This document shows positions 1-64,000 of a DNA stretch of 64,000 nucleotides, piece by piece; positions within the stretch are counted from its first letter, which is position 1; each line of letters opens with the position of its first letter. A program made the translations under genes and the position numbers. A model generated the notes under the pieces. That model was given only the letters and a program-made list of their open reading frames with translations. It searched no databases and was not told the origin of the DNA. Origin of the DNA: Marinobacterium mangrovicola (GTDB lineage: Bacteria; Pseudomonadota; Gammaproteobacteria; Pseudomonadales; Balneatricaceae); the NCBI RefSeq assembly GCF_004339595.1, contig NZ_SMFU01000008.1, forward strand, positions 682,001 through 746,000, in the 5' to 3' direction.

Positions 1-76
1 ATCCCGAAAAAATTGGGGCTAATTTCCGCAAGCCAATCAAGCATAATAGAGCGCTTTTACGAAGCGGAGAGCATGG

Positions 77-1267
77 GTGCACACCTTAGAGCAATTGCGT
101 AGCGGCGCATTACAAGGCAGTAAACGGCTACAGATAAGCGAAGAGCTGACCTCGTTTCCTGATGAGATCTATGACTTGGCCGACTCGCTGGAAGTGCTGG
201 ACCTATCCAATAATCGCTTGCGTGATCTGCCTTCTGACCTGACGCGGTTGACCCAGTTAAAGATCTTTTTTGCCTCCAACAACCTGTTTGAACACCTGCC
301 GGATGTGCTTGGCCAGATGCCAAGGTTGGAGATGATCGGTTTTAAGCACAACCGTATTGAACGTGTGTCTGAGCACTGTTTGCCTGAGCAAACGCGTTGG
401 CTGATCCTGACCGACAACCGCATTACCGCTTTACCCGAGAATATTGGAAAACTGACTCGGCTGGAAAAGTTAGCATTGGCAGGTAACCAGATTAGCGTTT
501 TACCTGATTCCTTTGCGCAGCTTAAAAACCTGGGTCTATTACGCCTGTCAGCCAATGCCTTGGCTGAGTTTCCCGATCTATTGCTGGCGCTTCCAAAACT
601 GGCCTGGTTGGCATTTTCCGGCAATCCGTTTTGCCCGGCCCACGATGAGCACGCGGATTTTATGCAGGTTCACTCACAGGATATGACGCTGCATGAAGTG
701 CTTGGAATGGGCGCATCAGGTCTTATTTCTCGCGGAACATGGCGTAACAATGAACATGGCTTTGCCGATGAAGTAGCGGTGAAAGTGTTCAAGGGCGAGG
801 TGACCAGTGATGGCTTCCCAAAAGACGAGCTGGATGCGTGTTTAACGCTGGGCCATCACGATAACTTAGTGAAGCCGCTGGCTCATATTCATGAGCCTGA
901 TTGTGCCGCGTTAGTTATGGGACTGATTCCTGGTGATTATTACAACCTGGGGCAGCCACCGAGTTTGGAAACCTGTACACGAGACACGTTTACCCAAGGT
1001 CAGTCATTCACTGCGCGGCAAGCAGAGCACATTATTGCGCAGATGCGTGAACTGATAGCCTATTTTGAAAGTAAAGCGGTCAGTCACGGCGACTTATACG
1101 CCCATAATGTGTTGATCAATGCTGCCGGACATATTTTGTTTGGCGACTTTGGTGCCGCCTCGAAATACCACAACTTAACGCCTGCCCAACAAGCGGGAGT
1201 GCAGACGATTGAGCGCCGCGCCTTAGCCTATTTTGAAGAGGATGTGCGTGGGCTGGTTAATGCCTGA
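77..1267 (+). CDS. Leucine-rich-repeat protein with C-terminal protein kinase domain
   Basis: The N-terminal half (about residues 15-205) is a run of leucine-rich repeats with the LxxLxLSxNxLxxLP pattern. The C-terminal half is a protein-kinase-like domain with a glycine-rich loop (GMGASG), the ATP-anchoring lysine in VAVKVFKGE, a catalytic loop HGDLYAHNVL and the metal-binding GDFGAAS. All three core catalytic residues are therefore present. Proteins of this design are known in Pseudomonas and relatives, where their substrate is unknown. The start is GTG at 77, preceded by GGAGA with good spacing; the ATG at 73 is in another frame and hits a stop quickly. The protein ends soon after the DFG region, so the C-lobe looks shorter than I remember for this family. 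The 3' end may be truncated or frameshifted. Confidence 0.85.
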   Translation: MHTLEQLRSGALQGSKRLQISEELTSFPDEIYDLADSLEVLDLSNNRLRDLPSDLTRLTQLKIFFASNNLFEHLPDVLGQMPRLEMIGFKHNRIERVSEHCLPEQTRWLILTDNRITALPENIGKLTRLEKLALAGNQISVLPDSFAQLKNLGLLRLSANALAEFPDLLLALPKLAWLAFSGNPFCPAHDEHADFMQVHSQDMTLHEVLGMGASGLISRGTWRNNEHGFADEVAVKVFKGEVTSDGFPKDELDACLTLGHHDNLVKPLAHIHEPDCAALVMGLIPGDYYNLGQPPSLETCTRDTFTQGQSFTARQAEHIIAQMRELIAYFESKAVSHGDLYAHNVLINAAGHILFGDFGAASKYHNLTPAQQAGVQTIERRALAYFEEDVRGLVNA

Positions 1268-1404
1268 TTGTGCAGCCGCAACAGTATTGTAAAAGCGGCT
1301 GATGATGAAGAAGATAGGGCCCTGACCGCTCTTTTCCACCTGTCTGCCGGATTCCCATAAAGTGACTACACTCAGTTGAATGCACTTTTTCAGGAGAGAA
1401 TACG

Positions 1405-2319
1405 ATGAAAGGCATGCGCGGCGTTGGAAAGAGCGGACAACCGGAAATCCCGCAGGAGGCGTTTGATTGGTACGACGAATATGCGCATGGTGACATCGAT
1501 CGGCGTACCTTTTTGCAGCGACTCGGAACGTTGGGGATTGCAGGCCTGAGCGCGGCCAGCTTGGCCAACAGTTTGCTGCCCAACTACGCATTGGCCGAAC
1601 AGGTGTCGTTCAATGATCCCGATATTAAGGCGACCTACGTCGAGTTCGATTCCCCCGATGGCTATGGCCGGGCCAGGGGATATCTGGTCGTACCCGCCGG
1701 TGTCAGCGCTGATCAACCGGCACCAGCTGTACTGGTAGCCCATGAGAACCGGGGCCTTAACCCGTACATAGAGGATGTGGCGCGCCGGCTGGCTAAAGCA
1801 GGCTACATCGCCCTGGCACCGGATGCTCTGTTCTCGCTGGGGGGCTATCCCGGTAACGATGATCAGGGACGGGCGATGCAGAAGCAGTTGGATCGCGGCA
1901 AGATCGAAGCAGACTTCAAAGCAGGGGCTCGGCTGCTGAAAAGCCATGAATTGAGCACAGGCAAGGTGGGGATGGTGGGATTCTGCTTCGGCGGTTATCT
2001 CACTAACGAACTGGCTGCAACGCTGCCCGATGTGATCGACGCAGGGGCACCTTTTTATGGCACACCGCCGAGTTCGGAGGTTGCGGCCATTAAAGCGCCG
2101 CTGCAACTTCATTTTGCCGGTCTGGATACGCGGGTGAACGGTTACTGGCCTGAGTATGAAGCGGCGTTAAAGCAGGCGGACGTGGACTACACGGCGTTTG
2201 TTTATCCTGACGTGAACCATGGCTTCCATAACGATTCGACGTCCCGCTATAACGAGGAAAGCGCCGAACTGGCCTGGAGCCGCACGCTGCAGTTTTTTGA
2301 TGAGAAACTGAAAGGGTAA
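1405..2319 (+). CDS. Dienelactone hydrolase family protein with Tat-type signal (YghX-like)
   Basis: This is an alpha/beta hydrolase of the dienelactone hydrolase family. The nucleophile is Cys194 in GFCFGG, with Asp241 (GLDTRV) and His272 (NHGFHND) completing the triad and Glu114 in AHENRG as the usual triad-supporting acid. The N-terminus carries a twin-arginine motif (DRRTFLQRL, residues 32-40) followed by a hydrophobic stretch ending near LPNYALAEQ, so export by the Tat system is likely. AGGAGAG stands just before the ATG. The physiological ester or lactone substrate cannot be read from sequence. The gene stands alone and is followed at once by a strong terminator. Confidence 0.9.
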   Translation: MKGMRGVGKSGQPEIPQEAFDWYDEYAHGDIDRRTFLQRLGTLGIAGLSAASLANSLLPNYALAEQVSFNDPDIKATYVEFDSPDGYGRARGYLVVPAGVSADQPAPAVLVAHENRGLNPYIEDVARRLAKAGYIALAPDALFSLGGYPGNDDQGRAMQKQLDRGKIEADFKAGARLLKSHELSTGKVGMVGFCFGGYLTNELAATLPDVIDAGAPFYGTPPSSEVAAIKAPLQLHFAGLDTRVNGYWPEYEAALKQADVDYTAFVYPDVNHGFHNDSTSRYNEESAELAWSRTLQFFDEKLKG

Positions 2320-2340
2320 TAAAGGGCAGAGTGCTTTATA

Positions 2341-2380
2341 AAGAAGGCCTGGTGCTAATGCGCCAGGCCTTCTTTATTAT
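2341..2380 (+). terminator. Rho-independent terminator after the dienelactone hydrolase gene
   Basis: The arms AAGAAGGCCTGG and CCAGGCCTTCTT pair perfectly around a short loop and are followed by a T-rich TTTATTAT run. It starts about 20 bases after the stop codon at 2319. Confidence 0.85.
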
Positions 2381-2470
2381 CCGTTGGCTCGTTGGGTTGA
2401 GCTGTAGAGTGAGCCTGCGCATAGGTAAAGCCCGACGGAGTTAACAGCAAGGATAGTGTATTTAAAGCGA

Positions 2471-2518
2471 AAAATTGGGCTCAGAGTAGAATTATGAAAC
2501 TTTACTCTGACCCCAATT
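2471..2518. repeat. Inverted repeat carrying the ACTCTGACCC motif, at the left edge of the AT-rich island
   Basis: AATTGGGCTCAGAGTA (2473-2488) and TACTCTGACCCCAATT (2503-2518) are inverted copies with one mismatch around a 14-base loop. A third copy of the motif, TTACTCTGACCC, is at 3063-3074. The pair brackets the small membrane-protein gene and marks the GC-to-AT transition. I have the impression this motif is common beside acquired genes in gammaproteobacteria, but I cannot verify that here. Confidence 0.6.
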
Positions 2519-2550
2519 GTTTTTAGGTCAATTTCATGCTTTTTTGCGCA

Positions 2551-2964
2551 TTATACATCATTCCAGAAATGGCCATAGAAGAACCGTTTCCCCTTAACCA
2601 ATCTAAAAGACCAAGCCAATATAGCCACCCCTGTTACCTGAGTATACGGAATATTAAGACCTAAAAACTGATCTGGAAATAGCCCTGCGAATCCAAGAGG
2701 CATAATAGCAACACCAATATATGGGCCAATAAATGTTCCGTTAAATATCCTAATACCGATTTCAGATATTAGGAATAGAATGAATGGGGCTAAAGCAGCA
2801 CCAACAAGCAATGCTATTAAGTAAGTAATAACTAAATTTAAACCAATTTTATTATGTAGAAATGGTCCCAACTCCACAAATACAGAGCAAATTAGAGCGG
2901 GAATAAAAATATTCCCTGATAGATCGTCTACAGCCTTAGCAAAAGTTGTTGTCAGTGGTTCCAT
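2551..2964 (-). CDS. Small integral membrane protein, unknown function
   Basis: The 137-residue protein has about four hydrophobic segments (roughly residues 17-35, 42-68, 77-97 and 103-118), short polar ends and no recognised domain. The ATG at 2964 is preceded by AGAGAGAAG on the coding strand. It is AT-rich like the two genes that follow on the same strand and unlike everything outside 2.45-6.2 kb, so it probably arrived by transfer. It is bracketed by copies of the ACTCTGACCC motif and separated from the ATPase gene by a more GC-rich patch (about 2990-3060). It may therefore be a separate insertion and not part of the defence-like pair. No function is assigned. Confidence 0.7.
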   Translation of the reverse strand: MEPLTTTFAKAVDDLSGNIFIPALICSVFVELGPFLHNKIGLNLVITYLIALLVGAALAPFILFLISEIGIRIFNGTFIGPYIGVAIMPLGFAGLFPDQFLGLNIPYTQVTGVAILAWSFRLVKGKRFFYGHFWNDV

Positions 2965-3082
2965 CTCTTCTCTCTAACATCCTTATTACCATAAAGTTTG
3001 GGCAAAGCCGCCGGATTATAGCGGTAGTGGAAAAACGGTAGGCGGGAGCCTGGTGATAATTGTTACTCTGACCCAGATATTA

Positions 3083-4789
3083 TTAAATAAAAATTTCTCG
3101 ATAAGCTTTATTTAAAATTTCATAGTCATTGGGCTCTAACAGTGAATGTTCTTTATCTAAGAAGTGAACTTTACCAGACGCCTTCATTTTAGAAAGTTTT
3201 TCTGAATCCATACCACATAGAAATATCTGCGAATTCTTCGGTGTATTATTCATTATTAGTGAAACTATACTTTCGTAGTGATCTGCGGCTTGTTCGTGTT
3301 GATTTGGGGTATCAATGACTAGAGGGCTTAAAACCTCTTCACTATACATACCTATGATGTTATATAAACTCACATAGTAAGCGAGCATAGCTCTCGTGCT
3401 TTCTGCTGCACCTCCGCTTTTTGCAACTTTTGCATAACTTTCTGGGGATTTTATGTTCGATGTGTTAACACCGAAAGCTTTGAGTTTTGTAATATAGCTT
3501 GGAAAAAGTTCTAAAAACTTTTCTTTGACAAGCTTTTTACTTTCTTTTGTCGCGCTGTTTCTCTCCTGGCCTAAATTACGCTCATCAGTTTCTAAAGAGT
3601 ATAGCTGTTCAATTTTAATGTTTTTACTTCTGTTTACTTTGTGTGTCACCGAATGAGCTGCAACAGAATCAAGTATATTCTTAAAGGTAATTGGGTTCGC
3701 TTTGTCCTCATTTTTGTAATATTTTTCATTTAGGATTTCTATCTGACTCCTTATCTGCTTTAACTCAATTTCTTTATTAATAACATTTTGTTCTGAATTT
3801 TTTAGTGATCTTTCAAGCCTTTTTGTAACTTGCTCTGCTTGTTCCTTGTCTTTTAGCAGTGAAAATCTGTTAACTAATGTATTGTCATGAATGACGCCAC
3901 AAGTTGGACATTCAATTTCATCATCATTTTCTTCTGAAAATTCATAATCTCTTTCTAGCTCAATTAGAGCTTCATTTGCAATTACAAGTTGGCTTTGAAT
4001 GTGTGCTTTATCAGCCCGGAGTTCTGCAAACTCCTCAAAAATAAGCTCTTGCTTATTGTGTAATTCAAGTATTTTGTATTTTAGTTCCTCTTCTATTTCG
4101 TCAAATTCATCTAAGTTAACAGTGGTTTCAATGCTTGGAATAAAATCATTGACTATTGATATTGCTGTTTCGTATTTATCAATCTTATTTTTAACTGTTG
4201 TTTTTTCTCTCTTTTTCTCATAAATATCCTCAGTTAGATCAAAATAGTTTTTATTGATCATTCCAGAGTGATATTGGATTATAGGTTTTTTCCAATCAGC
4301 AAACTGCCCAAGCTTGTCAAACGATACCCACGCATTCGACCAACTTTGTTTTTGGTCTATATAAAAAGGTAGAAAGTAAAATGCAGGAGGAGGAACTATG
4401 ACTTCTTCCTTGTTTCTTACGGGAAGTAGAGCATTAAAATTTACAATATCTGCTATCCTTCTTGAGAATTCGCCTGATACTCCTACATAACTTTCATAAT
4501 TAGTACCATCTTCAGAAATAAAAAAACGATTGTCATCTCTAGCAATCCAATATGGTTTACTATTAACTTCAAATTCTACAATAGTTTTGCAGCATAGCCC
4601 ATTCCACTTGTCATCAAACCTTGGATCACATCCGAAGCACCAAAAAATATTTTTAACTACAGATGATTTTCCAACGCTATTTTCATCCTCGGCTAGAATT
4701 AGATTGTATCTGTCTGAGAACTCTAATTGTTTGGCTTTCTTTTGTAAGTTGCTTATTATGGTTAGTTTTTTGAACTTCAAGGTTCTCAT
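3083..4789 (-). CDS. SMC/Rad50-like ATPase with zinc-hook motif, LmuB-like defence component
   Basis: The 568-residue protein has the split-ATPase layout of SMC/Rad50 proteins. An N-terminal P-loop ends in SVGKSS (residues 38-43). A coiled-coil insertion (about 185-350) carries a CPTC hook at 294-297. A C-terminal half has an ABC-signature-like SGGAAESTR (458-466) and a Walker-B-like LVIDTPNQ (490-497). The first glycine of the P-loop is replaced by Asp35, which is unusual. It lies 60 bases downstream of the DUF4297-type nuclease gene on the same strand with its own AAGGAA site. This pairing matches two-gene members of the Lamassu family (LmuB plus a nuclease-bearing LmuA); I see no LmuC. In that family the SMC protein senses foreign DNA and releases the nuclease. 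ABC-three-component systems are the main alternative. AT-rich composition points to horizontal acquisition. Confidence 0.75.
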   Translation of the reverse strand: MRTLKFKKLTIISNLQKKAKQLEFSDRYNLILAEDENSVGKSSVVKNIFWCFGCDPRFDDKWNGLCCKTIVEFEVNSKPYWIARDDNRFFISEDGTNYESYVGVSGEFSRRIADIVNFNALLPVRNKEEVIVPPPAFYFLPFYIDQKQSWSNAWVSFDKLGQFADWKKPIIQYHSGMINKNYFDLTEDIYEKKREKTTVKNKIDKYETAISIVNDFIPSIETTVNLDEFDEIEEELKYKILELHNKQELIFEEFAELRADKAHIQSQLVIANEALIELERDYEFSEENDDEIECPTCGVIHDNTLVNRFSLLKDKEQAEQVTKRLERSLKNSEQNVINKEIELKQIRSQIEILNEKYYKNEDKANPITFKNILDSVAAHSVTHKVNRSKNIKIEQLYSLETDERNLGQERNSATKESKKLVKEKFLELFPSYITKLKAFGVNTSNIKSPESYAKVAKSGGAAESTRAMLAYYVSLYNIIGMYSEEVLSPLVIDTPNQHEQAADHYESIVSLIMNNTPKNSQIFLCGMDSEKLSKMKASGKVHFLDKEHSLLEPNDYEILNKAYREIFI

Positions 4790-4849
4790 GTGACTTATTC
4801 CTTAAATTTCTAATAAGCTTTTTGTATGTATAAGTTTCACTATTCTTAT

Positions 4850-5929
4850 TCATGAAATTAGCTCATATAAAAATGCACCAGAGAAATCTTCCCTGTTGGT
4901 GAAATAATTAATTAACCGTTCGCTTCTATGGTTAAATATATGCTCTTCTAAATCGATAGCAGTATCGAAATTTTCAATATTACTATCAATTATTTCTTTT
5001 AACTCGGTCGATACTTTGTGCAATTCGGTATCACGGCTGCTAAGTTGTGCTGCGTAATATCTATTAAACGCATTGGCTATTTTTCTTCGTTTCAAGGAGC
5101 TTAAGCCATATTCGTTTTTTAGTATATCTAATAATTCGGTAGTTAAGTTTTCATCTGGCTTTATTTTTACGTGCAGATTTATAATTTCATCTAGCTGTCG
5201 ACTTGTAACTGCTTTTCTCTTTAGGGAACTATTCCAATCAATATAATCAAAGCTATTTTCCCCCTTTCTTTGTAAATCTCTTATTATGCAGTTATATATT
5301 GAGCTGGAGTTATATGTGCAGCCTGGGTTTATTTTGTTTATTAGTTGACTTATTTTCCCCTCAATAGCTAGATCAAAGCCTTTTTCAGGAAGTTCTGGAA
5401 TTATGAAGGCTAATTTGCTTTCTAGAATATTATCCTTGTCGATATCAGAAATACAGCCAATGATTTTGGCTTGCTCTTCCTCGGTTAGTAGGCCTACCTT
5501 TATAACTTCAAAGGATAAGCCTTTTTTATGCAAGTCAAAGCTAAAACCTCCTGTAGAGACGAAGTTCACACTAGATATTTTATCGGAAAATGCTTTGTTA
5601 CATACACTTTCTGCAAGCTTCTTTAATGGGGATGCTGAATCTTTTTTATCTTTTGATAGCGTTGTGATGGTTGATTTATTAGCTATTTCCTTGATTTGAT
5701 TAAACTCAAATAATGCCGATTTTCCATCAAGACTATTCGCTAGTGTTACATCTTCATGTTCTTCAACAAATATTGCGTATTCATTGCCTTCACTGTGCTC
5801 ATCAAGCATTCGGCAGAAAGCCCAGTGATATTGGTAATTATATTTCCGAAAAGTTTCACTGCCCGATTTTTCTCTTTTAGAATCCAACCCCAAAGGATTA
5901 ATTTTATTATTAGGTTCCTCGTTATTCAT
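4850..5929 (-). CDS. DUF4297/Cap4-like nuclease, LmuA-like effector of a putative Lamassu system
   Basis: The first 85 residues match the pattern of DUF4297/Cap4 PD-(D/E)xK nucleases: an RKYNYQYHWAF helix (28-38), acidic residues in VEEHEDV (55-61) and FNQIK (76-80), where the catalytic acid-x-lysine appears as Gln78-x-Lys80, a known variant in this group. The remaining 270 residues are mostly helical with no recognised fold and may contact the ATPase. The start ATG at 5929 follows AAAGGAAAA. It is the promoter-proximal gene of the pair with the SMC-like ATPase. By analogy with Lamassu, activation would cause DNA degradation and abortive infection; that is inference from family resemblance. 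AT content is high across the gene. Confidence 0.65.
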   Translation of the reverse strand: MNNEEPNNKINPLGLDSKREKSGSETFRKYNYQYHWAFCRMLDEHSEGNEYAIFVEEHEDVTLANSLDGKSALFEFNQIKEIANKSTITTLSKDKKDSASPLKKLAESVCNKAFSDKISSVNFVSTGGFSFDLHKKGLSFEVIKVGLLTEEEQAKIIGCISDIDKDNILESKLAFIIPELPEKGFDLAIEGKISQLINKINPGCTYNSSSIYNCIIRDLQRKGENSFDYIDWNSSLKRKAVTSRQLDEIINLHVKIKPDENLTTELLDILKNEYGLSSLKRRKIANAFNRYYAAQLSSRDTELHKVSTELKEIIDSNIENFDTAIDLEEHIFNHRSERLINYFTNREDFSGAFLYELIS

Positions 5930-6208
5930 GTGTTTTCCTTTGAAAAATAGAGACTAAAATTAAAATACTATCAATATAAACAGCATTGGTTTTAGGTGTG
6001 GATGGTTCTATCAGGAAGGTTTGATGTTTTCGTCAATGGCAATGTTGATCTGCAAATATCCATCAGTAAGTCCCTTCGGATCTTCTGCGAGCATGAACAT
6101 GCGCCTACTGCCTGTCGGACGCAGGAGACATTTTGCGACCCTCTGTGCGAAGGCGCAAGTTTCTCAGGGGGATTAAGGTAGGGAAGTGGTGAGTAAGTGG
6201 CTGTCGGC
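5930..6208. other. Intergenic region at the right edge of the AT-rich island
   Basis: About 280 bases without a convincing gene. The left part is AT-rich and should hold the promoter of the nuclease-ATPase pair. From about 6000 the composition returns to the host average. A minus-strand frame open from about 6160 to a stop at 6011 contains a protein-like stretch (AEDPKGLTDGYLQINIAID) that could be the tail of a gene destroyed by insertion of the island; I could not identify it. Confidence 0.4.
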
Positions 6209-6820
6209 CTATGACGCTTTCACCCCACAGCCTTTCAGTATCACTTGCGTCAGCTGCTCCGCCGCCAGGTCGTAATCGGCCTGTGCCATTTTCTCTTTCC
6301 CGGTCACCTTGGAGATCTGCCAGTCGAAGTCGGCGTAGGTCTGGGTGGAGGCCCAGAGCGTAAACAGCAGGTGGTGGGGATCAACGGGGTCCATCAGCCC
6401 CTGGTCGATCCAGTCCTGAATTTTGGTACTGCTCTGGAGCGTCTGCTCCATCATCTTTTCGGCGATATCGTCGGGCAAGTGAGGGGCGCCGTGCATGATT
6501 TCGCTGGCGAATACTTTTGAGGCGTGGGGGTACTGCTGGGAGACTTTGATCTTGGCGCGGATATATTGCGCTAGTACGGTGGCCGGGTCGCCGTTTTCAT
6601 AGAAGGGCTGGGCGGCCAGCAGCAGTGGGTCGATGACGCTTTCGACAACGCTGCGGTAGAGGTTTTCCTTACTCTTGAAGTAGTAGTAGATGTTGGGTTT
6701 GGGGAGGCCTGCGCGGTGGGCGATATCGATGATTTTGGTGGCGGCGTAGCCCTGGTCGGCGAAGATTTCGCTGGCTGCCTGGATGATCAGTTGTCGGTTG
6801 TGTTCACTGATTCTCGACAT
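6209..6820 (-). CDS. TetR/AcrR family regulator with RutR-like ligand domain
   Basis: A 203-residue protein with an N-terminal TetR helix-turn-helix (about residues 8-55, IFADQGYAATKIIDIAHRAG, then IYYYFKSKENLY). Its C-terminal domain resembles RutR/YcdC (IRAKIKVSQQYPHASKVF, then HHLLFTLWASTQTYADF). RutR binds uracil or thymine and controls pyrimidine and purine metabolism genes, so a nucleobase-related ligand is plausible beside this purine island. I place the start at the ATG at 6820 (MSRISEHNRQ), which matches the usual TetR start; the frame stays open upstream to 6898, but that extension has no domain character. Its target genes are not evident. Confidence 0.85.
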   Translation of the reverse strand: MSRISEHNRQLIIQAASEIFADQGYAATKIIDIAHRAGLPKPNIYYYFKSKENLYRSVVESVIDPLLLAAQPFYENGDPATVLAQYIRAKIKVSQQYPHASKVFASEIMHGAPHLPDDIAEKMMEQTLQSSTKIQDWIDQGLMDPVDPHHLLFTLWASTQTYADFDWQISKVTGKEKMAQADYDLAAEQLTQVILKGCGVKAS

Positions 6821-6970
6821 CGAATGGTCTATTCCCGGTTTTTGACTTTTGGGTTTGTTTTTTTGTGCATCGTAGCACTTGGCGGAAATGCGCCTCAAGT
6901 TGGTTGATTGCTTCGCATGATCAGTACGTCTTTGGCGGCGCCATGAAGATTTCGATACTTTTCTAGGCCA

Positions 6971-7186
6971 GTTTCGCCTGCTGGCGAGTTAAGGGATTTT
7001 GCGAAAAATCCCTTAACAATCCCTAGTCGCCCCTACGACTTGATCGGCTGCGCCGATTTCCCTGTGCTTCTCCTCTGAAAGAGCGGGAAAGGAAACTCGC
7101 TTCGCTCAGACAGCCTTTCCCTTGTTTCTCTTTCAGAGTGCGATGCTCGGCTGCGTCGAAGGGGATTCCTGCTGCGCTCAGTAAGT
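6971..7186 (-). repeat. Multi-hairpin dispersed repeat, copy 1
   Basis: Read on the minus strand it contains, in order, a conserved leader (GAGCGCAGC, then CGCAGCCGAGCATCGCA), a long hairpin with arms CTGAAAGAG/CTCTTTCAG around TGTCTGAGCGAAGCGAGTTT, a perfect hairpin ATCGGC-GCA-GCCGAT, a long variable hairpin (6988-7017, arms GTTAAGGGATTTT and its complement) and a terminal hairpin CGCCAGCAGGCG. Copies 2 and 3 are at 16834-17057 and 20740-20917 in the opposite orientation. Confidence 0.8.
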
Positions 7187-7280
7187 GCATATTCAAACGA
7201 GCCTTGCCAATACTCGCTCCCAAAAAGCTGTAAGAGCTATGCACGATATAGGTCCTCGCGAAGCTGTTTTTTGCAGAGCA

Positions 7281-7330
7281 AAAAAAGCCCCGCATATACG
7301 GAGGGCTGGGAAGGGAAGGGGATTTGATTA
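7281..7330 (-). repeat. Duplicate of the urate oxidase terminator and stop region (left copy)
   Basis: Bases 7281-7337 match 11580-11636 at 52 of 57 positions by eye. They cover the terminator hairpin after the urate oxidase gene and its last codons, in the same orientation. The hairpin here is slightly decayed (AGCCCC against GAGGGCT). The two copies bracket the whole FecI-FecR-receptor cassette. Confidence 0.75.
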
Positions 7331-7369
7331 GTCGATAGCTACACTGCTGATCTCGCCCGGTACGCCAAC
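7331..7369 (-). pseudogene. Allantoicase gene fragment
   Basis: On the minus strand this reads RVGVPGEISSVAID followed by a stop. The intact allantoicase at 13456-14442 has [14 protein letters not shown]. At DNA level 32 of 39 bases agree with 14182-14220. The fragment runs without a gap into the duplicated urate oxidase tail through a shared GTCGATA, so it looks like a recombination scar. It is short, so chance similarity is not fully excluded. Confidence 0.55.
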
Positions 7370-7451
7370 CCGTCTATTCAGCAGACCAGAGACCATCGAT
7401 TAAAGAATTTACGGCAGCAGAATGTTTGCGTTTATCGGTCGCCATTAACAT

Positions 7452-7470
7452 AATGAGACGTATTATCATT
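7452..7470. promoter_or_regulatory. Fur-box-like operator upstream of the ECF sigma factor
   Basis: TGAGACGTATTATCA (7454-7468) agrees with 11 of the 14 defined positions of the 7-1-7 Fur consensus TGATAATnATTATCA, and the flanking AA and TT also fit. It stands about 45 bases before the start of the FecI-type gene, where iron control would be expected. Confidence 0.55.
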
Positions 7471-7514
7471 CGTAATCAAGGGCCATCCCTATCTAACGCT
7501 TCGGAGCATCTCCA

Positions 7515-8027
7515 TTGTCTGGTACTGATTCGGCCCATTCATCCGATATACACAACCTGTACACCCACCACAGTGGTTGGTTGCACAGCTGGTTACGCAA
7601 GCGTCTTGGCTGCTCAGAGACCGCGGCTGACCTGGCCCAGGACACCTATCTTCGCGTACTGCAGAGGGATCGATGCGGCATCAGGGTGCGGGAGCCTCGC
7701 GCTTATCTGGCCAAGATTGCCAAAGGGCTGATGATCAACCACTGGCGTCGCCTGGATATCGAGAGAGCCTATCTCGACGCGCTCTCTGTTCAACCGGACG
7801 CGGTCTCTCCATCTGCGGAGGAGCACCACTTGGTTATCGAGGCGCTGCTGGAGATCGACGCCCTGTTGCGGCGTTTGCCCGAAAAGCCCCGGCGCGCCTT
7901 TCTTATGTCTCGGCTAGATGGTCACACCTATGCACAGATTGGTGAGGCGCTGGGCGTGTCTGAACGGATGGTAAAAAAGTATATGGCGCAGGCGATGTAC
8001 CACCTGTTAGTGATTGCGGAAGTCTGA
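7515..8027 (+). CDS. FecI-type ECF sigma factor
   Basis: The 170-residue protein has sigma region 2 (LAQDTYLRVLQ, then PRAYLAKIAKGLMINHWRR) and region 4 (LPEKPRRAFLMSRLDGHTYAQIGEALGVSERMVKKYM), as in FecI/PvdS-like sigma factors that switch on a TonB receptor gene. The start is taken as TTG at 7515 with GGAG nine bases upstream; a later start would cut into region 2. It is followed two bases later by fecR and then by the receptor gene, the standard cell-surface signalling trio. A Fur-like site precedes it. Confidence 0.9.
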   Translation: MSGTDSAHSSDIHNLYTHHSGWLHSWLRKRLGCSETAADLAQDTYLRVLQRDRCGIRVREPRAYLAKIAKGLMINHWRRLDIERAYLDALSVQPDAVSPSAEEHHLVIEALLEIDALLRRLPEKPRRAFLMSRLDGHTYAQIGEALGVSERMVKKYMAQAMYHLLVIAEV

Positions 8028-8029
8028 CC

Positions 8030-8983
8030 ATGGGGGCGAATACCGGTTCGGAGTTGAACCCCAGCACTTTAAGAGAAGCGGCACAGTGGTTCGCGCGGAT
8101 AAACGACGAAGCGGTCGATAGCGCCACAACCGCCGAATGGCAGCGGTGGCTGGAATCCAGCGCGGAGAACCGACGCGCCTGGTCTAAGGTGGAAGCGATC
8201 GACAATCAGATCCGAGCAGTAAACACACCTCCCGCAAGGTCTGCTCTGAATGCGCCCGCAATAAGCCGTAGGCGGATGCTGAAAACGCTCGCCGTGTTCG
8301 CCATCGGCACCCCGCTCACAGCACGTCTGGGCTGGCAGCTCAGCGAGCCGTTGAGAGCCGATTTCAGCACCGGTACCGGAGAGATCAAACAGCACCGTTT
8401 GGCAGACGGCACCGATCTGTGGCTCAACACCGATTCGGCCGTCAAGCTAAGGTTTACGCCGGAGAGTCGCCGCATCGAGCTGCTGAGCGGTGAGATTGCG
8501 ATCCAAACAGGCAAGGACAGCCGCCCGCTGACCGTTAAGACGGCACACGGCGTGCTCCAGCCATTGGGCACCCGCTTCAATGTGCATCAACAACGCGACG
8601 GTGTGGAGCTTCAGGTCTATCAGGGGCGTGTGGCGATAAAGCCTGCTGAGAGTGAAGAGGTCAGGATTATCACCGCAGGCAACAAGGCACGGTTTAACCG
8701 GCACGAAGTGTCACACTCCTCTGCTGCCGATCAAACCCGCGCCAAGTGGACGCAGGGTCTTCTGGTGACAGATGGCTTAACTCTGAAACAGGTGGTCGAT
8801 CAGCTGGCACGATACCGCCATGGGTATCTTGGCATCGACGATGAGGTAGCGGATCTGCGTTTGGTGGGGGCTTTCCCGCTGCAAGAGAGCGATAGCGTCC
8901 TGGCGGCCCTTGAGCAGAGTTTGCCAATCAAAGTCGTCCGGCTAACCCCCTGGTGGGTAAAAATTCAGCCTCTGCAAAAATAA
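8030..8983 (+). CDS. FecR-family anti-sigma factor / transmembrane signal transducer
   Basis: A 317-residue FecR homologue. The cytoplasmic N-terminus has the DUF4880-like ARINDEAVDSATTAEWQRWL helix pair. A single membrane segment near residues 84-100 (RRMLKTLAVFAIGTPLTARLG) is followed by the periplasmic FecR domain (RLADGTDLWLNTDSAVKLRF, then VLQPLGTRFNVHQQRDGVEL) and a C-terminal secretin/TonB-short-N-like region. It inhibits or activates the neighbouring sigma factor according to the state of the outer-membrane receptor. The ATG lies two bases after the sigma factor stop, implying coupled translation. Confidence 0.9.
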   Translation: MGANTGSELNPSTLREAAQWFARINDEAVDSATTAEWQRWLESSAENRRAWSKVEAIDNQIRAVNTPPARSALNAPAISRRRMLKTLAVFAIGTPLTARLGWQLSEPLRADFSTGTGEIKQHRLADGTDLWLNTDSAVKLRFTPESRRIELLSGEIAIQTGKDSRPLTVKTAHGVLQPLGTRFNVHQQRDGVELQVYQGRVAIKPAESEEVRIITAGNKARFNRHEVSHSSAADQTRAKWTQGLLVTDGLTLKQVVDQLARYRHGYLGIDDEVADLRLVGAFPLQESDSVLAALEQSLPIKVVRLTPWWVKIQPLQK

Positions 8984-9133
8984 ATTTTCTCCGGCAGTTC
9001 CCCTTTCCCGGTCTCAGTGGGCTTCAACTGTAACGCAATCACTTGGGTCGACACGAGTTATTCGGCGCAGATACCCACCGCTGCCGCCGCTTCGATCCGA
9101 TTGCCGAACCAGTGACTCAATAACGGGAATCCC

Positions 9134-11572
9134 ATGTCAGCCAAAACAATAAAACACCGCACCTGTTGTCCTTTTCAGTTAGCACTGCTACCCGGCGTAC
9201 TGACGTTAGCGGCTCTCTGCGCACCCTACGCCGTGGCACAAAGCCAGGTAGAATCAACACCGGGGAGCACAGACCTCTCACCCGAAACGGAGATCCGGCA
9301 ATATCGTGTTGCAGCCGGTCCTTTGGGCAGGGTTCTCAGCCAGTTTGCGGAACAGTCCGCGATTATTCTGACAGCCAATGCTGAGTTTACCGACGGTCTG
9401 ATGAGCGAGGGCCTGAACGGCAGATACTCTGTCAGATCCGCGTTGCAACAGCTGTTAGCGGGAACCGACCTGAAAGCGCGTTTTTCCGGCGCGAAAACAG
9501 TTGCCATCTATAAACCCGTTAGCGCCGGCAATGATCAGGCGGCGCTGCCGCTGATGACCGTTACGTCCGACTCTTTGGGAAGCTCCACCGAAGGCACCGG
9601 CTCTTACACCACAGGCACGCTGACCACTGCCACCAAGCTCGGACTCTCTGCGCGTGAAACGCCACAGTCGGTGAGTGTGATCACCCGGCAGAAGATGGAT
9701 GATTTCCAGCTAAACGATCTTCAGGACGTGCTTGCCAATACAACCGGCTTATCTGCCAACTATCAGGATAGCGACCGAACCGTTTTCAAATCCCGCGGCT
9801 TCGAGATATCGAACTACCAGATCAACGGCGTGACGATCGATAACGACCCGTTCACCGATCGATTCGACGCCATTATTTATGATCGGGTGGAGGTGGTCAG
9901 AGGATCAACCGGACTTCTCAGCGGCGCAGGCGAAGCCTCAGCCACCATCAACCTGATACCCAAACGGGCCGACAGCGATCAGTTCGAAGGCTCAGTGGAA
10001 CTGGATGCCGGTTCCTGGGACAACTACCGAAACGTGATCGATCTCCAGTCGCCATTAGGTTGGGATGGCCGGGTTCGTGGTCGGGTGGTCATGTCGTATC
10101 AGGATGCCGATTCCTATCAGGACATCTACCACGAAGAGAAAACCGTGCTTTACGGCACAACCAGTATCGATCTCACCGATCAAACGCTATTAACGGCCAG
10201 CCTCGATTATCAGAAGTTCGAACCCCGGGGATCGAGCTGGGGAGGCGTATGGATGTGGTACGACGACGGTTCACGCACCGACTTCCCGCGCTCATTTGTG
10301 GTCGGGACCGACTGGAGTGCGCGGGTCGTGGAGGGCACGACCCTCGATCTCGCACTGGATCATCAGTTCAATGAGGATTGGAGCCTGAAGGCGAGCTACA
10401 TCCGCCGGGAGAGTGAGGGAAATGCGAGGCTGATCTGGACCGCAGGACTCCCCAACCGGCAGACCGGTTCCGGTGTCATTATCCAGCCCGCGCGTAACTC
10501 AAGCACAGCGGTACAGAACACCTATGATCTCAGCCTGGTCGGCAAGTTTTCTCTGTTGGATCGAGATCACGATATCAACCTGGGTTACTCATCCATGGAT
10601 CTGAAAAGAGAGCGCTTTGACTGGAACGATGGCGCCGACTACCCGGTGTCCAATATCTTTGACTATACGGGCGATGTGCCAGAGCCAAGCTGGACGGGAA
10701 AACGTCATACCTCTACGGTCAACACCGAACAGTCCGGTGTGTACGGGATGGTGCGCCTGTCACTGAGTGACCGCCTGAAGCTGATCGCAGGGGGGCGGCA
10801 GAGCCGATACCACTACGACTATGTGGGCCGCGAGCGATACAGCCAGGATATATTCACACCCTACGGCGGGCTGGTCTATGACCTGACCGATTCACTTTCC
10901 GCCTACGGCAGCTACACCGAGATCTTCTCGCCACAGAACTATCTGGACAGCAGCGGCCGTCAACTGGACCCGATCGTTGGCGACACCTCAGAGATTGGGT
11001 TAAAGGGCGAGTGGTTTGATTCGCGCCTGACGGCATCCTTTGCGCTATTCGATACCCATCAGAACAACGTGGCTGAACTGGACGCTAGCTACACACCTAC
11101 CCCTTTGCAGGATCAGGCCTATGTGGCGGTCGATGGAGTCAGATCCAAGGGGTACGAGCTGGAGGTCTCTGGAGAGATCCTGCCCAACTGGGAGATATCC
11201 GCCAGCTACTCCCACCACAACACCTCCGGTGATGATGACGGAGACCCCAGCAGCAACAGCCAACCCAGCGATGTTGCACGCTTATCCACCACCGGAAATA
11301 TCACGGAGCGCCTGAAAATCGGTGCTAACGTCAACTGGCAAAGCGAAGACTGGTGCCTCTGTGATAGCCCTAACGGACCGGAAAAACTGACCCAGAAATC
11401 CTATGCGATAGTCGGCGCCATGGCGCGCTACGAGCTCTCGGACCAGGTATCGGCTCAGTTGAACGTGAACAACCTGTTCGACAAGAAATACTACAGCCAG
11501 ATCGGATTCTGGAGTCGCGGCGTCTACGGGGAACCCCGTAATGTGCTGCTGACGCTGAAAGCCCGTTTCTAG
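9134..11572 (+). CDS. TonB-dependent siderophore receptor with N-terminal signalling (STN) domain
   Basis: The 812-residue precursor begins with a signal peptide ending near ALCAPYAVAQ. An STN domain follows at about residues 55-120 (FAEQSAIILTANAEF, SVRSALQQLLAGTDL), the part that touches FecR. A TonB-box and plug region (SARETPQSVSVITRQKMDDF, IYDRVEVVRGSTGLLSGAGE) precedes a 22-strand barrel ending in a terminal Phe (LTLKARF). The TonB-dependent siderophore receptor family fits best (FpvA/FoxA type). The actual ligand cannot be read. The gap of 150 bases after fecR should hold the promoter used by the ECF sigma factor. Confidence 0.92.
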   Translation: MSAKTIKHRTCCPFQLALLPGVLTLAALCAPYAVAQSQVESTPGSTDLSPETEIRQYRVAAGPLGRVLSQFAEQSAIILTANAEFTDGLMSEGLNGRYSVRSALQQLLAGTDLKARFSGAKTVAIYKPVSAGNDQAALPLMTVTSDSLGSSTEGTGSYTTGTLTTATKLGLSARETPQSVSVITRQKMDDFQLNDLQDVLANTTGLSANYQDSDRTVFKSRGFEISNYQINGVTIDNDPFTDRFDAIIYDRVEVVRGSTGLLSGAGEASATINLIPKRADSDQFEGSVELDAGSWDNYRNVIDLQSPLGWDGRVRGRVVMSYQDADSYQDIYHEEKTVLYGTTSIDLTDQTLLTASLDYQKFEPRGSSWGGVWMWYDDGSRTDFPRSFVVGTDWSARVVEGTTLDLALDHQFNEDWSLKASYIRRESEGNARLIWTAGLPNRQTGSGVIIQPARNSSTAVQNTYDLSLVGKFSLLDRDHDINLGYSSMDLKRERFDWNDGADYPVSNIFDYTGDVPEPSWTGKRHTSTVNTEQSGVYGMVRLSLSDRLKLIAGGRQSRYHYDYVGRERYSQDIFTPYGGLVYDLTDSLSAYGSYTEIFSPQNYLDSSGRQLDPIVGDTSEIGLKGEWFDSRLTASFALFDTHQNNVAELDASYTPTPLQDQAYVAVDGVRSKGYELEVSGEILPNWEISASYSHHNTSGDDDGDPSSNSQPSDVARLSTTGNITERLKIGANVNWQSEDWCLCDSPNGPEKLTQKSYAIVGAMARYELSDQVSAQLNVNNLFDKKYYSQIGFWSRGVYGEPRNVLLTLKARF

Positions 11573-11579
11573 CGCAATA

Positions 11580-11626
11580 AAAAAAGCCCCGCGTATACGC
11601 AGGGCTGGAAAGGGAAGGGGAGTTGG
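11580..11626 (-). terminator. Terminator of the urate oxidase gene (right copy of the duplicated segment)
   Basis: On the minus strand the hairpin AGCCC-TGCG-TATA-CGCG-GGGCT is followed by seven T residues just after the urate oxidase stop codon. The same segment, 91 percent identical, recurs at 7281-7337 on the other side of the iron-uptake cassette. Confidence 0.85.
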
Positions 11627-12808
11627 TTAGTCGATATGGGCGCCGTCGGCGATCCACATGCCTACCAGGTCCCGTTCTTCAGGGGTCATCTGGGTAACGT
11701 TGCCGAGCGGCATGGTCTGGGTGGCGATGGCCTGGGCGTGGATCTTTTCGGCCATCAGTTTGATCTCTTCGGCGTTGTCGAGCTTGATGCCGGCCGGGGC
11801 GGTGGCGAAGCCGGCGAAGCTTGGGCTGGATGAGTGGCAGACGGTGCAGCGTTCGTGGATCACTTCGGATACCTGGTTGAAGCTGACCTGCTGGGGCTGC
11901 GCCGCGTTTGAGCTTTTCTGCGGTGCGACCACAAAAGCGAGGGTGATCATGCCGAGCGCAGCGGCGGGCAGGGTCCAGACATATTTCTGGGACTGGTGAC
12001 GGGTGTTGAAGTAGTGGCGCACCAGTACGCTCAGTGCCGCGATGCCGGCCAGTACGGCCCAGTTGAACTCGTTGCCATAGGTGCTGGGGAAGTGGTTGCT
12101 GATCATGATGAACAGCACCGGCAGCGTGAAGTAGTTGTTGTGGCGTGAGCGCAGCAGGCCTTTGGCGGGCAGCAGCGGGTCGGGTTCGCGGCCCTCTTCG
12201 ATCGCTTTTACCAGCGCGCGCTGGGCGGGCATGATCACGCGGAAGACGTTACCGACCATGATGGTGCCGATGATGGCGCCGACGTGGATAAACGCCCCAC
12301 GACCGCTGAATACCTGTGACAGGCCCCAGGCGGCGAACACCAGCAGGGCGAACAGCACGGCGCCGAGCAGGGCGGGGGTTTTACCCAGCGGGGAATCGCA
12401 CAGGCTGGTGTAGACCAGCCAGCCCACCACCAGGCTGCCCACGCCGATGGCGATAGCGGCGGCGGAGCTCAGGTCGGAACCCGGTGCTACCAGGTAAAGC
12501 TGGGCGTTGAGGTAATACACCACGCTCAGCAGCGCGAAACCGGAGAGGAAGGTGGCGTAGGCCTCCCATTTAAACCAGTGCAGCTGCTCTGGCATCTCTG
12601 GCGGGGCCAGTTTGTATTTTTCCAGGTGGTAGATACCACCGCCGTGAATGGCCCAGAGGTCGCCGGACAAGCCCTCTTTGGGGTTGCGGCGGTCCAGGTG
12701 GTTCTCCAGCCAGACAAAATAGAAGGATGCACCGATCCAAGCGATACCGGTGATCATATGTACCCAGCGCACGGCCAGGTTGAGCCATTCAGTGATATGG
12801 GGATCCAT
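11627..12808 (-). CDS. puuD: Membrane-bound cytochrome c-type urate oxidase (PuuD)
   Basis: The protein has an N-terminal integral membrane region of about eight helices (beginning LNLAVRWVHMITGIAWIGASF) and a C-terminal periplasmic cytochrome c domain with the haem motif CTVCH at 321-325 and a likely Met366 ligand. This is the PuuD-type urate hydroxylase that passes electrons from urate to the respiratory chain instead of to oxygen. It makes 5-hydroxyisourate for UraH at 16341. I choose the ATG at 12808 (MDPHITEW) because GAGGAG lies seven bases upstream; an in-frame start at 12841 would add 11 residues without a ribosome site. It is the last gene of the minus-strand puuE-uraD-alc-allA-puuD series. 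Confidence 0.92.
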   Translation of the reverse strand: MDPHITEWLNLAVRWVHMITGIAWIGASFYFVWLENHLDRRNPKEGLSGDLWAIHGGGIYHLEKYKLAPPEMPEQLHWFKWEAYATFLSGFALLSVVYYLNAQLYLVAPGSDLSSAAAIAIGVGSLVVGWLVYTSLCDSPLGKTPALLGAVLFALLVFAAWGLSQVFSGRGAFIHVGAIIGTIMVGNVFRVIMPAQRALVKAIEEGREPDPLLPAKGLLRSRHNNYFTLPVLFIMISNHFPSTYGNEFNWAVLAGIAALSVLVRHYFNTRHQSQKYVWTLPAAALGMITLAFVVAPQKSSNAAQPQQVSFNQVSEVIHERCTVCHSSSPSFAGFATAPAGIKLDNAEEIKLMAEKIHAQAIATQTMPLGNVTQMTPEERDLVGMWIADGAHID

Positions 12809-12906
12809 AGTCAACTCCTCATAGTCGGTTGGCTTTGACACATCTGCCTTAAGCCAACACTTTCTTTTTATGGAAGTCCTACGACGTGCCTTAGATTTGC
12901 TGGCAT

Positions 12907-12933
12907 CAGGGAAGCTAAGTATTAGCTTCCCTG
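12907..12933. other. Perfect hairpin between allA and puuD
   Basis: CAGGGAAGCTAA and TTAGCTTCCCTG pair over 12 bases around a three-base loop. Neither side has a clear T run, so it may stabilise a processed mRNA end or attenuate read-through from allA into puuD. Confidence 0.6.
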
Positions 12934-12942
12934 GCCTTAGCC

Positions 12943-13443
12943 TTACGGGGTCTGCAGCAGGATCTGTGTATCGTCTGCGAAGAAGTGTTCGTCGCAGTTG
13001 TTGCCTTCGCCTTCCCGGTCGACCACCAGGAAGTCATCCTCTTCCACACAGCTGAGCACCGGGTGGTGCCAGACGCCGGTGTGGTAGTTCACGCCCTGGG
13101 TACCATCGGTGATGAAGGCACGGATGGCGGCGGGATCGGGTGTCTCGCCGGCCGGTGCGACCAGCACCAGGAACGGGTTCTGTTTCAGCGGTACAAACGC
13201 CTGGCTGCCCTGCGGGTGGCGTTCCAGCATTTTCACCTCCAGGGGCATGGGGATCTGTTGCGCCCTGAAGATGCTGATGATGCCGCTATCGCCCGCCTGG
13301 CCGAGCATGACTCTAGCGAGGCGGTGAAAGCGCTGGGTCGAGCCGTTATTGATCATGAAAAAATCACGATCGGCGGTTTCGATCACATCGCCGAAGGGTT
13401 TGAACGCTTCGGCGGTGAGGGGCTCCGGTCGGATGATCAACAT
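12943..13443 (-). CDS. allA: Ureidoglycolate lyase (AllA)
   Basis: The 166-residue cupin protein begins LIIRPEPLTAEAFKPFGDVI and contains FSIFRAQ-type and LERHPQGSQAFVPL motifs plus GVNYHTGVWHHPVL, the signature set of ureidoglycolate lyase. It splits ureidoglycolate into glyoxylate and urea, the last step of the purine ring breakdown encoded here. It starts 12 bases after the allantoicase stop in the same direction, so the two are co-transcribed. Typical length for the family. Confidence 0.93.
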   Translation of the reverse strand: MLIIRPEPLTAEAFKPFGDVIETADRDFFMINNGSTQRFHRLARVMLGQAGDSGIISIFRAQQIPMPLEVKMLERHPQGSQAFVPLKQNPFLVLVAPAGETPDPAAIRAFITDGTQGVNYHTGVWHHPVLSCVEEDDFLVVDREGEGNNCDEHFFADDTQILLQTP

Positions 13444-13455
13444 GCCGGGCTCCGC

Positions 13456-14442
13456 TCAGTCGGTGATCTTGCCGAACAGGCGCAGTCGGCTGATGCCACC
13501 ATCCGGGAAGATGTTGATGCGGATATGGGTGATCGCGCCGATATCGTTGATCTCGGTGCTGAACTCATGCTCCTGGTGCATCTCCAGCTTCTGCTGCGGC
13601 AGCAGTTCTTTCCAGAACAGGCTTTGGGTTTTGATCTGCTCGTCGGTGCCGCCCTTCACGTAAGACGCCTGGATAGAGCAGCTGTCCGGGTAGTTGCCCT
13701 TGAAGTGCAGGGTGTCGACGACGATACGGCTGATTTCACCCGGGTGACCCAGGGCGACGATCACCCAGTCGTTACCCGGCGTACGGCGGCGTGCGGTTTC
13801 CCAGCCATCGCCCATGTTGACGCCACGGCCCGGGTTGAGGATGTTGCCCATCTTGCCGAAGTGCTCATCGCTGCAGGCGAGGGCGCGACCGCCGTTAAGG
13901 GTGGCGGCCAGGTCGATCTCTTCGCCGGCAACGGTTTTCCAGTCCAGGTACGGGGTGCCGTAAACGCGCAGACGCGCCACGCCGCCGTCCGGGTAGATGT
14001 TGAAGCGGATGTGGGTCCAGGGGCGGTCATCGTTGATGGCGTGCAGGTGGTGGCTGTCGCCCTGCAGGCTGACGGCGGCAAGCAGTTCGGTCCATTCCGC
14101 ATCGTCCGCCGGATCGCCGTCCGGTGAGAAGCAGGCTTCCAGCGATGCCGACGGCGGGAAGTTACCGGTGAAGAAAGAGGTGTCGATATCCACACCGCTG
14201 ATCACGCCCGGCACGCCCAGGCGGATGATGGTGTAGTCGTAGCCTTCAAAGCGCTTGCGGCGGGATTCCCAGCCGTCCATCCACTTGCCGTTGTCGTCGA
14301 AGACGCCCTCTTTCCAGACCGGTGCTTCCGGCTGCAGCATGCGGTCGACGGCGGCAAACCAGTCGTCGGTTACAAAGATGGACTTGGTGCCGAGACGGGC
14401 GTCGGCCAGGTTGATCTGCTGTTCGAAATTCGTGTTGTTCAT
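13456..14442 (-). CDS. alc: Allantoicase
   Basis: The 328-residue protein is built of two tandem jelly-roll repeats, each with the family motif ([23 protein letters not shown] in the first, and a [21 protein letters not shown] version in the second, both read within longer matches). It hydrolyses allantoate to ureidoglycolate and urea. It lies between uraD and allA. A fragment resembling its first repeat is found at 7331-7369. Start ATG at 14442 with an AGGTAGAAA-type leader. Confidence 0.95.
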
Positions 14443-14513
14443 TATTTTTCTACCTAAAGCTTAATAAGGGGCATTGCGAATCCGGGTCTTGTGCCCGACG
14501 CTTATATGTTTTT

Positions 14514-14551
14514 AACGCTTACATAATTTCCAAACGCTTACATAATTTCTA
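14514..14551. repeat. Tandem duplication across the uraD stop codon
   Basis: Two adjacent copies of about 18-19 bases (AACGCTTACATAATTTC) span the last codons and stop of uraD. The second copy, outside the gene, is a non-coding duplicate of the EIM-stop sequence. It looks like a slippage event. Confidence 0.7.
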
Positions 14552-15059
14552 AGCGAAATAGGGCGATCTTGTTGATCTCCTGCAGAGCGCGTTCGAACTC
14601 TTCGTCCGGCGTGTTATGAATGCGCTCTTCAAAGGCGGCCAGGATTTGGTGCCGGTTGCTGCCTTTCACCGCCATGATGAAGGGGAAGCCGAACTTCTCC
14701 TTGTAGGCGTTGTTGAGCGCGGTGAAGCGCTCGAACTCTTCCGGCGTGCATTCACTGATACCGGCGCCGGCCTGCTCAGAGGTGGAGGAGGCGGTCAGCT
14801 CACCGGCCACGGCAGCCTTGCCGGCCAGGTCCGGGTGAGCGTTGATCAGATCTAGCTGAGCCTGTTTGTCAGCATTCAGCAGAATCTCGGCCATGCGCTG
14901 CTGCAGGCTGTCGATGCTGTCGATTGAGCTGTCGCTGCCCTGATCGAACGCCTGCTCGGCGACCCAGGCGGAGTGTTCGTAGATATCGCCGAAATGGGTC
15001 ACGAACGCATCGCGGCTCATCTCGCTGGGCTTGCAGGTTTTAAAGGTCATATCGCTCAC
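14538..15059 (-). CDS. uraD: OHCU decarboxylase (UraD)
   Basis: A 173-residue member of the 2-oxo-4-hydroxy-4-carboxy-5-ureidoimidazoline decarboxylase family. The motif HPDLAGK carries the catalytic His, and FGFPFIMAVKG and EFERALQEINKIALFRL are typical. It converts OHCU from UraH into (S)-allantoin. The GTG at 15059 overlaps the puuE stop (GTGA), suggesting translational coupling; an ATG nine bases later is the alternative start. Usual length for the family. Confidence 0.93.
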   Translation of the reverse strand: MSDMTFKTCKPSEMSRDAFVTHFGDIYEHSAWVAEQAFDQGSDSSIDSIDSLQQRMAEILLNADKQAQLDLINAHPDLAGKAAVAGELTASSTSEQAGAGISECTPEEFERFTALNNAYKEKFGFPFIMAVKGSNRHQILAAFEERIHNTPDEEFERALQEINKIALFRLEIM

Positions 15060-15979
15060 TTGGCCGCCTCCGGGTTGTACGGATGGTGTTCATGCCAGTG
15101 CTTGGCGATATCGATGCGGCGGCAGAACCAGACCTGGTCGTGGCTGCGCACGTAGTCGATGAAGCGCGCCAGGGCGGCGATACGTCCCGGGCGACCGGCC
15201 AGACGGCAGTGCAGGCCGATGGAGAGCATCTTCGGTGACTCGGCGCCTTCCTCATACAGGGTGTCGAAGCTGTCCTTCAGGTATTCGTAGAACTGCTCGC
15301 CGCTGTTAAAGCCCTGCGCGGTGGCAAAGCGCATGTCGTTGACGTCCAGGGTGTAGGGGATCACCAGGTGGCCCTTGCCATTGTTGTCGACCCAGTAGGG
15401 CAGGTCTTCATCGTATGCGTCGGAGTCATACATAAAGCCGCCTTCCTCCATCACCAGCTTGCGGGTGTTGGGGCCGGTGCGGCCGGTGTACCAGCCCTGC
15501 GGACGCTCGCCGGTCACCTGCTTGATGATGTCTATGGCGCGGACCAGGTGATCGCGCTCTTCCGACTCGTCGGTGTACTGGTAGTCGATCCAGCGGTAAC
15601 CGTGGCTGCAGATCTCGTGTCCCGCCTGGGCCATCGCCTGGGCAACATCCGGGTGACGCTCTACCGCCATGGCTACGGCAAAGATGGTGAGCGGGATATC
15701 GTGCTTCTTGAACAGGCGCAGCAGACGCCAGACACCGGCGCGGCTGCCGTATTCGTAGCAGGATTCCATGCTCATATGACGCACGCCTTCCAGCGGCTGG
15801 GCGCCCGGCATCTCTGACAGGAAGGCTTCGGATTCTTTATCGCCGTGCAGGACGCAACGCTCGCCGCCCTCTTCGTAGTTCAGTACAAACGAGACAGCGA
15901 TACGGGCCTGGTTAGGCCACTGGGCGTGAGGCGGGTTCTCGCCGTAGCCAATCAGGTCGCGCGGATAGTCTTTGTTCAC
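15056..15979 (-). CDS. puuE: Metal-independent allantoinase, polysaccharide-deacetylase fold (PuuE)
   Basis: A 307-residue protein of the polysaccharide deacetylase superfamily in its allantoinase (PuuE) branch: it begins YPRDLIGYGENPPHAQWP and has SFVLNYEEGGERCVLHGD, EICSHGYRWIDYQ and GWYTGRTGPNTR. It opens allantoin to allantoate. GTG start at 15979 with AAGGAGT eight bases upstream. First gene of the minus-strand series puuE-uraD-alc-allA-puuD. The divergent region to uraH contains two GntR-type palindromes. Confidence 0.94.
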   Translation of the reverse strand: MNKDYPRDLIGYGENPPHAQWPNQARIAVSFVLNYEEGGERCVLHGDKESEAFLSEMPGAQPLEGVRHMSMESCYEYGSRAGVWRLLRLFKKHDIPLTIFAVAMAVERHPDVAQAMAQAGHEICSHGYRWIDYQYTDESEERDHLVRAIDIIKQVTGERPQGWYTGRTGPNTRKLVMEEGGFMYDSDAYDEDLPYWVDNNGKGHLVIPYTLDVNDMRFATAQGFNSGEQFYEYLKDSFDTLYEEGAESPKMLSIGLHCRLAGRPGRIAALARFIDYVRSHDQVWFCRRIDIAKHWHEHHPYNPEAAK

Positions 15980-16053
15980 GGCTCAACTCCTTATACCGGG
16001 TAGAGATAGCGATAGAGCTGGTTGCAATGGAGCTCTTTTTTAGTGTGCATTGA

Positions 16054-16063
16054 TTGTATACAA
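16054..16063. promoter_or_regulatory. Putative GntR/FCD operator, puuE-side
   Basis: TTGTATACAA is a perfect ten-base palindrome about 75 bases upstream of puuE. Similar sites are at 16215, 19582, 19766 and 27408, all beside purine genes or the GntR gene. Confidence 0.55.
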
Positions 16064-16214
16064 AGAAATTTAAATTTCACAAGGTCGCATTTGTCTTTTT
16101 GGTCAGAAAATGGACGTTTTTGACCTGTGACTCGCGGTTTTATCCTTGTTTTCTCCCTTATATACAGGAGCTTAGCCGGGTGGTTGAGACGTTTTCACGA
16201 AGTGAACTCTCAAA

Positions 16215-16224
16215 ATGTATACAA
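16215..16224. promoter_or_regulatory. Putative GntR/FCD operator, uraH-side
   Basis: ATGTATACAA, with the perfect core TGTATACA, lies about 115 bases upstream of uraH and 150 bases from the first site in the same divergent region. Confidence 0.55.
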
Positions 16225-16340
16225 TTAATTGGTGGTTATGTGTTTTTGTCTGTTGATGGCTTATAGTGGAGATCACTGGCTGGAGGGCGCTTGGGCAGTT
16301 CTGGCTAAACAGAGAACAATAAGTAGAGGAGTAACGAACG

Positions 16341-16697
16341 ATGGGCTATCTGACGACGCATGTGCTGGATTCCGCTCACGGTTGTCCCGGTGAAAATATC
16401 CCGGTATCCCTGTACCGCATCGGCAGCGACCAGAGCCGCGAGCTGATCAACCAGACCGCCACCAACGACGACGGCCGCTGCGACCAGCCGGTACTGGCCA
16501 CCGAGGATTTCAAGAAAGGCGTCTACGAACTGGTATTCAGCGTCGGCGACTACTACCGCGGACGCGGCGTTGAGCTGCCGGAACCGGCCTTCCTCGATGA
16601 AGTGGTCCTGCGCTTCGGCATCGCCGACGAAGCCGAACACTACCATGTGCCGCTGCTGATCTCCCCGTACAGCTACTCCACTTATCGCGGCAGCTGA
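16341..16697 (+). CDS. uraH: 5-hydroxyisourate hydrolase (UraH, transthyretin-like)
   Basis: A 118-residue protein with the three family signatures: LTTHVLDSAHGCPGENIPV near the N-terminus, a middle GRCDQPVL segment and the diagnostic C-terminal tetrapeptide YRGS. It hydrolyses 5-hydroxyisourate from the PuuD reaction to OHCU. No signal peptide, so it acts in the cytoplasm. GAGGAGT precedes the ATG. It is transcribed away from puuE and ended by its own terminator. Confidence 0.95.
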   Translation: MGYLTTHVLDSAHGCPGENIPVSLYRIGSDQSRELINQTATNDDGRCDQPVLATEDFKKGVYELVFSVGDYYRGRGVELPEPAFLDEVVLRFGIADEAEHYHVPLLISPYSYSTYRGS

Positions 16698-16721
16698 GCC
16701 GCCGTTAATGCAGATCGCACA

Positions 16722-16760
16722 CTAAAAAGCCGCCCGGGAAACCGAGCGGCTTTTTTAGTG
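16722..16760 (+). terminator. Rho-independent terminator after uraH
   Basis: ACTAAAAAGCCGC and GCGGCTTTTTTAGT form a strong hairpin with a T tract directly after the stem, beginning about 25 bases after the uraH stop. The A and T flanks allow use from either direction. Confidence 0.88.
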
Positions 16761-16833
16761 TTGCTCTTCAAGCATCGCGTAGCGATGAAAAACGGCTGTG
16801 GCAGAAACGCTGAACAGGGCGCGTTTAAGTAGT

Positions 16834-17057
16834 GTTAGCTGAACGCACCCTCGATACCCTTCGGCGAAGCCGAGCATCGCAGACGGAAAGAGAACAAAGG
16901 GAAAGGCTGTTTGAATGCCGAAGGCATGAGTTTCCTTTCCCGCTCTTTCAGTCGAGAAGCGCAGGGAAATCGGCGCAGCCGATCAAGTCGTCGGGGCGGC
17001 TTAGGATTATCAAGGATCTTGGCCGTCCAAGATCCTTGATTCGCCAGCAGGCGAAAC
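16834..17057 (+). repeat. Multi-hairpin dispersed repeat, copy 2
   Basis: The same order of elements as copy 1: leader TTAGCTGAACGCACC, core GCCGAGCATCGCAG, hairpin 1 with an inner TGTTTGAATGCCGAAGGCAT loop, ATCGGC-GCA-GCCGAT, then the variable hairpin at 17009-17040 (ATCAAGGATCTTGG and its complement) and CGCCAGCAGGCGAAAC. The variable hairpin differs in sequence from copy 1 but stays perfectly paired. Confidence 0.85.
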
Positions 17058-17137
17058 CCGCGTCCAGCCAAGCCGCCAGGCTAGTCATATATGATTCCGC
17101 TGGCTAAGCCCGACTGCTCAAGAAAGTAACCAAGGCG

Positions 17138-17755
17138 CTACTTGATAAGCACCACACTCCCAATCCCCACAAACAACCCCGCGCTGGCACGATTGAAGTG
17201 CTCCAGGTTACGCCCGTTCTTCAATACCGGCGTCAACAGACGTGCACCACCGCCGTAGGCCAGCTTGCAGATCAGGTCGAGCACGCACCAGCTCAGGCAC
17301 ATCACCAGCAGCTGCGGCAGCAGTGCCGTATCCGCTGAGATGAACTGGGGCAGGAAAGCCACGAAGAACAGAATATCCTTCGGGTTGCTGATCCCCAGGG
17401 TAAAGGCACGCACAAACATCCGTGACGCCAGCGGCTTGGCCGGTTCCGAGTCGCTGGTCAGCGTACCCTGCGACGCTTCGCGCCACGCTTTGTAACCGAG
17501 CCAGATCAGGTAGCAGGCACCGGCGTAACGGATCACCGAGAACAGCGTCTCGGAGGCCGCCAGCAGGGCGCCAAGACCGGTGGCCGAGGCGGTGAGCAGA
17601 ATCAGCGAGGCGAGGGTGCCACCGACAAAAGCGGGCAGGCTGCGTCGAATGCCGTGGTTAAGGCTGTTGGCGACCATCAGCAGGGACAGCGGGCCGGGGA
17701 TCAGGATCACCAGCAGCGATGCCAGGCAGAACAGGGACCAGCTTTCAAAACTCAT
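17138..17755 (-). CDS. LysE/RhtB-family amino acid or metabolite exporter
   Basis: A 205-residue inner membrane protein with about six hydrophobic segments and the LysE family N-terminal motif (LLVILIPGPLSLLMVANSLNHG) and middle ISNPKDILFFVAFLPQF. I place the start at the ATG at 17755 (MSFESWSLF); the frame is open to 17824, but that extension runs through the terminator of the next gene. Substrate unknown. It stands alone, downstream of the NCS2 permease on the same strand but separated by a terminator. Confidence 0.85.
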   Translation of the reverse strand: MSFESWSLFCLASLLVILIPGPLSLLMVANSLNHGIRRSLPAFVGGTLASLILLTASATGLGALLAASETLFSVIRYAGACYLIWLGYKAWREASQGTLTSDSEPAKPLASRMFVRAFTLGISNPKDILFFVAFLPQFISADTALLPQLLVMCLSWCVLDLICKLAYGGGARLLTPVLKNGRNLEHFNRASAGLFVGIGSVVLIK

Positions 17756-17795
17756 CAGTGCGTTACTCTTGGGTTGCGTTAAATAAGTTGCGTTA

Positions 17796-17822
17796 ATAAA
17801 AGGAGCCCCCGTGAGGGGGCCC
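17796..17822 (-). terminator. Terminator after the AzgA-like purine permease
   Basis: On the minus strand GGGCCCCCTC-ACG-GGGGCTC is followed by CTTTTATT. It lies just after the permease stop at 17860 and before the LysE-family gene. Confidence 0.8.
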
Positions 17823-17859
17823 AAACCAGGGTTTCAGGGTGTTATCTATACAACTGCCA

Positions 17860-19305
17860 TCAAGGCAGGAAAATAAATTTGGCGATAAATATCGCGGTCA
17901 GCGCCCAGACGCCGGTGCTGATCGATGCCGCTTTGCCGGTGCACAGTTTCAACGCCGTGTAGGAGACAAAGCCGATCGCGATGCCGTTAGCGATAGAGAA
18001 GGTCAGCGGCATCATGATGGTGGTCAGAATGGCCGGCGTAAACTCGGTCATATCATCCCAGTCGATCTTCGCCAGTGATCCCATCATCAGCATGGCGACA
18101 TAGATCAGTGCGCCATCGACAGCAAAAGCGGGCAGCATCTGTGCCAGCGGCAGCAGGAACAGGCCGAACAGGAACAGTACGCCGATCACCACCGCGGTAA
18201 GGCCGGTGCGGCCACCCGCGGATACGCCGGCGGCGGATTCCACGTAGGAGGTGACCGGCGGGCAGCCAAAGGCGGTGCCGATGACGGAGGAGATGGAGTC
18301 CGCCTTCAGTGACTTGTCCAGGCCTTCGATCTTGCCGTTTTCGTCCTGTAGGCCAGCACGCTGGGCCACGCCCATCAGGGTGCCGGCGGTGTCGAAGATG
18401 TTCACAAACAGGAAGGTGATGATCACCGGAATCAGTGCGACTTCAAAGGCACCGGCTATATCCAGCTGCATGAACACCGGCGCCAGGTCGGCGAAGTTGG
18501 GCATGGCGACCAGGCCACCATCGGGCCAGGAGACAAAGCCGGACGCGGGCGCCCAGTCGACGCTGACGCTGAAGAACTCATAGGGCAGCACGGCGGCCAT
18601 CAGGAAGGCGATGGCGGTGGTGATGCCGATACCGAGAATGACCGAGCCGAATACGCCGCGATAGCTGAGGATGCAGATCAGCAGGAAGCTCAGCAGGCCC
18701 AGCGCCGGCGCTTCCGGGCCGAACTCGCCGAAGCCGAAGTGGGTCAGGTCCGCCAGGGCAACCACGTTGTCCGGGTTGGGGACGACGATGCCGGTAAATC
18801 TCAGGCCGATAAAGCCGAGGAACAGGCCGACACCGGCGGTCATCGCCAGGCGCAGGCTGAGCGGAATGCTGTTGAGCATCCATTCACGCAGCCGCGTCAC
18901 ACTCATCAGCACAAACAGCACGCCGGAGAGGAACACCGCCCCCAGGGCGATCTGCCAGCTGTAGTCCATCTCCATTACCACGGTAAAGGTAAAGAAGGCG
19001 TTCAGCCCCATGCCGGGTGCCAGGCCGATGGGCCAGTTGGCGTACACGCCCATAAAGATGGTGGCGATCGCGGCACCGATACAGGTGGCCAGGAACAGCC
19101 CGTCGAACGGCATGCCGGTTTTGGACATGATGATCGGGTTCAGGAACATGATGTAAGACATGGTGATAAAGGTGGTCAGCCCTGCGATCACCTCGGTGCG
19201 TACATCGGTTTTATGTTCGTGAAGTTTGAAAAAACGGTCTAGAAACCGACGGTTCTCGGGCGGCGCCGAGTCCATTGCTACTTCTTGCTGCTGCGTGCGT
19301 TCCAC
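17860..19305 (-). CDS. NCS2-family guanine/hypoxanthine/adenine permease (AzgA-like)
   Basis: A 481-residue transporter of the AzgA branch of NCS2. It begins with FFKLHEHKTDVRTEVIAGLTTFITMSYI and has NWPIGLAPGMGLNAFF and the FVNIFDTAGTLMGVAQRAGL stretch with the family's conserved acidic site. Around 12-14 membrane segments are evident. Relatives carry guanine and hypoxanthine or adenine by proton symport, consistent with the nearby guanine deaminase and xanthine dehydrogenase. GTG start at 19305 with GAGGAG eight bases upstream; an in-frame ATG at 19275 would remove ten residues. It diverges from the GntR regulator gene across a 605-base region with operator-like palindromes. Confidence 0.9.
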   Translation of the reverse strand: MERTQQQEVAMDSAPPENRRFLDRFFKLHEHKTDVRTEVIAGLTTFITMSYIMFLNPIIMSKTGMPFDGLFLATCIGAAIATIFMGVYANWPIGLAPGMGLNAFFTFTVVMEMDYSWQIALGAVFLSGVLFVLMSVTRLREWMLNSIPLSLRLAMTAGVGLFLGFIGLRFTGIVVPNPDNVVALADLTHFGFGEFGPEAPALGLLSFLLICILSYRGVFGSVILGIGITTAIAFLMAAVLPYEFFSVSVDWAPASGFVSWPDGGLVAMPNFADLAPVFMQLDIAGAFEVALIPVIITFLFVNIFDTAGTLMGVAQRAGLQDENGKIEGLDKSLKADSISSVIGTAFGCPPVTSYVESAAGVSAGGRTGLTAVVIGVLFLFGLFLLPLAQMLPAFAVDGALIYVAMLMMGSLAKIDWDDMTEFTPAILTTIMMPLTFSIANGIAIGFVSYTALKLCTGKAASISTGVWALTAIFIAKFIFLP

Positions 19306-19910
19306 AACGTCATCTCCTCAAAGGGAATTTCAGTGCCCTATTTTATTTTTATGGCTGACGGCCTGCTTGGAAAACTTAGAATCAATTCCAGGGGATCATC
19401 GGCCGCCGGGGTGTTGTGTTTCACTCCATGGAAACTCGGGAGGGCGTAAGCAGGCTTTTGGCCCTGTGGCGCTGCTGCTGGGGTGCTGCAGTCTGGCGTA
19501 CGTCACTGCGAAGAGGATCTGCTTCGCTCGTGCCTCCCCAGGCACTGTCCTATTTAAATTGTGCTTTAACCGATCATAAAATTGTATACATAAAATTCAA
19601 CCTCGGAGTCAGGTTTTTTCGTACGGTGAAATCGAAACTGGATGAATCAGATCGATATTCGTCCCGATTTGCGCTCGATTTTCTGTCTAGCCGGATAAAA
19701 ACCGGTGCAATATCGGCAGGTAAGAGTGAGGGATTGTCCATGCCTGCAATTGTTGTAGATGTAAATGTGTACAAAAAATGAGCCAAAGTGTACGATTTAC
19801 GGGCGTGCCGAGGCCTGAATTGCTGGTTGATCGTGGATAGCGAACAGTCAAAGGGCGGCGCCGCTACGATGCCATTCACAGCCGTTTCGAGCGGCAGTGA
19901 GTGAAGCTTT
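19306..19910. promoter_or_regulatory. Divergent control region between the purine permease and the GntR regulator
   Basis: About 600 bases with no convincing gene. It holds TTGTATACAT at 19582-19591 and TGTGTACA at 19766-19773, both matching the palindrome found before puuE and uraH, and a weaker AGTGTAC at 19787. The regulator probably controls the permease and itself from here. The remaining sequence shows nothing I can name. Confidence 0.5.
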
Positions 19911-20660
19911 ATGGGGTGGTTTATGGATATAAGGAAAAGTGATCCCATGAAGGGAGAGAAGAAAACCCAGGATGATGTGGTCTACGAGCATATTTTCGAT
20001 GCGATCCTGGAACAGCGGCTGGCGCCTGGCACCAAGCTAAACGAAGAGTCGCTGGGCGATATTTTCGGTGTCAGCCGTACGATTATCCGTCGCGCGCTGG
20101 CGCGGCTCGGCTATGAACAGGTAGTGGTGCTGCGACCGAACCGCGGTGCGGTGGTGGCCAGCCCCAGCCTCGATGAGGCCCGGCAGATCGTGTTCGCCCG
20201 CCGCGTCGTGGAGAAAGCGGTCACCGAGCTGGTGTGCGAAAACGCCGATGCAAACCAGATTGAGCAGTTGAAGCAGATGGTGCGTGACGAACAGGCCTGC
20301 TTCGACCGTGGCGACCTGGGCGCGGGTATCCGCCTTTCCGGCGAGTTTCACCTGCTGCTGGCGGAGATCGCCAGAAACCCGCCGCTACTGAGCTTTCAGC
20401 GCAGCCTGGTGTCACTCAGCTCGCTGATCATCGCGCAGTTTGAAAAAGGCACTGCCAAATCCCATTGCTCCTACGATGAGCACTTCGAGCTGATCGATGC
20501 TTTTGCAAAGCGCGATAAAGAGAAGGCCGTGGCGCTGATGATGCATCACCTCGATCATATTGAGGAAAAGCTCAACCTTGGCGATGAAGCGGAAGAGAAT
20601 GACCTGAAGGCGATCTTTTCCAATGTGATGAGCCGCAAGCAGAGCGCGCCACAAGCCTGA
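19911..20660 (+). CDS. GntR-family (FCD subclass) regulator, probable purine catabolism regulator
   Basis: The N-terminal winged helix (about residues 22-90: LAPGTKLNEESLGDIFGVSRTIIRRALARLGYE) is followed by an FCD ligand domain (ARQIVFARRVVEKAVTELV, then FHLLLAEIARNPPLLSF, with its metal-binding His and C-terminal HLDHIEEKL helix). FadR-type GntR proteins bind TnGTnnACnA palindromes, which agrees with TTGTATACAA sites beside puuE, uraH, this gene and xdhA. The ligand is likely a purine catabolite, but that is inference. Start ATG at 19911; in-frame ATGs at 19923 and 19947 are possible and no ribosome site clearly decides. A strong terminator follows. Confidence 0.88.
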   Translation: MGWFMDIRKSDPMKGEKKTQDDVVYEHIFDAILEQRLAPGTKLNEESLGDIFGVSRTIIRRALARLGYEQVVVLRPNRGAVVASPSLDEARQIVFARRVVEKAVTELVCENADANQIEQLKQMVRDEQACFDRGDLGAGIRLSGEFHLLLAEIARNPPLLSFQRSLVSLSSLIIAQFEKGTAKSHCSYDEHFELIDAFAKRDKEKAVALMMHHLDHIEEKLNLGDEAEENDLKAIFSNVMSRKQSAPQA

Positions 20661-20677
20661 AGCTCTCATGCTCGAAA

Positions 20678-20706
20678 GATAAAACGCCCGACAGGGCGTT
20701 TTTTAA
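20678..20706 (+). terminator. Rho-independent terminator after the GntR gene
   Basis: AAAACGCCC-GACA-GGGCGTTTTTT: a nine-pair stem, a four-base loop and a T run, about 20 bases after the stop codon. Confidence 0.9.
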
Positions 20707-20739
20707 TGGCTAATTCATTGTCGCTCCAAAACAACCTCA

Positions 20740-20917
20740 ACTTGCTAAGCGCAGCCTATGTCCCCTTCAGCGCAGCCGAGCATCGCAGACTGAAAGAGAA
20801 AAAAGGGACCGACTGTCTGAGCCGCGCAGCGGCGAGTTTGGAGGTCCCTCTCTTTCAGGCAAGAAGCACAGGGAAATCGGCGCAGCCGATCAAGGTGCAG
20901 GGGTGGCTGGCGAAAAC
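20740..20917 (+). repeat. Multi-hairpin dispersed repeat, copy 3 (variable hairpin missing)
   Basis: It shares the leader (CTTGCTAAGCGCAGC, then TCCCCTTC and CGCAGCCGAGCATCGCAG), hairpin 1 (CTGAAAGAG...CTCTTTCAG with GGGACC/GGTCCC) and ATCGGC-GCA-GCCGAT with copies 1 and 2. After that the third hairpin is absent and only CTGGCGAAAAC remains of the tail. It lies between the GntR terminator and the 3' end of guaD. Confidence 0.8.
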
Positions 20918-20995
20918 GGGAGTCAAAAAATCACTCGCATATGGCCGAGTACCTCCCGGTCTTGTTGTCAGTGGCATATTCGAATCACGCGGATA

Positions 20996-22318
20996 TCAGT
21001 CGCGACTGTATATCTTCCGACCCATGGCAAAGGTCTCCTTCACCGCCCGATCATCCCCCAGGGTCATCAGCACAAACAGCCGCTCATCCAGACTTTTCGC
21101 CTGCTGCATCCGGTAGCTCATCAGCGGTGTGGCGTTGTAATCCAGTACCAGGAAGTCGGCCTCGCTGCCGGGTTCCAGGGTGCCGACCTGCTGGTCCAGC
21201 TCCAGGGCGCGGGCACCGCCGAGGGTGGCGAGGTAGAAGGATTTGAACGGGTGCAGTTTGCTGCCCTGCAGCTGCATCACCTTGTAGGCCTCGTTCAGTG
21301 TTTGCAGCATCGAGAAGCTGGTACCGGCACCCACATCGGTGCCCAGACCTACCTTGATCTTGTGCTGCTCCGCCTGGGGCAGATTGAACAGGCCGCTGCC
21401 GAGGAAAAGGTTGGAGGTGGGGCAGAAGGCGATGGCGGAATCGGTCTCGGCCAGGCGTTGGCACTCCTCGTCACAGAGGTGCACGCCGTGGGCGAACACC
21501 GAGCGTTTGCCGAGCAGGTTGTGGTGATCATACACATCCAGGTAGCCGCTCTGTTCCGGGAACAGCGCCTTGACCCACTCGATCTCGTTGCGGTTTTCCG
21601 ACAGGTGAGTGTGCATGTACAAACCTTCATGCTCCCGCAGCAACTGACCGGCGGTGGCGAGCTGCTCCGGGCTACTCGTAGGCGCGAAGCGCGGGGTCAC
21701 CGCGTAATGCAGGCGGCCCTTGCCGTGCCAGCGCTCGATCAGCGCCTTGCTGTCGCGATAGCCGCTCTCCGGCGTATCGGTCAGCGCTTCCGGTGCGTTG
21801 CGATCCATCATCACCTTGCCGGCGATCATGCGCAGGTTGTGTTTCTCCGCCGTGCTAAAGAAGGCATCCACCGACTGCGGATGCACGGTGCCAAATACCA
21901 GCGCGGTGGTGGTGCCGTTGCGTAGCAGCTCGTTGATAAAGATCTCGGGGACTTCAGCGGCATGGGCCGGGTCGGCGAACTTCTGCTCGGCGGGGAAGGT
22001 GTAGTTTTCCAGCCAGTCCAGTAGTTGTTCGCCGTAGGAGGCGATCATGCCGGTCTGTGGATAATGGATATGCGTGTCGATAAAGCCCGGCGTGATCAGG
22101 GCGTCTTCGTAGTGGCGGATGGTGGTGCCAGAGGACAGGTCCGGCATGATCTCTGCGGCCTCTCCAAGGGCTAGGATGCGGCCATCCTGCACCACCATCA
22201 TGCCGTCTTCAAAGTAACGGTAGCTGTTTTCAAGGCCCAGCTCGGCCGGATCGCCCAGGCTGTCCAGGATAGAAGCCCGGTACGCGATGGTGCCGGAGCC
22301 TGATGTTGAATCTGTCAT
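20996..22318 (-). CDS. guaD: Guanine deaminase
   Basis: A 440-residue amidohydrolase: zinc-binding TPGFIDTHIHYPQT, the guanine deaminase signature SYGEQLLDWLENYTFP, the HTHLSENRNEIEWV segment and the FCPTSNLFLGSGLF, GLGTDVGAG metal site. It converts guanine to xanthine, feeding the XdhAB enzyme encoded just upstream on the same strand. It is the distal gene of xdhA-xdhB-xdhC-guaD, the usual order for this operon. ATG start at 22318, 65 bases after xdhC. Confidence 0.95.
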   Translation of the reverse strand: MTDSTSGSGTIAYRASILDSLGDPAELGLENSYRYFEDGMMVVQDGRILALGEAAEIMPDLSSGTTIRHYEDALITPGFIDTHIHYPQTGMIASYGEQLLDWLENYTFPAEQKFADPAHAAEVPEIFINELLRNGTTTALVFGTVHPQSVDAFFSTAEKHNLRMIAGKVMMDRNAPEALTDTPESGYRDSKALIERWHGKGRLHYAVTPRFAPTSSPEQLATAGQLLREHEGLYMHTHLSENRNEIEWVKALFPEQSGYLDVYDHHNLLGKRSVFAHGVHLCDEECQRLAETDSAIAFCPTSNLFLGSGLFNLPQAEQHKIKVGLGTDVGAGTSFSMLQTLNEAYKVMQLQGSKLHPFKSFYLATLGGARALELDQQVGTLEPGSEADFLVLDYNATPLMSYRMQQAKSLDERLFVLMTLGDDRAVKETFAMGRKIYSRD

Positions 22319-22383
22319 GTGTTGGTTCCAGTTGTGCTGAGAGCAGCGTTAGCGAGTGCTGACTAAGGGGATAAACAGGGCGG

Positions 22384-23211
22384 TCAGACGGCCAGTCTTT
22401 CCAGCGCCTTGGTTTGCACGAGGGGCTGGGTTTCAACGCCGAACGAGGCGTTGTACTGGGCGATCACCTCACCGGCCACGGAGACGGCGATCTCCGCCGG
22501 CAGTTTGCCCTTCACCTCCGGGATGCCCATGGGGCAGGTCATCCGTTCCAGCAGGGAGTCGTCAAAGCCCTTGGCTTTGAGGCGGTGCTCGAACTTTTTG
22601 CGTTTGGTCTGGGAGCCGATCAAACCGAAGTAGCTGAAGTCGTTGCGCTTCAGGATCGCTTCGGTGAGCTCCTGGTCCAGCTGGTGGTTATGGGTCATCA
22701 CAATGAAGTAGCTGTCGACCGGTTGCCGGGCGATCTCATCCACAGGGAACTCGTTGACCACTTTTTCCACACCCTCCGGCAACATTGCCGGGAACTCATC
22801 CTCCCGGGCATCGACCCAGCGGATACGGCAGGGCAGGGTGGCAAGGATCGGCACCAGAGCCCGGCCCACGTGGCCGGCGCCGAACAGCACGATCTGCACG
22901 ATGCCGGTGTTAAGCGGTTCGAACAGCAGAGTGGTGGCGCCACCGCAGCACTGGCCGAGGCTGGCGCCGAGGGAGAAGCGCTCCAGCCGTGGCTGGGTCT
23001 GTTTCTCCTCAAGCATGGCGCGTGCGATTTTGATCGACTTGTGCTCCAGATGGCCGCCGCCGATGGTGTCGAAACGCTCGCTGGCGCTGACCAGCATCTT
23101 GGCGCCGGCGTTGCGCGGCGTGGAGCCACGCTCCTCTACCACGGTGATCATCACCGCCGGTGTGGCCTCCGCTTCCAGCCGGCTCAGCGCCTTGATCCAC
23201 TCGCTGTTCAT
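22384..23211 (-). CDS. xdhC: Xanthine dehydrogenase accessory protein XdhC
   Basis: A 275-residue XdhC/CoxI-family protein: N-terminal MITVVEERGSTPRNAGAKML and GGGHLE motifs, a cysteine in GQCCGG, and a Rossmann-type C-terminal half starting IVLFGAGHVGRALVP. It binds sulphurated molybdenum cofactor and inserts it into XdhB. It follows xdhB by 45 bases in the same operon. Confidence 0.95.
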   Translation of the reverse strand: MNSEWIKALSRLEAEATPAVMITVVEERGSTPRNAGAKMLVSASERFDTIGGGHLEHKSIKIARAMLEEKQTQPRLERFSLGASLGQCCGGATTLLFEPLNTGIVQIVLFGAGHVGRALVPILATLPCRIRWVDAREDEFPAMLPEGVEKVVNEFPVDEIARQPVDSYFIVMTHNHQLDQELTEAILKRNDFSYFGLIGSQTKRKKFEHRLKAKGFDDSLLERMTCPMGIPEVKGKLPAEIAVSVAGEVIAQYNASFGVETQPLVQTKALERLAV

Positions 23212-23256
23212 GATTCAGCTCCCGATTTTTATAGTGTTTTTGTGGTTACGGAGAAT

Positions 23257-25650
23257 TCAGGCCGGTTCGGTGACGGTGTCAGGGTCGGTCTGTTGAGCGA
23301 ACGCTTCCATCCGCTGGATCGCCCAGAGCACACGCTCAGGCGTGGCCGGCGCGTCGATGGCCGGGCTGACCCGGTAGTCGGCGACGCTGGCGATGGCATC
23401 CTTGATGGCGCAGAACACGGAGATACCGAGCATGAACGGCGGCTCGCCCACCGCCTTGGAGTGGAACACGGTGTCTTCGCGGTTCTTGCGGTTCTCCACC
23501 AGGCGTACACGGAAGTCGATCGGCATATCGGTGATCGCCGGGATCTTGTAGCTGGCGGGGCCCGAGGTCATCAGGCGGCCCTGATCGTTCCAGACCAGCT
23601 CTTCCGAGGTGAGCCAGCCGGCACCCTGGACGAACGCGCCCTCGACCTGGCCGATATCGATGGCCGGGTTCAGCGAGGCGCCCACATCGTGGAGGATATC
23701 GGCGCGCAGGATCTTGTATTCCCCGGTCAGGGTGTCGACCACCACCTCGCTGCAGGCGACGCCGTAAGCGAAGTAGTAGAAGGGGCGGCCTCGGGCGTTG
23801 TCGCGGTCGTAGTAGATCTTCGGCGTGCGGTAGAAGCCGGTGCTAGATAACGAGATCTGGTTGAAGTACGCCAGCTGAATAAACTCGGCGAACGGCAGTA
23901 CTTCGTCCCGGATCACCACGTAGTTGTTGCTGAAGCTCACATCCTCTTCGGTCACATTGAAGTGGCGGGCGGCAAACTCGATCAGGCGCTGCTTGATGGT
24001 ACGCGCGGCGTTCTGCGCCGCCTTGCCGTTAAGATCCGCACCGGAGGAGGCGGCGGTGGGCGAGGTGTTCGGCACCTTATCGGTGTTGGTGGCGGTGATC
24101 TTGATGGTATCGAAGTCCACCTGGAACTCTTCGGCCACGATCTGGGCGACCTTGGTGTTGAGCCCCTGGCCCATCTCGGTGCCACCGTGGTTCAGATGGA
24201 TGCTGCCATCGGTGTAGATATGGATCAGCGCGCCGGCCTGGTTAAGGAAGGTGGCGGTAAAGGAGATACCGAACTTCACCGGCGTCAGTGCCAGACCCTT
24301 TTTCAGGATCGGGCTGCTGGCGTTGTACTGGCGGATCTTGCGGCGCCGCTTCTGGTATTCGCAGCTCTCCTCCAGGTCGGCAATCATCTCCGGCAGGTCG
24401 TTGTCCTCTACTTTCTGGAAGTAGTGGGTGGTGTCGCGACCTTCGCTGCCATAGAGGTTGTGCTTGCGTACCTCGAGTGGGTCCTTGCCCAGGCGGCGGG
24501 CGATATCGTCCAGAATGATCTCCGGCATGATCAGCCCCTGGGGACCGCCGAAGCCGCGATAAGCAGTGTTGGACGCCAGGTTGGTCTTGCAGCGGTAGCC
24601 GGTGATGGTGGCATCACCCAGGTAGTAGCCGTTATCGCTGTGGAACATGGCGCGGTCGACGATGGAGTTGGAGAGATCCGGCGAGTAACCGCAGTTACCG
24701 GCCAGCTTCATCTCGCAACCGGTGATAAGGCCGCTGTCGTCAAAACCCACCTCATACTGGTTGAAGAAGGGGTGACGCTTGCCGGTCATCATCATGTCTT
24801 CCATACGCGGCAGGCGCATCTTCGCCGGTCGGCGGGTGAGGTGTGCGACAACCGCGGCCAGGCAGGCCGGCATTGCTGCCTGGGTCTCCTTGCCGCCGAA
24901 ACCGCCACCCATGCGGCGCATATCGATCTGCACGTTATTGAAGGAGACGCCCAGCACCTCGGCCACCAATTTCTGGATTTCGGTGGGGTTCTGGCTGGAA
25001 GTAAACACGATCATGCCGCCATCTTCGGTGGGCACCACCGAGGAGATCTGCGTCTCCAGATAGAAATGTTCCTGGCCACCGATATGGGCGCTGCCGCTGA
25101 TGCGGTGTTTGGCTGACGCCAGTGCCGCTGCGGAATCACCGCGCTTGTGAGTATGCGGCTCGGTGACGAAGTGCTCCTGCTCAAGCGCCTGTTCCACGGA
25201 CAGTACCGGTTCCAGCTCCTCGTACTCGACGATGGCGGCCATGGCCGCCTTGCGGGCGGTTTCCAGGTCGTTGGCGGCCACCGCTAGTACCGGCTGGCCG
25301 TAGTACTCGACCACACCGTCTGCCAGCAGAGGATCGCCGGGCGCCACGGCGCCGATATCCAGCTGGCCCGGCACATCCTGGGCGGTGATCGCGATGGCGA
25401 CACCGGGGAAGTTGTAGCAGGGGGTCACGTCCAGTTTGGTGATGCGGGCATGCGCCTTCTCGGACATGCGCGCATAAACATGCAGCTGGTTCGGAAACTC
25501 CAGGCGGTCATCGACGTAGATTGCTTCGCCGCTGACCTGCTTCGCCGCGCTCTCATGTTTGACGCTGCGGCCGACGCCGGTCACCAGGTCCTGTTTGGTA
25601 AGTTCCAGCATCTCGGCGTAACTTTTTTTATTGTTCTGGTGGTTAGACAT
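23257..25650 (-). CDS. xdhB: Xanthine dehydrogenase, molybdopterin-binding subunit (XdhB)
   Basis: The 797-residue large subunit of bacterial xanthine dehydrogenase. Recognisable parts are GRSVKHESAAKQVSGEAIYVDD, the FGGKETQA cofactor loop, the Arg-bearing AYRGFGGPQG and the active-site glutamate region near VGEPPFMLG. It oxidises hypoxanthine and xanthine to urate. Its start overlaps the end of xdhA by eight bases, so the two are translationally coupled. Confidence 0.96.
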   Translation of the reverse strand: MSNHQNNKKSYAEMLELTKQDLVTGVGRSVKHESAAKQVSGEAIYVDDRLEFPNQLHVYARMSEKAHARITKLDVTPCYNFPGVAIAITAQDVPGQLDIGAVAPGDPLLADGVVEYYGQPVLAVAANDLETARKAAMAAIVEYEELEPVLSVEQALEQEHFVTEPHTHKRGDSAAALASAKHRISGSAHIGGQEHFYLETQISSVVPTEDGGMIVFTSSQNPTEIQKLVAEVLGVSFNNVQIDMRRMGGGFGGKETQAAMPACLAAVVAHLTRRPAKMRLPRMEDMMMTGKRHPFFNQYEVGFDDSGLITGCEMKLAGNCGYSPDLSNSIVDRAMFHSDNGYYLGDATITGYRCKTNLASNTAYRGFGGPQGLIMPEIILDDIARRLGKDPLEVRKHNLYGSEGRDTTHYFQKVEDNDLPEMIADLEESCEYQKRRRKIRQYNASSPILKKGLALTPVKFGISFTATFLNQAGALIHIYTDGSIHLNHGGTEMGQGLNTKVAQIVAEEFQVDFDTIKITATNTDKVPNTSPTAASSGADLNGKAAQNAARTIKQRLIEFAARHFNVTEEDVSFSNNYVVIRDEVLPFAEFIQLAYFNQISLSSTGFYRTPKIYYDRDNARGRPFYYFAYGVACSEVVVDTLTGEYKILRADILHDVGASLNPAIDIGQVEGAFVQGAGWLTSEELVWNDQGRLMTSGPASYKIPAITDMPIDFRVRLVENRKNREDTVFHSKAVGEPPFMLGISVFCAIKDAIASVADYRVSPAIDAPATPERVLWAIQRMEAFAQQTDPDTVTEPA

Positions 25651-27094
25651 AGGCGGTCACCCGTGTTTCTGCTTCTGGGGATTCAAGCTCGACAAAGTAG
25701 CGGGTCAGCAGGTTGACGGCGGTTACCTGGCGGTACTCGCGGGAGGCGCGGAAATCGGAGATCGGCGCAAAGTCCTGCGCCAGTGCCTGCTTTGCCTTGT
25801 TGATGGTGTCGCGGTTCCAGGCGGCGCCGGTCAGCGCCTGTTCGCACAGGCTGGCGCGTTTGGGAATGGCCGCCATACCGCCGTAGGCGATCCTGGCGGA
25901 TTGGACTACACCATCGCGGACCACCAGGTTGAAACAACCGAGCACCGCGGAGATATCGTCATCGATCCGCTTGGACAGCTTGTAGCTACGGAACTCGCCA
26001 TTAGCCGCGGCCCTGGGAACAAGCACCTTCTCGATAAACTCACCCGGCTGCTGGGCGGTTACCTTGTAGTCAATAAAATAATCCTGCAGATCAATGGTCC
26101 GGGTCTGCTCGCCCTTGCGGAGGACAAGCTGTGCACCCAGCGCAATCAGGGCGGGCGGTGAGTCACCAATCGGAGAGGCATTTCCGATATTGCCGCCCAG
26201 GGTTCCCTGGTTGCGGATCTGCAGGGAGGCGAACCTGTGAAGCAGGGCGCCGAAATCGGGATAGTCCTGGCTCAGAGCCTGGTAGCAGTCGGTCAGCGGC
26301 GCGGCGGCGCCGAGCTCGATCTGCTCATCAGTGACGCGGACCTGTTTCATCTCGGCGATATCGCCGACATAAATAAGCCTGGGGATCTCGCGGTGGAACT
26401 GGGTCACTTCCAGCGCCAGGTCAGTGCCGCCAGCGACCAGGCGGGCATCAGGGTGCTGTTCCAGCAGGCTGGCCAGCTCCGACAGGGAGCTCGGGTTAAA
26501 GGCGGTTTTGGCTCCGTCGCTAAGCTCTACCTGGGTCTGTGGCTGGATCTCGCGCAGGCGGGCAAGCGTGGCGGACTGCTCGGTATCGAAGCTGTCGGGC
26601 GTGACATCGTCGTACATCTTTTCGGCCGCTTCGACGATGGGGCGGTAGCCGGTGCAGCGGCAAAGGTTGCCGGCCAGGGCCTCGTGGATCTCCTCTTTGC
26701 CCGGTGTGCCGACGTTCTTGGCACTATTTTTACCCAAGGCAAACATCGACATCACGATGCCGGGTGTGCAGAAGCCACACTGGCTGCCGTGGCAATCCAC
26801 CATCGCCTGCTGGGCGGGGTGAAGCCGGTTTCCCTGCTTCAGATCTTCCACCGTAATCAGCTGCTTGCCGTTCAGGGCGGAGACGAAGGTGAGGCAGGAG
26901 TTAACGCTTTTATATCGGATACGGTCGCCGTCCGGTTCGCCCAGCACAACGGTACAGGCGCCGCAGTCGCCCGAGGCGCAGCCCTCCTTGGTGCCGGTTT
27001 TACGAGCCTTGGTGCGCAGGTAGTTGAGCACCGTCATGTTGGGGTCCAGCTGTTCTTCGACCCGCAGCTCTCTGTTGAGTAGGAACCTGATCAA
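25643..27094 (-). CDS. xdhA: Xanthine dehydrogenase, iron-sulphur and FAD subunit (XdhA)
   Basis: A 483-residue fused small subunit. Two [2Fe-2S] clusters are held by CASGDCGAC and then CGFCTPG and CRCTGY (first about 150 residues). A C-terminal FAD domain has LVAGGTDLALE and TLGGNIGNASPIGDSPPALI. It carries electrons from the molybdenum site in XdhB to NAD. First gene of xdhA-xdhB-xdhC-guaD, with GGAGG upstream of the ATG at 27094. The upstream region holds two TGACT-N4-AGTCA palindromes and a GntR-type site. Confidence 0.96.
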   Translation of the reverse strand: MIRFLLNRELRVEEQLDPNMTVLNYLRTKARKTGTKEGCASGDCGACTVVLGEPDGDRIRYKSVNSCLTFVSALNGKQLITVEDLKQGNRLHPAQQAMVDCHGSQCGFCTPGIVMSMFALGKNSAKNVGTPGKEEIHEALAGNLCRCTGYRPIVEAAEKMYDDVTPDSFDTEQSATLARLREIQPQTQVELSDGAKTAFNPSSLSELASLLEQHPDARLVAGGTDLALEVTQFHREIPRLIYVGDIAEMKQVRVTDEQIELGAAAPLTDCYQALSQDYPDFGALLHRFASLQIRNQGTLGGNIGNASPIGDSPPALIALGAQLVLRKGEQTRTIDLQDYFIDYKVTAQQPGEFIEKVLVPRAAANGEFRSYKLSKRIDDDISAVLGCFNLVVRDGVVQSARIAYGGMAAIPKRASLCEQALTGAAWNRDTINKAKQALAQDFAPISDFRASREYRQVTAVNLLTRYFVELESPEAETRVTAYV

Positions 27095-27228
27095 GGAGGG
27101 CCTCCTTTCTTATGTTTATTACTGAGGTGTTTATCTTTGAGGTGTTTGTCACTGAGGAGCTGAGTGCTCAGTTATTCGGAGCTTTGCAGTGCCGAGCTCC
27201 CTGGGTTTTGACTGATTAAAGTGAAAGC

Positions 27229-27266
27229 TGACTTTTGAGTCAACTTTAAATCTGACTCTTAAGTCA
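27229..27266. promoter_or_regulatory. Tandem palindromic operator TGACT-N4-AGTCA upstream of xdhA
   Basis: TGACTTTTGAGTCA (27229-27242) and TGACTCTTAAGTCA (27253-27266) are near-identical palindromes with centres 24 bases apart, about 140-170 bases before xdhA. The spacing puts both on roughly the same face of the helix. They differ from the TTGTATACAA motif and suggest a second regulator. Confidence 0.6.
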
Positions 27267-27407
27267 GTAAATGGCGTGTCTTTGTAGATAGAAAATCTGT
27301 CAATTGAGAGTTTGGCAGATGAATAAATTAAGAATCAGTAATTTATTGATTAATAGTTTCGTTTATTCGTGATTCTCGGTGTTTCGTGTACTTTTTTTCA
27401 TGGTGTT

Positions 27408-27417
27408 TTGTGTACAA
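27408..27417. promoter_or_regulatory. Putative GntR/FCD operator in the xdhA-permease intergenic region
   Basis: TTGTGTACAA differs by one base from the perfect TTGTATACAA found before puuE. A weaker TCGTGTACTTT lies about 25 bases to the left. It sits about 310 bases before xdhA, far for a classical operator, so the controlled promoter is unclear. Confidence 0.4.
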
Positions 27418-27766
27418 AGTGAATTCTTTGTTTTTGCCGAATACGGGTGGCTCCAGGTCGATGGAACATTCTTATTATCGCGTTATTTGATTGGCTCTGG
27501 GTCGACAACAGTCGGAGGTAGGTTGGCTTTACTGTTTGAATGTAAAGGTCTTTTTTAGATTTGAGAAAGCGCGGAGACAGCCTTTCATATAGTGAATACA
27601 AATCCGGGCCTGAATTGTGGACAAAAGCTGACCGGTCGATTAGGTTTTTAGACCTGCGGGTTCAAAGCCTGCCTGCAACGCTTGTGATTCTCTCGGTCGT
27701 GAACGCGCTCTGCCATGGAAGCGCTTCAGCCGGAATGCGGCGAGAGAAAGACCAACAACAATAATA

Positions 27767-28032
27767 GGGAAGCTGTGAAGCCGTCGATGTCATCTCAGGC
27801 TTACAGGCCGGCGCACTCTCAAGGCGGACTTTTGCTGGCGTAGTGGTGCTACGTCAAGAAAGTCCAACACAGAGAGAGTGTCGGCCTGTAAGCCCCGAAG
27901 GGCGCGGCTTGAAGTGTCCATCTACAGCGTTGAGCTTTTTGCCAAGGGCTACGGCCATTGCCTGCAAAGCTCGCCTTGTACCTGAACACTTCAGGCCACG
28001 CTGAGACGCCATAGACCGGTTTACAGCTTCCC
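27767..28032 (+). other. Large branched palindromic leader upstream of the xanthine permease
   Basis: An outer stem GGGAAGCTGT/ACAGCTTCCC (27767-27776 with 28023-28032) and CTCAG/CTGAG (27794-27798 with 28001-28005) encloses two long hairpins. Hairpin I uses GGCTTACAGGCCG (27798-27810 with 27882-27894), then CACTCTC/GAGAGTG, GGACTTT/AAAGTCC and CGTAG/CTACG. Hairpin II uses GGC-TT-GAAGTGT (27906-27917 with 27986-27997) and GAGCTTT/AAAGCTC (27932-27938 with 27966-27972). The last arm ends one base before the GAGG ribosome site of the permease. It could be a regulatory RNA leader or a mobile palindrome; I recognise no known riboswitch class. Confidence 0.7.
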
Positions 28033-28047
28033 CGAGGTATTTTCACA

Positions 28048-29499
28048 ATGGCAAAGCAAGACTCTACGATCGATCTGGTCTTCGGACTGGATGACAAACC
28101 GCGCTTTTCGGTATCGGTGTTCGCTGCGCTCCAGCATGTGCTGGCGAGCTTTATCGGTATCATTACGCCCACCCTGATCGTGGGCGGTGTACTGGGTTTA
28201 GGCAGTGAAGTGCCCTACCTGGTGAGTATGGCCCTGATCGTGTCCGGTATCGGCACGTTTATTCAGGCCCGCCGGATCGGGCCGATCGGCTCCGGCCTGT
28301 TATGTGTGCAGGGCACCAGCTTTGCATTTCTCAGCTCCATTCTCGCTGCCGGCTTTATCGTCAAAGGCAATGGCGGCGGGCCGGATGAGATTCTCTCCAC
28401 CATTTTCGGTGTCTGCTTCCTCGCGGCCTTCGTTGAGATATTCATCAGCCGCTTTATCGATAAACTGCGCCGGATCATCACGCCGGTGGTGACCGGTACC
28501 ATCATTACGCTGATCGGTTTGTCGCTGATCAAGGTGTCGATGACCGATATCGCCGGTGGCGTGAATGCCCCGGATCTGGGGGCTCCGGTTAACCTGGCGC
28601 TGGCGGGTGTGGTGCTGATCACCATCGTGATCTTCAACCGTTTTCAGTTCCATATGCTGCGCCTGAGTGCGGTGATCATCGGCCTTACCCTGGGCTTTGT
28701 AGTGGCCTGGTCCATCGGCAAGGTGGATTTCAGCGGCCTGGATGAACTCTCCCTGATCGCTATTCCCGTACCCTTTAAATATGGCTTCAGCTTCGACTTT
28801 GCCGCCTTTATGCCGATTGCGATCATCTACATGATCACCGCATTGGAAACCACCGGTGACCTGACCGCCAACAGCATGGTCTCCCGTCAGCCGGTGGATG
28901 GCCCTGTCTACATCCGTCGCATCAAGGCCGGAGTACTGGCTGACGGCGTCAACTCTGCTATCGCTTCCACCCTGAACAGCCTGCCGATGACCACCTTCAG
29001 CCAGAACAACGGTGTGATTCAGCTCACCGGTGTAGCCAGCCGCCACGTGGCGATCTTTATCGCAGCGATCCTGGCGCTGCTGGGCCTGTTCCCGATTATT
29101 GGCGGCATATTGCAGCAGATGCCCAAGCCGGTGCTGGGCGGTGCGACGCTGATTATGTTCGGTACTGTCGCCATGGCCGGGGTGAAGATCATTGCGGAAG
29201 CGGGGCTGAACCGCCGCAACATGCTGATCACCGCGATCTCTATCGGTATGGGGCTGGGGGTGGCCGGTGTGCCTGAAGTGCTGTCCGCCATGCCGCAGGG
29301 GCTGAAGAACATCATCGGCTCTCCGCTGACCATCGGTGCCCTGTCTGCGATCATTCTTAACTTCCTGCTGCCGCAGAATATGGATGTGGCACCGGAAACC
29401 GCTGCCGAGCCGGCTGTCACGGCTGAAAATTCCGAGAGCAGTGAGGCGGAAAAACGCTCCATGTCCCGTGCCGCGGTGTCCCGCCCGGCCAACAGTTAA
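28048..29499 (+). CDS. NCS2-family xanthine/urate-type permease
   Basis: A 483-residue nucleobase:cation symporter-2 protein of the XanP/UacT/UraA side of the family. It begins FGLDDKPRFSVSVFAALQHVLASFIGIITP, has the central QGTSFAF motif, ALETTGDLTANS with the proton-coupled Glu, and GGATLIMFGTVAMAGVKII. It would import xanthine or urate across the inner membrane for the pathway encoded around it; the exact substrate cannot be fixed by eye. GAGG precedes the ATG. Upstream lies a large branched palindromic structure. The 8-oxoguanine deaminase gene follows 75 bases later. Confidence 0.93.
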   Translation: MAKQDSTIDLVFGLDDKPRFSVSVFAALQHVLASFIGIITPTLIVGGVLGLGSEVPYLVSMALIVSGIGTFIQARRIGPIGSGLLCVQGTSFAFLSSILAAGFIVKGNGGGPDEILSTIFGVCFLAAFVEIFISRFIDKLRRIITPVVTGTIITLIGLSLIKVSMTDIAGGVNAPDLGAPVNLALAGVVLITIVIFNRFQFHMLRLSAVIIGLTLGFVVAWSIGKVDFSGLDELSLIAIPVPFKYGFSFDFAAFMPIAIIYMITALETTGDLTANSMVSRQPVDGPVYIRRIKAGVLADGVNSAIASTLNSLPMTTFSQNNGVIQLTGVASRHVAIFIAAILALLGLFPIIGGILQQMPKPVLGGATLIMFGTVAMAGVKIIAEAGLNRRNMLITAISIGMGLGVAGVPEVLSAMPQGLKNIIGSPLTIGALSAIILNFLLPQNMDVAPETAAEPAVTAENSESSEAEKRSMSRAAVSRPANS

Positions 29500-29574
29500 T
29501 CAACTCACCATCAAGCCATTATCAAACGATCATTAAACGATCATTAACCTACAACGATAAACTGGAACAACTTA

Positions 29575-30921
29575 GTGAACGCTTCCCGACGTATCTGGAT
29601 TAAGTCACCGCTGGCAACCCTGGACAAGGCAAGTGCCGGTGGTGTGGTTATCGAAGGATCGCGCATTGTCGAAGTGCTGGCCGCAGGAGAGGCGCCGGCC
29701 GCACCCGTCGATGAGCAGTTTGATGCTCATGAACATGTGATGTTACCCGGGCTGATCAACGGCCATCATCACTTTTACCAGACGCTGACCCGGGCTTTCC
29801 CGGGGGCGTTGAACAAATCCTTGTTCAGCTGGCTGAAAAGCCTTTACCCGGTCTGGGCCAGGCTAGGGGAGGAGATGGTCGAGGTCTCGACCCAGGTGGC
29901 GCTGGCGGAGCTGCTGCTCTCCGGCTGTACTACGGCGAGCGATCATCACTACCTCTTCCCCGAGGGGCTGGAGGACGCCATCGATATCCAGATGGCGCAG
30001 GCGGAAAAGCTGGGCATGCGTGTGCACCTGACGCGTGGCTCCATGAGCCTTGGCGAAGAGGATGGCGGTCTGCCGCCGCAGAGCACAGTGCAGGATGAAG
30101 ACAGCATCCTGGCTGACAGCGAACGGCTGATCCAGCGCTATCATCGGGCTGAACCCGGCGCCATGAGCCGGGTGGCGCTGGCACCCTGTTCTCCCTTCTC
30201 GGTCAGCGAAAGCCTGATGAAAGCCAGTGCCCAGCTGGCGGAAAAACACGGCGTGCGTCTGCATACCCATCTGGCCGAGACCCACGATGAGACCGCGTTC
30301 TGCGAAAAGATGTTTGGTCTGAGACCGCTGGATTACCTGGAAAAGGTGGGCTGGCTCAGTGACCGGGTATGGCTGGCTCACGGTATCCACTTCAATGACG
30401 AAGAGATCCGCCGTCTCGGAGCGGCGGGAACCGGTATCGCCCACTGCCCGTCATCGAACATGCTGCTGGCCTCGGGCCTTTGTCCGACCCTGGATCTGGA
30501 ACGTGCCGGCTCTCCGGTGGGGCTGGGTGTGGACGGTTCTGCCTCCAACGATGGTTCCAACATGATCCAGGAGGTACGCCAGGCGTTCCTGCTCGGCAGA
30601 CTGCGTTACGAGGCCTCCGAGATTACCCATCAGAAGGTGCTCCGCTGGGCCACCGAAGGCTCGGCGCGCTGCCTGGGCCGCGAAGACCTCGGAGCTCTGA
30701 AAGTCGGTATGCAGGCGGATATCGCCCTGTTCCGGCTCGATGAACTGCGCTTTGCCGGTGCCGGCGATCCGCTGGCTGCGCTGGTGCTCTGCGGTGCCCA
30801 TCAGGCTGATCAGGTCATGGTGGCGGGGCAGTGGCGAGTACGCGATGGCGCGATCCTTGGCCTTGATCTTAAAGAGTTGATCAAGCGGCAGAAACGCCTG
30901 GCCCTCAAGCTCGCCGCCTGA
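29575..30921 (+). CDS. 8-oxoguanine deaminase
   Basis: A 448-residue amidohydrolase of the Pa0142-like 8-oxoguanine deaminase group: LPGLINGHHHFYQTLTRAFPGA at the zinc site, HTHLAETHDETAFC, LAHGIHFNDEEI, AHCPSSNMLLASG and DGSASNDGSNM. It converts 8-oxoguanine to urate, feeding PuuD directly. Related enzymes (isocytosine deaminase, hydroxyatrazine hydrolase) share the motifs, but genome context supports the 8-oxoguanine call. GTG start at 29575. Likely in one transcript with the permease. Confidence 0.9.
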   Translation: MNASRRIWIKSPLATLDKASAGGVVIEGSRIVEVLAAGEAPAAPVDEQFDAHEHVMLPGLINGHHHFYQTLTRAFPGALNKSLFSWLKSLYPVWARLGEEMVEVSTQVALAELLLSGCTTASDHHYLFPEGLEDAIDIQMAQAEKLGMRVHLTRGSMSLGEEDGGLPPQSTVQDEDSILADSERLIQRYHRAEPGAMSRVALAPCSPFSVSESLMKASAQLAEKHGVRLHTHLAETHDETAFCEKMFGLRPLDYLEKVGWLSDRVWLAHGIHFNDEEIRRLGAAGTGIAHCPSSNMLLASGLCPTLDLERAGSPVGLGVDGSASNDGSNMIQEVRQAFLLGRLRYEASEITHQKVLRWATEGSARCLGREDLGALKVGMQADIALFRLDELRFAGAGDPLAALVLCGAHQADQVMVAGQWRVRDGAILGLDLKELIKRQKRLALKLAA

Positions 30922-30989
30922 TGCTTTCCGGCTAGTGAACAGCCGAGAGCAACACTCAACGCCAGGTTAAGCGCAAGGCTCAGAGAAAC

Positions 30990-31010
30990 GGGAGCGCCCC
31001 GCGCGCTCCC
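30990..31010 (+). terminator. Hairpin, possible terminator after the 8-oxoguanine deaminase gene
   Basis: GGGAGCGC and GCGCTCCC form an eight-pair GC-rich stem about 70 bases after the stop. The following sequence has only a weak T stretch, so termination may be incomplete. Confidence 0.55.
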
Positions 31011-31120
31011 ACTCAACCTGTTTCTATGAATCCCTTTGAACATGCTGTCCCGCCCAGGGCCGGCAGGGCCGCATTCACCTCAACGAAACCCTAAAAATAA
31101 CAATGAAGGATGGTGCTCAA

Positions 31121-31837
31121 ATGAAAATAAAAACAACAGCAGGCTGCCTTTTGACCGGCGCTCTTATCTGCTCACCGGCGTCCGCCGAGCAGCTCTGGAG
31201 TACGTTCAGCCTGACCTATCTGAACGGCAGTGAGTATGAGGTGGGAGACGATGACCGCCAGGTAATCACTGTCGAACACGCCAGCGCTCATAGCTGGGGC
31301 GATAACTTCTTCTTCCTCGACCGTTTGAAGTCAGACAACGGTTACACCGAAAACTACATGGAGCTGTCGCCGCGGCTGAGCCTGGTCAACCTGACCGGGC
31401 GCGATCTCTCCTTTGGCCCGGTGAAGGATCTTCTGCTCTCCGCTACCTGGGAAAGCGGGGAGGGCTTTGATGACTATCTTGCCGGTATCGGCATCAGCCT
31501 GGATGTTCCTGGCTTTCGCTACTTCAATGCCAACCTCTATCACGTTAACAACGAGAACAAGGACGACGACCAGCAGCTGACGCTGACCTGGGGGTTGCCG
31601 TTCGAGCTTGGCAGCGCCGAGTTTCTCTATGACGGCTTCCTCGACTGGTCCACCAGCGAGTCCGACCATGCGGCGGAAATGAACTTCACCTCTCAGCTTA
31701 AATGGAACGTCGGCAAGCTGTTCGATGCCAGGGCACCGGTCTATGTCGGCGTTGAGTATGCCCACTGGAACAACAAGTTCGGGATCGACGGAATCGATGA
31801 GCGTAATCCCTCGTTCCTGCTGAAGTGGCATTTCTGA
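31121..31837 (+). CDS. Tsx/OmpK-family nucleoside-specific outer membrane channel
   Basis: A 238-residue OmpK/Tsx-family porin. A signal peptide (KIKTTAGCLLTGALICSPASA) is followed by WSTFSLTYLNGSEYEVGDDDRQVITVEHAS and alternating beta strands ending in a terminal Phe (FLLKWHF), as outer membrane proteins do. Tsx-type channels pass nucleosides, and neighbouring genes suggest purine uptake. I prefer the ATG at 31121, with AAGGA upstream, over the in-frame ATG at 31103. Confidence 0.88.
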   Translation: MKIKTTAGCLLTGALICSPASAEQLWSTFSLTYLNGSEYEVGDDDRQVITVEHASAHSWGDNFFFLDRLKSDNGYTENYMELSPRLSLVNLTGRDLSFGPVKDLLLSATWESGEGFDDYLAGIGISLDVPGFRYFNANLYHVNNENKDDDQQLTLTWGLPFELGSAEFLYDGFLDWSTSESDHAAEMNFTSQLKWNVGKLFDARAPVYVGVEYAHWNNKFGIDGIDERNPSFLLKWHF

Positions 31838-31981
31838 CCTGCCTATTAATGCTCGTTTCTAGATCACACCCCGTGGGTTTTCCCTTTCATCCTGCAGCGG
31901 TGTGAGTTTTTCCCGGCGCCTTTCGGAGTAGTCACCGGCTGGCGCTCTTTTTATTTCTCTCATGTTTCTGAAGGCAAACAG

Positions 31982-32836
31982 GTGACTGCAGAGTATCGAT
32001 TCTGCCGCGCGCTTCTGCTCGGCTTCAGCCAGATCATGCTGCATTCGAACGCACTGACCGGGCTGCTTTTTCTAGCTGCCATTGCGCTCAACTCGCTATG
32101 GATGTGCCTGGCTGCCGTTGGCGCAAGCCTGGTCGCTAATGCCGCAGCGCTGTTGTTGGGCGCCTGCAGAGAGCATATCGAGCAGGGGCTCTACGGTTAC
32201 AACGGTGCCTTGGTGGGCCTGGCCTGTGCGGTGTATTGGCCACCCGATATCGATCTGGTGGTGATTGTCGCCCTGGCGGCGCTGCTCAGTACGCTGTTGG
32301 TGCGGCTGCTGATTGAGCCGCTTGGCGCTCAGGTTTTCACCACACCCTTTATTCTCTCTATCTGGCTGATAACGGCGTTTGTCGGTGTGGAGCCTGTAGC
32401 GGTTGAGCCGGTTAGCCGAACGGGGCTGGACAACCTGCTGCTGGGGTTTGGCCAGGTGCTATTTCTGCATAATCCGCTGTCATGCCTGCTGGTGTTGCTG
32501 GGTGTTGCCGTTGCCTCCCGCAGGGCTTTCTGCTGGGCAGCTGTCGCCGTGGTGATCAGCAGTGGTTTTGCCTTTCTGTTGGGTGAGGCGGAGAAGGTCG
32601 TTTTCAGCGGCTTTTACGCCTACAACGCGGTGCTGGTGGCGATGGCGCTGTCGAACCGCAGAGAATCCGATGCGCTGACGCTGATCGCTGCGGTGCTTTT
32701 GAGTGTTGTCCTGACGGGGTGGTTGGAACGTACCGGCGTACCGGTGCTGACCGCCCCGTTCGTTATGGTGTGTTGGCTTGCGTTCTCGTTAAGCGGGCGC
32801 CTGGGACGCTGGGGGCAGGAGCGGGCGCAGGGTTAG
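31982..32836 (+). CDS. Urea transporter (UT/SLC14 family)
   Basis: A 284-residue membrane protein formed of two homologous halves, each with the urea-transporter motif (LYGYNGALVGLA in the first, FYAYNAVLVAMAL in the second) and LTAPFVMVCWL near the end. It provides a path for urea, of which two molecules are released per purine by allantoicase and ureidoglycolate lyase, so it may export surplus or import scarce urea. Start GTG at 31982 after an AGGCAAACAG leader. No urease genes are in the window. Confidence 0.9.
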   Translation: MTAEYRFCRALLLGFSQIMLHSNALTGLLFLAAIALNSLWMCLAAVGASLVANAAALLLGACREHIEQGLYGYNGALVGLACAVYWPPDIDLVVIVALAALLSTLLVRLLIEPLGAQVFTTPFILSIWLITAFVGVEPVAVEPVSRTGLDNLLLGFGQVLFLHNPLSCLLVLLGVAVASRRAFCWAAVAVVISSGFAFLLGEAEKVVFSGFYAYNAVLVAMALSNRRESDALTLIAAVLLSVVLTGWLERTGVPVLTAPFVMVCWLAFSLSGRLGRWGQERAQG

Positions 32837-32879
32837 TCTGTCAGACCCGGCCCGCAAGCTAAGAACAAAAAGCGGCTGT

Positions 32880-34955
32880 TTATTTCTTTTTGAGCTGTCC
32901 CAGTATGGTGTGAACCAGCTTCGTGCTGTCGAAGGGTTTATCCAGGCAGTCCTGCATACCGGCATCCAGACAGCGGCTGCGGATCTCTTCGCTGCTTTTT
33001 ATCCCAAGGGCGACGATGGGGATCTGGTCCCACTGTCGGTCGTGGCGGATATTCTCGGTGGCGGAAAAACCATCCATCACCGGCATCTCCAGGTCCATCA
33101 GGACAATATCCACCGGCTCGGCTTCATCGGTAAAGAAGCGGTACGCCTCCTCGCCGTTGCGCTTCCAGATCACCTGGGCGCCTTCGGTTTCCAGCAGCAG
33201 CGTGGCCACGGTGGCGTTGACGCGGTTGTCCTCGACCAGCAGCAGGCGCACGCCGGCCAGTGGGGAGTCGGCCTGGAGCGGATCGTTGAGTACTGGAATC
33301 GCGTCGGGGCCTACCTGGCGTGCCTGGGCGATCTGATTAAACCGTTCCGCAAGAATGGAGGGCACGATCGGCTTGGTCAGTTCTGCATCGGGCAGTTCGG
33401 CTTGGCCTGACTGCGGGTTGTAACGGCGCGAAAAGCCGATGCATACCGGGCGCTGCTCAATCGGTAGGCTATCCAGGTGTTCCCAGAGGCTGCGGTCCTG
33501 GCGGGTCAGTGTCGGGGTGTCGATCAGAATGGCGTCGATCTGGCTTTCCTGCTCACAGACGCTCAGGGCCGAGGCGCCGGATGTGGCCAAGTAGGTGTTC
33601 CAGCCCAGCGTATGGCTGAGATTGGAGATGATGCGGCGGCCCACTTCCGACTTGCTGACGATCAGTATCTTGGGTGAAGGGGGCTCGGCATCGGAAGCCT
33701 CCTCGGTGGCGCTGTCTTCCTGGGGAAGGGCGAGATTGAGTGTGAAGTAGAAGCGGGCGCCGAGGCCGTATTCGCTTTTGAACTCCAGTTCGCCGCCCAT
33801 CATGTCGACCAGCTCGCGGCTGATCGCGAGGCCCAGACCGGTGCCACCAAAGCGTTTGCTGATCATGCCATCCGCTTGACGGAACGCCTCGAATACCCGG
33901 TGCTGCTGCTCCGGGGAGATGCCGATACCAGTATCGATCACCTCGAAATGCAGCTTGATGCGGTCTTTTTCCCTGCCCAGGTTGGAGAGTTTGATGACCA
34001 CCCGGCCGTGTTCGGTGAACTTGACCGCGTTCTCGCCCAGATGCAGTAGCACCTGTGACAGGCGCAGCTCATCGGCGATCAACAGTTCCGGCACATCGGG
34101 GTCGATATCGAACCAGAGGTCCAGGGGTTTATCGCCCACCTGGGAGGAGAGCAGGGCGGCCAGCTTGCGCAGCAGGTTATCCAGCTCCATGGGCCGGCAG
34201 TCGAGCTGCAGGTCGTTACTCTCGATGCGTGAATAATCGAAGATGTCGTCGACGATCTGGGTCAGGTGACGGGATGCCTGAAGCGCATCGCGGATATGCT
34301 GACGGGCGTTACCGCTCTGGGATTCCGACTCCAGCTGCTGCAGTGCGCTGGTCAGGCCACTGATCGGCGCGCTGAAGCCGTGACTCATGTTGGCAAGGAA
34401 GCGCGCCTTGCGCACATGTTCCTGTTCCACCTGGCCGTTGGCACGCTTCAGCTCCTCACTGGTTCTCAGTAGTTCCAGGTTGGCCATCACCTGAGTGGCC
34501 AGGGTCTGCAGTGCGTGCCGCTGTGATGAGGTCAGCTTGTGAGGTTCGAAGGCCATGACACAGAGAGTCCCGAGGGCATAGCCATCGGGGGTGATCAGCG
34601 GAACGCCGGCGTAAAAGCGGATATGCGGCCGGTGTTTGACCAGCGGGTTTTCGCGGAAGCGCGGGTCTTTGTCCGCATCTTCCACCTCCAGCATCTCGGT
34701 CTGGCGGATGGTGCGGTCACAAAAGGATGCCTGCCTCGGTGTCTGCAGAATATCGAGACCGACCCGGCAACGGAACCAGAGCCGGTCCGCGTCGATCAGG
34801 CTGATAAGCGCTACCGGCAGGTCACAGATATAGGCGGCCAGCCGGCTCAGCTCAAGCAGTCCGGTATCGGCGTCGATGATTCTGTAGTTGCTCAGCGCCT
34901 GCAAGCGTGCTTTTTCATGCGCGGACATCGGCGCCGAACCCATTGGATTCTCCAT
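32880..34955 (-). CDS. Hybrid sensor histidine kinase with GAF domain and two receiver domains
   Basis: A 691-residue cytoplasmic protein. Order: GAF domain (about 25-165), coiled coil, HisKA dimerisation helix with His192, HATPase (LGENAVKFTEHG, VIDTGIGIS, GGTGLGLAIS), a degenerate receiver (ILIVSKSEVGRR, acidic pocket lost) and a complete receiver (LLLVEDNRVN, VLMDLEMPVMDG). The H-box reads SHGFSAPIS: the acidic residue that normally follows the phospho-accepting His is Gly193, which should weaken phosphotransfer chemistry. No membrane segment. The signal is unknown; no response regulator gene lies beside it. Confidence 0.88.
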   Translation of the reverse strand: MENPMGSAPMSAHEKARLQALSNYRIIDADTGLLELSRLAAYICDLPVALISLIDADRLWFRCRVGLDILQTPRQASFCDRTIRQTEMLEVEDADKDPRFRENPLVKHRPHIRFYAGVPLITPDGYALGTLCVMAFEPHKLTSSQRHALQTLATQVMANLELLRTSEELKRANGQVEQEHVRKARFLANMSHGFSAPISGLTSALQQLESESQSGNARQHIRDALQASRHLTQIVDDIFDYSRIESNDLQLDCRPMELDNLLRKLAALLSSQVGDKPLDLWFDIDPDVPELLIADELRLSQVLLHLGENAVKFTEHGRVVIKLSNLGREKDRIKLHFEVIDTGIGISPEQQHRVFEAFRQADGMISKRFGGTGLGLAISRELVDMMGGELEFKSEYGLGARFYFTLNLALPQEDSATEEASDAEPPSPKILIVSKSEVGRRIISNLSHTLGWNTYLATSGASALSVCEQESQIDAILIDTPTLTRQDRSLWEHLDSLPIEQRPVCIGFSRRYNPQSGQAELPDAELTKPIVPSILAERFNQIAQARQVGPDAIPVLNDPLQADSPLAGVRLLLVEDNRVNATVATLLLETEGAQVIWKRNGEEAYRFFTDEAEPVDIVLMDLEMPVMDGFSATENIRHDRQWDQIPIVALGIKSSEEIRSRCLDAGMQDCLDKPFDSTKLVHTILGQLKKK

Positions 34956-35318
34956 AACTACTCATTATCAGTGATCAGGCAGCCTGTAAACGGAAATGGG
35001 GCTGGCCTGCGGGAATATTGATTCTGCATGGAATCGATCTCGCCTGCGCTGGTCCCGGTCAATGAATGACTGCCGCTGAATACCTTCTTTTTATCTATTT
35101 GCTGTTGGGGGGCTTTTAAGCGGGTCGCCTCTTCCCGACAGCTTAGTCTCTGTGGCACCCCCCGTCAGCCAGCGAATGATACCGGGTGTTTGGCTGAATC
35201 GCCCGTGGTTATTGGCATAGAGACGGACAGATAGCGCGCTGGCGCGGTTATTGCGTTAGAGCCGGGCAGCATACCGGAAAAGGCTCCGGTGTTTAGGATA
35301 AGAAAAGTGGAGGTTCCG
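34956..35318. other. Intergenic region between the hybrid kinase and the PRC-barrel gene
   Basis: About 360 bases between divergent genes. It must hold both promoters. I see no gene, repeat or operator that I can support. Confidence 0.4.
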
Positions 35319-35858
35319 ATGAACAAGTTGGTTCGCCCGACAGGGTTGGTGATGGCGCTTATGGCCGCAGGCATCAGTTCCGTATGGGCCAGTGACGGGA
35401 TTTCCGGTGCCCTGACCGTTAAGGTCGAAGAGGTGGTGGCGTCCGGTACCAAGGTGGTGATGCCCCCATTGGAGGTCGCCTCAAATAACGAAGCGAGCTT
35501 TGTACTGGCTTCTCCCGAAGCGCTGGCGCTCTACGATTTGAGCCCGAAACAGTTGATCGGCGGCCATGTGGTCGGAGTTGGCGACCAGACGCTCGGTGAG
35601 CTGAGCAGAATCGTCAGCGACCGGATCAGCGGGCGCATCTATGCGGTGATCAGCACCGGTGGTTTCCTCGGCTTTGGCGAGCAACGCTACGCGGTTCCGC
35701 TGGATGAGCTGAGGCTGAGGAAGGGGGATGTGCATGTGGCGATGACCGAGTCGGAGCTGCAGATGAGCAAGAAATACAGCGATGATCGTTATACCCGGGT
35801 GAGCCCGGAAGATCGCCCGATCAGTCAGTTTTCCGCGTTTGAAACCAGCTCCAGATAG
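35319..35858 (+). CDS. Exported PRC-barrel domain protein
   Basis: A 179-residue protein with a cleavable signal peptide (LVMALMAAGISSVWA) and a central PRC-barrel (about residues 60-130: LSPKQLIGGHVVGVGDQTLGELSRIVSD, then IYAVISTGGFLGFGEQRYAVPLDELRL). PRC-barrel proteins of this exported type are of unknown role; some respond to envelope stress. Start ATG at 35319 with GGAGGT upstream; the frame opens at 35289, but that would bury the signal peptide. Confidence 0.8.
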   Translation: MNKLVRPTGLVMALMAAGISSVWASDGISGALTVKVEEVVASGTKVVMPPLEVASNNEASFVLASPEALALYDLSPKQLIGGHVVGVGDQTLGELSRIVSDRISGRIYAVISTGGFLGFGEQRYAVPLDELRLRKGDVHVAMTESELQMSKKYSDDRYTRVSPEDRPISQFSAFETSSR

Positions 35859-35875
35859 TTCGACTCGCCTCTCCC

Positions 35876-35900
35876 GCGGGCCCGACTCAACCGGGCCCGC
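35876..35900. terminator. Bidirectional hairpin between convergent PRC-barrel and glrR genes
   Basis: GCGGGCCCG and CGGGCCCGC pair perfectly over nine bases around a seven-base loop, between two genes that end facing each other. There is no strong T run on either side. Confidence 0.6.
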
Positions 35901-35917
35901 AGAGCGCTCTCTGGGCA

Positions 35918-37312
35918 TCAGCCCTCGCTCTCGCCACCTTCCTTGTCGCCGCCTTCCTTGAACATCCCCGGCGTCAGGTGGTTGCGCTGCAGCAGACGGT
36001 AGAACTCGGTGCGGTTGCGTCCCGCCAGCCTGGCGGCCTGTGTAACCTGGCCGTTGGTGATCTTCAGTAGCTGTACCAGGTAATCCCGCTCGAACGCCTC
36101 CTTGGCCTCCGAATAGGTGCGGATGCTGGGGCTTTTCTGTTGCAGTGCGCGCTCTACCAGCGTGACCGGCACCAGCGCTGTGGTGCAGAGTACGCAGCAC
36201 TGCTCCACCACGTTTAGCAGCTGACGGATGTTGCCCGGCCAGTCATAGGCGACCAGACGTTCCAGCGCGTCCGGCGTAAAGTCCTTGGCGCGGTGCGGAT
36301 GTTTGGCCTGCAGTTGGGTCAGAAAATGGCGTGCCAGCAGGGGGATATCCTCGCGCCGCTGGCGCAGTGATGGCAGCGTCAGCGTGACCACGTTGAGGCG
36401 GTAGTAGAGATCTTCACGAAACTCGCCGCTGGCGATGGCGTTTTCCAGGTTGCGGTGTGTTGCCGAGACAATGCGGACATCCACCGGAAGCGTCTGGCTG
36501 GCGCCGACGGGGCGGATCTCCCGGTCCTGCAGCACGCGCAGCAGTTTCGCCTGCAGTGCCAGCGGCATATCGCCGATTTCATCAAGAAATACGGTGCCGC
36601 CAGACCCGGTCTGGAACAGGCCCTTGTGGGCACTGGTAGCGCCGGTGAAGGCGCCCTTGGCGTGACCGAAAAGCTCCGACTCCAGCAGCTGCTCGGGGAT
36701 GGCGGCACAGTTGATCGCCACCATCGGTTTATCGCGCCTCGGGCTGGCGCGATGCAGCGCCTGGGCCAGTACCTCTTTGCCGGCGCCGGAGGGGCCCTGG
36801 ATCAGGACGCTGGCTTCACTGGCGGCCACCAGCTCGGCGTCCGCCAGCAGCGCTTCCATGGCGGGGCTGGCGGTCTGGATATCGGCCCGCCAGGCCTGAT
36901 CGCCACTGGCTGCTGCGCCATCCGAACTATCGGTACAGCCGGGCGCCGCGAGGGCTTGCTGCAGCAGTTCCAGCAGGGCGTTATCGTCGAAGGGTTTGGT
37001 CAGGTAGCCGAACAGACCGCGCTGGGTCGCGCGGACTGCGTCCGGAATGGTGCCGTGGGCGGTCAGCAGGATCACCGGCAGCGCCGGGTCTTCGCTCTGG
37101 ATGCGCTCGAACAGCTCCATGCCGCTCATCCCATCCATGCGTAGATCGGTCACCACCGCGCCGGGGCGAGACACCGCGATACGGGCCAGAGCCTGCTCCG
37201 CGCTGGCGGCGGTTTCCACGGAGAAACCGGCCGATCTCAGCCGGATCGATAACAGTTGCAGCAGGCCGGCATCATCGTCCACCAGCAGTACGGTGCGGTG
37301 AACGTTGCTCAT
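35918..37312 (-). CDS. glrR: Sigma-54-dependent response regulator GlrR (QseF)
   Basis: A 464-residue NtrC-family activator: receiver (LLVDDDAGLLQLL, TDLRMDGMSG, LLTAHG, YLTKPFDD), AAA+ sigma-54 domain (GPSGAGKE, ESELFGHAKGAFTGA with the GAFTGA sigma-54 loop, GGTVFLDEIGD) and a C-terminal Fis-type helix-turn-helix (VTQAARLAGRNRTEFYRLLQRN). It closely follows E. coli GlrR, which with GlrK activates sigma-54 promoters including that of the GlmY small RNA. Distal gene of glrK-qseG-glrR; its start overlaps the qseG stop by four bases. Confidence 0.94.
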   Translation of the reverse strand: MSNVHRTVLLVDDDAGLLQLLSIRLRSAGFSVETAASAEQALARIAVSRPGAVVTDLRMDGMSGMELFERIQSEDPALPVILLTAHGTIPDAVRATQRGLFGYLTKPFDDNALLELLQQALAAPGCTDSSDGAAASGDQAWRADIQTASPAMEALLADAELVAASEASVLIQGPSGAGKEVLAQALHRASPRRDKPMVAINCAAIPEQLLESELFGHAKGAFTGATSAHKGLFQTGSGGTVFLDEIGDMPLALQAKLLRVLQDREIRPVGASQTLPVDVRIVSATHRNLENAIASGEFREDLYYRLNVVTLTLPSLRQRREDIPLLARHFLTQLQAKHPHRAKDFTPDALERLVAYDWPGNIRQLLNVVEQCCVLCTTALVPVTLVERALQQKSPSIRTYSEAKEAFERDYLVQLLKITNGQVTQAARLAGRNRTEFYRLLQRNHLTPGMFKEGGDKEGGESEG

Positions 37313-37827
37313 GGGCGCACCTCTGACAGGTCAGTGGTCATCGGTACCTCGATTTCCAGCTCCTCCTCAAGGCCTTTCAGCTGTTCGATCTTGTCTCTGT
37401 ATTCGCGGGTTTCCTGCACCTGCTGACGCAGCGCCAGCATCAGCTCCAGCTTGCGCTGATAGATCGCTAGCAGTGCCTGACGCTCGTCGGTGGCAAACTC
37501 CGGGTTGCGGGTCAGAGTACCGAGAATCTGCTGGGCCTGGCGCAGCTCGTCATTCGTCGCCTGGGTGTGTCCCAGCAGGCAGGCGTGATGGAACTGCTCC
37601 GCCGCCGGCTGTGACCTTGAGCCGTCAAAGCGCGATGTCAGCAGCTGTTGGCGTTGATTCAGGCTCAGCTGTTCCTGTGAGGCGAGGCAGTCGAGCATCT
37701 CGCCGAGCATCGGGTTCGCCGGTATCGCGTGCTGACGGGCCGGTTCCGGGTTGCTCTGATCCTTGGACGCACAGCCTGCCAGTAAGGTGATGGCGAGCAC
37801 GGCGAGCGCAGTTATCCTCCTATCCAC
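37309..37827 (-). CDS. qseG: QseG/GlrG-type lipoprotein of the GlrK-GlrR operon
   Basis: A 172-residue lipoprotein with the lipobox LLAGC after a short hydrophobic signal and a coiled-coil-prone C-terminal third (RQQVQETREYRDKIEQLKGLEEE). Its place between glrK and glrR matches E. coli qseG, whose product acts on the sensor kinase GlrK at the membrane. I prefer the GTG at 37827 with GGAG upstream and overlapping the glrK stop by eight bases; the frame opens at 37866, but that start would add a charged segment before the signal peptide. Confidence 0.85.
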   Translation of the reverse strand: MDRRITALAVLAITLLAGCASKDQSNPEPARQHAIPANPMLGEMLDCLASQEQLSLNQRQQLLTSRFDGSRSQPAAEQFHHACLLGHTQATNDELRQAQQILGTLTRNPEFATDERQALLAIYQRKLELMLALRQQVQETREYRDKIEQLKGLEEELEIEVPMTTDLSEVRP

Positions 37828-39262
37828 GAGGGGGAGTCTCCTTGTTGTTCGGTAGTGATATTTCAAAATGGGCGCCAGGCTCAGCGGAAGGCTTGAGACT
37901 GAGTGTACCGCCGAGCTGTTCTATATGGGTTTTGGCGATGGCAAGCCCCAGCCCGCTGCCTTTCAGAGTGCCCTGGGGTTGCCGGGTTCCCTTGTAAAAC
38001 GGCTGGAACAGCAGTTCGGTCTGGCTTTCGGCGATGCCGGGGCCCTGATCCCTGACGCTGATGCGCAGGGTCTCGCCGTCGCAGCTGGCGTCGATGCCAA
38101 GCACTCCGCCCTTGGGGCTGAAGCGAATCGCGTTACTGATCAGGTTCTCCAGCGCCACGCTGAGACGGTTGCGATCCGCCTTGAGCTGAACCGGCTCAAG
38201 CTGGCTTTCCCAGCGGAGCTGCTGGCTGCGCAGTGTCAGATCGAAGCGGCTTTTGATCTCATCGATCAGCGGCTGCAGTTCGAACCAGTCAGGCTCCAGC
38301 GAGGCTTGCGCGATCGCTTCGTTGTAACGCAGCAGATCTTCTATGCGCTGGCGCAGGTTAAAGGCACTGCCACGCATGATCTCCACCACTTCGCTCTGCT
38401 GCGTTGTAAGTGGGCCGGTGACCTCGTCACGCAGCAGGGAGACGGCTTCAAGCATGTTGGTCAGTGGGGTTTTCAGTTCATGGGAGACTTCACGGAAGAA
38501 GTTAAGCTTTTTCTCCTCCAGCTCCAGCAGGCGGCAGCGCAGCCACTCAAGCTGCTGACCCAGAAGCTCAAGGTCGCGCGGACCGTGAATATTGATCGGG
38601 CTCTCCAGGTCATTCTGTCCCAGGCGGCGGATATTGGCGGACAGCTTACGTACCGGTCGGCTGAGCAGCCAGGCAAAGATGGCGGCGAGCAGCAGCGACA
38701 GCAGGATCATGCCGGCGGCCAGGTAGATCATGGCGCTTTGGATCTCGCTGGCGGTGTCGTTCATACCGGTGACCAGGTGGTCGCGAATATAGTCGGTGGT
38801 CGCTTCGCTGAGTAGCTCCGTGGCCAGATCCAGCCTGTCGAACTCCAGTTTATAGGTGTCATAGCTACCGCTGGCAGGGGCATTCGCCAGCTGTTGGTAC
38901 AGCCTTTGCTCCTGTCGTGACAGGTCCACTACCTGCTGCGCCAGCTCCAGGCTCCAGGGTAGGGACTCCAGGTGATCGAGTACCTCGGTAAAGCGCAAGT
39001 GTGCCCGGTCCAGACGTTCTTTCAGCGATGGGTCCTCAAGCACGAAGTATTGACCCGCGGCGCGCTTCAGTGCTGTTTCGGCTTCGCTGAGCTGGCGGCT
39101 GGCCCCGGTAATCTGAGCGCTGATGGTGACCGAGCGGCGGCCTTCCAGGGCCATCTGCTCCAGCGCATAGGTCATGCCGATGATGCCACCCAGTAGTGGC
39201 AGCACGACCAGAATAAAGCCGGTAATCAGCAAACCGGGGAAAGAGGGGAGATGACGTGGCAT
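37820..39262 (-). CDS. glrK: Sensor histidine kinase GlrK (QseE)
   Basis: A 480-residue membrane kinase: a first transmembrane helix (LLITGFILVVLPLLGGIIGMTYAL), a periplasmic helical sensor, a second helix near residue 190, HAMP, HisKA with SHELKTPLTN, and HATPase (NLISNAIRFSPKG, VRDQGPGI, GSGLGLAIAKTH). It is the proposed partner of GlrR. I take the ATG at 39262 (MPRHLPSFPG); the frame extends upstream to 39367 but lacks character there. It diverges from a predicted small RNA whose promoter carries GlrR-type sites. Confidence 0.92.
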   Translation of the reverse strand: MPRHLPSFPGLLITGFILVVLPLLGGIIGMTYALEQMALEGRRSVTISAQITGASRQLSEAETALKRAAGQYFVLEDPSLKERLDRAHLRFTEVLDHLESLPWSLELAQQVVDLSRQEQRLYQQLANAPASGSYDTYKLEFDRLDLATELLSEATTDYIRDHLVTGMNDTASEIQSAMIYLAAGMILLSLLLAAIFAWLLSRPVRKLSANIRRLGQNDLESPINIHGPRDLELLGQQLEWLRCRLLELEEKKLNFFREVSHELKTPLTNMLEAVSLLRDEVTGPLTTQQSEVVEIMRGSAFNLRQRIEDLLRYNEAIAQASLEPDWFELQPLIDEIKSRFDLTLRSQQLRWESQLEPVQLKADRNRLSVALENLISNAIRFSPKGGVLGIDASCDGETLRISVRDQGPGIAESQTELLFQPFYKGTRQPQGTLKGSGLGLAIAKTHIEQLGGTLSLKPSAEPGAHFEISLPNNKETPPRG

Positions 39263-39374
39263 TAGCGGCACAGGATCGGTATTCCTTCTGATCGGCGCGA
39301 CGGTCGTTAGATATCTTCTCTGGCAGAACATTCTACCATGCTTGTTGCGCGGGGAGTCTGGCGTCAAAACCGCT

Positions 39375-39457
39375 TGTCGCTGAGCGGCGACGCCATAACT
39401 TATTGTATTTTAAGGGCTATTGGCGGTACGGTCTGTGGAAGTCGCCTGGAGGCGACA
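39375..39457. promoter_or_regulatory. Two GlrR-type activator sites upstream of glrK
   Basis: TGTC-N10-GACG at 39375-39392 and AGTC-N10-GACA at 39440-39457 each match the GlrR consensus TGTC-N10-GACA at all but one base. Both also share the longer palindrome GTCGC-N6-GCGAC. Centres are 65 bases apart and 75-160 bases before the sigma-54 promoter, the usual distance for enhancer-type activators. Confidence 0.75.
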
Positions 39458-39499
39458 GCGGGGTAAGCGAAAAAAAGTCGAGATAAAGCCAAAGTTATT

Positions 39500-39512
39500 T
39501 AAGTTGTTGATA
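39500..39512 (-). promoter_or_regulatory. IHF site
   Basis: TAAGTTGTTGATA fits the complement of the IHF consensus (YAANNNNTTGATW) at every defined position. It lies between the activator sites and the sigma-54 promoter, where DNA bending is needed. Confidence 0.7.
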
Positions 39513-39531
39513 ATTAGGAATTAATTTGTTT

Positions 39532-39546
39532 TGGCACACTCCGTGC
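39532..39546 (+). promoter_or_regulatory. Sigma-54 promoter
   Basis: TGGCAC at 39532-39537 and TGC at 39544-39546 have the required GG-to-GC spacing of the -24/-12 promoter (consensus TGGCAC-N5-TTGC; one mismatch at the first T). Transcription would start near 39557 on the plus strand. Confidence 0.78.
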
Positions 39547-39556
39547 TTTGTACATA

Positions 39557-39884
39557 CGGCTTAGCAAGGGCATCCTGAGCTTCCCCAGCCACAGGATAAT
39601 GGCCAGCGAAGCCGGTTGAGGGCGAAAGCGCCAGGTCGGCCGTGTTTTATGCATCCAGGTTTTATGCATACAGGTTAGCGGGATTCGCCAGTGGCGGGTT
39701 CCCAAAGGTTCCGGGTCAGGTGGTCGGTTATTGTTTTTACGGCAGGGAGTTCTCAGGAAGGAGGCTTCTCGCCTGGGTACGAATCGAAGGGGGATAAGTA
39801 TCCGAAGCAACAATCGCCTGCCCGCCCCGGCATATGCTTTTCATAGCGGCGTCGCTCCCTGCACTGGCGGCGCCGCTTTTTTCT
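39557..39884 (+). ncRNA. Predicted GlrR/sigma-54-dependent small RNA
   Basis: A roughly 330-nucleotide transcript is predicted from the sigma-54 promoter and the terminator at 39845-39884. No convincing plus-strand reading frame lies inside. Internal hairpins include GGCG-AAAG-CGCC near 39628 and GGGA-TTCGCC-AGT-GGCG-GG-TTCCC near 39679. In E. coli the GlmY small RNA gene occupies the same place beside glrK and is driven by GlrR, IHF and sigma-54. I see no sequence similarity to GlmY, so a functional analogue is only a hypothesis; the start point is estimated. Confidence 0.6.
39845..39884 (+). terminator. Rho-independent terminator of the predicted small RNA
   Basis: AGCGGCG and CGCCGCT form a stem followed directly by TTTTTTCTTT. 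No gene precedes it on the plus strand for over 4 kb, which is why a non-coding transcript is inferred. Confidence 0.8.
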
Positions 39885-40211
39885 TTATCCCATCTATATA
39901 ACCTACCTCTGAATCTCATTTCCTGCAGAGCGGTTAAGCCTTTTTCCTCGCAGGGTTACCGGCTGGACTGATTGTCTATCGGTCTGACAGCTGGCTATTT
40001 CTGAGCCATCCTTAAATTCGGTCTTGCCGGAAAAATGTGTTACTGATGTAGTAAAGTCAGAACGCATCAAAGGCATAGATCCGGGCTCGGATAAACCATT
40101 ACGATAAAAAACGACCATAAAAGTCAGGGCCTGAAAAGATTGATCAGCGCTCAGGCGCCCCTCATGTTTTTGCGATTCCATTATCTCCAGTGAAAAGGCC
40201 AACAGACCGTT
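39885..40211 (+). promoter_or_regulatory. edd promoter region with a TTACT-N5-AGTAA palindrome
   Basis: About 330 bases before edd. The palindrome at 40040-40054 could bind a regulator such as HexR, the usual repressor of these genes, but it does not match the HexR consensus closely. No gene is seen here. Confidence 0.4.
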
Positions 40212-42044
40212 ATGAATACTACCGTTGCTGCCGTCACTCAGCGGATTATCGAGCGTAGTCGTGATAGCCGCGCCGATTATCTGAGCCGCATGGCCCAGGC
40301 CCGCGATAACAAACCCCATCGTTCCGTGCTTTCGTGCGGTAACCTCGCCCACGGTTTTGCCGCCTGTGGGGGCGAAGACAAGGAGCGCCTGACGCTGATG
40401 GATCAGGCCAACGTGGCGATTATCTCCGCTTACAACGATATGCTTTCAGCGCACCAGCCGCTGGAGCAGTTTCCGGCACAAATAAAAGAAGCCGTGGCGG
40501 CGATGGGCTGTGTCGCCCAGTTTGCCGGCGGCGTGCCGGCCATGTGTGATGGTGTGACCCAGGGACAGCCGGGGATGGAGTTGAGCCTGTTCAGCCGCGA
40601 TACCATCGCCATGGCTACGGCGGTGGGCCTGTCTCACAATATGTTCGATGCGGTGCTCTGCCTTGGTGTTTGCGACAAGATCGTGCCGGGCCTGATGATC
40701 GGCTCTTTGGCCTTTGGCCATCTACCGGTGATTTTCGTGCCCGCAGGCCCCATGACCAGTGGTTTGCCGAACAGCGAGAAGTCCCGCATCCGTCAGCTTT
40801 ATGCCGAAGGCAAGGTGGGCCGTGACGAGTTGCTCAAGTGTGAGTCCGATTCCTACCATGGCCCCGGCACCTGTACCTTTTACGGCACCGCCAACTCCAA
40901 TCAGCTGTTGATGGAAGCGATGGGTGTACATCTGCCCGGCGCTTCGTTTATCAATCCCAACACGCCGCTGCGTGAGGCGCTAACCCGGGCGGCGGCGGAG
41001 CAGGCCTGCCGGATCACCGAGCTGGGCCGCGATTACCGTCCGCTGAGTGAAGTGATCGATGAGAAAGCGATCGTCAACGGCATAGTGGCGCTGCTGGCGA
41101 CCGGCGGCTCCACCAACCACACCATGCATATCATCGCCATCGCCCGGGCGGCGGGCATTATCGTTAACTGGGATGATTTCGCCGATCTGTCCGAGGTGGT
41201 GCCGCTGTTGACCCGGATCTATCCCAACGGCAGCGCGGATATTAACCATTTTCATGCGGCGGGAGGGATGTCTCTGCTGTTCCGCGAGTTACTGAGTGCG
41301 GGCCTGCTGAACGAGGATGTGACCACGGTAATGGGCAAGGGCTTTACCGAGTACACCCGGGAGCCCTATCTGGACGAAGGGCAGCTGAAGTGGCGTGAAG
41401 GGCCGGCGGAGTCCTTGGATAAGGCTGTGGTCGCTTCGATAGCCGAGCCGTTTTCCGCCAATGGCGGGCTGCGTCTGATGGGCGGTAATCTTGGCCGCAG
41501 TGTGATGAAAGTCTCCGCAGTTAAACCCGAGCACCGCGTGGTAGAGGCTCCGGCTGTGGTACTGCACGACCAGGATGAGTTGAAGCCGATGTTCGAACGC
41601 GGCGAGCTGGATCGTGACTGCGTGCTGGTGGTTCGTTTCCAGGGGCCCAACGCCATCGGCATGCCGGAACTGCACAAATTGACGCCCTTCCTCGGCACGT
41701 TGCAGGATCGCGGCTTCAAGGTGGCATTGGTCACCGATGGTCGCATGTCTGGTGCATCCGGTAAGGTGCCGGCAGCGATACACCTGACACCGGAAGCGAC
41801 CCAGGGCGGTTTGATCGCCAAGGTGCGTAACGGCGATCTGGTCCGTGTGGATGGCGAAGCCGGCGAACTGACACTGCTGGTGGACGATGCGGAGCTGGCC
41901 TCCCGTGAGCAGGCAACCGCGGATTTGGGCGGCAGCCACTTTGGGATGGGACGGGAGCTGTTCAGCGGTATGCGCAGGCTGGTATCCGGCGCGGAAGAGG
42001 GCGCCAGTTTCCTGTTTGTGGATGAATCATCAACTTCGCGCTAG
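40212..42044 (+). CDS. edd: Phosphogluconate dehydratase (Edd)
   Basis: A 610-residue IlvD/Edd-family iron-sulphur dehydratase with [11 protein letters not shown]-type N-terminal region, [14 protein letters not shown] and [15 protein letters not shown] cysteines for the cluster, [11 protein letters not shown] and [17 protein letters not shown]. It dehydrates 6-phosphogluconate to KDPG in the Entner-Doudoroff pathway. First of edd-eda-pgl on one strand; eda starts 11 bases after its stop. Confidence 0.97.
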
Positions 42045-42055
42045 AGGATAAATGG

Positions 42056-42694
42056 ATGACAACTCAGGTCGATGCAGTTCTGAATACCTCGCCGGTAATG
42101 CCGGTGCTGGTGATTGAGAGGGTAGAAGACGCAGTGCCCCTGGCCAATGCGCTTAAGGCCGGTGGGCTGCGCGTGCTGGAGGTGACCCTGCGCACCGAAG
42201 CGGCGCTGGATGCGATGCGGGCTATTGCCGCAGAAGTGGATGATGTGATCGTCGGCGCCGGTACCGTGACCCGGGTCGAAGAGCTGGAAAAGGTGCGCCA
42301 GGCCGGTGGCACCTTCGCCATTAGTCCCGGCGCGACGCCGGCTCTGCTTAAGGCCGGTGTCGAATGGGACCTGCCTTACCTGCCGGCAATCAGCACCGTA
42401 TCCGAGCTGATGTGCGGTCTGGAAGCGGGTTATACCGGATTCAAGTTTTTCCCGGCCGAAGCGAATGGGGGAGTGGCGGCGCTCAAGTCGATCGCGGGGC
42501 CTTTCCCCGATGTACGCTTCTGCCCCACCGGCGGTATCGGCGAGAACAACTACCGGGATTACCTGAAGCTGCCCAATGTCTGCTGTGTAGGCGGCTCCTG
42601 GATCGTTCCCGGCGATCTGATTCGCTCCGGGGACTGGGCTGGTATCACCGAACTGGCGCGTAGCGCGGTGGAAGGTGCCAGCCAGCTGAGTTAA
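42056..42694 (+). CDS. eda: KDPG/KHG aldolase (Eda)
   Basis: A 212-residue class I aldolase with the catalytic Glu in [12 protein letters not shown], the phosphate loop VIVGAGTV and the Schiff-base Lys in [13 protein letters not shown]. It splits KDPG to pyruvate and glyceraldehyde-3-phosphate. Between edd and pgl, as in related bacteria. Confidence 0.97.
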
Positions 42695-42732
42695 CCCCAG
42701 TAAGCCAAGCGAATCCCTGGACGGCAAACGGT

Positions 42733-43464
42733 ATGAGTGAACTGAATCTTCACCCCGAATTGAATCCCTGCGTCACCCTGGAAGCGTTCGCAGCGCGTGC
42801 CGGGCTTGAGCAGCAACTTTGCGAACGTATCAGCACCTTGCTGAGCCGTGGTATAGCGGAAAGAGGTTCGGCCGCTCTGGTGGTGTCCGGCGGGCGCACA
42901 CCGGCGGCGCTGTTTCAGTGCCTGTCACGGCAGCCGCTGGACTGGTCTAAAGTGACGATCACCCTGGCCGACGAGCGCTGGGTCGATAACCAGCACGAGG
43001 ATTCCAACGAGCGCAGTGTGTGCGAGAACCTGCTGCAGAACGACGCTGCCGCGGCGAAGTTTCTGTCGCTGTATAACGGTGAACAGACTCCGGCCGCAGG
43101 GCAGGCGGCGCTGGAGTCCAGGTTGGCAGCTTTGCCCCGGCGTATCGATGCGGTCATCCTGGGTATGGGGGAGGACGGTCATACCGCCTCTTTCTTCCCG
43201 GGGGCGCAGGAGCTTGGTGAAGCGTTAGCGCCCGAGCCTTATAGCGCCTGTACTGCAGTGACACCGCCAGAGGCGCCCTGGCCCAGAATGACGCTGACAC
43301 TGCCGCGACTGCTGGCCAGTGCGCAGATCTTTGTGCATCTGTGCGGCGACGCGAAGCTGCCCGTACTGGAACAGGCACTGGCGCCGGGTGAGGTCGAAGC
43401 GATGCCGATCCGCTCGGTATTGCGTCAATCGGAGACGCCGGTGGCGGTTTACTGGGCGCCCTGA
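42733..43464 (+). CDS. pgl: 6-phosphogluconolactonase (Pgl)
   Basis: A 243-residue DevB-type lactonase: LVVSGGRTPAALFQCL, VTITLADERWV, and the catalytic segment ILGMGEDGHTASFFPGA. It makes 6-phosphogluconate, the substrate of Edd. Last gene of the operon and directly followed by a terminator. zwf and hexR, often linked, are not in this window. Confidence 0.95.
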   Translation: MSELNLHPELNPCVTLEAFAARAGLEQQLCERISTLLSRGIAERGSAALVVSGGRTPAALFQCLSRQPLDWSKVTITLADERWVDNQHEDSNERSVCENLLQNDAAAAKFLSLYNGEQTPAAGQAALESRLAALPRRIDAVILGMGEDGHTASFFPGAQELGEALAPEPYSACTAVTPPEAPWPRMTLTLPRLLASAQIFVHLCGDAKLPVLEQALAPGEVEAMPIRSVLRQSETPVAVYWAP

Positions 43465-43484
43465 ATGACTTCAGTAGTTCAATT

Positions 43485-43518
43485 AAAAAAGGCCCAGAGC
43501 TTTAAACTCTGGGCCTTT
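43485..43518. terminator. Bidirectional terminator between pgl and the tartrate dehydrogenase gene
   Basis: AAAAAAGGCCCAGAG and CTCTGGGCCTTT form a nine-pair hairpin with A and T flanks, between convergent genes. Confidence 0.88.
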
Positions 43519-43587
43519 GCTGTTTGACGCTCAGTGTCTGAGTGTCGAGGGGGGACTGTAGTTAGCCTATGCAGTCAGCCGATGCAG

Positions 43588-44649
43588 TTAGCCGATCGCG
43601 TCTTCGACCGCCTTGCCCAGCTCAATGGTGGTGGCGGAACCACCCATGTCACCGGTCAGAGCCTTGGCGTCGCGCAGCACGGTTTCCATCGCTTCCATCA
43701 GGCTGTCGTGGATGTTGTCGTAGCCCAGGTGCTGCATCATCATCGCACCGGCCCAGATGGTGCCCAGCGGGTTGGCGATGCCTTTGCCGGCGATATCCGG
43801 GGCGGAACCGTGTACCGGTTCGAACATGGATGGGAAGTTCTTTTCCGGGTTGATGTTGGCGGACGGTGCGATCGCGATGGTGCCGGTGCAGCCCGGGCCC
43901 AGGTCGGAGAGAATATCGCCGAACAGGTTGGAACCGACGACCACGTCGAAGTGTTCCGGCATGCGCACGAAGTTCGCGGTTAGGATATCGATGTGGTACT
44001 GATCCACATTGATTTCCGGGTATTGCTTGGCCATCTCTTCAACACGGCTATCCCACCAGGGCATAGAATGGTAGATTCCGTTAGATTTTGTCGCAGATGA
44101 GAGATGCTTTTTCGGGCGGCTCTGGGCCAGATCGAAGGCGTAACGCAGGATACGGTCGGTACCGCGGCGGGTGAAGATCGCCTGCTGAGAGACGACTTCG
44201 TGCTCGGTGCCTTCGTACTGAATACCGCCAACGGAGGAGTATTCGCCCTCGACGTTTTCACGCACAACGTAAAAATCGATGTCGCCCGGCTTTTTGCCGG
44301 CCAGTGGGCAGGGGACACCTTCGAACAGGCGTACAGGGCGCAGGTTCACGTACTGTTCGAACTCACGGCGGATCGGCAGCAGCAGACCCCAGAGGGAGAT
44401 GTGGTCAGGCACACCCGGATAACCGACGGCGCCCAGGTAGATCGCATCGAACTGCTTGAGCTGTTCGATACCGTCTTCCGGCATCATGCGGCCTGTCTTG
44501 TGGTAGGTCTCGCAGGACCAGTCGAATTCGGTCCATTCGTATTCGACACCGAACTTGCGACCGGCGGCTTCCAGCGCACGGATACCTTCGGGGATAACTT
44601 CTTTGCCGATGCCATCACCGGGAATGACTGCAATCTTCACCTTCGCCAT
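43588..44649 (-). CDS. Tartrate dehydrogenase / D-malate dehydrogenase family
   Basis: A 353-residue beta-decarboxylating dehydrogenase of the isocitrate/isopropylmalate family: VIPGDGIGKEVIPEG, NLRPVRLFEGVP, the YVVRENVEGEYS loop typical of TtuC/DmlA, SNLFGDILSDLG and EPVHGSAPDIAGKGIANP. It oxidises tartrate or D-malate with NAD. A LysR regulator is divergently transcribed, as in dmlA-dmlR. D-malate and tartrate dehydrogenases cannot be told apart here. Confidence 0.9.
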   Translation of the reverse strand: MAKVKIAVIPGDGIGKEVIPEGIRALEAAGRKFGVEYEWTEFDWSCETYHKTGRMMPEDGIEQLKQFDAIYLGAVGYPGVPDHISLWGLLLPIRREFEQYVNLRPVRLFEGVPCPLAGKKPGDIDFYVVRENVEGEYSSVGGIQYEGTEHEVVSQQAIFTRRGTDRILRYAFDLAQSRPKKHLSSATKSNGIYHSMPWWDSRVEEMAKQYPEINVDQYHIDILTANFVRMPEHFDVVVGSNLFGDILSDLGPGCTGTIAIAPSANINPEKNFPSMFEPVHGSAPDIAGKGIANPLGTIWAGAMMMQHLGYDNIHDSLMEAMETVLRDAKALTGDMGGSATTIELGKAVEDAIG

Positions 44650-44778
44650 GGGGAGACCTCTGTTCTGAACTGTTCTGTTATTAGCGTGATCGATGGCTGT
44701 GCCATCCTGATGCCACAGAGTATAAGCTACACTAATCGTGTTTGAAGTGTGCTTTAGTAAAGCTAAGGATTACGAACT

Positions 44779-45681
44779 GTGAAACAACTTCCCGCGTTGA
44801 CCGACCTCCGTGTCTTTGTGGTTGCCGCCCAACTGGAAGGGTTCAGCCTGGCTGCAGACCAACTGCGCGTATCGCCGGCCTACGTCAGCAAGCGGATCGC
44901 TCTGCTCGAGCAGGTGCTTGGCGTAACGCTTTTCGTGCGCAGTGCACGGCAGGTCCGGTTGAGTCTGGAGGGAAAGATCGCCCTGAGATGGGCGCAGCGT
45001 CTGCTGGAAAATATGGAGCAGATGCAGCTGGAGATCAGCCGGGAGCATCAGGTCCCCAAGGGGCGAATACGGATAGTCACCAGTACCGGTTTTGGCAGTT
45101 TCTGCGTGGCGCCTCTGCTGTCACAACTGGCCGACCGTTATCCTGAGCTTGAGATCGATCTGGAGCTGCTGGATCGCCCGGTGGATCTTGTCTCCGAGGG
45201 GTTTGATCTGGAGCTGCGTGTGGGCGGGCTGCTGCCGCAGAGCATGATCGCCCGCAAGCTCGCTACCAATCGCCGTATTCTATGCGCCTCGCCCGACTAT
45301 ATTGCGCGTCAGGGTTGCCCGGACAGTCTTGAGGATCTGCACAAGCATCGCTGCATCGCGATCAGGGAAAGGGACCAGATCCCCGGTCAGTGGCTGCTGC
45401 AGGGCCCCGCCGGCAGTCGAACTCTCGAGTTGCGAGCTCCGATGAGCACCAACAACGGCGCGGTAGCCAAACTCTGGTGTCTGGATGGCCAGGGGATCAT
45501 GCTGCGTTCCGCCTGGAACATTAAGCAGGAGCTGGCCAGCGGGACTCTGGTCCAGGTGCTCCCCGGGTTCGCCCAGGAAGCGGATATTCATGCCATCTAT
45601 TCCACCCGCCTGGAAACCTCAGCCAAGCTGCGCGCTTGTGTCACCCTTTTGGAACAGGCATTGGCTGATCAGTCTGAGTAA
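44779..45681 (+). CDS. LysR-family regulator, DmlR-like
   Basis: A 300-residue LysR-type regulator with an N-terminal winged helix (LRVFVVAAQLEGFSLAADQLRVSPAYVSKRIALLEQVLGV) and a substrate-binding domain (GRIRIVTSTGFGSFCVAPLLSQLADRYPELEIDLE). GTG start at 44779. Divergent from the tartrate/D-malate dehydrogenase, which it presumably activates; the shared 130-base region holds its operator. Confidence 0.9.
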   Translation: MKQLPALTDLRVFVVAAQLEGFSLAADQLRVSPAYVSKRIALLEQVLGVTLFVRSARQVRLSLEGKIALRWAQRLLENMEQMQLEISREHQVPKGRIRIVTSTGFGSFCVAPLLSQLADRYPELEIDLELLDRPVDLVSEGFDLELRVGGLLPQSMIARKLATNRRILCASPDYIARQGCPDSLEDLHKHRCIAIRERDQIPGQWLLQGPAGSRTLELRAPMSTNNGAVAKLWCLDGQGIMLRSAWNIKQELASGTLVQVLPGFAQEADIHAIYSTRLETSAKLRACVTLLEQALADQSE

Positions 45682-45763
45682 AAATAGGGAAGCGGCGCTT
45701 AAGGGCGCCGATTGGTTAATATCGGGTTTAGGTCCAACCGGCCACCACTGACAGGGATGAAGC

Positions 45764-47932
45764 ATGCTAAGCAACGCACAAACCACGCAGTACCTTATTT
45801 GCAGAGATGCGGGCAGCAACAGCTATAGCACCTATGCGGTCGACTTCGAGGGGGCGGAGCTATTTTCACCGCTGCCACAAGGGAGTGATGGACGGCTGGA
45901 CGCCGGCACCCGGGTTGCGCAGGTCGGAGGATACCTGCTGAGCTGGAGTGCGCGCTGCAGCCAGAGTGGCAAGGATGGCTACCTGTATCGACTGCTGGAT
46001 TTTGACCCCGAGACTGAGGATCCGCTCAACGCCAAGGCCCTGCAGAGCGGCTTTTGGCCACAGGAAAAATTCTGGGGCTACCGTGACTATTACAGCGAGA
46101 ACCCCAATGAAGGTGCGCAGCTTGACCTTATCCCCATGGGAAGCTTCGTGCTGCAGATGATTCCATCTAAGGGGCGAGGCACCTTCGAGCTCTGGAACTT
46201 CGATCCGGCACCCCAGTCGCCGGGTTCATCCGACCCGCTGCCGGCTCCCTATACCGGCCAGAACGGTTTCCAGCTGATCCGCAAGGACCACCTGCTGCTG
46301 CCGATCGGCAACTATGTACTGGAGCGGTTGCCTGAGCGCAGCCGTTATCGTCTCTGGAGTTTCGATCCCCAGCAGACGTCGCCACTGTCGTTGCCCGCCG
46401 TTCAGGAGGGGATCTGGCCCGATATCGGCGAGGAGCGCGAGCTGGTTGTGCTCGGCGACAAGGTGCTGGACCGCTGTCTGAACACCGGTACTTACCGTCT
46501 CTGGGACTTCGATCCCGCGGCGCAAAATGTGCTGGTGGGGCCGCTCAGGGAAGGTGTGCTGCCTGAGGGGATCAGCGCGGATTCTGAGTTGACCGGGTTC
46601 CAGACCAGGCAGCCGGTGGACGCTAACCAGGCGCGCCAACCCGGCAGCATCGATTTTATGCGCTCCAAGATACGCCATGTGGTGTATTACATGCTGGAGA
46701 GCCGCTCTTTCGACAACGTCTGTGGCTGGCTTTATGAAAACGGTGAAGAGGGTTGCAACTATATCGGCCCAGGCGGTGCCTTCGATGGCTCCAGCTATGA
46801 CTACTTCAACTGGAACGGTAATGAGAAGGCCTATGTCAGCCAGTTCAAGGAGGGGCAGCTAAGCGATCAGTGGGACCTGGTCGCTCTGGATCAGGATCCT
46901 TTTCACGATACCACCGACAATCTGCAGCAGATGTTTGCCGGTGCTCCAGGGTACTGGGGCCGGCAGGAACCGGATATGGGCGGCTTTGTACTTAACAATG
47001 CCAACCCCCAGGTGATGGAAACCTTCAGCCCGACGCAGCTGCCGGTGCTGAACGGGCTCGCCAGGGAGTTTGCTATTTCCGACCGCTGGTTCAGCTCCAT
47101 ACCCGGCGGCACCGATGTGAATCGCGCCTTTTCGGTAACCGGTTCCGCCTTCAATAAGCTGGGAACCTGGGAGGGCGGCGATGCCTATAAATACTGGCCC
47201 TATTCGCCGCACCGCCAGTCGCTGTGGAAGTTGCTCTGGAGCCAGGGGATCACCGACTGGAAAATCTACTACCAGGTGCCCTGGGAAGATGAGATCTTCA
47301 CCAACCAGCTCTACCTGAAAGGCCAGATCCCCAGTGTTGATAGCAACGACAAGGCGTTTATCGCCGACCTGGATCGGTTCAAGCAGGATGCGGCGAACGG
47401 CACGCTGCCCGCGTTCAGCTACCTGGAGCCAGCCTGGATAGCGCCCAAGGGCGCAACCTCCTATCACCCGGGCGGCGATCTGGTACCCGGTGAGCGTACG
47501 CTGAACGAGATCTACGAGGCGATCAAACAGGGGCCTGGATGGGAAGAGACCCTGCTGGTCGTTACCTTCGATAAAAACGGCGGTCTTTACGATCACGTGG
47601 CACCGCCCTATGCCGCTAAACCCTGGCCCAACGATCTGAATAACGGTTTTGCATACGACCTGATGGGGCCGCGGGTGCCTGCGATCCTGGTATCGCCCTG
47701 GATACCGGAGAAGAGCATTATCCGCGCTTACGGCAGTACGCCGTTTGATTCGACCTCGTTTGCGGCGACCCTGTTGAAATGGTTTGGTGTACCCCGGCCG
47801 CTTTGGTCCATGGGAGACCGGATGGCGAAGGCTCCGACCTTTGAAAAGGTGTTCCAGCGCGACACTGTGCGCAAGGATGCACCTTCCTTTACACCTCCTT
47901 ATGATAAGACTTACCCAGAACAGACTGATTGA
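45764..47932 (+). CDS. Phosphoesterase (phospholipase C / acid phosphatase superfamily) with N-terminal repeat domain
   Basis: A 722-residue protein. The C-terminal 430 residues are a PF04185-type phosphoesterase: IRHVVYYMLESRSFDNVCGW, SSIPGGTDVNRAFSVTGSAF, TFDKNGGLYDHVAPPYA and GPRVPAILVSPW. The first 285 residues hold four imperfect copies of a unit with the core YRLWxFDPxxxxPL (around 85, 140, 195 and 245), perhaps beta-propeller blades. Unlike secreted phospholipases it has no signal peptide. First gene of a close-packed five-gene run. Substrate unknown. Confidence 0.82.
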   Translation: MLSNAQTTQYLICRDAGSNSYSTYAVDFEGAELFSPLPQGSDGRLDAGTRVAQVGGYLLSWSARCSQSGKDGYLYRLLDFDPETEDPLNAKALQSGFWPQEKFWGYRDYYSENPNEGAQLDLIPMGSFVLQMIPSKGRGTFELWNFDPAPQSPGSSDPLPAPYTGQNGFQLIRKDHLLLPIGNYVLERLPERSRYRLWSFDPQQTSPLSLPAVQEGIWPDIGEERELVVLGDKVLDRCLNTGTYRLWDFDPAAQNVLVGPLREGVLPEGISADSELTGFQTRQPVDANQARQPGSIDFMRSKIRHVVYYMLESRSFDNVCGWLYENGEEGCNYIGPGGAFDGSSYDYFNWNGNEKAYVSQFKEGQLSDQWDLVALDQDPFHDTTDNLQQMFAGAPGYWGRQEPDMGGFVLNNANPQVMETFSPTQLPVLNGLAREFAISDRWFSSIPGGTDVNRAFSVTGSAFNKLGTWEGGDAYKYWPYSPHRQSLWKLLWSQGITDWKIYYQVPWEDEIFTNQLYLKGQIPSVDSNDKAFIADLDRFKQDAANGTLPAFSYLEPAWIAPKGATSYHPGGDLVPGERTLNEIYEAIKQGPGWEETLLVVTFDKNGGLYDHVAPPYAAKPWPNDLNNGFAYDLMGPRVPAILVSPWIPEKSIIRAYGSTPFDSTSFAATLLKWFGVPRPLWSMGDRMAKAPTFEKVFQRDTVRKDAPSFTPPYDKTYPEQTD

Positions 47933-47938
47933 GTTTCC

Positions 47939-48766
47939 ATGTTTCGTTACTTCGGCTTCGGCTCAAACATGAATATCACTTCGCTGCGCGCCAAGGGGGT
48001 CGAACCTCTGGCGTCGCGGCGGGCGGTACTGCATGGCTGGCGACTACGCTTCAATGTGCAGCATTTTTTCCGGCACGAGGGGGGCGTTGGTAATATCGAA
48101 CCCAGCGATGATCCCAACGACCGGGTCTGGGGCGTATTGCATGATTGCCCGGATGAGGCGCTGGCGCCGCTGGATGCCACCGAAGCCTATGGCCATGGTT
48201 ATGACCGGGTGGAGGTTGAAGTGGAGGCTGAAACTGAGGCGGGTAGCGATCATCGGGAAACAGTCTCAGCTATCGTTTATGTCGGTCTGCCGGGTTTTAT
48301 CAATAATGATTGCCGGCCCAGCCAGCGCTATCTGAATATTCTGGCTAAAGGTGCCGAGGACGAGGGGCTGGAAGCGGACTATGTGTGCTATATCCGAGAG
48401 CATCCGGTGCATGAACCGGAGGATTATCCGCCCTTTGAACCGCCAGCGGGGGAGTTCCCCGAGTTCGATGCAGCCTCGTTGGTAAAGCATCCGCTGTATA
48501 CGGCACTCTATGGTGCGGTTTTTGATATGTCGCAGGCACGCGAACAGCATCACTATCTGAAAGGTTTTTTTGGCGGTCGTGATATGACGCTGTTTCACCT
48601 GAAACGGCTCGATCAAAGCGATGGCTGGGAAACCCTGGAAGATATCCGCCTGGGGCGGTTGAACGAGTCTCAGATGCACTACCTCAACGCCTATCTCAAC
48701 GAGTATGATCGGGAATACCGTTATGTAGGTCGTTTTATCTACCGTCAGGAAGAGGATCAGGTTTAA
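47939..48766 (+). CDS. Gamma-glutamylcyclotransferase (AIG2)-like protein
   Basis: A 275-residue protein opening with FRYFGFGSNMNITSL, the substrate loop of the gamma-glutamylcyclotransferase fold, followed by VWGVLHDCPDEALAPLDATEAYGHGYDRVEV, where a Glu serves as the usual catalytic acid. The C-terminal 110 residues are extra and unrecognised. It may act on gamma-glutamyl amines. It begins six bases after the phosphoesterase stop and its stop overlaps the next start. Confidence 0.75.
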   Translation: MFRYFGFGSNMNITSLRAKGVEPLASRRAVLHGWRLRFNVQHFFRHEGGVGNIEPSDDPNDRVWGVLHDCPDEALAPLDATEAYGHGYDRVEVEVEAETEAGSDHRETVSAIVYVGLPGFINNDCRPSQRYLNILAKGAEDEGLEADYVCYIREHPVHEPEDYPPFEPPAGEFPEFDAASLVKHPLYTALYGAVFDMSQAREQHHYLKGFFGGRDMTLFHLKRLDQSDGWETLEDIRLGRLNESQMHYLNAYLNEYDREYRYVGRFIYRQEEDQV

Positions 48767-49482
48767 TGGATAACTTTAGCCCGGCATTACCGCATGGCGT
48801 TTTTGAAGAGGTGTTTCCGGATCTCTTTTTTATCAGCGGCGCCATGGAAACCGAGCTTCAGGGCATGGATTGGCAGTTCAGCCGCAACATGACCGTGGTA
48901 CGCGATGGTGAACGCCTGATACTGGTGAACAGTGTGCGCCTGGATGATGAAGGCCTGGCCGCACTGGACAAGTTGGGCCGCGTTACCGATGTGGTTCGCC
49001 TTGGCTGCCTGCACGGCCGCGACGACGCTTTCTATGTAGACCGATACAACGCGCAGCACTGGGCGCTGCCGGGCATCGAACATGAGTGCCCGGCCGAGTC
49101 GGCCAGAACCCTCTCTGCGGAGGGGGAACTACCGATCTCCGGTGCTTCCCTGTTCGTTTTTAATAGCACCAATATCCCTGAGGCGATTCTCCGTCTCGAT
49201 CGCGAGGGCGGCATTCTGATCGCCTGCGATGCGTTGCAGAACTGGCACGAACCGGATGAATACTTCTCCGATCAATCGCGTCAGATGATGACCGAAATGG
49301 GCTTCTTTACACCGGCGAATCTGGGACCGGTCTGGGTGCAGGCCGCTTCTCCTGCAGGTGATGATTTCACCCGCCTCAAGGATCTCTCTTTCCGTCATGT
49401 TCTTTGTGGCCATGGCCAGCCGCTACGCGATACCGCGTATGAGCAGTTCAGTGATCGCTTCAAGCAGGTGTTCGATATCTGA
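48766..49482 (+). CDS. Metallo-beta-lactamase-fold-like protein, unknown function
   Basis: A 238-residue protein that looks like a metallo-beta-lactamase fold of the kind without the full HxHxDH motif: MTVVRDGERLILVNSVRLDD, CLHGRDDAFYVDRY, GGILIACDALQNWHEPDEY and a final VLCGHGQPL. The metal set may therefore be partial. Start and stop codons overlap its neighbours by one base each, so it is translated with them. No function assigned. Confidence 0.6.
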   Translation: MDNFSPALPHGVFEEVFPDLFFISGAMETELQGMDWQFSRNMTVVRDGERLILVNSVRLDDEGLAALDKLGRVTDVVRLGCLHGRDDAFYVDRYNAQHWALPGIEHECPAESARTLSAEGELPISGASLFVFNSTNIPEAILRLDREGGILIACDALQNWHEPDEYFSDQSRQMMTEMGFFTPANLGPVWVQAASPAGDDFTRLKDLSFRHVLCGHGQPLRDTAYEQFSDRFKQVFDI

Positions 49483-52400
49483 TGCGATCCATAGGGGAAA
49501 CCGGCCTCGGCAGGGCGGCGCTATCATTACCCGATTACGAGTTGATCTCTGTGCTGGAGCGCAGAGGTGATCGTGTGGTGTTTCGTGCGCGTCGCCGTCA
49601 CGATGGTATGGCGGTCGCGCTAGAAACCATCGATGCCGAGTTCCCCAGCCGCCATCAGGTGGCGCGAATTCGCCGCGAAGGGGTGATCGCCCAGCGTCTG
49701 AATGACGTGGAGGGCGTACGCCGTATCCATGAGGTGGTGCCCCACGGCAGCGGCAACCTGGCGCTGGTCGCCGATCTTTACGGCAGTAATCTGGCTCATC
49801 GATTGAACAGCGCACCGGAACAGCGCCTGCCGCTACCGGAAGTGTTGAAGCTGGCGATTCGGCTGGTGCGCATCCTCGGCGGTATTCACGCCCGCGATAT
49901 CGTGCACAAGGCACTCACCCCCGCGCATGTGCTGCTCGATCCCGCCAGTGACAGTCTGGCGTTGTCAGGGTTCGGTATCGCCTCGGAGCTGGATCAGGAG
50001 CGCCAGGCGGTGCAGATGTCACGCAGCCTGGAAGGGCCTTTGCCCTACATGTCGCCGGAGCAGACGGGACGCATGAACCGGGATCTGGATTACCGCTCTG
50101 ACTACTACTCACTGGGTGTTCTGCTCTATGAGCTGCTCACCGGCCAGCTGCCGTTCCAGGGACAAAGCCTGCTGGAATGGGTGCACAGCCATATCAGTCG
50201 CCTGCCCAGGCCGCCCCATGAGATTCAGCCCGATGTACCCGTTGCGGTGTCGGCGATCGTGCTCAAGCTGCTGAGTAAAAGCCCTGAGTCGCGTTATCAG
50301 AGTGCGGCGGGTCTGCTGCATGATCTTGAACACTGTGCCCAGCTGGTGGCTGCTGGGCGTGCGATAGAGCCGTTCGAACTGAGTGAGAAAGATGGCATAC
50401 AGAAGTTCCTGATTCCTCAGACCCTTTATGGGCGTGACCGGGAGCTGAGTTCGCTGCTCGATCTGTTCGAGTCTGCCGTGGCGGGGGGCAACGAGTTCTG
50501 CCTGGTGCACGGTTACTCCGGAGTCGGCAAATCGGCACTGGTTAACGAGATAGACCGGCCGCTGGTGCGTGAGCGTGGTTTTCTGGTGCAGGGCAAGTTT
50601 GATCAGTTTCAGAGCGGTGAGGCTTACAGGGCGCTGGGCAGTGCTTTCCGCAGTCTGGTCCAGCAGGTGCTTGCAGAGCCTGAAGAGCACCTGGCGCAGT
50701 GGCGGCAGCGTTTACAGAGTGCCCTGGCGCCTAATGCGCGGCTGGTCATTGAGCTGGTACCCGAGCTGGAACTGATCATCGGCCCGCAGCCTGCAGTGGC
50801 GAGTCTGCCGCCGGCAGAGGCGCGTAACCGGCTGCAGATCGTTTTGACCGCGTTCCTGCAGGTGTTTGCCGGCGAAGGTCATCCGGTGGTGCTGTTCCTG
50901 GATGACCTGCAGTGGAGCGACGTGCCCACCCTGGAGCTGCTGCGTCGTTTTGTAACCTCCCATGACCTCAGCCATCTGCTGTTGATCGGTGCTTTTCGCA
51001 GCAACGAAGTCAGCGCCGGGCATCCGTTGCGGCTGATGCTGGATGAGCTGGAACCGAAACGCAGCATCCATCAGCTGCCACTGGGGCCGTTGAATCGTGA
51101 TGCGGTGGCGCAGCTTGTGGCCGGCGCCCTATGCCGGGATGTAGAGCAGGCGTTGCCGCTCAGCGAGATGCTTTATAACAAGGCGCAGGGGAATCCTTTC
51201 TTCACCAACGAGCTGCTGCGTCAGCTGCACAAGGAAGGGGTGATTTTTCCAGATCCGGGCAGCGAATGCTGGCACTGGGATATGGACGCAGCGCGCTGGG
51301 CCGGTGTCAGCGACGATGTGGTCGAGTTCATGGTGGATAACCTGCGCCAGCTGGAGCCGGAAACACAGAAAGTGCTGCAGCTCGCCGCCTGCATCGGCAA
51401 CAGTTTCGACCTGCGTACCCTGGCCACCATCTATGAACATTCGGCCGATATGACGGCCGCAGCGCTGCTGCCGGCGCTCAAACAGCACACCCTGTTACCG
51501 CTGCACAGTGATTACCGCCTCTTTGGTGGGCGAGCCGATGTGGCCGATACCAGCAACTGGGCGTTTAGTCCCCACTACCGGTTTCAGCACGACCGGGTGC
51601 AGCAGGCTGCTTATGCTCTGATCGATGTGGATCACCTCGATGAGGTGCATCTTTCCATCGGCCGGCTGATGCTGAGGGACGCCGGTGATCAACTGGCCGA
51701 GTCGCGCCTGGTTGATATCGTCGGTCACCTTAACGAGGGGCGGACGCTGATCGAGGATGCGGGCGAGCGTCTGCAACTGGCTGAGTTGAACCTCAAGGCC
51801 GGGATACGTGCACGTCACTCTTCCGCCTACGAGGCGGCGCTTGATTACCTGCGTGTGGCGCGGGAAATGCTGCCCGATGACCCCTGGTGCGCGGCGCCGC
51901 AAGTGATGCAGGAGCTGGCAGCCGAGACCCAGCTCTGTGCCTACCTGAATGGCCTCACGCAAGAGGCGGACCACTGGATTGAGGTGATGCTCGAGCGGGC
52001 CGATACCGATCTGGAACGGGCCGATATCCTTGCCACACGAACGCGCCAGTGTGTGACGCTGGGACGTATGGATGAGTCTATTCTCGCGGCGATCCAGGGG
52101 CTTGCGGTGCTCGGTGTGGAGTTTACCAAACAGCCGACCGAAGCCGATATCCGGCGTGAGCAGCAGCGTGTGCTCGACTATCTGGGGGAGCGCGATATCG
52201 CCGACCTTGTCGATGCGCCCGAGGTGGATGATGAGGCGGTGCTGATCGCCATGCGGCTGCTGAACGAGATTTTCGCCGCGGCTTTTCTCTCCGGCAGCGG
52301 CAATATCTTCCCCTATCTGGTGCTGAAAGCGGTCAACCTTTCCCTGCGTTACGGTAACTGCCCGGAGTCAGCCTTTGCCTATGCGGCCTACGGCATGCTG

Positions 52401-54653
52401 CTTTGCGGGGAGTTGGATCAGCCGGCACTGGGCTACCAGTACGGCAAGGTCGGGCTTGAGCTTAATGAACGCCTGGATGACCTGCCGCTGAGGGCCCGCG
52501 TTATCTATGTCTATGCCATGTTCGTGCATCACTGGAGCAACCACTGGTCCAGCCTGACGCCCCTGTTCCGCCGTGGTATCGAAGCCGGTTATCAGTCCGG
52601 TGACCTGCTTTACCTGGCGTATAGCGCCCAGGACTGTGTGATCTGGGATCCTACGCTCGACCTGGAGAGTGCGGAACGCCAGCACGCAGAGAATCTGGAG
52701 ATCGTGCGTGAGTGTGCCTATCAGGACTCGCTCGATTCCGGCACCCTGTTCCTGCAGATGCAGCGTAACCTGTTGGGGCGCACCCACTCCCCGTTCTCCC
52801 TCAGTGATGAATCCTTTGACGAACAGCACTGCCTGGACGGCATGCGCCAGCGTCAATTTATGACCGGCATCGCCAACTACCATATCTACAGCGCGGAAAT
52901 CAGCCTGATCCACGGTGACTACGAGCGCGCGTTTGAGCATGTGTGTGAGCAGGACAAGCTGATCAAGTCTGCCATGTCGTTGCCGCAGCTGACTCGGTTT
53001 TATATTGTCGCCTGTCTGACGCTGGCGCAGCGTTTTCCGCTGCTGGATAAGGCGGAGCAGCAGGCGACAAGGCAGCGTCTGGAGAGTGATCTGGCGCGGA
53101 TGACACGCTGGGCGGATAACTGCGCAGCGAATTTCCGCCATCTGCAATATCTGATGGAAGCGGAACTTACCGGGCTTGATGGCCAACCTCAAAAGGCCCT
53201 TGAGTACTACGAGAAATCGATTGATGCCGCCCGTGAAGCAGGCTTTCTGCGTGATGAGGCGATGGCTAGCGAAGCCGCTGCCCGGCATCTGCTCGCGCTG
53301 GGACGGCGTCGTTGTGCCGAGGGGTATCTGCGTGCGGCCTACTGCCTGTTCGAACGCTGGGGCGCCGCTCGCAAAGTGAAAATGATGTTGCAGGAGTTTC
53401 CTGTACTGCGAGAGTTGCTGCCTGCGCAGTCTCTGTCCCGGACTGCAACGGGAGTGGATGCCGGTGACCTGGATCTGGCTTCGGTAATGAAGGCGTCGCG
53501 AGAGATTTCCGGCGAGATGGTGCTGGAGCGATTGCTCAAGAAAAGCATGGATATCCTGCTGGAAAGTGCCGGTGGTCAGTGGGGCTGTCTTATCGTCAGG
53601 CAGAGTGGCGCGTTGCGCATCGAGGCTGTGAGATTGCCCGAACGCCAGGCCCAGGGGCAGCAATTGCCGGAGCACACGCGTGTTGCCCTGGCCAATGGTG
53701 AGTCGCTGCCCTTGCCGGTTACCCTGATCACCGAAGTGCTCAGCGGCGAAGGTGCGATTGTGCTGGATGACGCTGCACGTGAAGGGGCGTTCCGGCAGGA
53801 TCCCTATGTATTGGGGTTCCAGCCTGCATCGGTCCTCTGTGTACCGGTGCGCCGAGAGCGCTTCGAAGGCGTTCTCTATATGGAAAATAATCTATCCAGC
53901 GGCGTCTTTACCGAGGCGCGGGTGGAATTGATACGTCTGCTGGCGGCGCAGGCGGCGGTGGCGATCGATAACGCACGTCTGTATGAGCAGGTGCAGGATT
54001 ACTCTCACCGCCTGGAAGAGAAGGTTGCTGAGCGAACCGCGCGTCTCGAACAGGTGAACATGGAGCTCCAGGGGCTGGTGGACCGGGATGGCTTGACCGG
54101 TGTTGCCAACCGCCGTCGTGGCGATTCATACCTGGAAGAGGTCTGGGTGCGACTGCGCCGTGAAGGGGACCCGCTCTCTGTCCTGATGCTGGATGTTGAT
54201 CATTTCAAGGCGTTCAATGACAACTACGGTCACCAGGCAGGGGACTACTGCCTGTCTGCAGTGGCCGGTGCGTTAAGGTCGGAGCTGCTGCGGCCTGGAG
54301 ATCTGGTCGCCCGCTATGGCGGCGAGGAGTTTATCGTCATCCTGCCCAACACCCATAAAGAGGGTGCACGAGAGGTAGGCGAAAAGATCCGCCGCGCGGT
54401 AGAAGCCCTGGCGATTACGCACGAGCATTCATCCACCGGCCCGGTGGTCACTGTCAGTGCCGGTTTTTCCACGGCCACACCCTGTTTGGGTGGCAGTACC
54501 GTTGATCTGGTACGAGAAGCTGATGAGGGGCTGTATCAGGCCAAGCGGCAGGGAAGAAACCGGGTGCGTCCGGCACCGGCTGGCAGGACAAAGGGTTCTG
54601 CCAGTGAAGCTTGTTCAGGAGGAACCAATGACAGAGTCGACATGGAGCAGTAA
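49482..54653 (+). CDS. Giant pseudokinase / ATPase / GAF / GGDEF signalling protein
   Basis: A 1723-residue protein. N-terminal protein kinase fold (about 18-290), AAA-type ATPase (about 308-560, P-loop GYSGVGKSA, Walker B VVLFLDDLQWSD), a long helical, TPR-like region, GAF (about 1330-1480), a coiled coil and a C-terminal GGDEF domain with intact GGEEF. Family members usually have an active kinase and a histidine kinase or cyclase output. Here the kinase lacks Lys (VALE, Glu48), the HRD Asp (HKALTP, Ala144) and the DFG Asp (GFG, Gly163), so it is a pseudokinase. The intact GGDEF predicts c-di-GMP synthesis. Starts overlapping the previous stop; the next gene starts inside its end. Confidence 0.9.
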   Translation: MRSIGETGLGRAALSLPDYELISVLERRGDRVVFRARRRHDGMAVALETIDAEFPSRHQVARIRREGVIAQRLNDVEGVRRIHEVVPHGSGNLALVADLYGSNLAHRLNSAPEQRLPLPEVLKLAIRLVRILGGIHARDIVHKALTPAHVLLDPASDSLALSGFGIASELDQERQAVQMSRSLEGPLPYMSPEQTGRMNRDLDYRSDYYSLGVLLYELLTGQLPFQGQSLLEWVHSHISRLPRPPHEIQPDVPVAVSAIVLKLLSKSPESRYQSAAGLLHDLEHCAQLVAAGRAIEPFELSEKDGIQKFLIPQTLYGRDRELSSLLDLFESAVAGGNEFCLVHGYSGVGKSALVNEIDRPLVRERGFLVQGKFDQFQSGEAYRALGSAFRSLVQQVLAEPEEHLAQWRQRLQSALAPNARLVIELVPELELIIGPQPAVASLPPAEARNRLQIVLTAFLQVFAGEGHPVVLFLDDLQWSDVPTLELLRRFVTSHDLSHLLLIGAFRSNEVSAGHPLRLMLDELEPKRSIHQLPLGPLNRDAVAQLVAGALCRDVEQALPLSEMLYNKAQGNPFFTNELLRQLHKEGVIFPDPGSECWHWDMDAARWAGVSDDVVEFMVDNLRQLEPETQKVLQLAACIGNSFDLRTLATIYEHSADMTAAALLPALKQHTLLPLHSDYRLFGGRADVADTSNWAFSPHYRFQHDRVQQAAYALIDVDHLDEVHLSIGRLMLRDAGDQLAESRLVDIVGHLNEGRTLIEDAGERLQLAELNLKAGIRARHSSAYEAALDYLRVAREMLPDDPWCAAPQVMQELAAETQLCAYLNGLTQEADHWIEVMLERADTDLERADILATRTRQCVTLGRMDESILAAIQGLAVLGVEFTKQPTEADIRREQQRVLDYLGERDIADLVDAPEVDDEAVLIAMRLLNEIFAAAFLSGSGNIFPYLVLKAVNLSLRYGNCPESAFAYAAYGMLLCGELDQPALGYQYGKVGLELNERLDDLPLRARVIYVYAMFVHHWSNHWSSLTPLFRRGIEAGYQSGDLLYLAYSAQDCVIWDPTLDLESAERQHAENLEIVRECAYQDSLDSGTLFLQMQRNLLGRTHSPFSLSDESFDEQHCLDGMRQRQFMTGIANYHIYSAEISLIHGDYERAFEHVCEQDKLIKSAMSLPQLTRFYIVACLTLAQRFPLLDKAEQQATRQRLESDLARMTRWADNCAANFRHLQYLMEAELTGLDGQPQKALEYYEKSIDAAREAGFLRDEAMASEAAARHLLALGRRRCAEGYLRAAYCLFERWGAARKVKMMLQEFPVLRELLPAQSLSRTATGVDAGDLDLASVMKASREISGEMVLERLLKKSMDILLESAGGQWGCLIVRQSGALRIEAVRLPERQAQGQQLPEHTRVALANGESLPLPVTLITEVLSGEGAIVLDDAAREGAFRQDPYVLGFQPASVLCVPVRRERFEGVLYMENNLSSGVFTEARVELIRLLAAQAAVAIDNARLYEQVQDYSHRLEEKVAERTARLEQVNMELQGLVDRDGLTGVANRRRGDSYLEEVWVRLRREGDPLSVLMLDVDHFKAFNDNYGHQAGDYCLSAVAGALRSELLRPGDLVARYGGEEFIVILPNTHKEGAREVGEKIRRAVEALAITHEHSSTGPVVTVSAGFSTATPCLGGSTVDLVREADEGLYQAKRQGRNRVRPAPAGRTKGSASEACSGGTNDRVDMEQ

Positions 54654-56343
54654 CCCGGCAACCGCAGATTGGGGCGCAAAGGAAAACTGGGTGCCGCAGC
54701 AGGTACCGAGCGTAAAGGCGACCTTCGGCAAATCGAGTCACACCCAGATCGACTTTGCCGCTGGTGCTGTTCAGGTGATCGAGCAGATTGAATTCTCTGC
54801 CGGTGCGGATGCTTATCAATTTAACTTTGCGTCGTCGGAAAAGCCTGCTTTGACCGTAACGGGCAGGGTCAGTAATGACTCCGACCAGGTTCAGCATTTT
54901 ATCGTAGCTGCGACCACCAGTGGCTATCAGAACCCCCAGTTGAGCTTTGCAGGAACGGCATCAGCCGGCGATGAAACTCTCTGCTACTCGGCAGGGCCGG
55001 TGTCGCCAGAGGGTTATGGCGGCGGCGTGATCAGTTTTCATGATCAGGCTTGTGCGGGTTCTGCCTGTTATACCGCCTGGACCGGTGCGGGAGTGCCACC
55101 GGATCATAGCACCGTAGGTGGCGAAATAGCCTTCTGTGACCAGACGTCGGCGGGGCAGGCGAGCTTCACGATCTATGGCAGTCTGGGCAGCGATGGTGAC
55201 ACCTTTGGCAATGTGGTCTTTCACGATAGCGCCACGGCGGCATCTGCCATTTTTAAGAATGTCGGCGGCACGGTTTCCGGGGGCGACGGCGGTAACACCC
55301 AGTTTTACGGTCATTCCAGCGCAGCGAACGGTCAATTTAATAACCTGGGCGGTACCCACGAAAAGGCCAATGGTGGGGATGTGGCGTTTGATAGCCAGGC
55401 TAGCGGCGGCAGCGGCATATTTCAAAACTACGCGGCACCCGCTGCCGGTGCCTATGGCGGTGTCACCAGCTTTAATAACAACCCGCCAGAAACCGCTGGT
55501 GTGGGCGCGTCTGCAGGCAATGGCCGGTACTTCAACTTCGGCGCCCAGGGCGAGCAACAGGGCGGGGGCGGCCATCTGGAGTTCAGTGCGAAATATGGTG
55601 CACCGACCGCGGCAAATGCGCAGATCACTAACCTGGGGAGTGTTATCTCCCACCGTTCCAGCGCCGGTCATACACTGTTTTCGATCAGCCTTCCCGCTGC
55701 TTACGCGCCGACAGCAGGGAATGCGTGTATCTGTAACCAACCGGCTCCGCTGAAAGGGGGCGCTGCGGGATACACCGAGTTTGCTGTCTTTGATGAAGGT
55801 GCCGCCTCAGGAGGCTATCCCTCTGCTGGCGAAGCGGTGATTTCCAATCTGGGAGGCGGTGCTGATGGCGTGGCTGGCGGATTTACGGAGTTTTCCGGCC
55901 GGAGCAGCGCGGGAGCCGCGACCTTGATCGCTTTGGGTGGCGTGGGTGAGAAGAGCGGTGGACGAATCATTTTTTATGATCAGTCCGAGGCTGCCAGCGC
56001 TTGTATCCAGCTCCAGGGGAATGGTGAGCTGGTGCTCGGCGACCACGATGGTCCGTTAAGCGTTAAGGATCTGTTGCTCAATGGCGGTCTGATCTCTATC
56101 CAGCTGGGCAGCGCTGTGACTTCTCTTCAGGTCAGTGGAAGCCTGCTGCTGAACGGTAGCTGCGAGTTTGATTTCTGGCAGGCCAGCGATGGCGGTTTCG
56201 AGTTCAATACGCCCTATACCGTGCTGCAGAGCGACAGCCTGACGGAGGCTCAAACCGGGTGTTTCAGTGCCAACAGCATAGAGGGCGTGACACCGGTATT
56301 TTCACTGCAGGGTAATGCGCTCCAGGTGACCTACACAAAGTAA
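54628..56343 (+). CDS. Beta-solenoid repeat protein, no signal peptide
   Basis: A 571-residue protein of irregular 22-30-residue repeats with the pattern GGxxxFxxxSxAxxAxFxNxGG (about residues 110-480), typical of right-handed beta-solenoids in adhesins and autotransporter passengers. The N-terminal WSSNPATADWGAKENW resembles the opening of such passengers. There is no signal peptide, barrel or RTX calcium motif, so if it is secreted, the route is not classical. Start ATG at 54628 with CAGGAGGAACC; it overlaps the end of the GGDEF gene by 26 bases. Ends the five-gene run. Confidence 0.7.
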   Translation: MTESTWSSNPATADWGAKENWVPQQVPSVKATFGKSSHTQIDFAAGAVQVIEQIEFSAGADAYQFNFASSEKPALTVTGRVSNDSDQVQHFIVAATTSGYQNPQLSFAGTASAGDETLCYSAGPVSPEGYGGGVISFHDQACAGSACYTAWTGAGVPPDHSTVGGEIAFCDQTSAGQASFTIYGSLGSDGDTFGNVVFHDSATAASAIFKNVGGTVSGGDGGNTQFYGHSSAANGQFNNLGGTHEKANGGDVAFDSQASGGSGIFQNYAAPAAGAYGGVTSFNNNPPETAGVGASAGNGRYFNFGAQGEQQGGGGHLEFSAKYGAPTAANAQITNLGSVISHRSSAGHTLFSISLPAAYAPTAGNACICNQPAPLKGGAAGYTEFAVFDEGAASGGYPSAGEAVISNLGGGADGVAGGFTEFSGRSSAGAATLIALGGVGEKSGGRIIFYDQSEAASACIQLQGNGELVLGDHDGPLSVKDLLLNGGLISIQLGSAVTSLQVSGSLLLNGSCEFDFWQASDGGFEFNTPYTVLQSDSLTEAQTGCFSANSIEGVTPVFSLQGNALQVTYTK

Positions 56344-56362
56344 CGTAGAGTGAGCGGAGGAC

Positions 56363-56818
56363 TCAGGTTCTTGCTTTCAAGTAACTACTGTAGTCCGGAA
56401 CACGGCGGGTATAGGTCTGGTTCAGAAAACTGGAGCTGAACAGAAAGTCCGCCGAGGCCTCGTTGCATGCCACCGGGATGTTCCACACCGCAGCGATCCG
56501 CAGCAGGGCTTTCACATCGGGGTCATGGGGCTGGGCATCCAGAGGGTCCCAGAAAAAAATCAGCAGGTCGATTTCGCCCTCGGCGATGCGGGCACCGAGC
56601 TGCTGATCGCCCCCCATGGGCCCGCTGAGCAGAGAGTGCACCTCCATCTCAAGTTGCGCAGAGAGCTTATGGCCGGTGGTGCCGGTGGCATAGAGGCGAT
56701 GCCGTGCCAGGGTTTCCCTATTGCGCTCAGCCCAGGCCAGTAGATCCGGTTTACGGTTGTCGTGAGCGACCAGCGCCAGGTTCTTGCTGCTGCCAACCTC
56801 TACCTCTTTGGTTTCCAT
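56363..56818 (-). CDS. mgsA: Methylglyoxal synthase
   Basis: A 151-residue Mgs[69 protein letters not shown]. The catalytic aspartate and His sites are present. It converts dihydroxyacetone phosphate to methylglyoxal, a relief valve for triose phosphate; placement beside gap fits. Convergent with the beta-solenoid gene. Confidence 0.95.
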
Positions 56819-56858
56819 CCTGATCTGTCTCCTGGCGCAGGGCGTTGATTCCCGCCTT

Positions 56859-57869
56859 TTAGCCTGCCACTTTCATCAGTGCCAGGGTGTTGTCGAGCAT
56901 CCGGTTTGAAAAACCCCACTCGTTGTCATACCAGCTCATCACTTTGACCAAGCGGCCGTTGACACGAGTCTGGGCCATATCGAACACCGATGAGTGCGGG
57001 TTGTGGTTGAAGTCGATCGACACCAGCGGCAGTTCGTTGACCGCCAGAATACCGCGCAGCGGGCCGGCTGCGGCTTCCGCTATGATGGCGTTGACCTCTT
57101 CAACGCTGGTGTCGCGGCTCGCCTCGAAGGTCAGATCCACCAACGAGACGTTGATTGTCGGCACACGCACCGCCATCCCGTCCAGCTTGCCGTTCAGCTC
57201 CGGCAGCACCAGCCCCACTGCAGCGGCAGCGCCGGTTTTGGTGGGAATCATCGACTGGGTCGCGGCGCGGGCGCGGTAAGGGTCGGAGTGGTAAACGTCC
57301 GACAGCTTCTGGTCATTGGTGTAGGCGTGAATGGTGGTCATCAGGCCGCTTTTGATACCGATGGCATCGTTCAGTGGTTTGGCGATCGGCGCCAGGCAGT
57401 TGGTGGTGCAGGAGGCGCTGGAGATCACCTGATGATCCGCCGTTAAACAATCGTGGTTGATGCCATAAACTACCGTGGCATCTGCGCCCTTGGCTGGCGC
57501 CGAGACGATCACCTTGCGGGCGCCGGCTTCAAGGTGGGCGGCCGCCTTGTCACGGCTGGTAAAGAGGCCGGTGCACTCGTAGACCACATCCACATTAAGT
57601 GCCTGCCAGGGCAGTTTCGCCGGATCACGCTCCGCCAGAATGCGGATGCTGTCACCATTAACCACCAGGTTGTCGCCGTCGATGCTGACCTCGCCCTGAA
57701 AAGGGCCGTGAACGCTGTCGAAGCGGGTCAGGTGCGCATTGATCTCGGCATCGCCCAGATCGTTGATTGCGACGATCTGAATCTGTTCCCGCTTGCCGGA
57801 TTCATAGAGTGCACGCAGTGTGTTGCGCCCGATACGACCGTATCCGTTAATCGCTACGCGGATAGTCAT
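56859..57869 (-). CDS. gap: Glyceraldehyde-3-phosphate dehydrogenase
   Basis: A 336-residue [26 protein letters not shown]-binding loop, the catalytic cysteine in [11 protein letters not shown], and SVVDLTF-like and [12 protein letters not shown] closing motifs. It works in the lower Entner-Doudoroff pathway. Followed by mgsA 40 bases later. The upstream region holds GTAAT-CTTC-GTTAC near 58040, a possible operator, weakly supported. Confidence 0.96.
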
Positions 57870-58103
57870 AAGTACCTCCGATGGAATAACGTTTCTTTCA
57901 AATTACGTATTCTGCTTGGCTGTTACAACGTTCAGGATCAGGTTTAGAGCGTTTTGTTGCTGGACGGAGGGGCGGGGATGTATGGATAAACCATCCCTGT
58001 TGTATCGCCAAAGGCACCTGTCAGGGACTTTCGCGAGAGTAATCTTCGTTACCTGCTTTCAGTGTAGATGAGATATGAGGCGTACTGTACGCAGGAGCGC
58101 TGC

Positions 58104-59090
58104 TTATGGCTGAGTTTGCTGCCTTAAAGCATTCGCTGCGCCCAGTAAACCAGGGTGCTCCGCGATAACGACCCGAGTGGGAATCGAAGCAAGATAGCCC
58201 TGAAAGCGTCCCTTGGATTCAAAGCGGGCACGGAAGCGGCTTGTCAAAAACAGGTCGAGGATTTTTGGCACGATGCCACCGGCGATGTAGACACCTCCCC
58301 GGGCGCCGAGGGTCAACGCTGTATTCCCCGCCAGACTGCCGAGCATGGCACAGAAAAGCTCCACGCTTTCCCTGCAAAGGGGATCGCTATTGTTCAGGGC
58401 GGCCTCGGTTATCGCGACCGCAGAACGGGCTGAATTGTGCGTGCCATGAATGGCTGCAAGGGCTTCATAGAGGTTAACCAGGCCAGATCCGCACAGCAGG
58501 CGCTCCGCCGACACATGATCATAGCGCTGCCAGAGGTAGCGCAATACTTCGGCCTCCAGTTCATCGCCGGGGGCAAAATCCACATGTCCGCCTTCGCTGA
58601 ACAGTGCTATGGGACTGGTGCCGGAAAATACCAGACCGCCGACTCCAAGCCCTGTACCTGGACCAAGAACGGCTATCGGCTTTCCGTTGACAGATTTTCC
58701 GCCACCGATAGATACAAGCTCGTTGGGTGCAAGCAGCGGAGCAGCATAGGCTTGGGCGGTAAAGTCGTTGATCACTCGCAGCTGTTCGAGGCCGAGCGTC
58801 TGTTTCAGTGCCTGTTGGGAGAAGCTCCAGCCGTTGTTGGTAATATTCACCCTGTCCAGGCCTGTTGGGCCGGCAATGGCGAGACAGGCGCAGCGCGGGC
58901 GCTGTGCTTCAGGCAGGTCGGTTGTTTCCAGATAGGCGAGAATTGCAGAGGTCAGTGAGGGGAAATCGCTGACTTTGAATGTCAGGCTCGCGCTGGGGCG
59001 CTCGTCGCAGGGGCCGACCAGCGCGAAACGGGCGTGGGTTCCACCGATGTCGGCAACCAGAGATAGATGCTGCGGCTCCGTAGTGGCCAT
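58104..59090 (-). CDS. glk: Glucokinase
   Basis: A 328-residue bacterial glucokinase: LVADIGGTHARFALVG phosphate motif, VINDFTAQAYAAPLL with catalytic Asp, LGPGTGLGVGGLVF and EGGHVDFAPGDELEAEVL. It phosphorylates glucose for the Entner-Doudoroff route. I use the ATG at 59090 (MATTEPQHL) with GAGAAAAGAG upstream; the frame opens further at 59156 without family similarity. Confidence 0.93.
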   Translation of the reverse strand: MATTEPQHLSLVADIGGTHARFALVGPCDERPSASLTFKVSDFPSLTSAILAYLETTDLPEAQRPRCACLAIAGPTGLDRVNITNNGWSFSQQALKQTLGLEQLRVINDFTAQAYAAPLLAPNELVSIGGGKSVNGKPIAVLGPGTGLGVGGLVFSGTSPIALFSEGGHVDFAPGDELEAEVLRYLWQRYDHVSAERLLCGSGLVNLYEALAAIHGTHNSARSAVAITEAALNNSDPLCRESVELFCAMLGSLAGNTALTLGARGGVYIAGGIVPKILDLFLTSRFRARFESKGRFQGYLASIPTRVVIAEHPGLLGAANALRQQTQP

Positions 59091-59171
59091 CTCTTTTCTC
59101 CCAAAAGTCTTTCTCTTGGCAGTATACGGATTTAACTCGCCGAGGGTCAGGCCCATTAATCCGGCGGCTGA

Positions 59172-59906
59172 TTAACCGCTTTGCGGATAACTGCGCTCAG
59201 CCGTTTGCCAGACGCGGTACAGCCGCTTTGCTCTCTGGAACAGGCATAGAGTGAACGCGGCGAAGGCCCAGCAGATGGCGATGGTAGTGAGGTCGTGAGA
59301 GAGAAAATGCGCGCCGCGCAGTTGCTGGGCCAGACCAAAGGTCAGCCCGAGCAGAGCGCCCGGCAGCAGCGCCAGGTAAAAGGCTCGGCTGCGGTAGGGA
59401 AAGATAAACGCCAGGCTGAGCCAGGCATACCCGCCGGATGAGTGGCCGGCAGGGTAGCAGCGGGCAACCGGGAGCCGAGGCGAAAACAGTTGCCAGATAT
59501 TAACCCAGTGCTGACGACCGCCAAACTCGGTGAGGTTTTGCGGGCAGGGAAGTGTGGTGTGATGTTTCAGATAACTGATCAGAGCGGTACTTAACAGCGT
59601 ACACACCACCACATACAGCAATCCCATTCGCCAGGGCCTCAGGCGTTTCAGCATGAAGGAAGCGAGAAAAAGAATAACGACAAGGAAAAACAGACGCTTG
59701 ACCAGCCAGCGTCCGCCTTCGTGAAGCAGATCATAAAGCAGGTAACTGTCGTGCCAGGGGAATGCACTGCCTGCGCCACCCTCGAAAGCATAGACCCATC
59801 GCTCCAGTATCAGGTCGAGACCGGAGAGGTGGGAGAACAGCGCCAGGGAGAGAAAAGCCAGAGAGATTCTCATACTGGTCTGAAAGGGGATCGGCGTGTC
59901 GCTCAT
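59172..59906 (-). CDS. PAP2-superfamily membrane phosphatase
   Basis: A 244-residue protein with about six membrane segments and the three PAP2 phosphatase motifs in altered form: KHHTTLPCP (R-P of motif 1 is C-P), PAGHSSGG with the catalytic His of motif 2, and RGAHFLSHDL with the motif 3 His and Asp. Relatives act on lipid A or undecaprenyl and phosphatidyl phosphates; substrate not known. Separate from glk by 81 bases on the same strand. Confidence 0.8.
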   Translation of the reverse strand: MSDTPIPFQTSMRISLAFLSLALFSHLSGLDLILERWVYAFEGGAGSAFPWHDSYLLYDLLHEGGRWLVKRLFFLVVILFLASFMLKRLRPWRMGLLYVVVCTLLSTALISYLKHHTTLPCPQNLTEFGGRQHWVNIWQLFSPRLPVARCYPAGHSSGGYAWLSLAFIFPYRSRAFYLALLPGALLGLTFGLAQQLRGAHFLSHDLTTIAICWAFAAFTLCLFQRAKRLYRVWQTAERSYPQSG

Positions 59907-60138
59907 GGCAGGGCTCTTGTTATGGCTGGGTACCTGAACGGATAAAACTAGGGGTGCCAGCTTAAAAGGGGCTTAAATCGAGGTTGAGTGGGCCTTTTCA
60001 AAGAGGAGCGGATTCAGGCTTCTCGACTTGGTCAGCGCACCGTGATCGCGGTCAGAGGGATGTGTATGATGTTGGCGGGGCGTTTTACCTTTATTAATAA
60101 TGCCCCAGGGAATTTCTGCAGTGGATAGGAACAGTTAA

Positions 60139-60513
60139 ATGAATCAGGCAGAGCCGGGACAGGCGACGATCAGAATTAAAAATCTGCGACTGAGAACCTA
60201 CATCGGAATCAACGATGAGGAGAAGCAGAAACTCCAGGATGTGATCATCAACGTATTGATCCGCTATCGTGTGCGCAGCGCGATTCAGCATAACGATATC
60301 GATCATGCGTTGAACTATCGCACCATCAATAAGGCGATCATCAACCATGTGGAGGGCGGCCGATTCCTGCTGCTCGAGCGTATGGCCAGTGAAGTGCTGG
60401 CGCTGGCGATGGAAGATCCGATGGTCTGTTTTGCCCAGGTGGAGATCGATAAGCCCCATGCACTGCGTTTTGCGGACTCTGTCTCGATCACCCTGTGTGA
60501 TCGTCGCGATTGA
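60139..60513 (+). CDS. folX: Dihydroneopterin triphosphate 2'-epimerase (FolX)
   Basis: A 124-residue FolB/FolX-fold protein. The segment ATIRIKNLRLRTYIGINDEEKQ is characteristic of FolX rather than FolB. It makes dihydromonapterin triphosphate, used for tetrahydromonapterin, cofactor of phenylalanine hydroxylase in some gammaproteobacteria. folM two genes later completes that branch. Plain upstream region; weak ribosome site. Confidence 0.9.
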   Translation: MNQAEPGQATIRIKNLRLRTYIGINDEEKQKLQDVIINVLIRYRVRSAIQHNDIDHALNYRTINKAIINHVEGGRFLLLERMASEVLALAMEDPMVCFAQVEIDKPHALRFADSVSITLCDRRD

Positions 60514-60547
60514 TGCCGCTCATGCTGGTAGAGAGTCAGGGCGTTAA

Positions 60548-61642
60548 ATGCTGACCGAAACTGAGATCAAACTGCGTCTGCCCGATGTGCTGGATGTAGA
60601 CCCGACCGCGATACCACTTTTTCTGGAGAGACTGTCCGGTAACTGGGAACAGGTTGAACTGTTTAATCAGTACTTCGATACGCCTGAGCTGGCGCTGGAT
60701 CGTGCGGGGTATGCGCTACGCCTGCGTCGCGATGGCGATCAGTGCATTCAAACGTTCAAGGGTCGTGGCGAAAGCCTGGCCGGATTTAGCGTGCGCAGTG
60801 AGTGGGACTGGTATCTGAGCAGTGAGCAGGTGGATCTGCAGCCTTTGTTGGATCTGGACCGTCCAGCGTTACTTGGTAGTGATACGTTGGCCGCTTTAAA
60901 GCCTCTGTTTCGTACCGATTTCCAACGCACGAAAGGCAAGCTCAACTGGGTCTTTGATGGCATCCCGGTAGAGGTGGAAGTAGCCCTGGACCGGGGAGCC
61001 GCAACGGCTGAGAAAGCTTCATCACCGATCTGCGAATTGGAGCTTGAGCTGCGCCAGGGACCGCCGGAAGCTCTGTTTGCGTTTGCCAAAGAGGTTGCAG
61101 CTCAGCTGCCACTGATGCCCTGGGATAGTGCCAAAGCTGAGCGCGGCTACCGCCTTCTTGATCCGGAACGAAAACCGCTTGCTCCCAAATTGTCCCGAGA
61201 TGTTTTTGCTCAACCGCTCAGTGAAGCACTGCCGCTACTGGGTAGCTACCTGCTTGCCAGCGCTCAATATGGCTCCGAGCTGCTGTCGATGGGAACGGCG
61301 GGTGCTGTAGATAAAGTTGATCAGGCGCTGAAACTAATTATCGAGTTTGAGTCTCTGCTCAGCCATGTGGATGCAACACCTCTTTCCGGTGCTTTTGAGC
61401 GCACAACTCGGCTGCATAAGGCCCTGTTTACAGGTCTCCCGAGTGCGGAGGAGCAGCCCGTCGAGTTATTCAACCGGCTGCAGGGCAAAACTGACTGGGG
61501 TGTGCTGATGCTCGGTCAAAGTGAGCGGCTGTACCTTTGGCATAAAGAACCACCTCAGGCAAAGGGGGCGTCGTTGGGTGAGCTGTTGTGCCAGAGCGAG
61601 ACGCTGTTTAGTGGGCTGAAGGCACTCAGGAGCGAGATATGA
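60548..61642 (+). CDS. CYTH-domain protein (inorganic triphosphatase-like)
   Basis: A 364-residue protein with the CYTH tunnel signature ExExK (Glu4, Glu6, Lys8 in TETEIKLRL), then YFDTPELALDRAGYALRLRRDG and ICELELELRQG. It resembles E. coli YgiF, a triphosphatase with a C-terminal CHAD domain. Here the C-terminal 150 residues (215-364) are helical but short and lack recognisable CHAD histidines. It lies between folX and folM and its stop overlaps the folM start. Confidence 0.85.
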   Translation: MLTETEIKLRLPDVLDVDPTAIPLFLERLSGNWEQVELFNQYFDTPELALDRAGYALRLRRDGDQCIQTFKGRGESLAGFSVRSEWDWYLSSEQVDLQPLLDLDRPALLGSDTLAALKPLFRTDFQRTKGKLNWVFDGIPVEVEVALDRGAATAEKASSPICELELELRQGPPEALFAFAKEVAAQLPLMPWDSAKAERGYRLLDPERKPLAPKLSRDVFAQPLSEALPLLGSYLLASAQYGSELLSMGTAGAVDKVDQALKLIIEFESLLSHVDATPLSGAFERTTRLHKALFTGLPSAEEQPVELFNRLQGKTDWGVLMLGQSERLYLWHKEPPQAKGASLGELLCQSETLFSGLKALRSEI

Positions 61643-62346
61643 TGGATAAGCCCGGTATCCTGATTACCGGCGGCGCCCAGCGCCTCGGGCTGCACTGCGC
61701 GAAACGCCTGGTGCAGCAGGGTCACCCTGTCATTATTACCTGCCGCCATTGGCGTGAGGAATGGGAACGATCTCCGCTGGAGGGGATCGAGGTGATTGTT
61801 GCAGACTTTTCCTCTGTGGCCGGTATCCAGGCGCTGATCGATGAGATCGACCGTCGCCGGCTAAACCTGCGAGCCATTATCCATAATGCGTCGGCCTGGA
61901 TGGATGACAGCGCCGGTGCCGAGGCGATGCAGCAGATGATGATGGTGCATGTGCAGGCGCCTTACCTGATCAACCAGGCGGCGCAGCGCTGGTTCGACCC
62001 GGATAAGCCCGGCGATATCATCCATATGACCGACTTTATCGCTGGCCAGGGAAGTCCCCGGCATATCGCTTATTCGGCATCCAAGGCAGCACTGGAAAAC
62101 CTGACGCTCTCTTTTGCGGGGCTGCTGGCACCTGGTATCAAGGTCAACAGCATCGCGCCCTCAATGATTATGTTTAACGCGAGTGATGATGAGGCGTACA
62201 GAGTCAAAACACTGGCGAAGTCGGCGCTGGGCATAGAGCCGGGAGCTGAAGTGGTGTTTCAGGCAGTGAGTTATCTGCTCGATAACCCTTATGTTACCGG
62301 CAGTTGTCTGGAACTTAATGGCGGACGAAACGTCAAAAAGCGATGA
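61639..62346 (+). CDS. folM: Dihydromonapterin reductase (FolM)
   Basis: A 235-residue short-chain dehydrogenase: ILITGGAQRLGLHCAK cofactor loop, IIHNASAW, YSASKAALENL with the catalytic Tyr-x3-Lys, and NSIAPSMIMFN. With folX in the same run it is assigned as FolM, reducing dihydromonapterin to the tetrahydro form. The ATGA overlap with the CYTH gene means coupled translation. Confidence 0.9.
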   Translation: MMDKPGILITGGAQRLGLHCAKRLVQQGHPVIITCRHWREEWERSPLEGIEVIVADFSSVAGIQALIDEIDRRRLNLRAIIHNASAWMDDSAGAEAMQQMMMVHVQAPYLINQAAQRWFDPDKPGDIIHMTDFIAGQGSPRHIAYSASKAALENLTLSFAGLLAPGIKVNSIAPSMIMFNASDDEAYRVKTLAKSALGIEPGAEVVFQAVSYLLDNPYVTGSCLELNGGRNVKKR

Positions 62347-62593
62347 TTAGTGATACCTAATTTAAAACTCCGCATACAAGGCTAGATTGTTGGGTTAAGT
62401 GTATTTAATTAATAACACTTCTACCCATTTGGGGTCGGTTTGTCGTAAACGGCAGTATCAATGTCAGGGTAAATGGAGTTATTCGGCAACGCTGTTCATT
62501 GTTCAAACAGCCTTGTGCTATATTCCGTCCATGGAAGCTGATCTGTATTCGCCTAATTTAGCGTCAGAATAAGGGAAGCCTTTCAAAACCCGG

Positions 62594-62678
62594 ATCCTTT
62601 CTCGAAAAGGCAAACCCCGAGTAATCGGGGGACGCAAAGCCGCGGGTCCCTGTCGGGATGGCCAGGCTATCGAAGGAG
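62594..62678 (+). ncRNA. c-di-GMP-I (GEMM-I) riboswitch
   Basis: The conserved core is intact: GGCAAACC at 62609-62616, P2 hairpin CCCGA-GTAA-TCGGG with a GNRA tetraloop, GACGCAAAGCC at 62631-62641, then a P3 hairpin ending ATGGCCAGGCTATCGAAGG. The closing helix pairs TCCTT/AAGGA with TCGA/TCGA. It lies 150 bases before the HDOD gene and should control it in response to c-di-GMP. Confidence 0.9.
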
Positions 62679-62739
62679 AGTGAACTGAGAAGAGTCCACC
62701 GCTTCTGAGGATCTGAAGTATGCCGTTTACTTTTGGAGA

Positions 62740-62768
62740 CGCTCAGACCTGACAAACTGCTCTGAGCG
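62740..62768 (+). promoter_or_regulatory. Expression-platform hairpin between riboswitch and HDOD gene
   Basis: CGCTCAGA and TCTGAGCG form an eight-pair stem followed by AGTCTTTGGG. It could act as a terminator or ribosome-site control for the riboswitch; the T run is weak and the mechanism is not clear. Confidence 0.5.
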
Positions 62769-62825
62769 AGTCTTTGGGTTATAGGTGAACCGGGAATCGG
62801 TCACTATTTTAATGACGAGCGCCAT

Positions 62826-64000
62826 ATGAACAGGGCTGAAACCGGTGGTACCAAGGATTCCGGACCACTGAAAATTCTCTTTATCGACCCGCACTCCGCG
62901 TTTGTAACCTGGGGAAGTGGGCTCGTGCAGGAAGGCTGTAATTGGGATGTTGTGCGTAACGACGATCCCCGTAGCGCCCTTCAACTGCTGCGCCAGACCG
63001 CCTTTGATGCGGTTATTGTCGGCGCCATTACCAGTTTTGAGCGCGAAATCGGCATCCTTAAACAGGTGTCTGATATCAAGCCCAAGGTCGCCCGTATACT
63101 GCTGTCGCCACCCTTAAGCTCCGCCAAGCTGGCCAAGGCGCTGGATGTGGTGCATCGCTCTATTTTTCAGGGTGCGAGTATCCAGGAGATCGTCAGTTCC
63201 GTAGAGCAGACGGTGCTGGTTACCCGGCAGCTCTACCGCGATAAGGTGGTGCGCTCGTTTGGAGCGTTTCGCCAGTTACCCTCATCCCCCTCGATCTATC
63301 GCGAGTTGAGTAATGCGCTCAGCAGCGAACGTACCAGCACCCGCGATATCGCAATCATCGTTGAGCGGGATCCGGCCCTGGCAGCACGGATTATTCGCCT
63401 GGTTAACTCCAGCTATTTCGGTCTTAACCGACATATATCCAGCCTGACCGAGGCGCTGACACTCTTGGGTGTGCGCACGGTAAGAGGGCTTGCACTCTCT
63501 GGCCATCTGAACGCTCACTACCCGGATGGCTCCGGCTGGAAGTTGTTTTCCTTTGATCGCATGAATCAGCGCGCGTTGAGTGTTGCGCGGCTGGCGCAGG
63601 AGATCGCAGCCCCGTTTTCCAAGCACAATCCGGCGTTGAAGGATCAGGCGTTTCTTGCGGGTCTGCTGCTGGATGTGGGTATGCTGATGCTGGCTGCGGA
63701 GCAGGGTGAGGGGTATCTGAAAGTAATGCGCTTTGCGGCGCGCAAGAAGCAGCCTTTGCACCTTGTTGAACGCATGGCTTACGGCGTGACTCATGCTGAG
63801 CTTGGGGCTTACCTGCTGGATATGTGGAATCTGTCGCCCCAGGTTGTAGAAGCAGTCATGATGCATCATAACCCTGAGGAGTCAGTTGGGCAGACCTTTA
63901 GCCCTCTATGCGCTGTGCATATTGCGGATGCTTTGCTGCCGACCATCGATAACGAGCTTGGTGTGGATCTGACGGCCACCCTCAGCGAAGAGTATATCGA
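62826..64000 (+). CDS. HDOD-domain protein with degenerate receiver, riboswitch-controlled (3' end outside window)
   Basis: The visible 391 codons encode an N-terminal receiver-like fold (LKILFIDPHSAFV, then FDAVIVGAI) that has lost the usual acidic pocket and phospho-Asp context. A long helix leads to an HDOD domain (about 145-340: LPSSPSIYRELSNAL, VERDPALAARIIRLVNSSYFGLN, LGVRTVRGLAL, MMHHNPEES). HDOD proteins regulate motility and signalling, often without hydrolase activity. Start ATG at 62826. The gene runs off the window, so the C-terminal part is unseen. A c-di-GMP riboswitch precedes it. Confidence 0.85.
   Translation, partial: MNRAETGGTKDSGPLKILFIDPHSAFVTWGSGLVQEGCNWDVVRNDDPRSALQLLRQTAFDAVIVGAITSFEREIGILKQVSDIKPKVARILLSPPLSSAKLAKALDVVHRSIFQGASIQEIVSSVEQTVLVTRQLYRDKVVRSFGAFRQLPSSPSIYRELSNALSSERTSTRDIAIIVERDPALAARIIRLVNSSYFGLNRHISSLTEALTLLGVRTVRGLALSGHLNAHYPDGSGWKLFSFDRMNQRALSVARLAQEIAAPFSKHNPALKDQAFLAGLLLDVGMLMLAAEQGEGYLKVMRFAARKKQPLHLVERMAYGVTHAELGAYLLDMWNLSPQVVEAVMMHHNPEESVGQTFSPLCAVHIADALLPTIDNELGVDLTATLSEEYI

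Follow-up and report, generated by a model that had tools for sequence, protein, structure and literature searches.

The locus described here raises the question of what a GlrR-controlled, sigma-54-dependent promoter beside glrK produces where no gene follows it, and whether that product is a counterpart of the small RNA GlmY. The window, which is the whole stretch of DNA analysed (64,000 nucleotides (nts), positions 682001-746000 of its contig, from a genome of 4.98 Mb), contains such a promoter. A sequence-only reading had proposed that it drives an undescribed small RNA of this lineage, placed and controlled as glmY is in Escherichia coli, with a possible effect on glmS. We examined the promoter, the predicted transcript and the corresponding loci of related genomes, and the results favour a regulatory RNA that would descend from the 3′ untranslated region (UTR) of an mRNA and would not be GlmY.

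Gene content and relatives of the locus

According to the GlrK sequence, the nearest named genomes are those of Marinobacterium lutimaris, M. ramblicola, M. zhoushanense and M. lacunae, followed by a Motiliproteus, and the window organism is a Marinobacterium close to M. lutimaris. The window species and M. lutimaris are sisters in the GlrK tree with a support of 99/100, and the other deep forks of the clade to which the two belong have no settled order. The genes glrR, a lipoprotein-like gene and glrK lie in this order on the minus strand, followed by the intergenic RNA region and then by edd on the plus strand (Table 1). The best NCBIfam match of GlrR is the GlrR model itself, at 605.6 bits, and since this score is below the model cut-off of 763, the names glrR and glrK rest on best match, domains and gene order. 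The lipoprotein-like gene had no match in Pfam or NCBIfam.

Two observations concern the surroundings. The region directly upstream of edd (39991-40211) is 95% identical to that of M. lutimaris (210/221), compared with 66% at fourfold sites of edd, and could represent either a densely regulated region or a further RNA element; three of the four other Marinobacterium edd genes have a different upstream region with the palindrome-like TACGTAANTAAATTACA. A c-di-GMP-I riboswitch was found by Rfam at 62599-62674 of the window (61 bits).

Table 1. Features of the glrK-edd locus, in window coordinates.
Feature	Position	Strand	Basis or remark
glrR, sigma-54-dependent response regulator	35918..37312	-	best NCBIfam match GlrR
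lipoprotein-like gene, in place of qseG	37309..37866	-	gene order
glrK, sensor kinase	37820..39367	-	named from operon order and domains; start codon uncertain
GlrR-type site 1, TGTCGCTGAGCGGCGACG	39375..39392	+	consensus fit, motif counts
GlrR-type site 2, AGTCGCCTGGAGGCGACA	39440..39457	+	consensus fit, motif counts, conserved offset in 5/5 species
IHF consensus match, TATCAACAACTTA	39500..39512	-	perfect match; offset not conserved
sigma-54 promoter, TGGCACACTCCGTGCT	39532..39547	+	motif, conserved spacing to GlrR site; putative transcript start ~39558
poorly conserved 5′ part of predicted transcript	39558..39706	+	alignment to M. lutimaris
structured RNA core, long closing stem and two hairpins	39707..39832	+	fold, covariance models, comparison
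hairpin 1	39741..39773	+	hexaloop AGGAAG, 39755-39760
hairpin 2	39775..39803	+	tip GAAGGGG, 39786-39792
intrinsic terminator, 12-bp GC-rich hairpin and T-run	39845..39884	+	fold; 39850-39879 identical in M. lutimaris
edd, next downstream gene	40212..42044	+	starts 328 nt past terminator

Promoter elements and their spacing

The published consensus of the GlrR (QseF) upstream activating sequence is TGTN12ACA (PMC6075780), and each of the two sites in the window has five of its six letters. A pattern derived from these two sites themselves gave three matches, at two places, in the window where 0.13 was expected, and three matches were reached in none of 100 shuffles. The exact palindrome GTCGCCNNNNGGCGAC occurs at a single place in the 4.98 Mb genome, namely site 2; when up to one mismatch was allowed, it was found at 17 places including both sites here, and the reversed control pattern at 119 per strand.

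Taken alone, the sigma-54 box is not significant, with one occurrence in the window versus 0.55 expected and an occurrence in 44 of 100 shuffles; in the genome there are 39 matches to its pattern versus 23 to the reversed one. The convincing part is the fixed distance to the GlrR site, as the start of site 2 lies 92, 92, 92, 92 and 94 bp from the box in the window species, M. lutimaris, M. ramblicola, M. zhoushanense and M. lacunae, respectively. Site 1 is found at -157 from the box in the window species and M. lutimaris, with a weaker match at -159 in M. lacunae and, by this pattern, none in M. ramblicola or M. zhoushanense. No sigma-70 promoter was found between 39300 and 40220.

The IHF consensus WATCAANNNNTTR is matched perfectly on the minus strand between site 2 and the box. 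This match is weak evidence, because the window contains two matches versus 1.13 expected and all four other species lack one at this offset; in two of them a match lies 92 bp further upstream, and the other two have no consensus match. The two near-consensus GlrR sites and the sigma-54 promoter named by the sequence-only reading were therefore borne out by the consensus fit and the conserved spacing, and its perfect IHF site stood as a match to the consensus but not as a conserved position. The combination of GlrR (QseF) sites and a sigma-54 promoter, which is a feature of GlmY and GlmZ, is present here at the sequence level.

The predicted transcript

The promoter is predicted to give a non-coding RNA of about 327 nts, from about 39558 to 39884. 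The strong terminator expected some 330 bases downstream of the promoter was recovered by folding, 327 nts on; the terminator scanner reported none, its loop limit being 8 nts and the loop of this hairpin 9 nts. A script found no open reading frame (ORF) of at least eight codons with a ribosome-binding site in the predicted transcript, in agreement with the earlier statement that no gene lies between promoter and terminator. Two short frames, one of six codons (ATG at 39599) and one of nine codons without a ribosome-binding site (ATG near 39651), were set aside. With its own promoter, a terminator taken from the fold and not from the scanner, and no ORF, the region has the layout of a trans-acting small RNA.

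Conservation along the transcript is uneven. In the alignment to M. lutimaris, 38 of the 88 aligned bases of 39558-39660 are identical, and 179 of 210 are identical in 39674-39884. The corresponding values at fourfold sites are 134/222 (60%) for glrK, 33/58 for the lipoprotein-like gene and 213/321 (66%) for edd. Folded in full, the 327-nt transcript shows no unusual stability (z = -1.25).

Fold of the core and strand preference

When the cores of the five species were folded one by one, the same architecture was obtained each time, with z-scores of -1.93 in the window species and -3.45, -6.35, -6.96 and -7.95 in the others; the minus strand of the M. lacunae core folds better still (z = -9.54). 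All five have an invariant outer CGGG/CCCGG base and, in hairpin 2, an invariant GAAGGGG tip, the predicted loop being GAAGGGG in two and GAAGG in three. The complement of this tip occurs in the window at one place on the plus strand and 13 on the minus strand, one of them the RNA gene itself, and the count is uninformative. The letters AGGAAG in the hexaloop of hairpin 1 are common to the window species and M. lutimaris only. This hexaloop presumably resembles the CsrA/RsmA motif, and a role as CsrA/RsmA sponge was considered and dropped because the three sister species do not conserve the loop.

Changes at paired bases favour the strand of the promoter. Between the window species and M. lutimaris, 10 of the 12 varying pairs are kept on the plus strand and one of 12 on the complement, a result that is modest against random placement of the same changes (P = 0.013) and not significant when the pair count is compared with two-sequence shuffles (127/500 shuffles). 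Between M. zhoushanense and M. ramblicola, all four varying pairs are kept on the plus strand and none on the complement. In an alignment of four species, both sides had changed in 24 of 44 pairs and 97.5% of the cells pair, versus 33.8-48.7% when the pairing partners were slid, although fitting the alignment to the structure, as was done here, works in favour of the covariation count. The stems are mostly rewritten, yet still paired, between the two structural groups of cores. RNAalifold on a plain MAFFT alignment of the five cores gave -21.7 kcal/mol, with a covariation term of -0.12 and 11 of 36 pairs changed on both sides; this meagre result arises because MAFFT misplaces the 3′ stem. Within the limits of the pair and model tests, the conserved structure that marks a small RNA is thus found on the transcribed strand. 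Substitutions between the window species and M. lutimaris in 39740-39884 are spread over the three codon positions as 6, 5 and 4.

Distribution of the core

A covariance model of the cores of the window species and M. lutimaris (R1) was run with filters off on the loci of M. lutimaris, M. ramblicola, M. zhoushanense and M. lacunae and on the core's own locus (33 kb). On the promoter's strand, in the stretch behind an EF-hand gene described below, it matched in M. zhoushanense with 26.3 bits (E = 2.1 × 10-4) and in M. lacunae with 24.6 bits (E = 5.1 × 10-4), these E-values being rough; in M. ramblicola, a match of 13.3 bits (E = 0.27) was at the right place but level with the background (13.2). 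The minus strand of the model's own core scored 20.5 bits, and part of the scores of 24-26 bits may be what any long stem of such kind would receive; R1 scored higher on the plus than on the minus strand at every core. With default filters, M. zhoushanense alone was found beyond the model's own members (E = 0.0011), and an order-wide search with stricter filters found one of 390 genomes, its own.

A model of the M. zhoushanense and M. ramblicola cores (R2) found the core of M. lacunae (E = 2.2 × 10-7) and did not recover that of the window species or M. lutimaris. A third model, built from the cores of four species (R3), detected that of the fifth, M. ramblicola, in a search of 70 loci (E = 5.5 × 10-15), a result that is not independent since M. 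zhoushanense is close. Among 116 family genomes R3 found exactly the five Marinobacterium with a GlrK match, four of which had trained it, and no core in the three Marinobacterium genomes without a GlrK match; at the same place in M. zhoushanense it also gave a weak minus-strand match (E = 0.07). The conservation beside glrK that had been looked for in related genera was therefore seen in five Marinobacterium and, with R3, in no other of the 116 family genomes.

Searches by other means gave a narrower picture. At the DNA level, a search of 57 relatives gave matches in no genome other than those of the window species and M. lutimaris. The 19-mer of hairpin 2 with up to three mismatches occurred in 43 of the 116 family genomes, as did its reversed control (43), and the informative matches are the exact ones only, in the window genome and M. 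lutimaris. No core-like RNA was found upstream of edd in the four other Marinobacterium genomes with an edd match. Rfam, at gathering and relaxed thresholds, returned sub-threshold matches only for the region, the best being CcsR1 with 16.7 bits versus 65.3 needed (E = 0.29), and nothing in 17 loci of relatives; no Rfam family fits the core. In five relative loci the sole Rfam matches were to the c-di-GMP-I-GGC riboswitch, located elsewhere, in three of the five (minus strand, L067 489-564, L066 180-254 and L065 187-262; two of the three below the gathering score). These lie past the PhoX-type gene that neighbours the EF-hand gene in the sister species.

An EF-hand gene between promoter and core in related species

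In M. ramblicola, M. zhoushanense and M. lacunae an ORF sits between promoter and core (loci L006-L008); it encodes an EF-hand protein of 96, 96 or 95 amino acids, respectively, with a signal-like start. The Pfam family EF-hand_5 matched the three proteins with E-values of 1 × 10-9, 2.9 × 10-9 and 8.8 × 10-11. The gene is absent from the glrK locus of the window species and M. lutimaris; an EF-hand query in the window's own genome gave no match, an empty answer that carries no weight for that search. The core thus lies behind an ORF, in the manner of a 3′ UTR, in three of the five species. A terminator-like hairpin separates the EF-hand gene from the core in M. lacunae, where none is visible behind the core (by eye). 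Because the EF-hand gene stands between promoter and core, the core of the three sister species is probably the 3′ UTR of the EF-hand mRNA.

We surveyed the EF-hand gene in 68 of the 69 family genomes (116 searched) that had a GlrK match at 1 × 10-40; one fragment (G099) was left out. Apart from the three proteins tested with Pfam, the calls were made by a motif script, which flagged 54 of the 68 loci; L011, with a lone motif and no signal peptide, was dropped, and L010, at a contig edge, was left unjudged. A small secreted-looking EF-hand protein adjoins glrK in 53 of the 68 loci, 49 in tandem and four divergent, and is represented in 11 of the 12 genera that have a GlrK match; in Motiliproteus, EF-hand genes occupy the same divergent position. 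The 15 loci without it are those of the window species and M. lutimaris, all eight of one genus (coded g6) and five of another (g13, one at a contig end). Since it is found beside glrK in 53 of 68 family loci, the EF-hand protein is probably the older output.

An inspection of 12 loci without the EF-hand gene, which left out L105, L106 and much of L104 and L110, yielded a separate observation on g6. Close upstream of glrK, L019 and L090 have both a GlrR-type and a sigma-54-type site with no EF-hand gene between, whereas L031 and L103 have a sigma-54-type site only upstream of glrK. Possibly, the region upstream of glrK in g6 is an autoregulated leader that accompanies a second loss of the EF-hand gene.

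For the five Marinobacterium loci, the simplest history would be one loss of the EF-hand gene. The homology of the two structural groups of cores, which we infer, rests on the two moderate R1 matches and on the common tip, shape, strand and position. The proposal of an undescribed small RNA of the lineage is accordingly to be modified: the sequence supports a GlrR/sigma-54-controlled non-coding RNA beside glrK that has no Rfam match, but a core of the same architecture is shared by five Marinobacterium species, three of which have it behind an EF-hand gene.

Comparison with GlmY and RapZ

GlmY of the Enterobacteriaceae resembles the RNA described here in being a non-coding RNA beside glrK with GlrR (QseF) sites and a sigma-54 promoter, and its control is described as involving these elements with help from IHF (PMC6075780). 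However, E. coli glmY lies in tandem with glrK (qseE), upstream of it and on the same strand, whereas the RNA here is divergent from glrK, so that the earlier claim of the same locus and control holds for the GlrR/sigma-54 control beside glrK but not for the orientation. In addition, GlmY is 184 nts long, compared with about 327 nts for the Marinobacterium RNA, whose fold is different. The Rfam models of GlmY and GlmZ matched neither the window nor the loci of relatives, and R3 compared with E. coli glmY gave nothing above chance (best overlap 5.6 bits, E = 2.4), consistent with the earlier remark that the sequence differs from glmY. The GlmZ model matched none of eight genus genomes and three of 14 control genomes including E. 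coli.

The window genome has a gene for RapZ (L127 1117-1977), the protein having D in place of K270 and lacking K281-R282-K283. Its surroundings, of the hpf-ptsN-rapZ-npr type, are kept. As described for E. coli, the joint mutation of K270, K281, R282 and K283 abolishes RNA binding by RapZ (PMC5737377), and RapZ holds two stem loops (PMC9841335). The core does have two predicted hairpins; contact with RapZ is nevertheless unlikely, and a role in glmS control is unsupported. Identity with GlmY was rejected on the missing Rfam match, the opposite orientation, the absence of GlmZ matches in the genus genomes and the RapZ without the four residues, and the suggested equivalence to GlmY and effect on glmS are not supported.

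Discussion

We consider it rather probable that the locus encodes a GlrR/sigma-54-induced regulatory RNA that derives from an mRNA 3′ UTR and acts in trans with the tip of hairpin 2 as its contact. Phosphorylated GlrR would bind the two upstream sites and activate the sigma-54 promoter, which would yield the non-coding RNA of about 327 nts ending at the terminator at 39884. Its working part would be the 126-nt core, with its long stem and two hairpins. Originally, the core would have been the 3′ UTR of an EF-hand mRNA under GlrR induction; a single loss of the reading frame, in the last ancestor that the window species shares with M. lutimaris, would have left the RNA in place. Such an RNA would most likely be a trans-acting small regulatory RNA, and the invariant GAAGGGG tip may be the contact to another RNA or a protein. 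This reading draws on the promoter layout, the conservation, the structure, the strand preference and the EF-hand gene, present before the core in three species and absent in two; it supposes transcription, GlrR dependence, homology of the two groups, the direction of the loss, action in trans and the role of the tip.

Other explanations, which are not mutually exclusive, were weighed against it. The core may instead be a cis-acting 3′ UTR element for stability or processing of the EF-hand mRNA and, in the window species, a functionless relic that is still transcribed. Stable 3′ stems often protect mRNAs, and both this and the position of the core behind the EF-hand gene in three species would suit such an element, as would the poor conservation of the 5′ part of the window transcript. 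We nevertheless regard it as unlikely: a relic is disfavoured because it would be expected to decay like that 5′ part, whereas the core region is constrained without the EF-hand gene (179/210 versus 60% and 66% at fourfold sites) and most of its pairs persist in the two species that lack this gene. That the RNA is a GlmY-like decoy, sequestering RapZ and thereby raising GlmS, has in its favour the same regulator, promoter kind and glrK-adjacent position, a RapZ encoded in the genome and two stem loops such as E. coli RapZ is described to bind (PMC9841335), but the lack of an Rfam match, the R3 comparison with E. coli glmY at chance level, the GlmZ model (0/8 genus genomes versus 3/14 controls), the altered RapZ residues and the orientation opposite to that of glmY make it quite improbable.

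It is likewise improbable that the region is an edd leader or attenuator, in which GlrR-driven transcription enters edd unless terminated at 39884. The gene edd is indeed next on the same strand, behind the 95% identical stretch 39991-40211, yet a strong hairpin terminator lies 328 nts before it, the four other Marinobacterium genomes have no similar RNA upstream of edd, and the core stays with the glrK-side promoter. If the conserved element belonged to the opposite strand, where it might for example form the 3′ end of the convergent PhoX-type gene of the sister species (identified as PhoX by Pfam in M. ramblicola, L065), this would explain why the M. lacunae element ends near a PhoX-type gene (by eye) and why its minus strand folds very well. 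Such an assignment is very improbable, as in both species pairs the varying positions remain paired on the plus strand and mostly lose their pairing on the minus strand, R1 is higher on the plus strand at every core, and the window species and M. lutimaris have edd and not a PhoX-type gene past the element. Finally, in both the window species and M. lutimaris, one frame is open across most of the core, as a small protein would need, but with substitutions even over the codon positions (6, 5, 4), no start with a ribosome-binding site and at least eight codons according to the script, and a 1-base gap inside the core between the two species, an encoded protein is hardly credible.

Small RNAs derived from 3′ UTRs are a known class in bacteria, CpxQ being an example. 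The regulatory RNA favoured here resembles them in that the core lies behind an ORF, in the same direction of transcription, in three sister species, and differs in that the window species and M. lutimaris lack the ORF and the RNA is the only predicted product of the promoter. As for the protein, EfhP is described as a bacterial EF-hand calcium sensor (PMC11559002, PMC9132961); the proteins of the sister loci are also small and have EF-hand motifs, by Pfam for the three, calcium binding here being putative. Literature searches, outside which most subscription papers lay, gave only enterobacterial or unrelated papers among the matches listed for GlrR, sigma 54, small RNA and GlmY, only unrelated matches for Marinobacterium small RNA, and nothing linking EF-hand with GlrR; among the matches listed for EF-hand, QseF two-component and periplasmic, none combines EF-hand and QseF.

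A wider history, which we hold tentatively and at somewhat less than an even chance, would regard GlrK-GlrR as an envelope sensor whose older output in this family was a periplasmic EF-hand protein. In Marinobacterium, the mRNA of this protein would have gained a structured 3′ RNA, and one branch would have dropped the protein, leaving the RNA as sole output, so that a GlrR-controlled small RNA would have arisen a second time, independently of GlmY and by another route. The stimulus of GlrK-GlrR in E. coli K-12 was given as unknown in 2018 (PMC6075780). If the reading is true, the locus would be a genus-level case of an mRNA 3′ UTR that turned into an independent small RNA while its promoter stayed the same, both states still being present in named sister species, and GlrK-GlrR would be tied to secreted EF-hand proteins across a marine bacterial family, suggesting a calcium or envelope signal.
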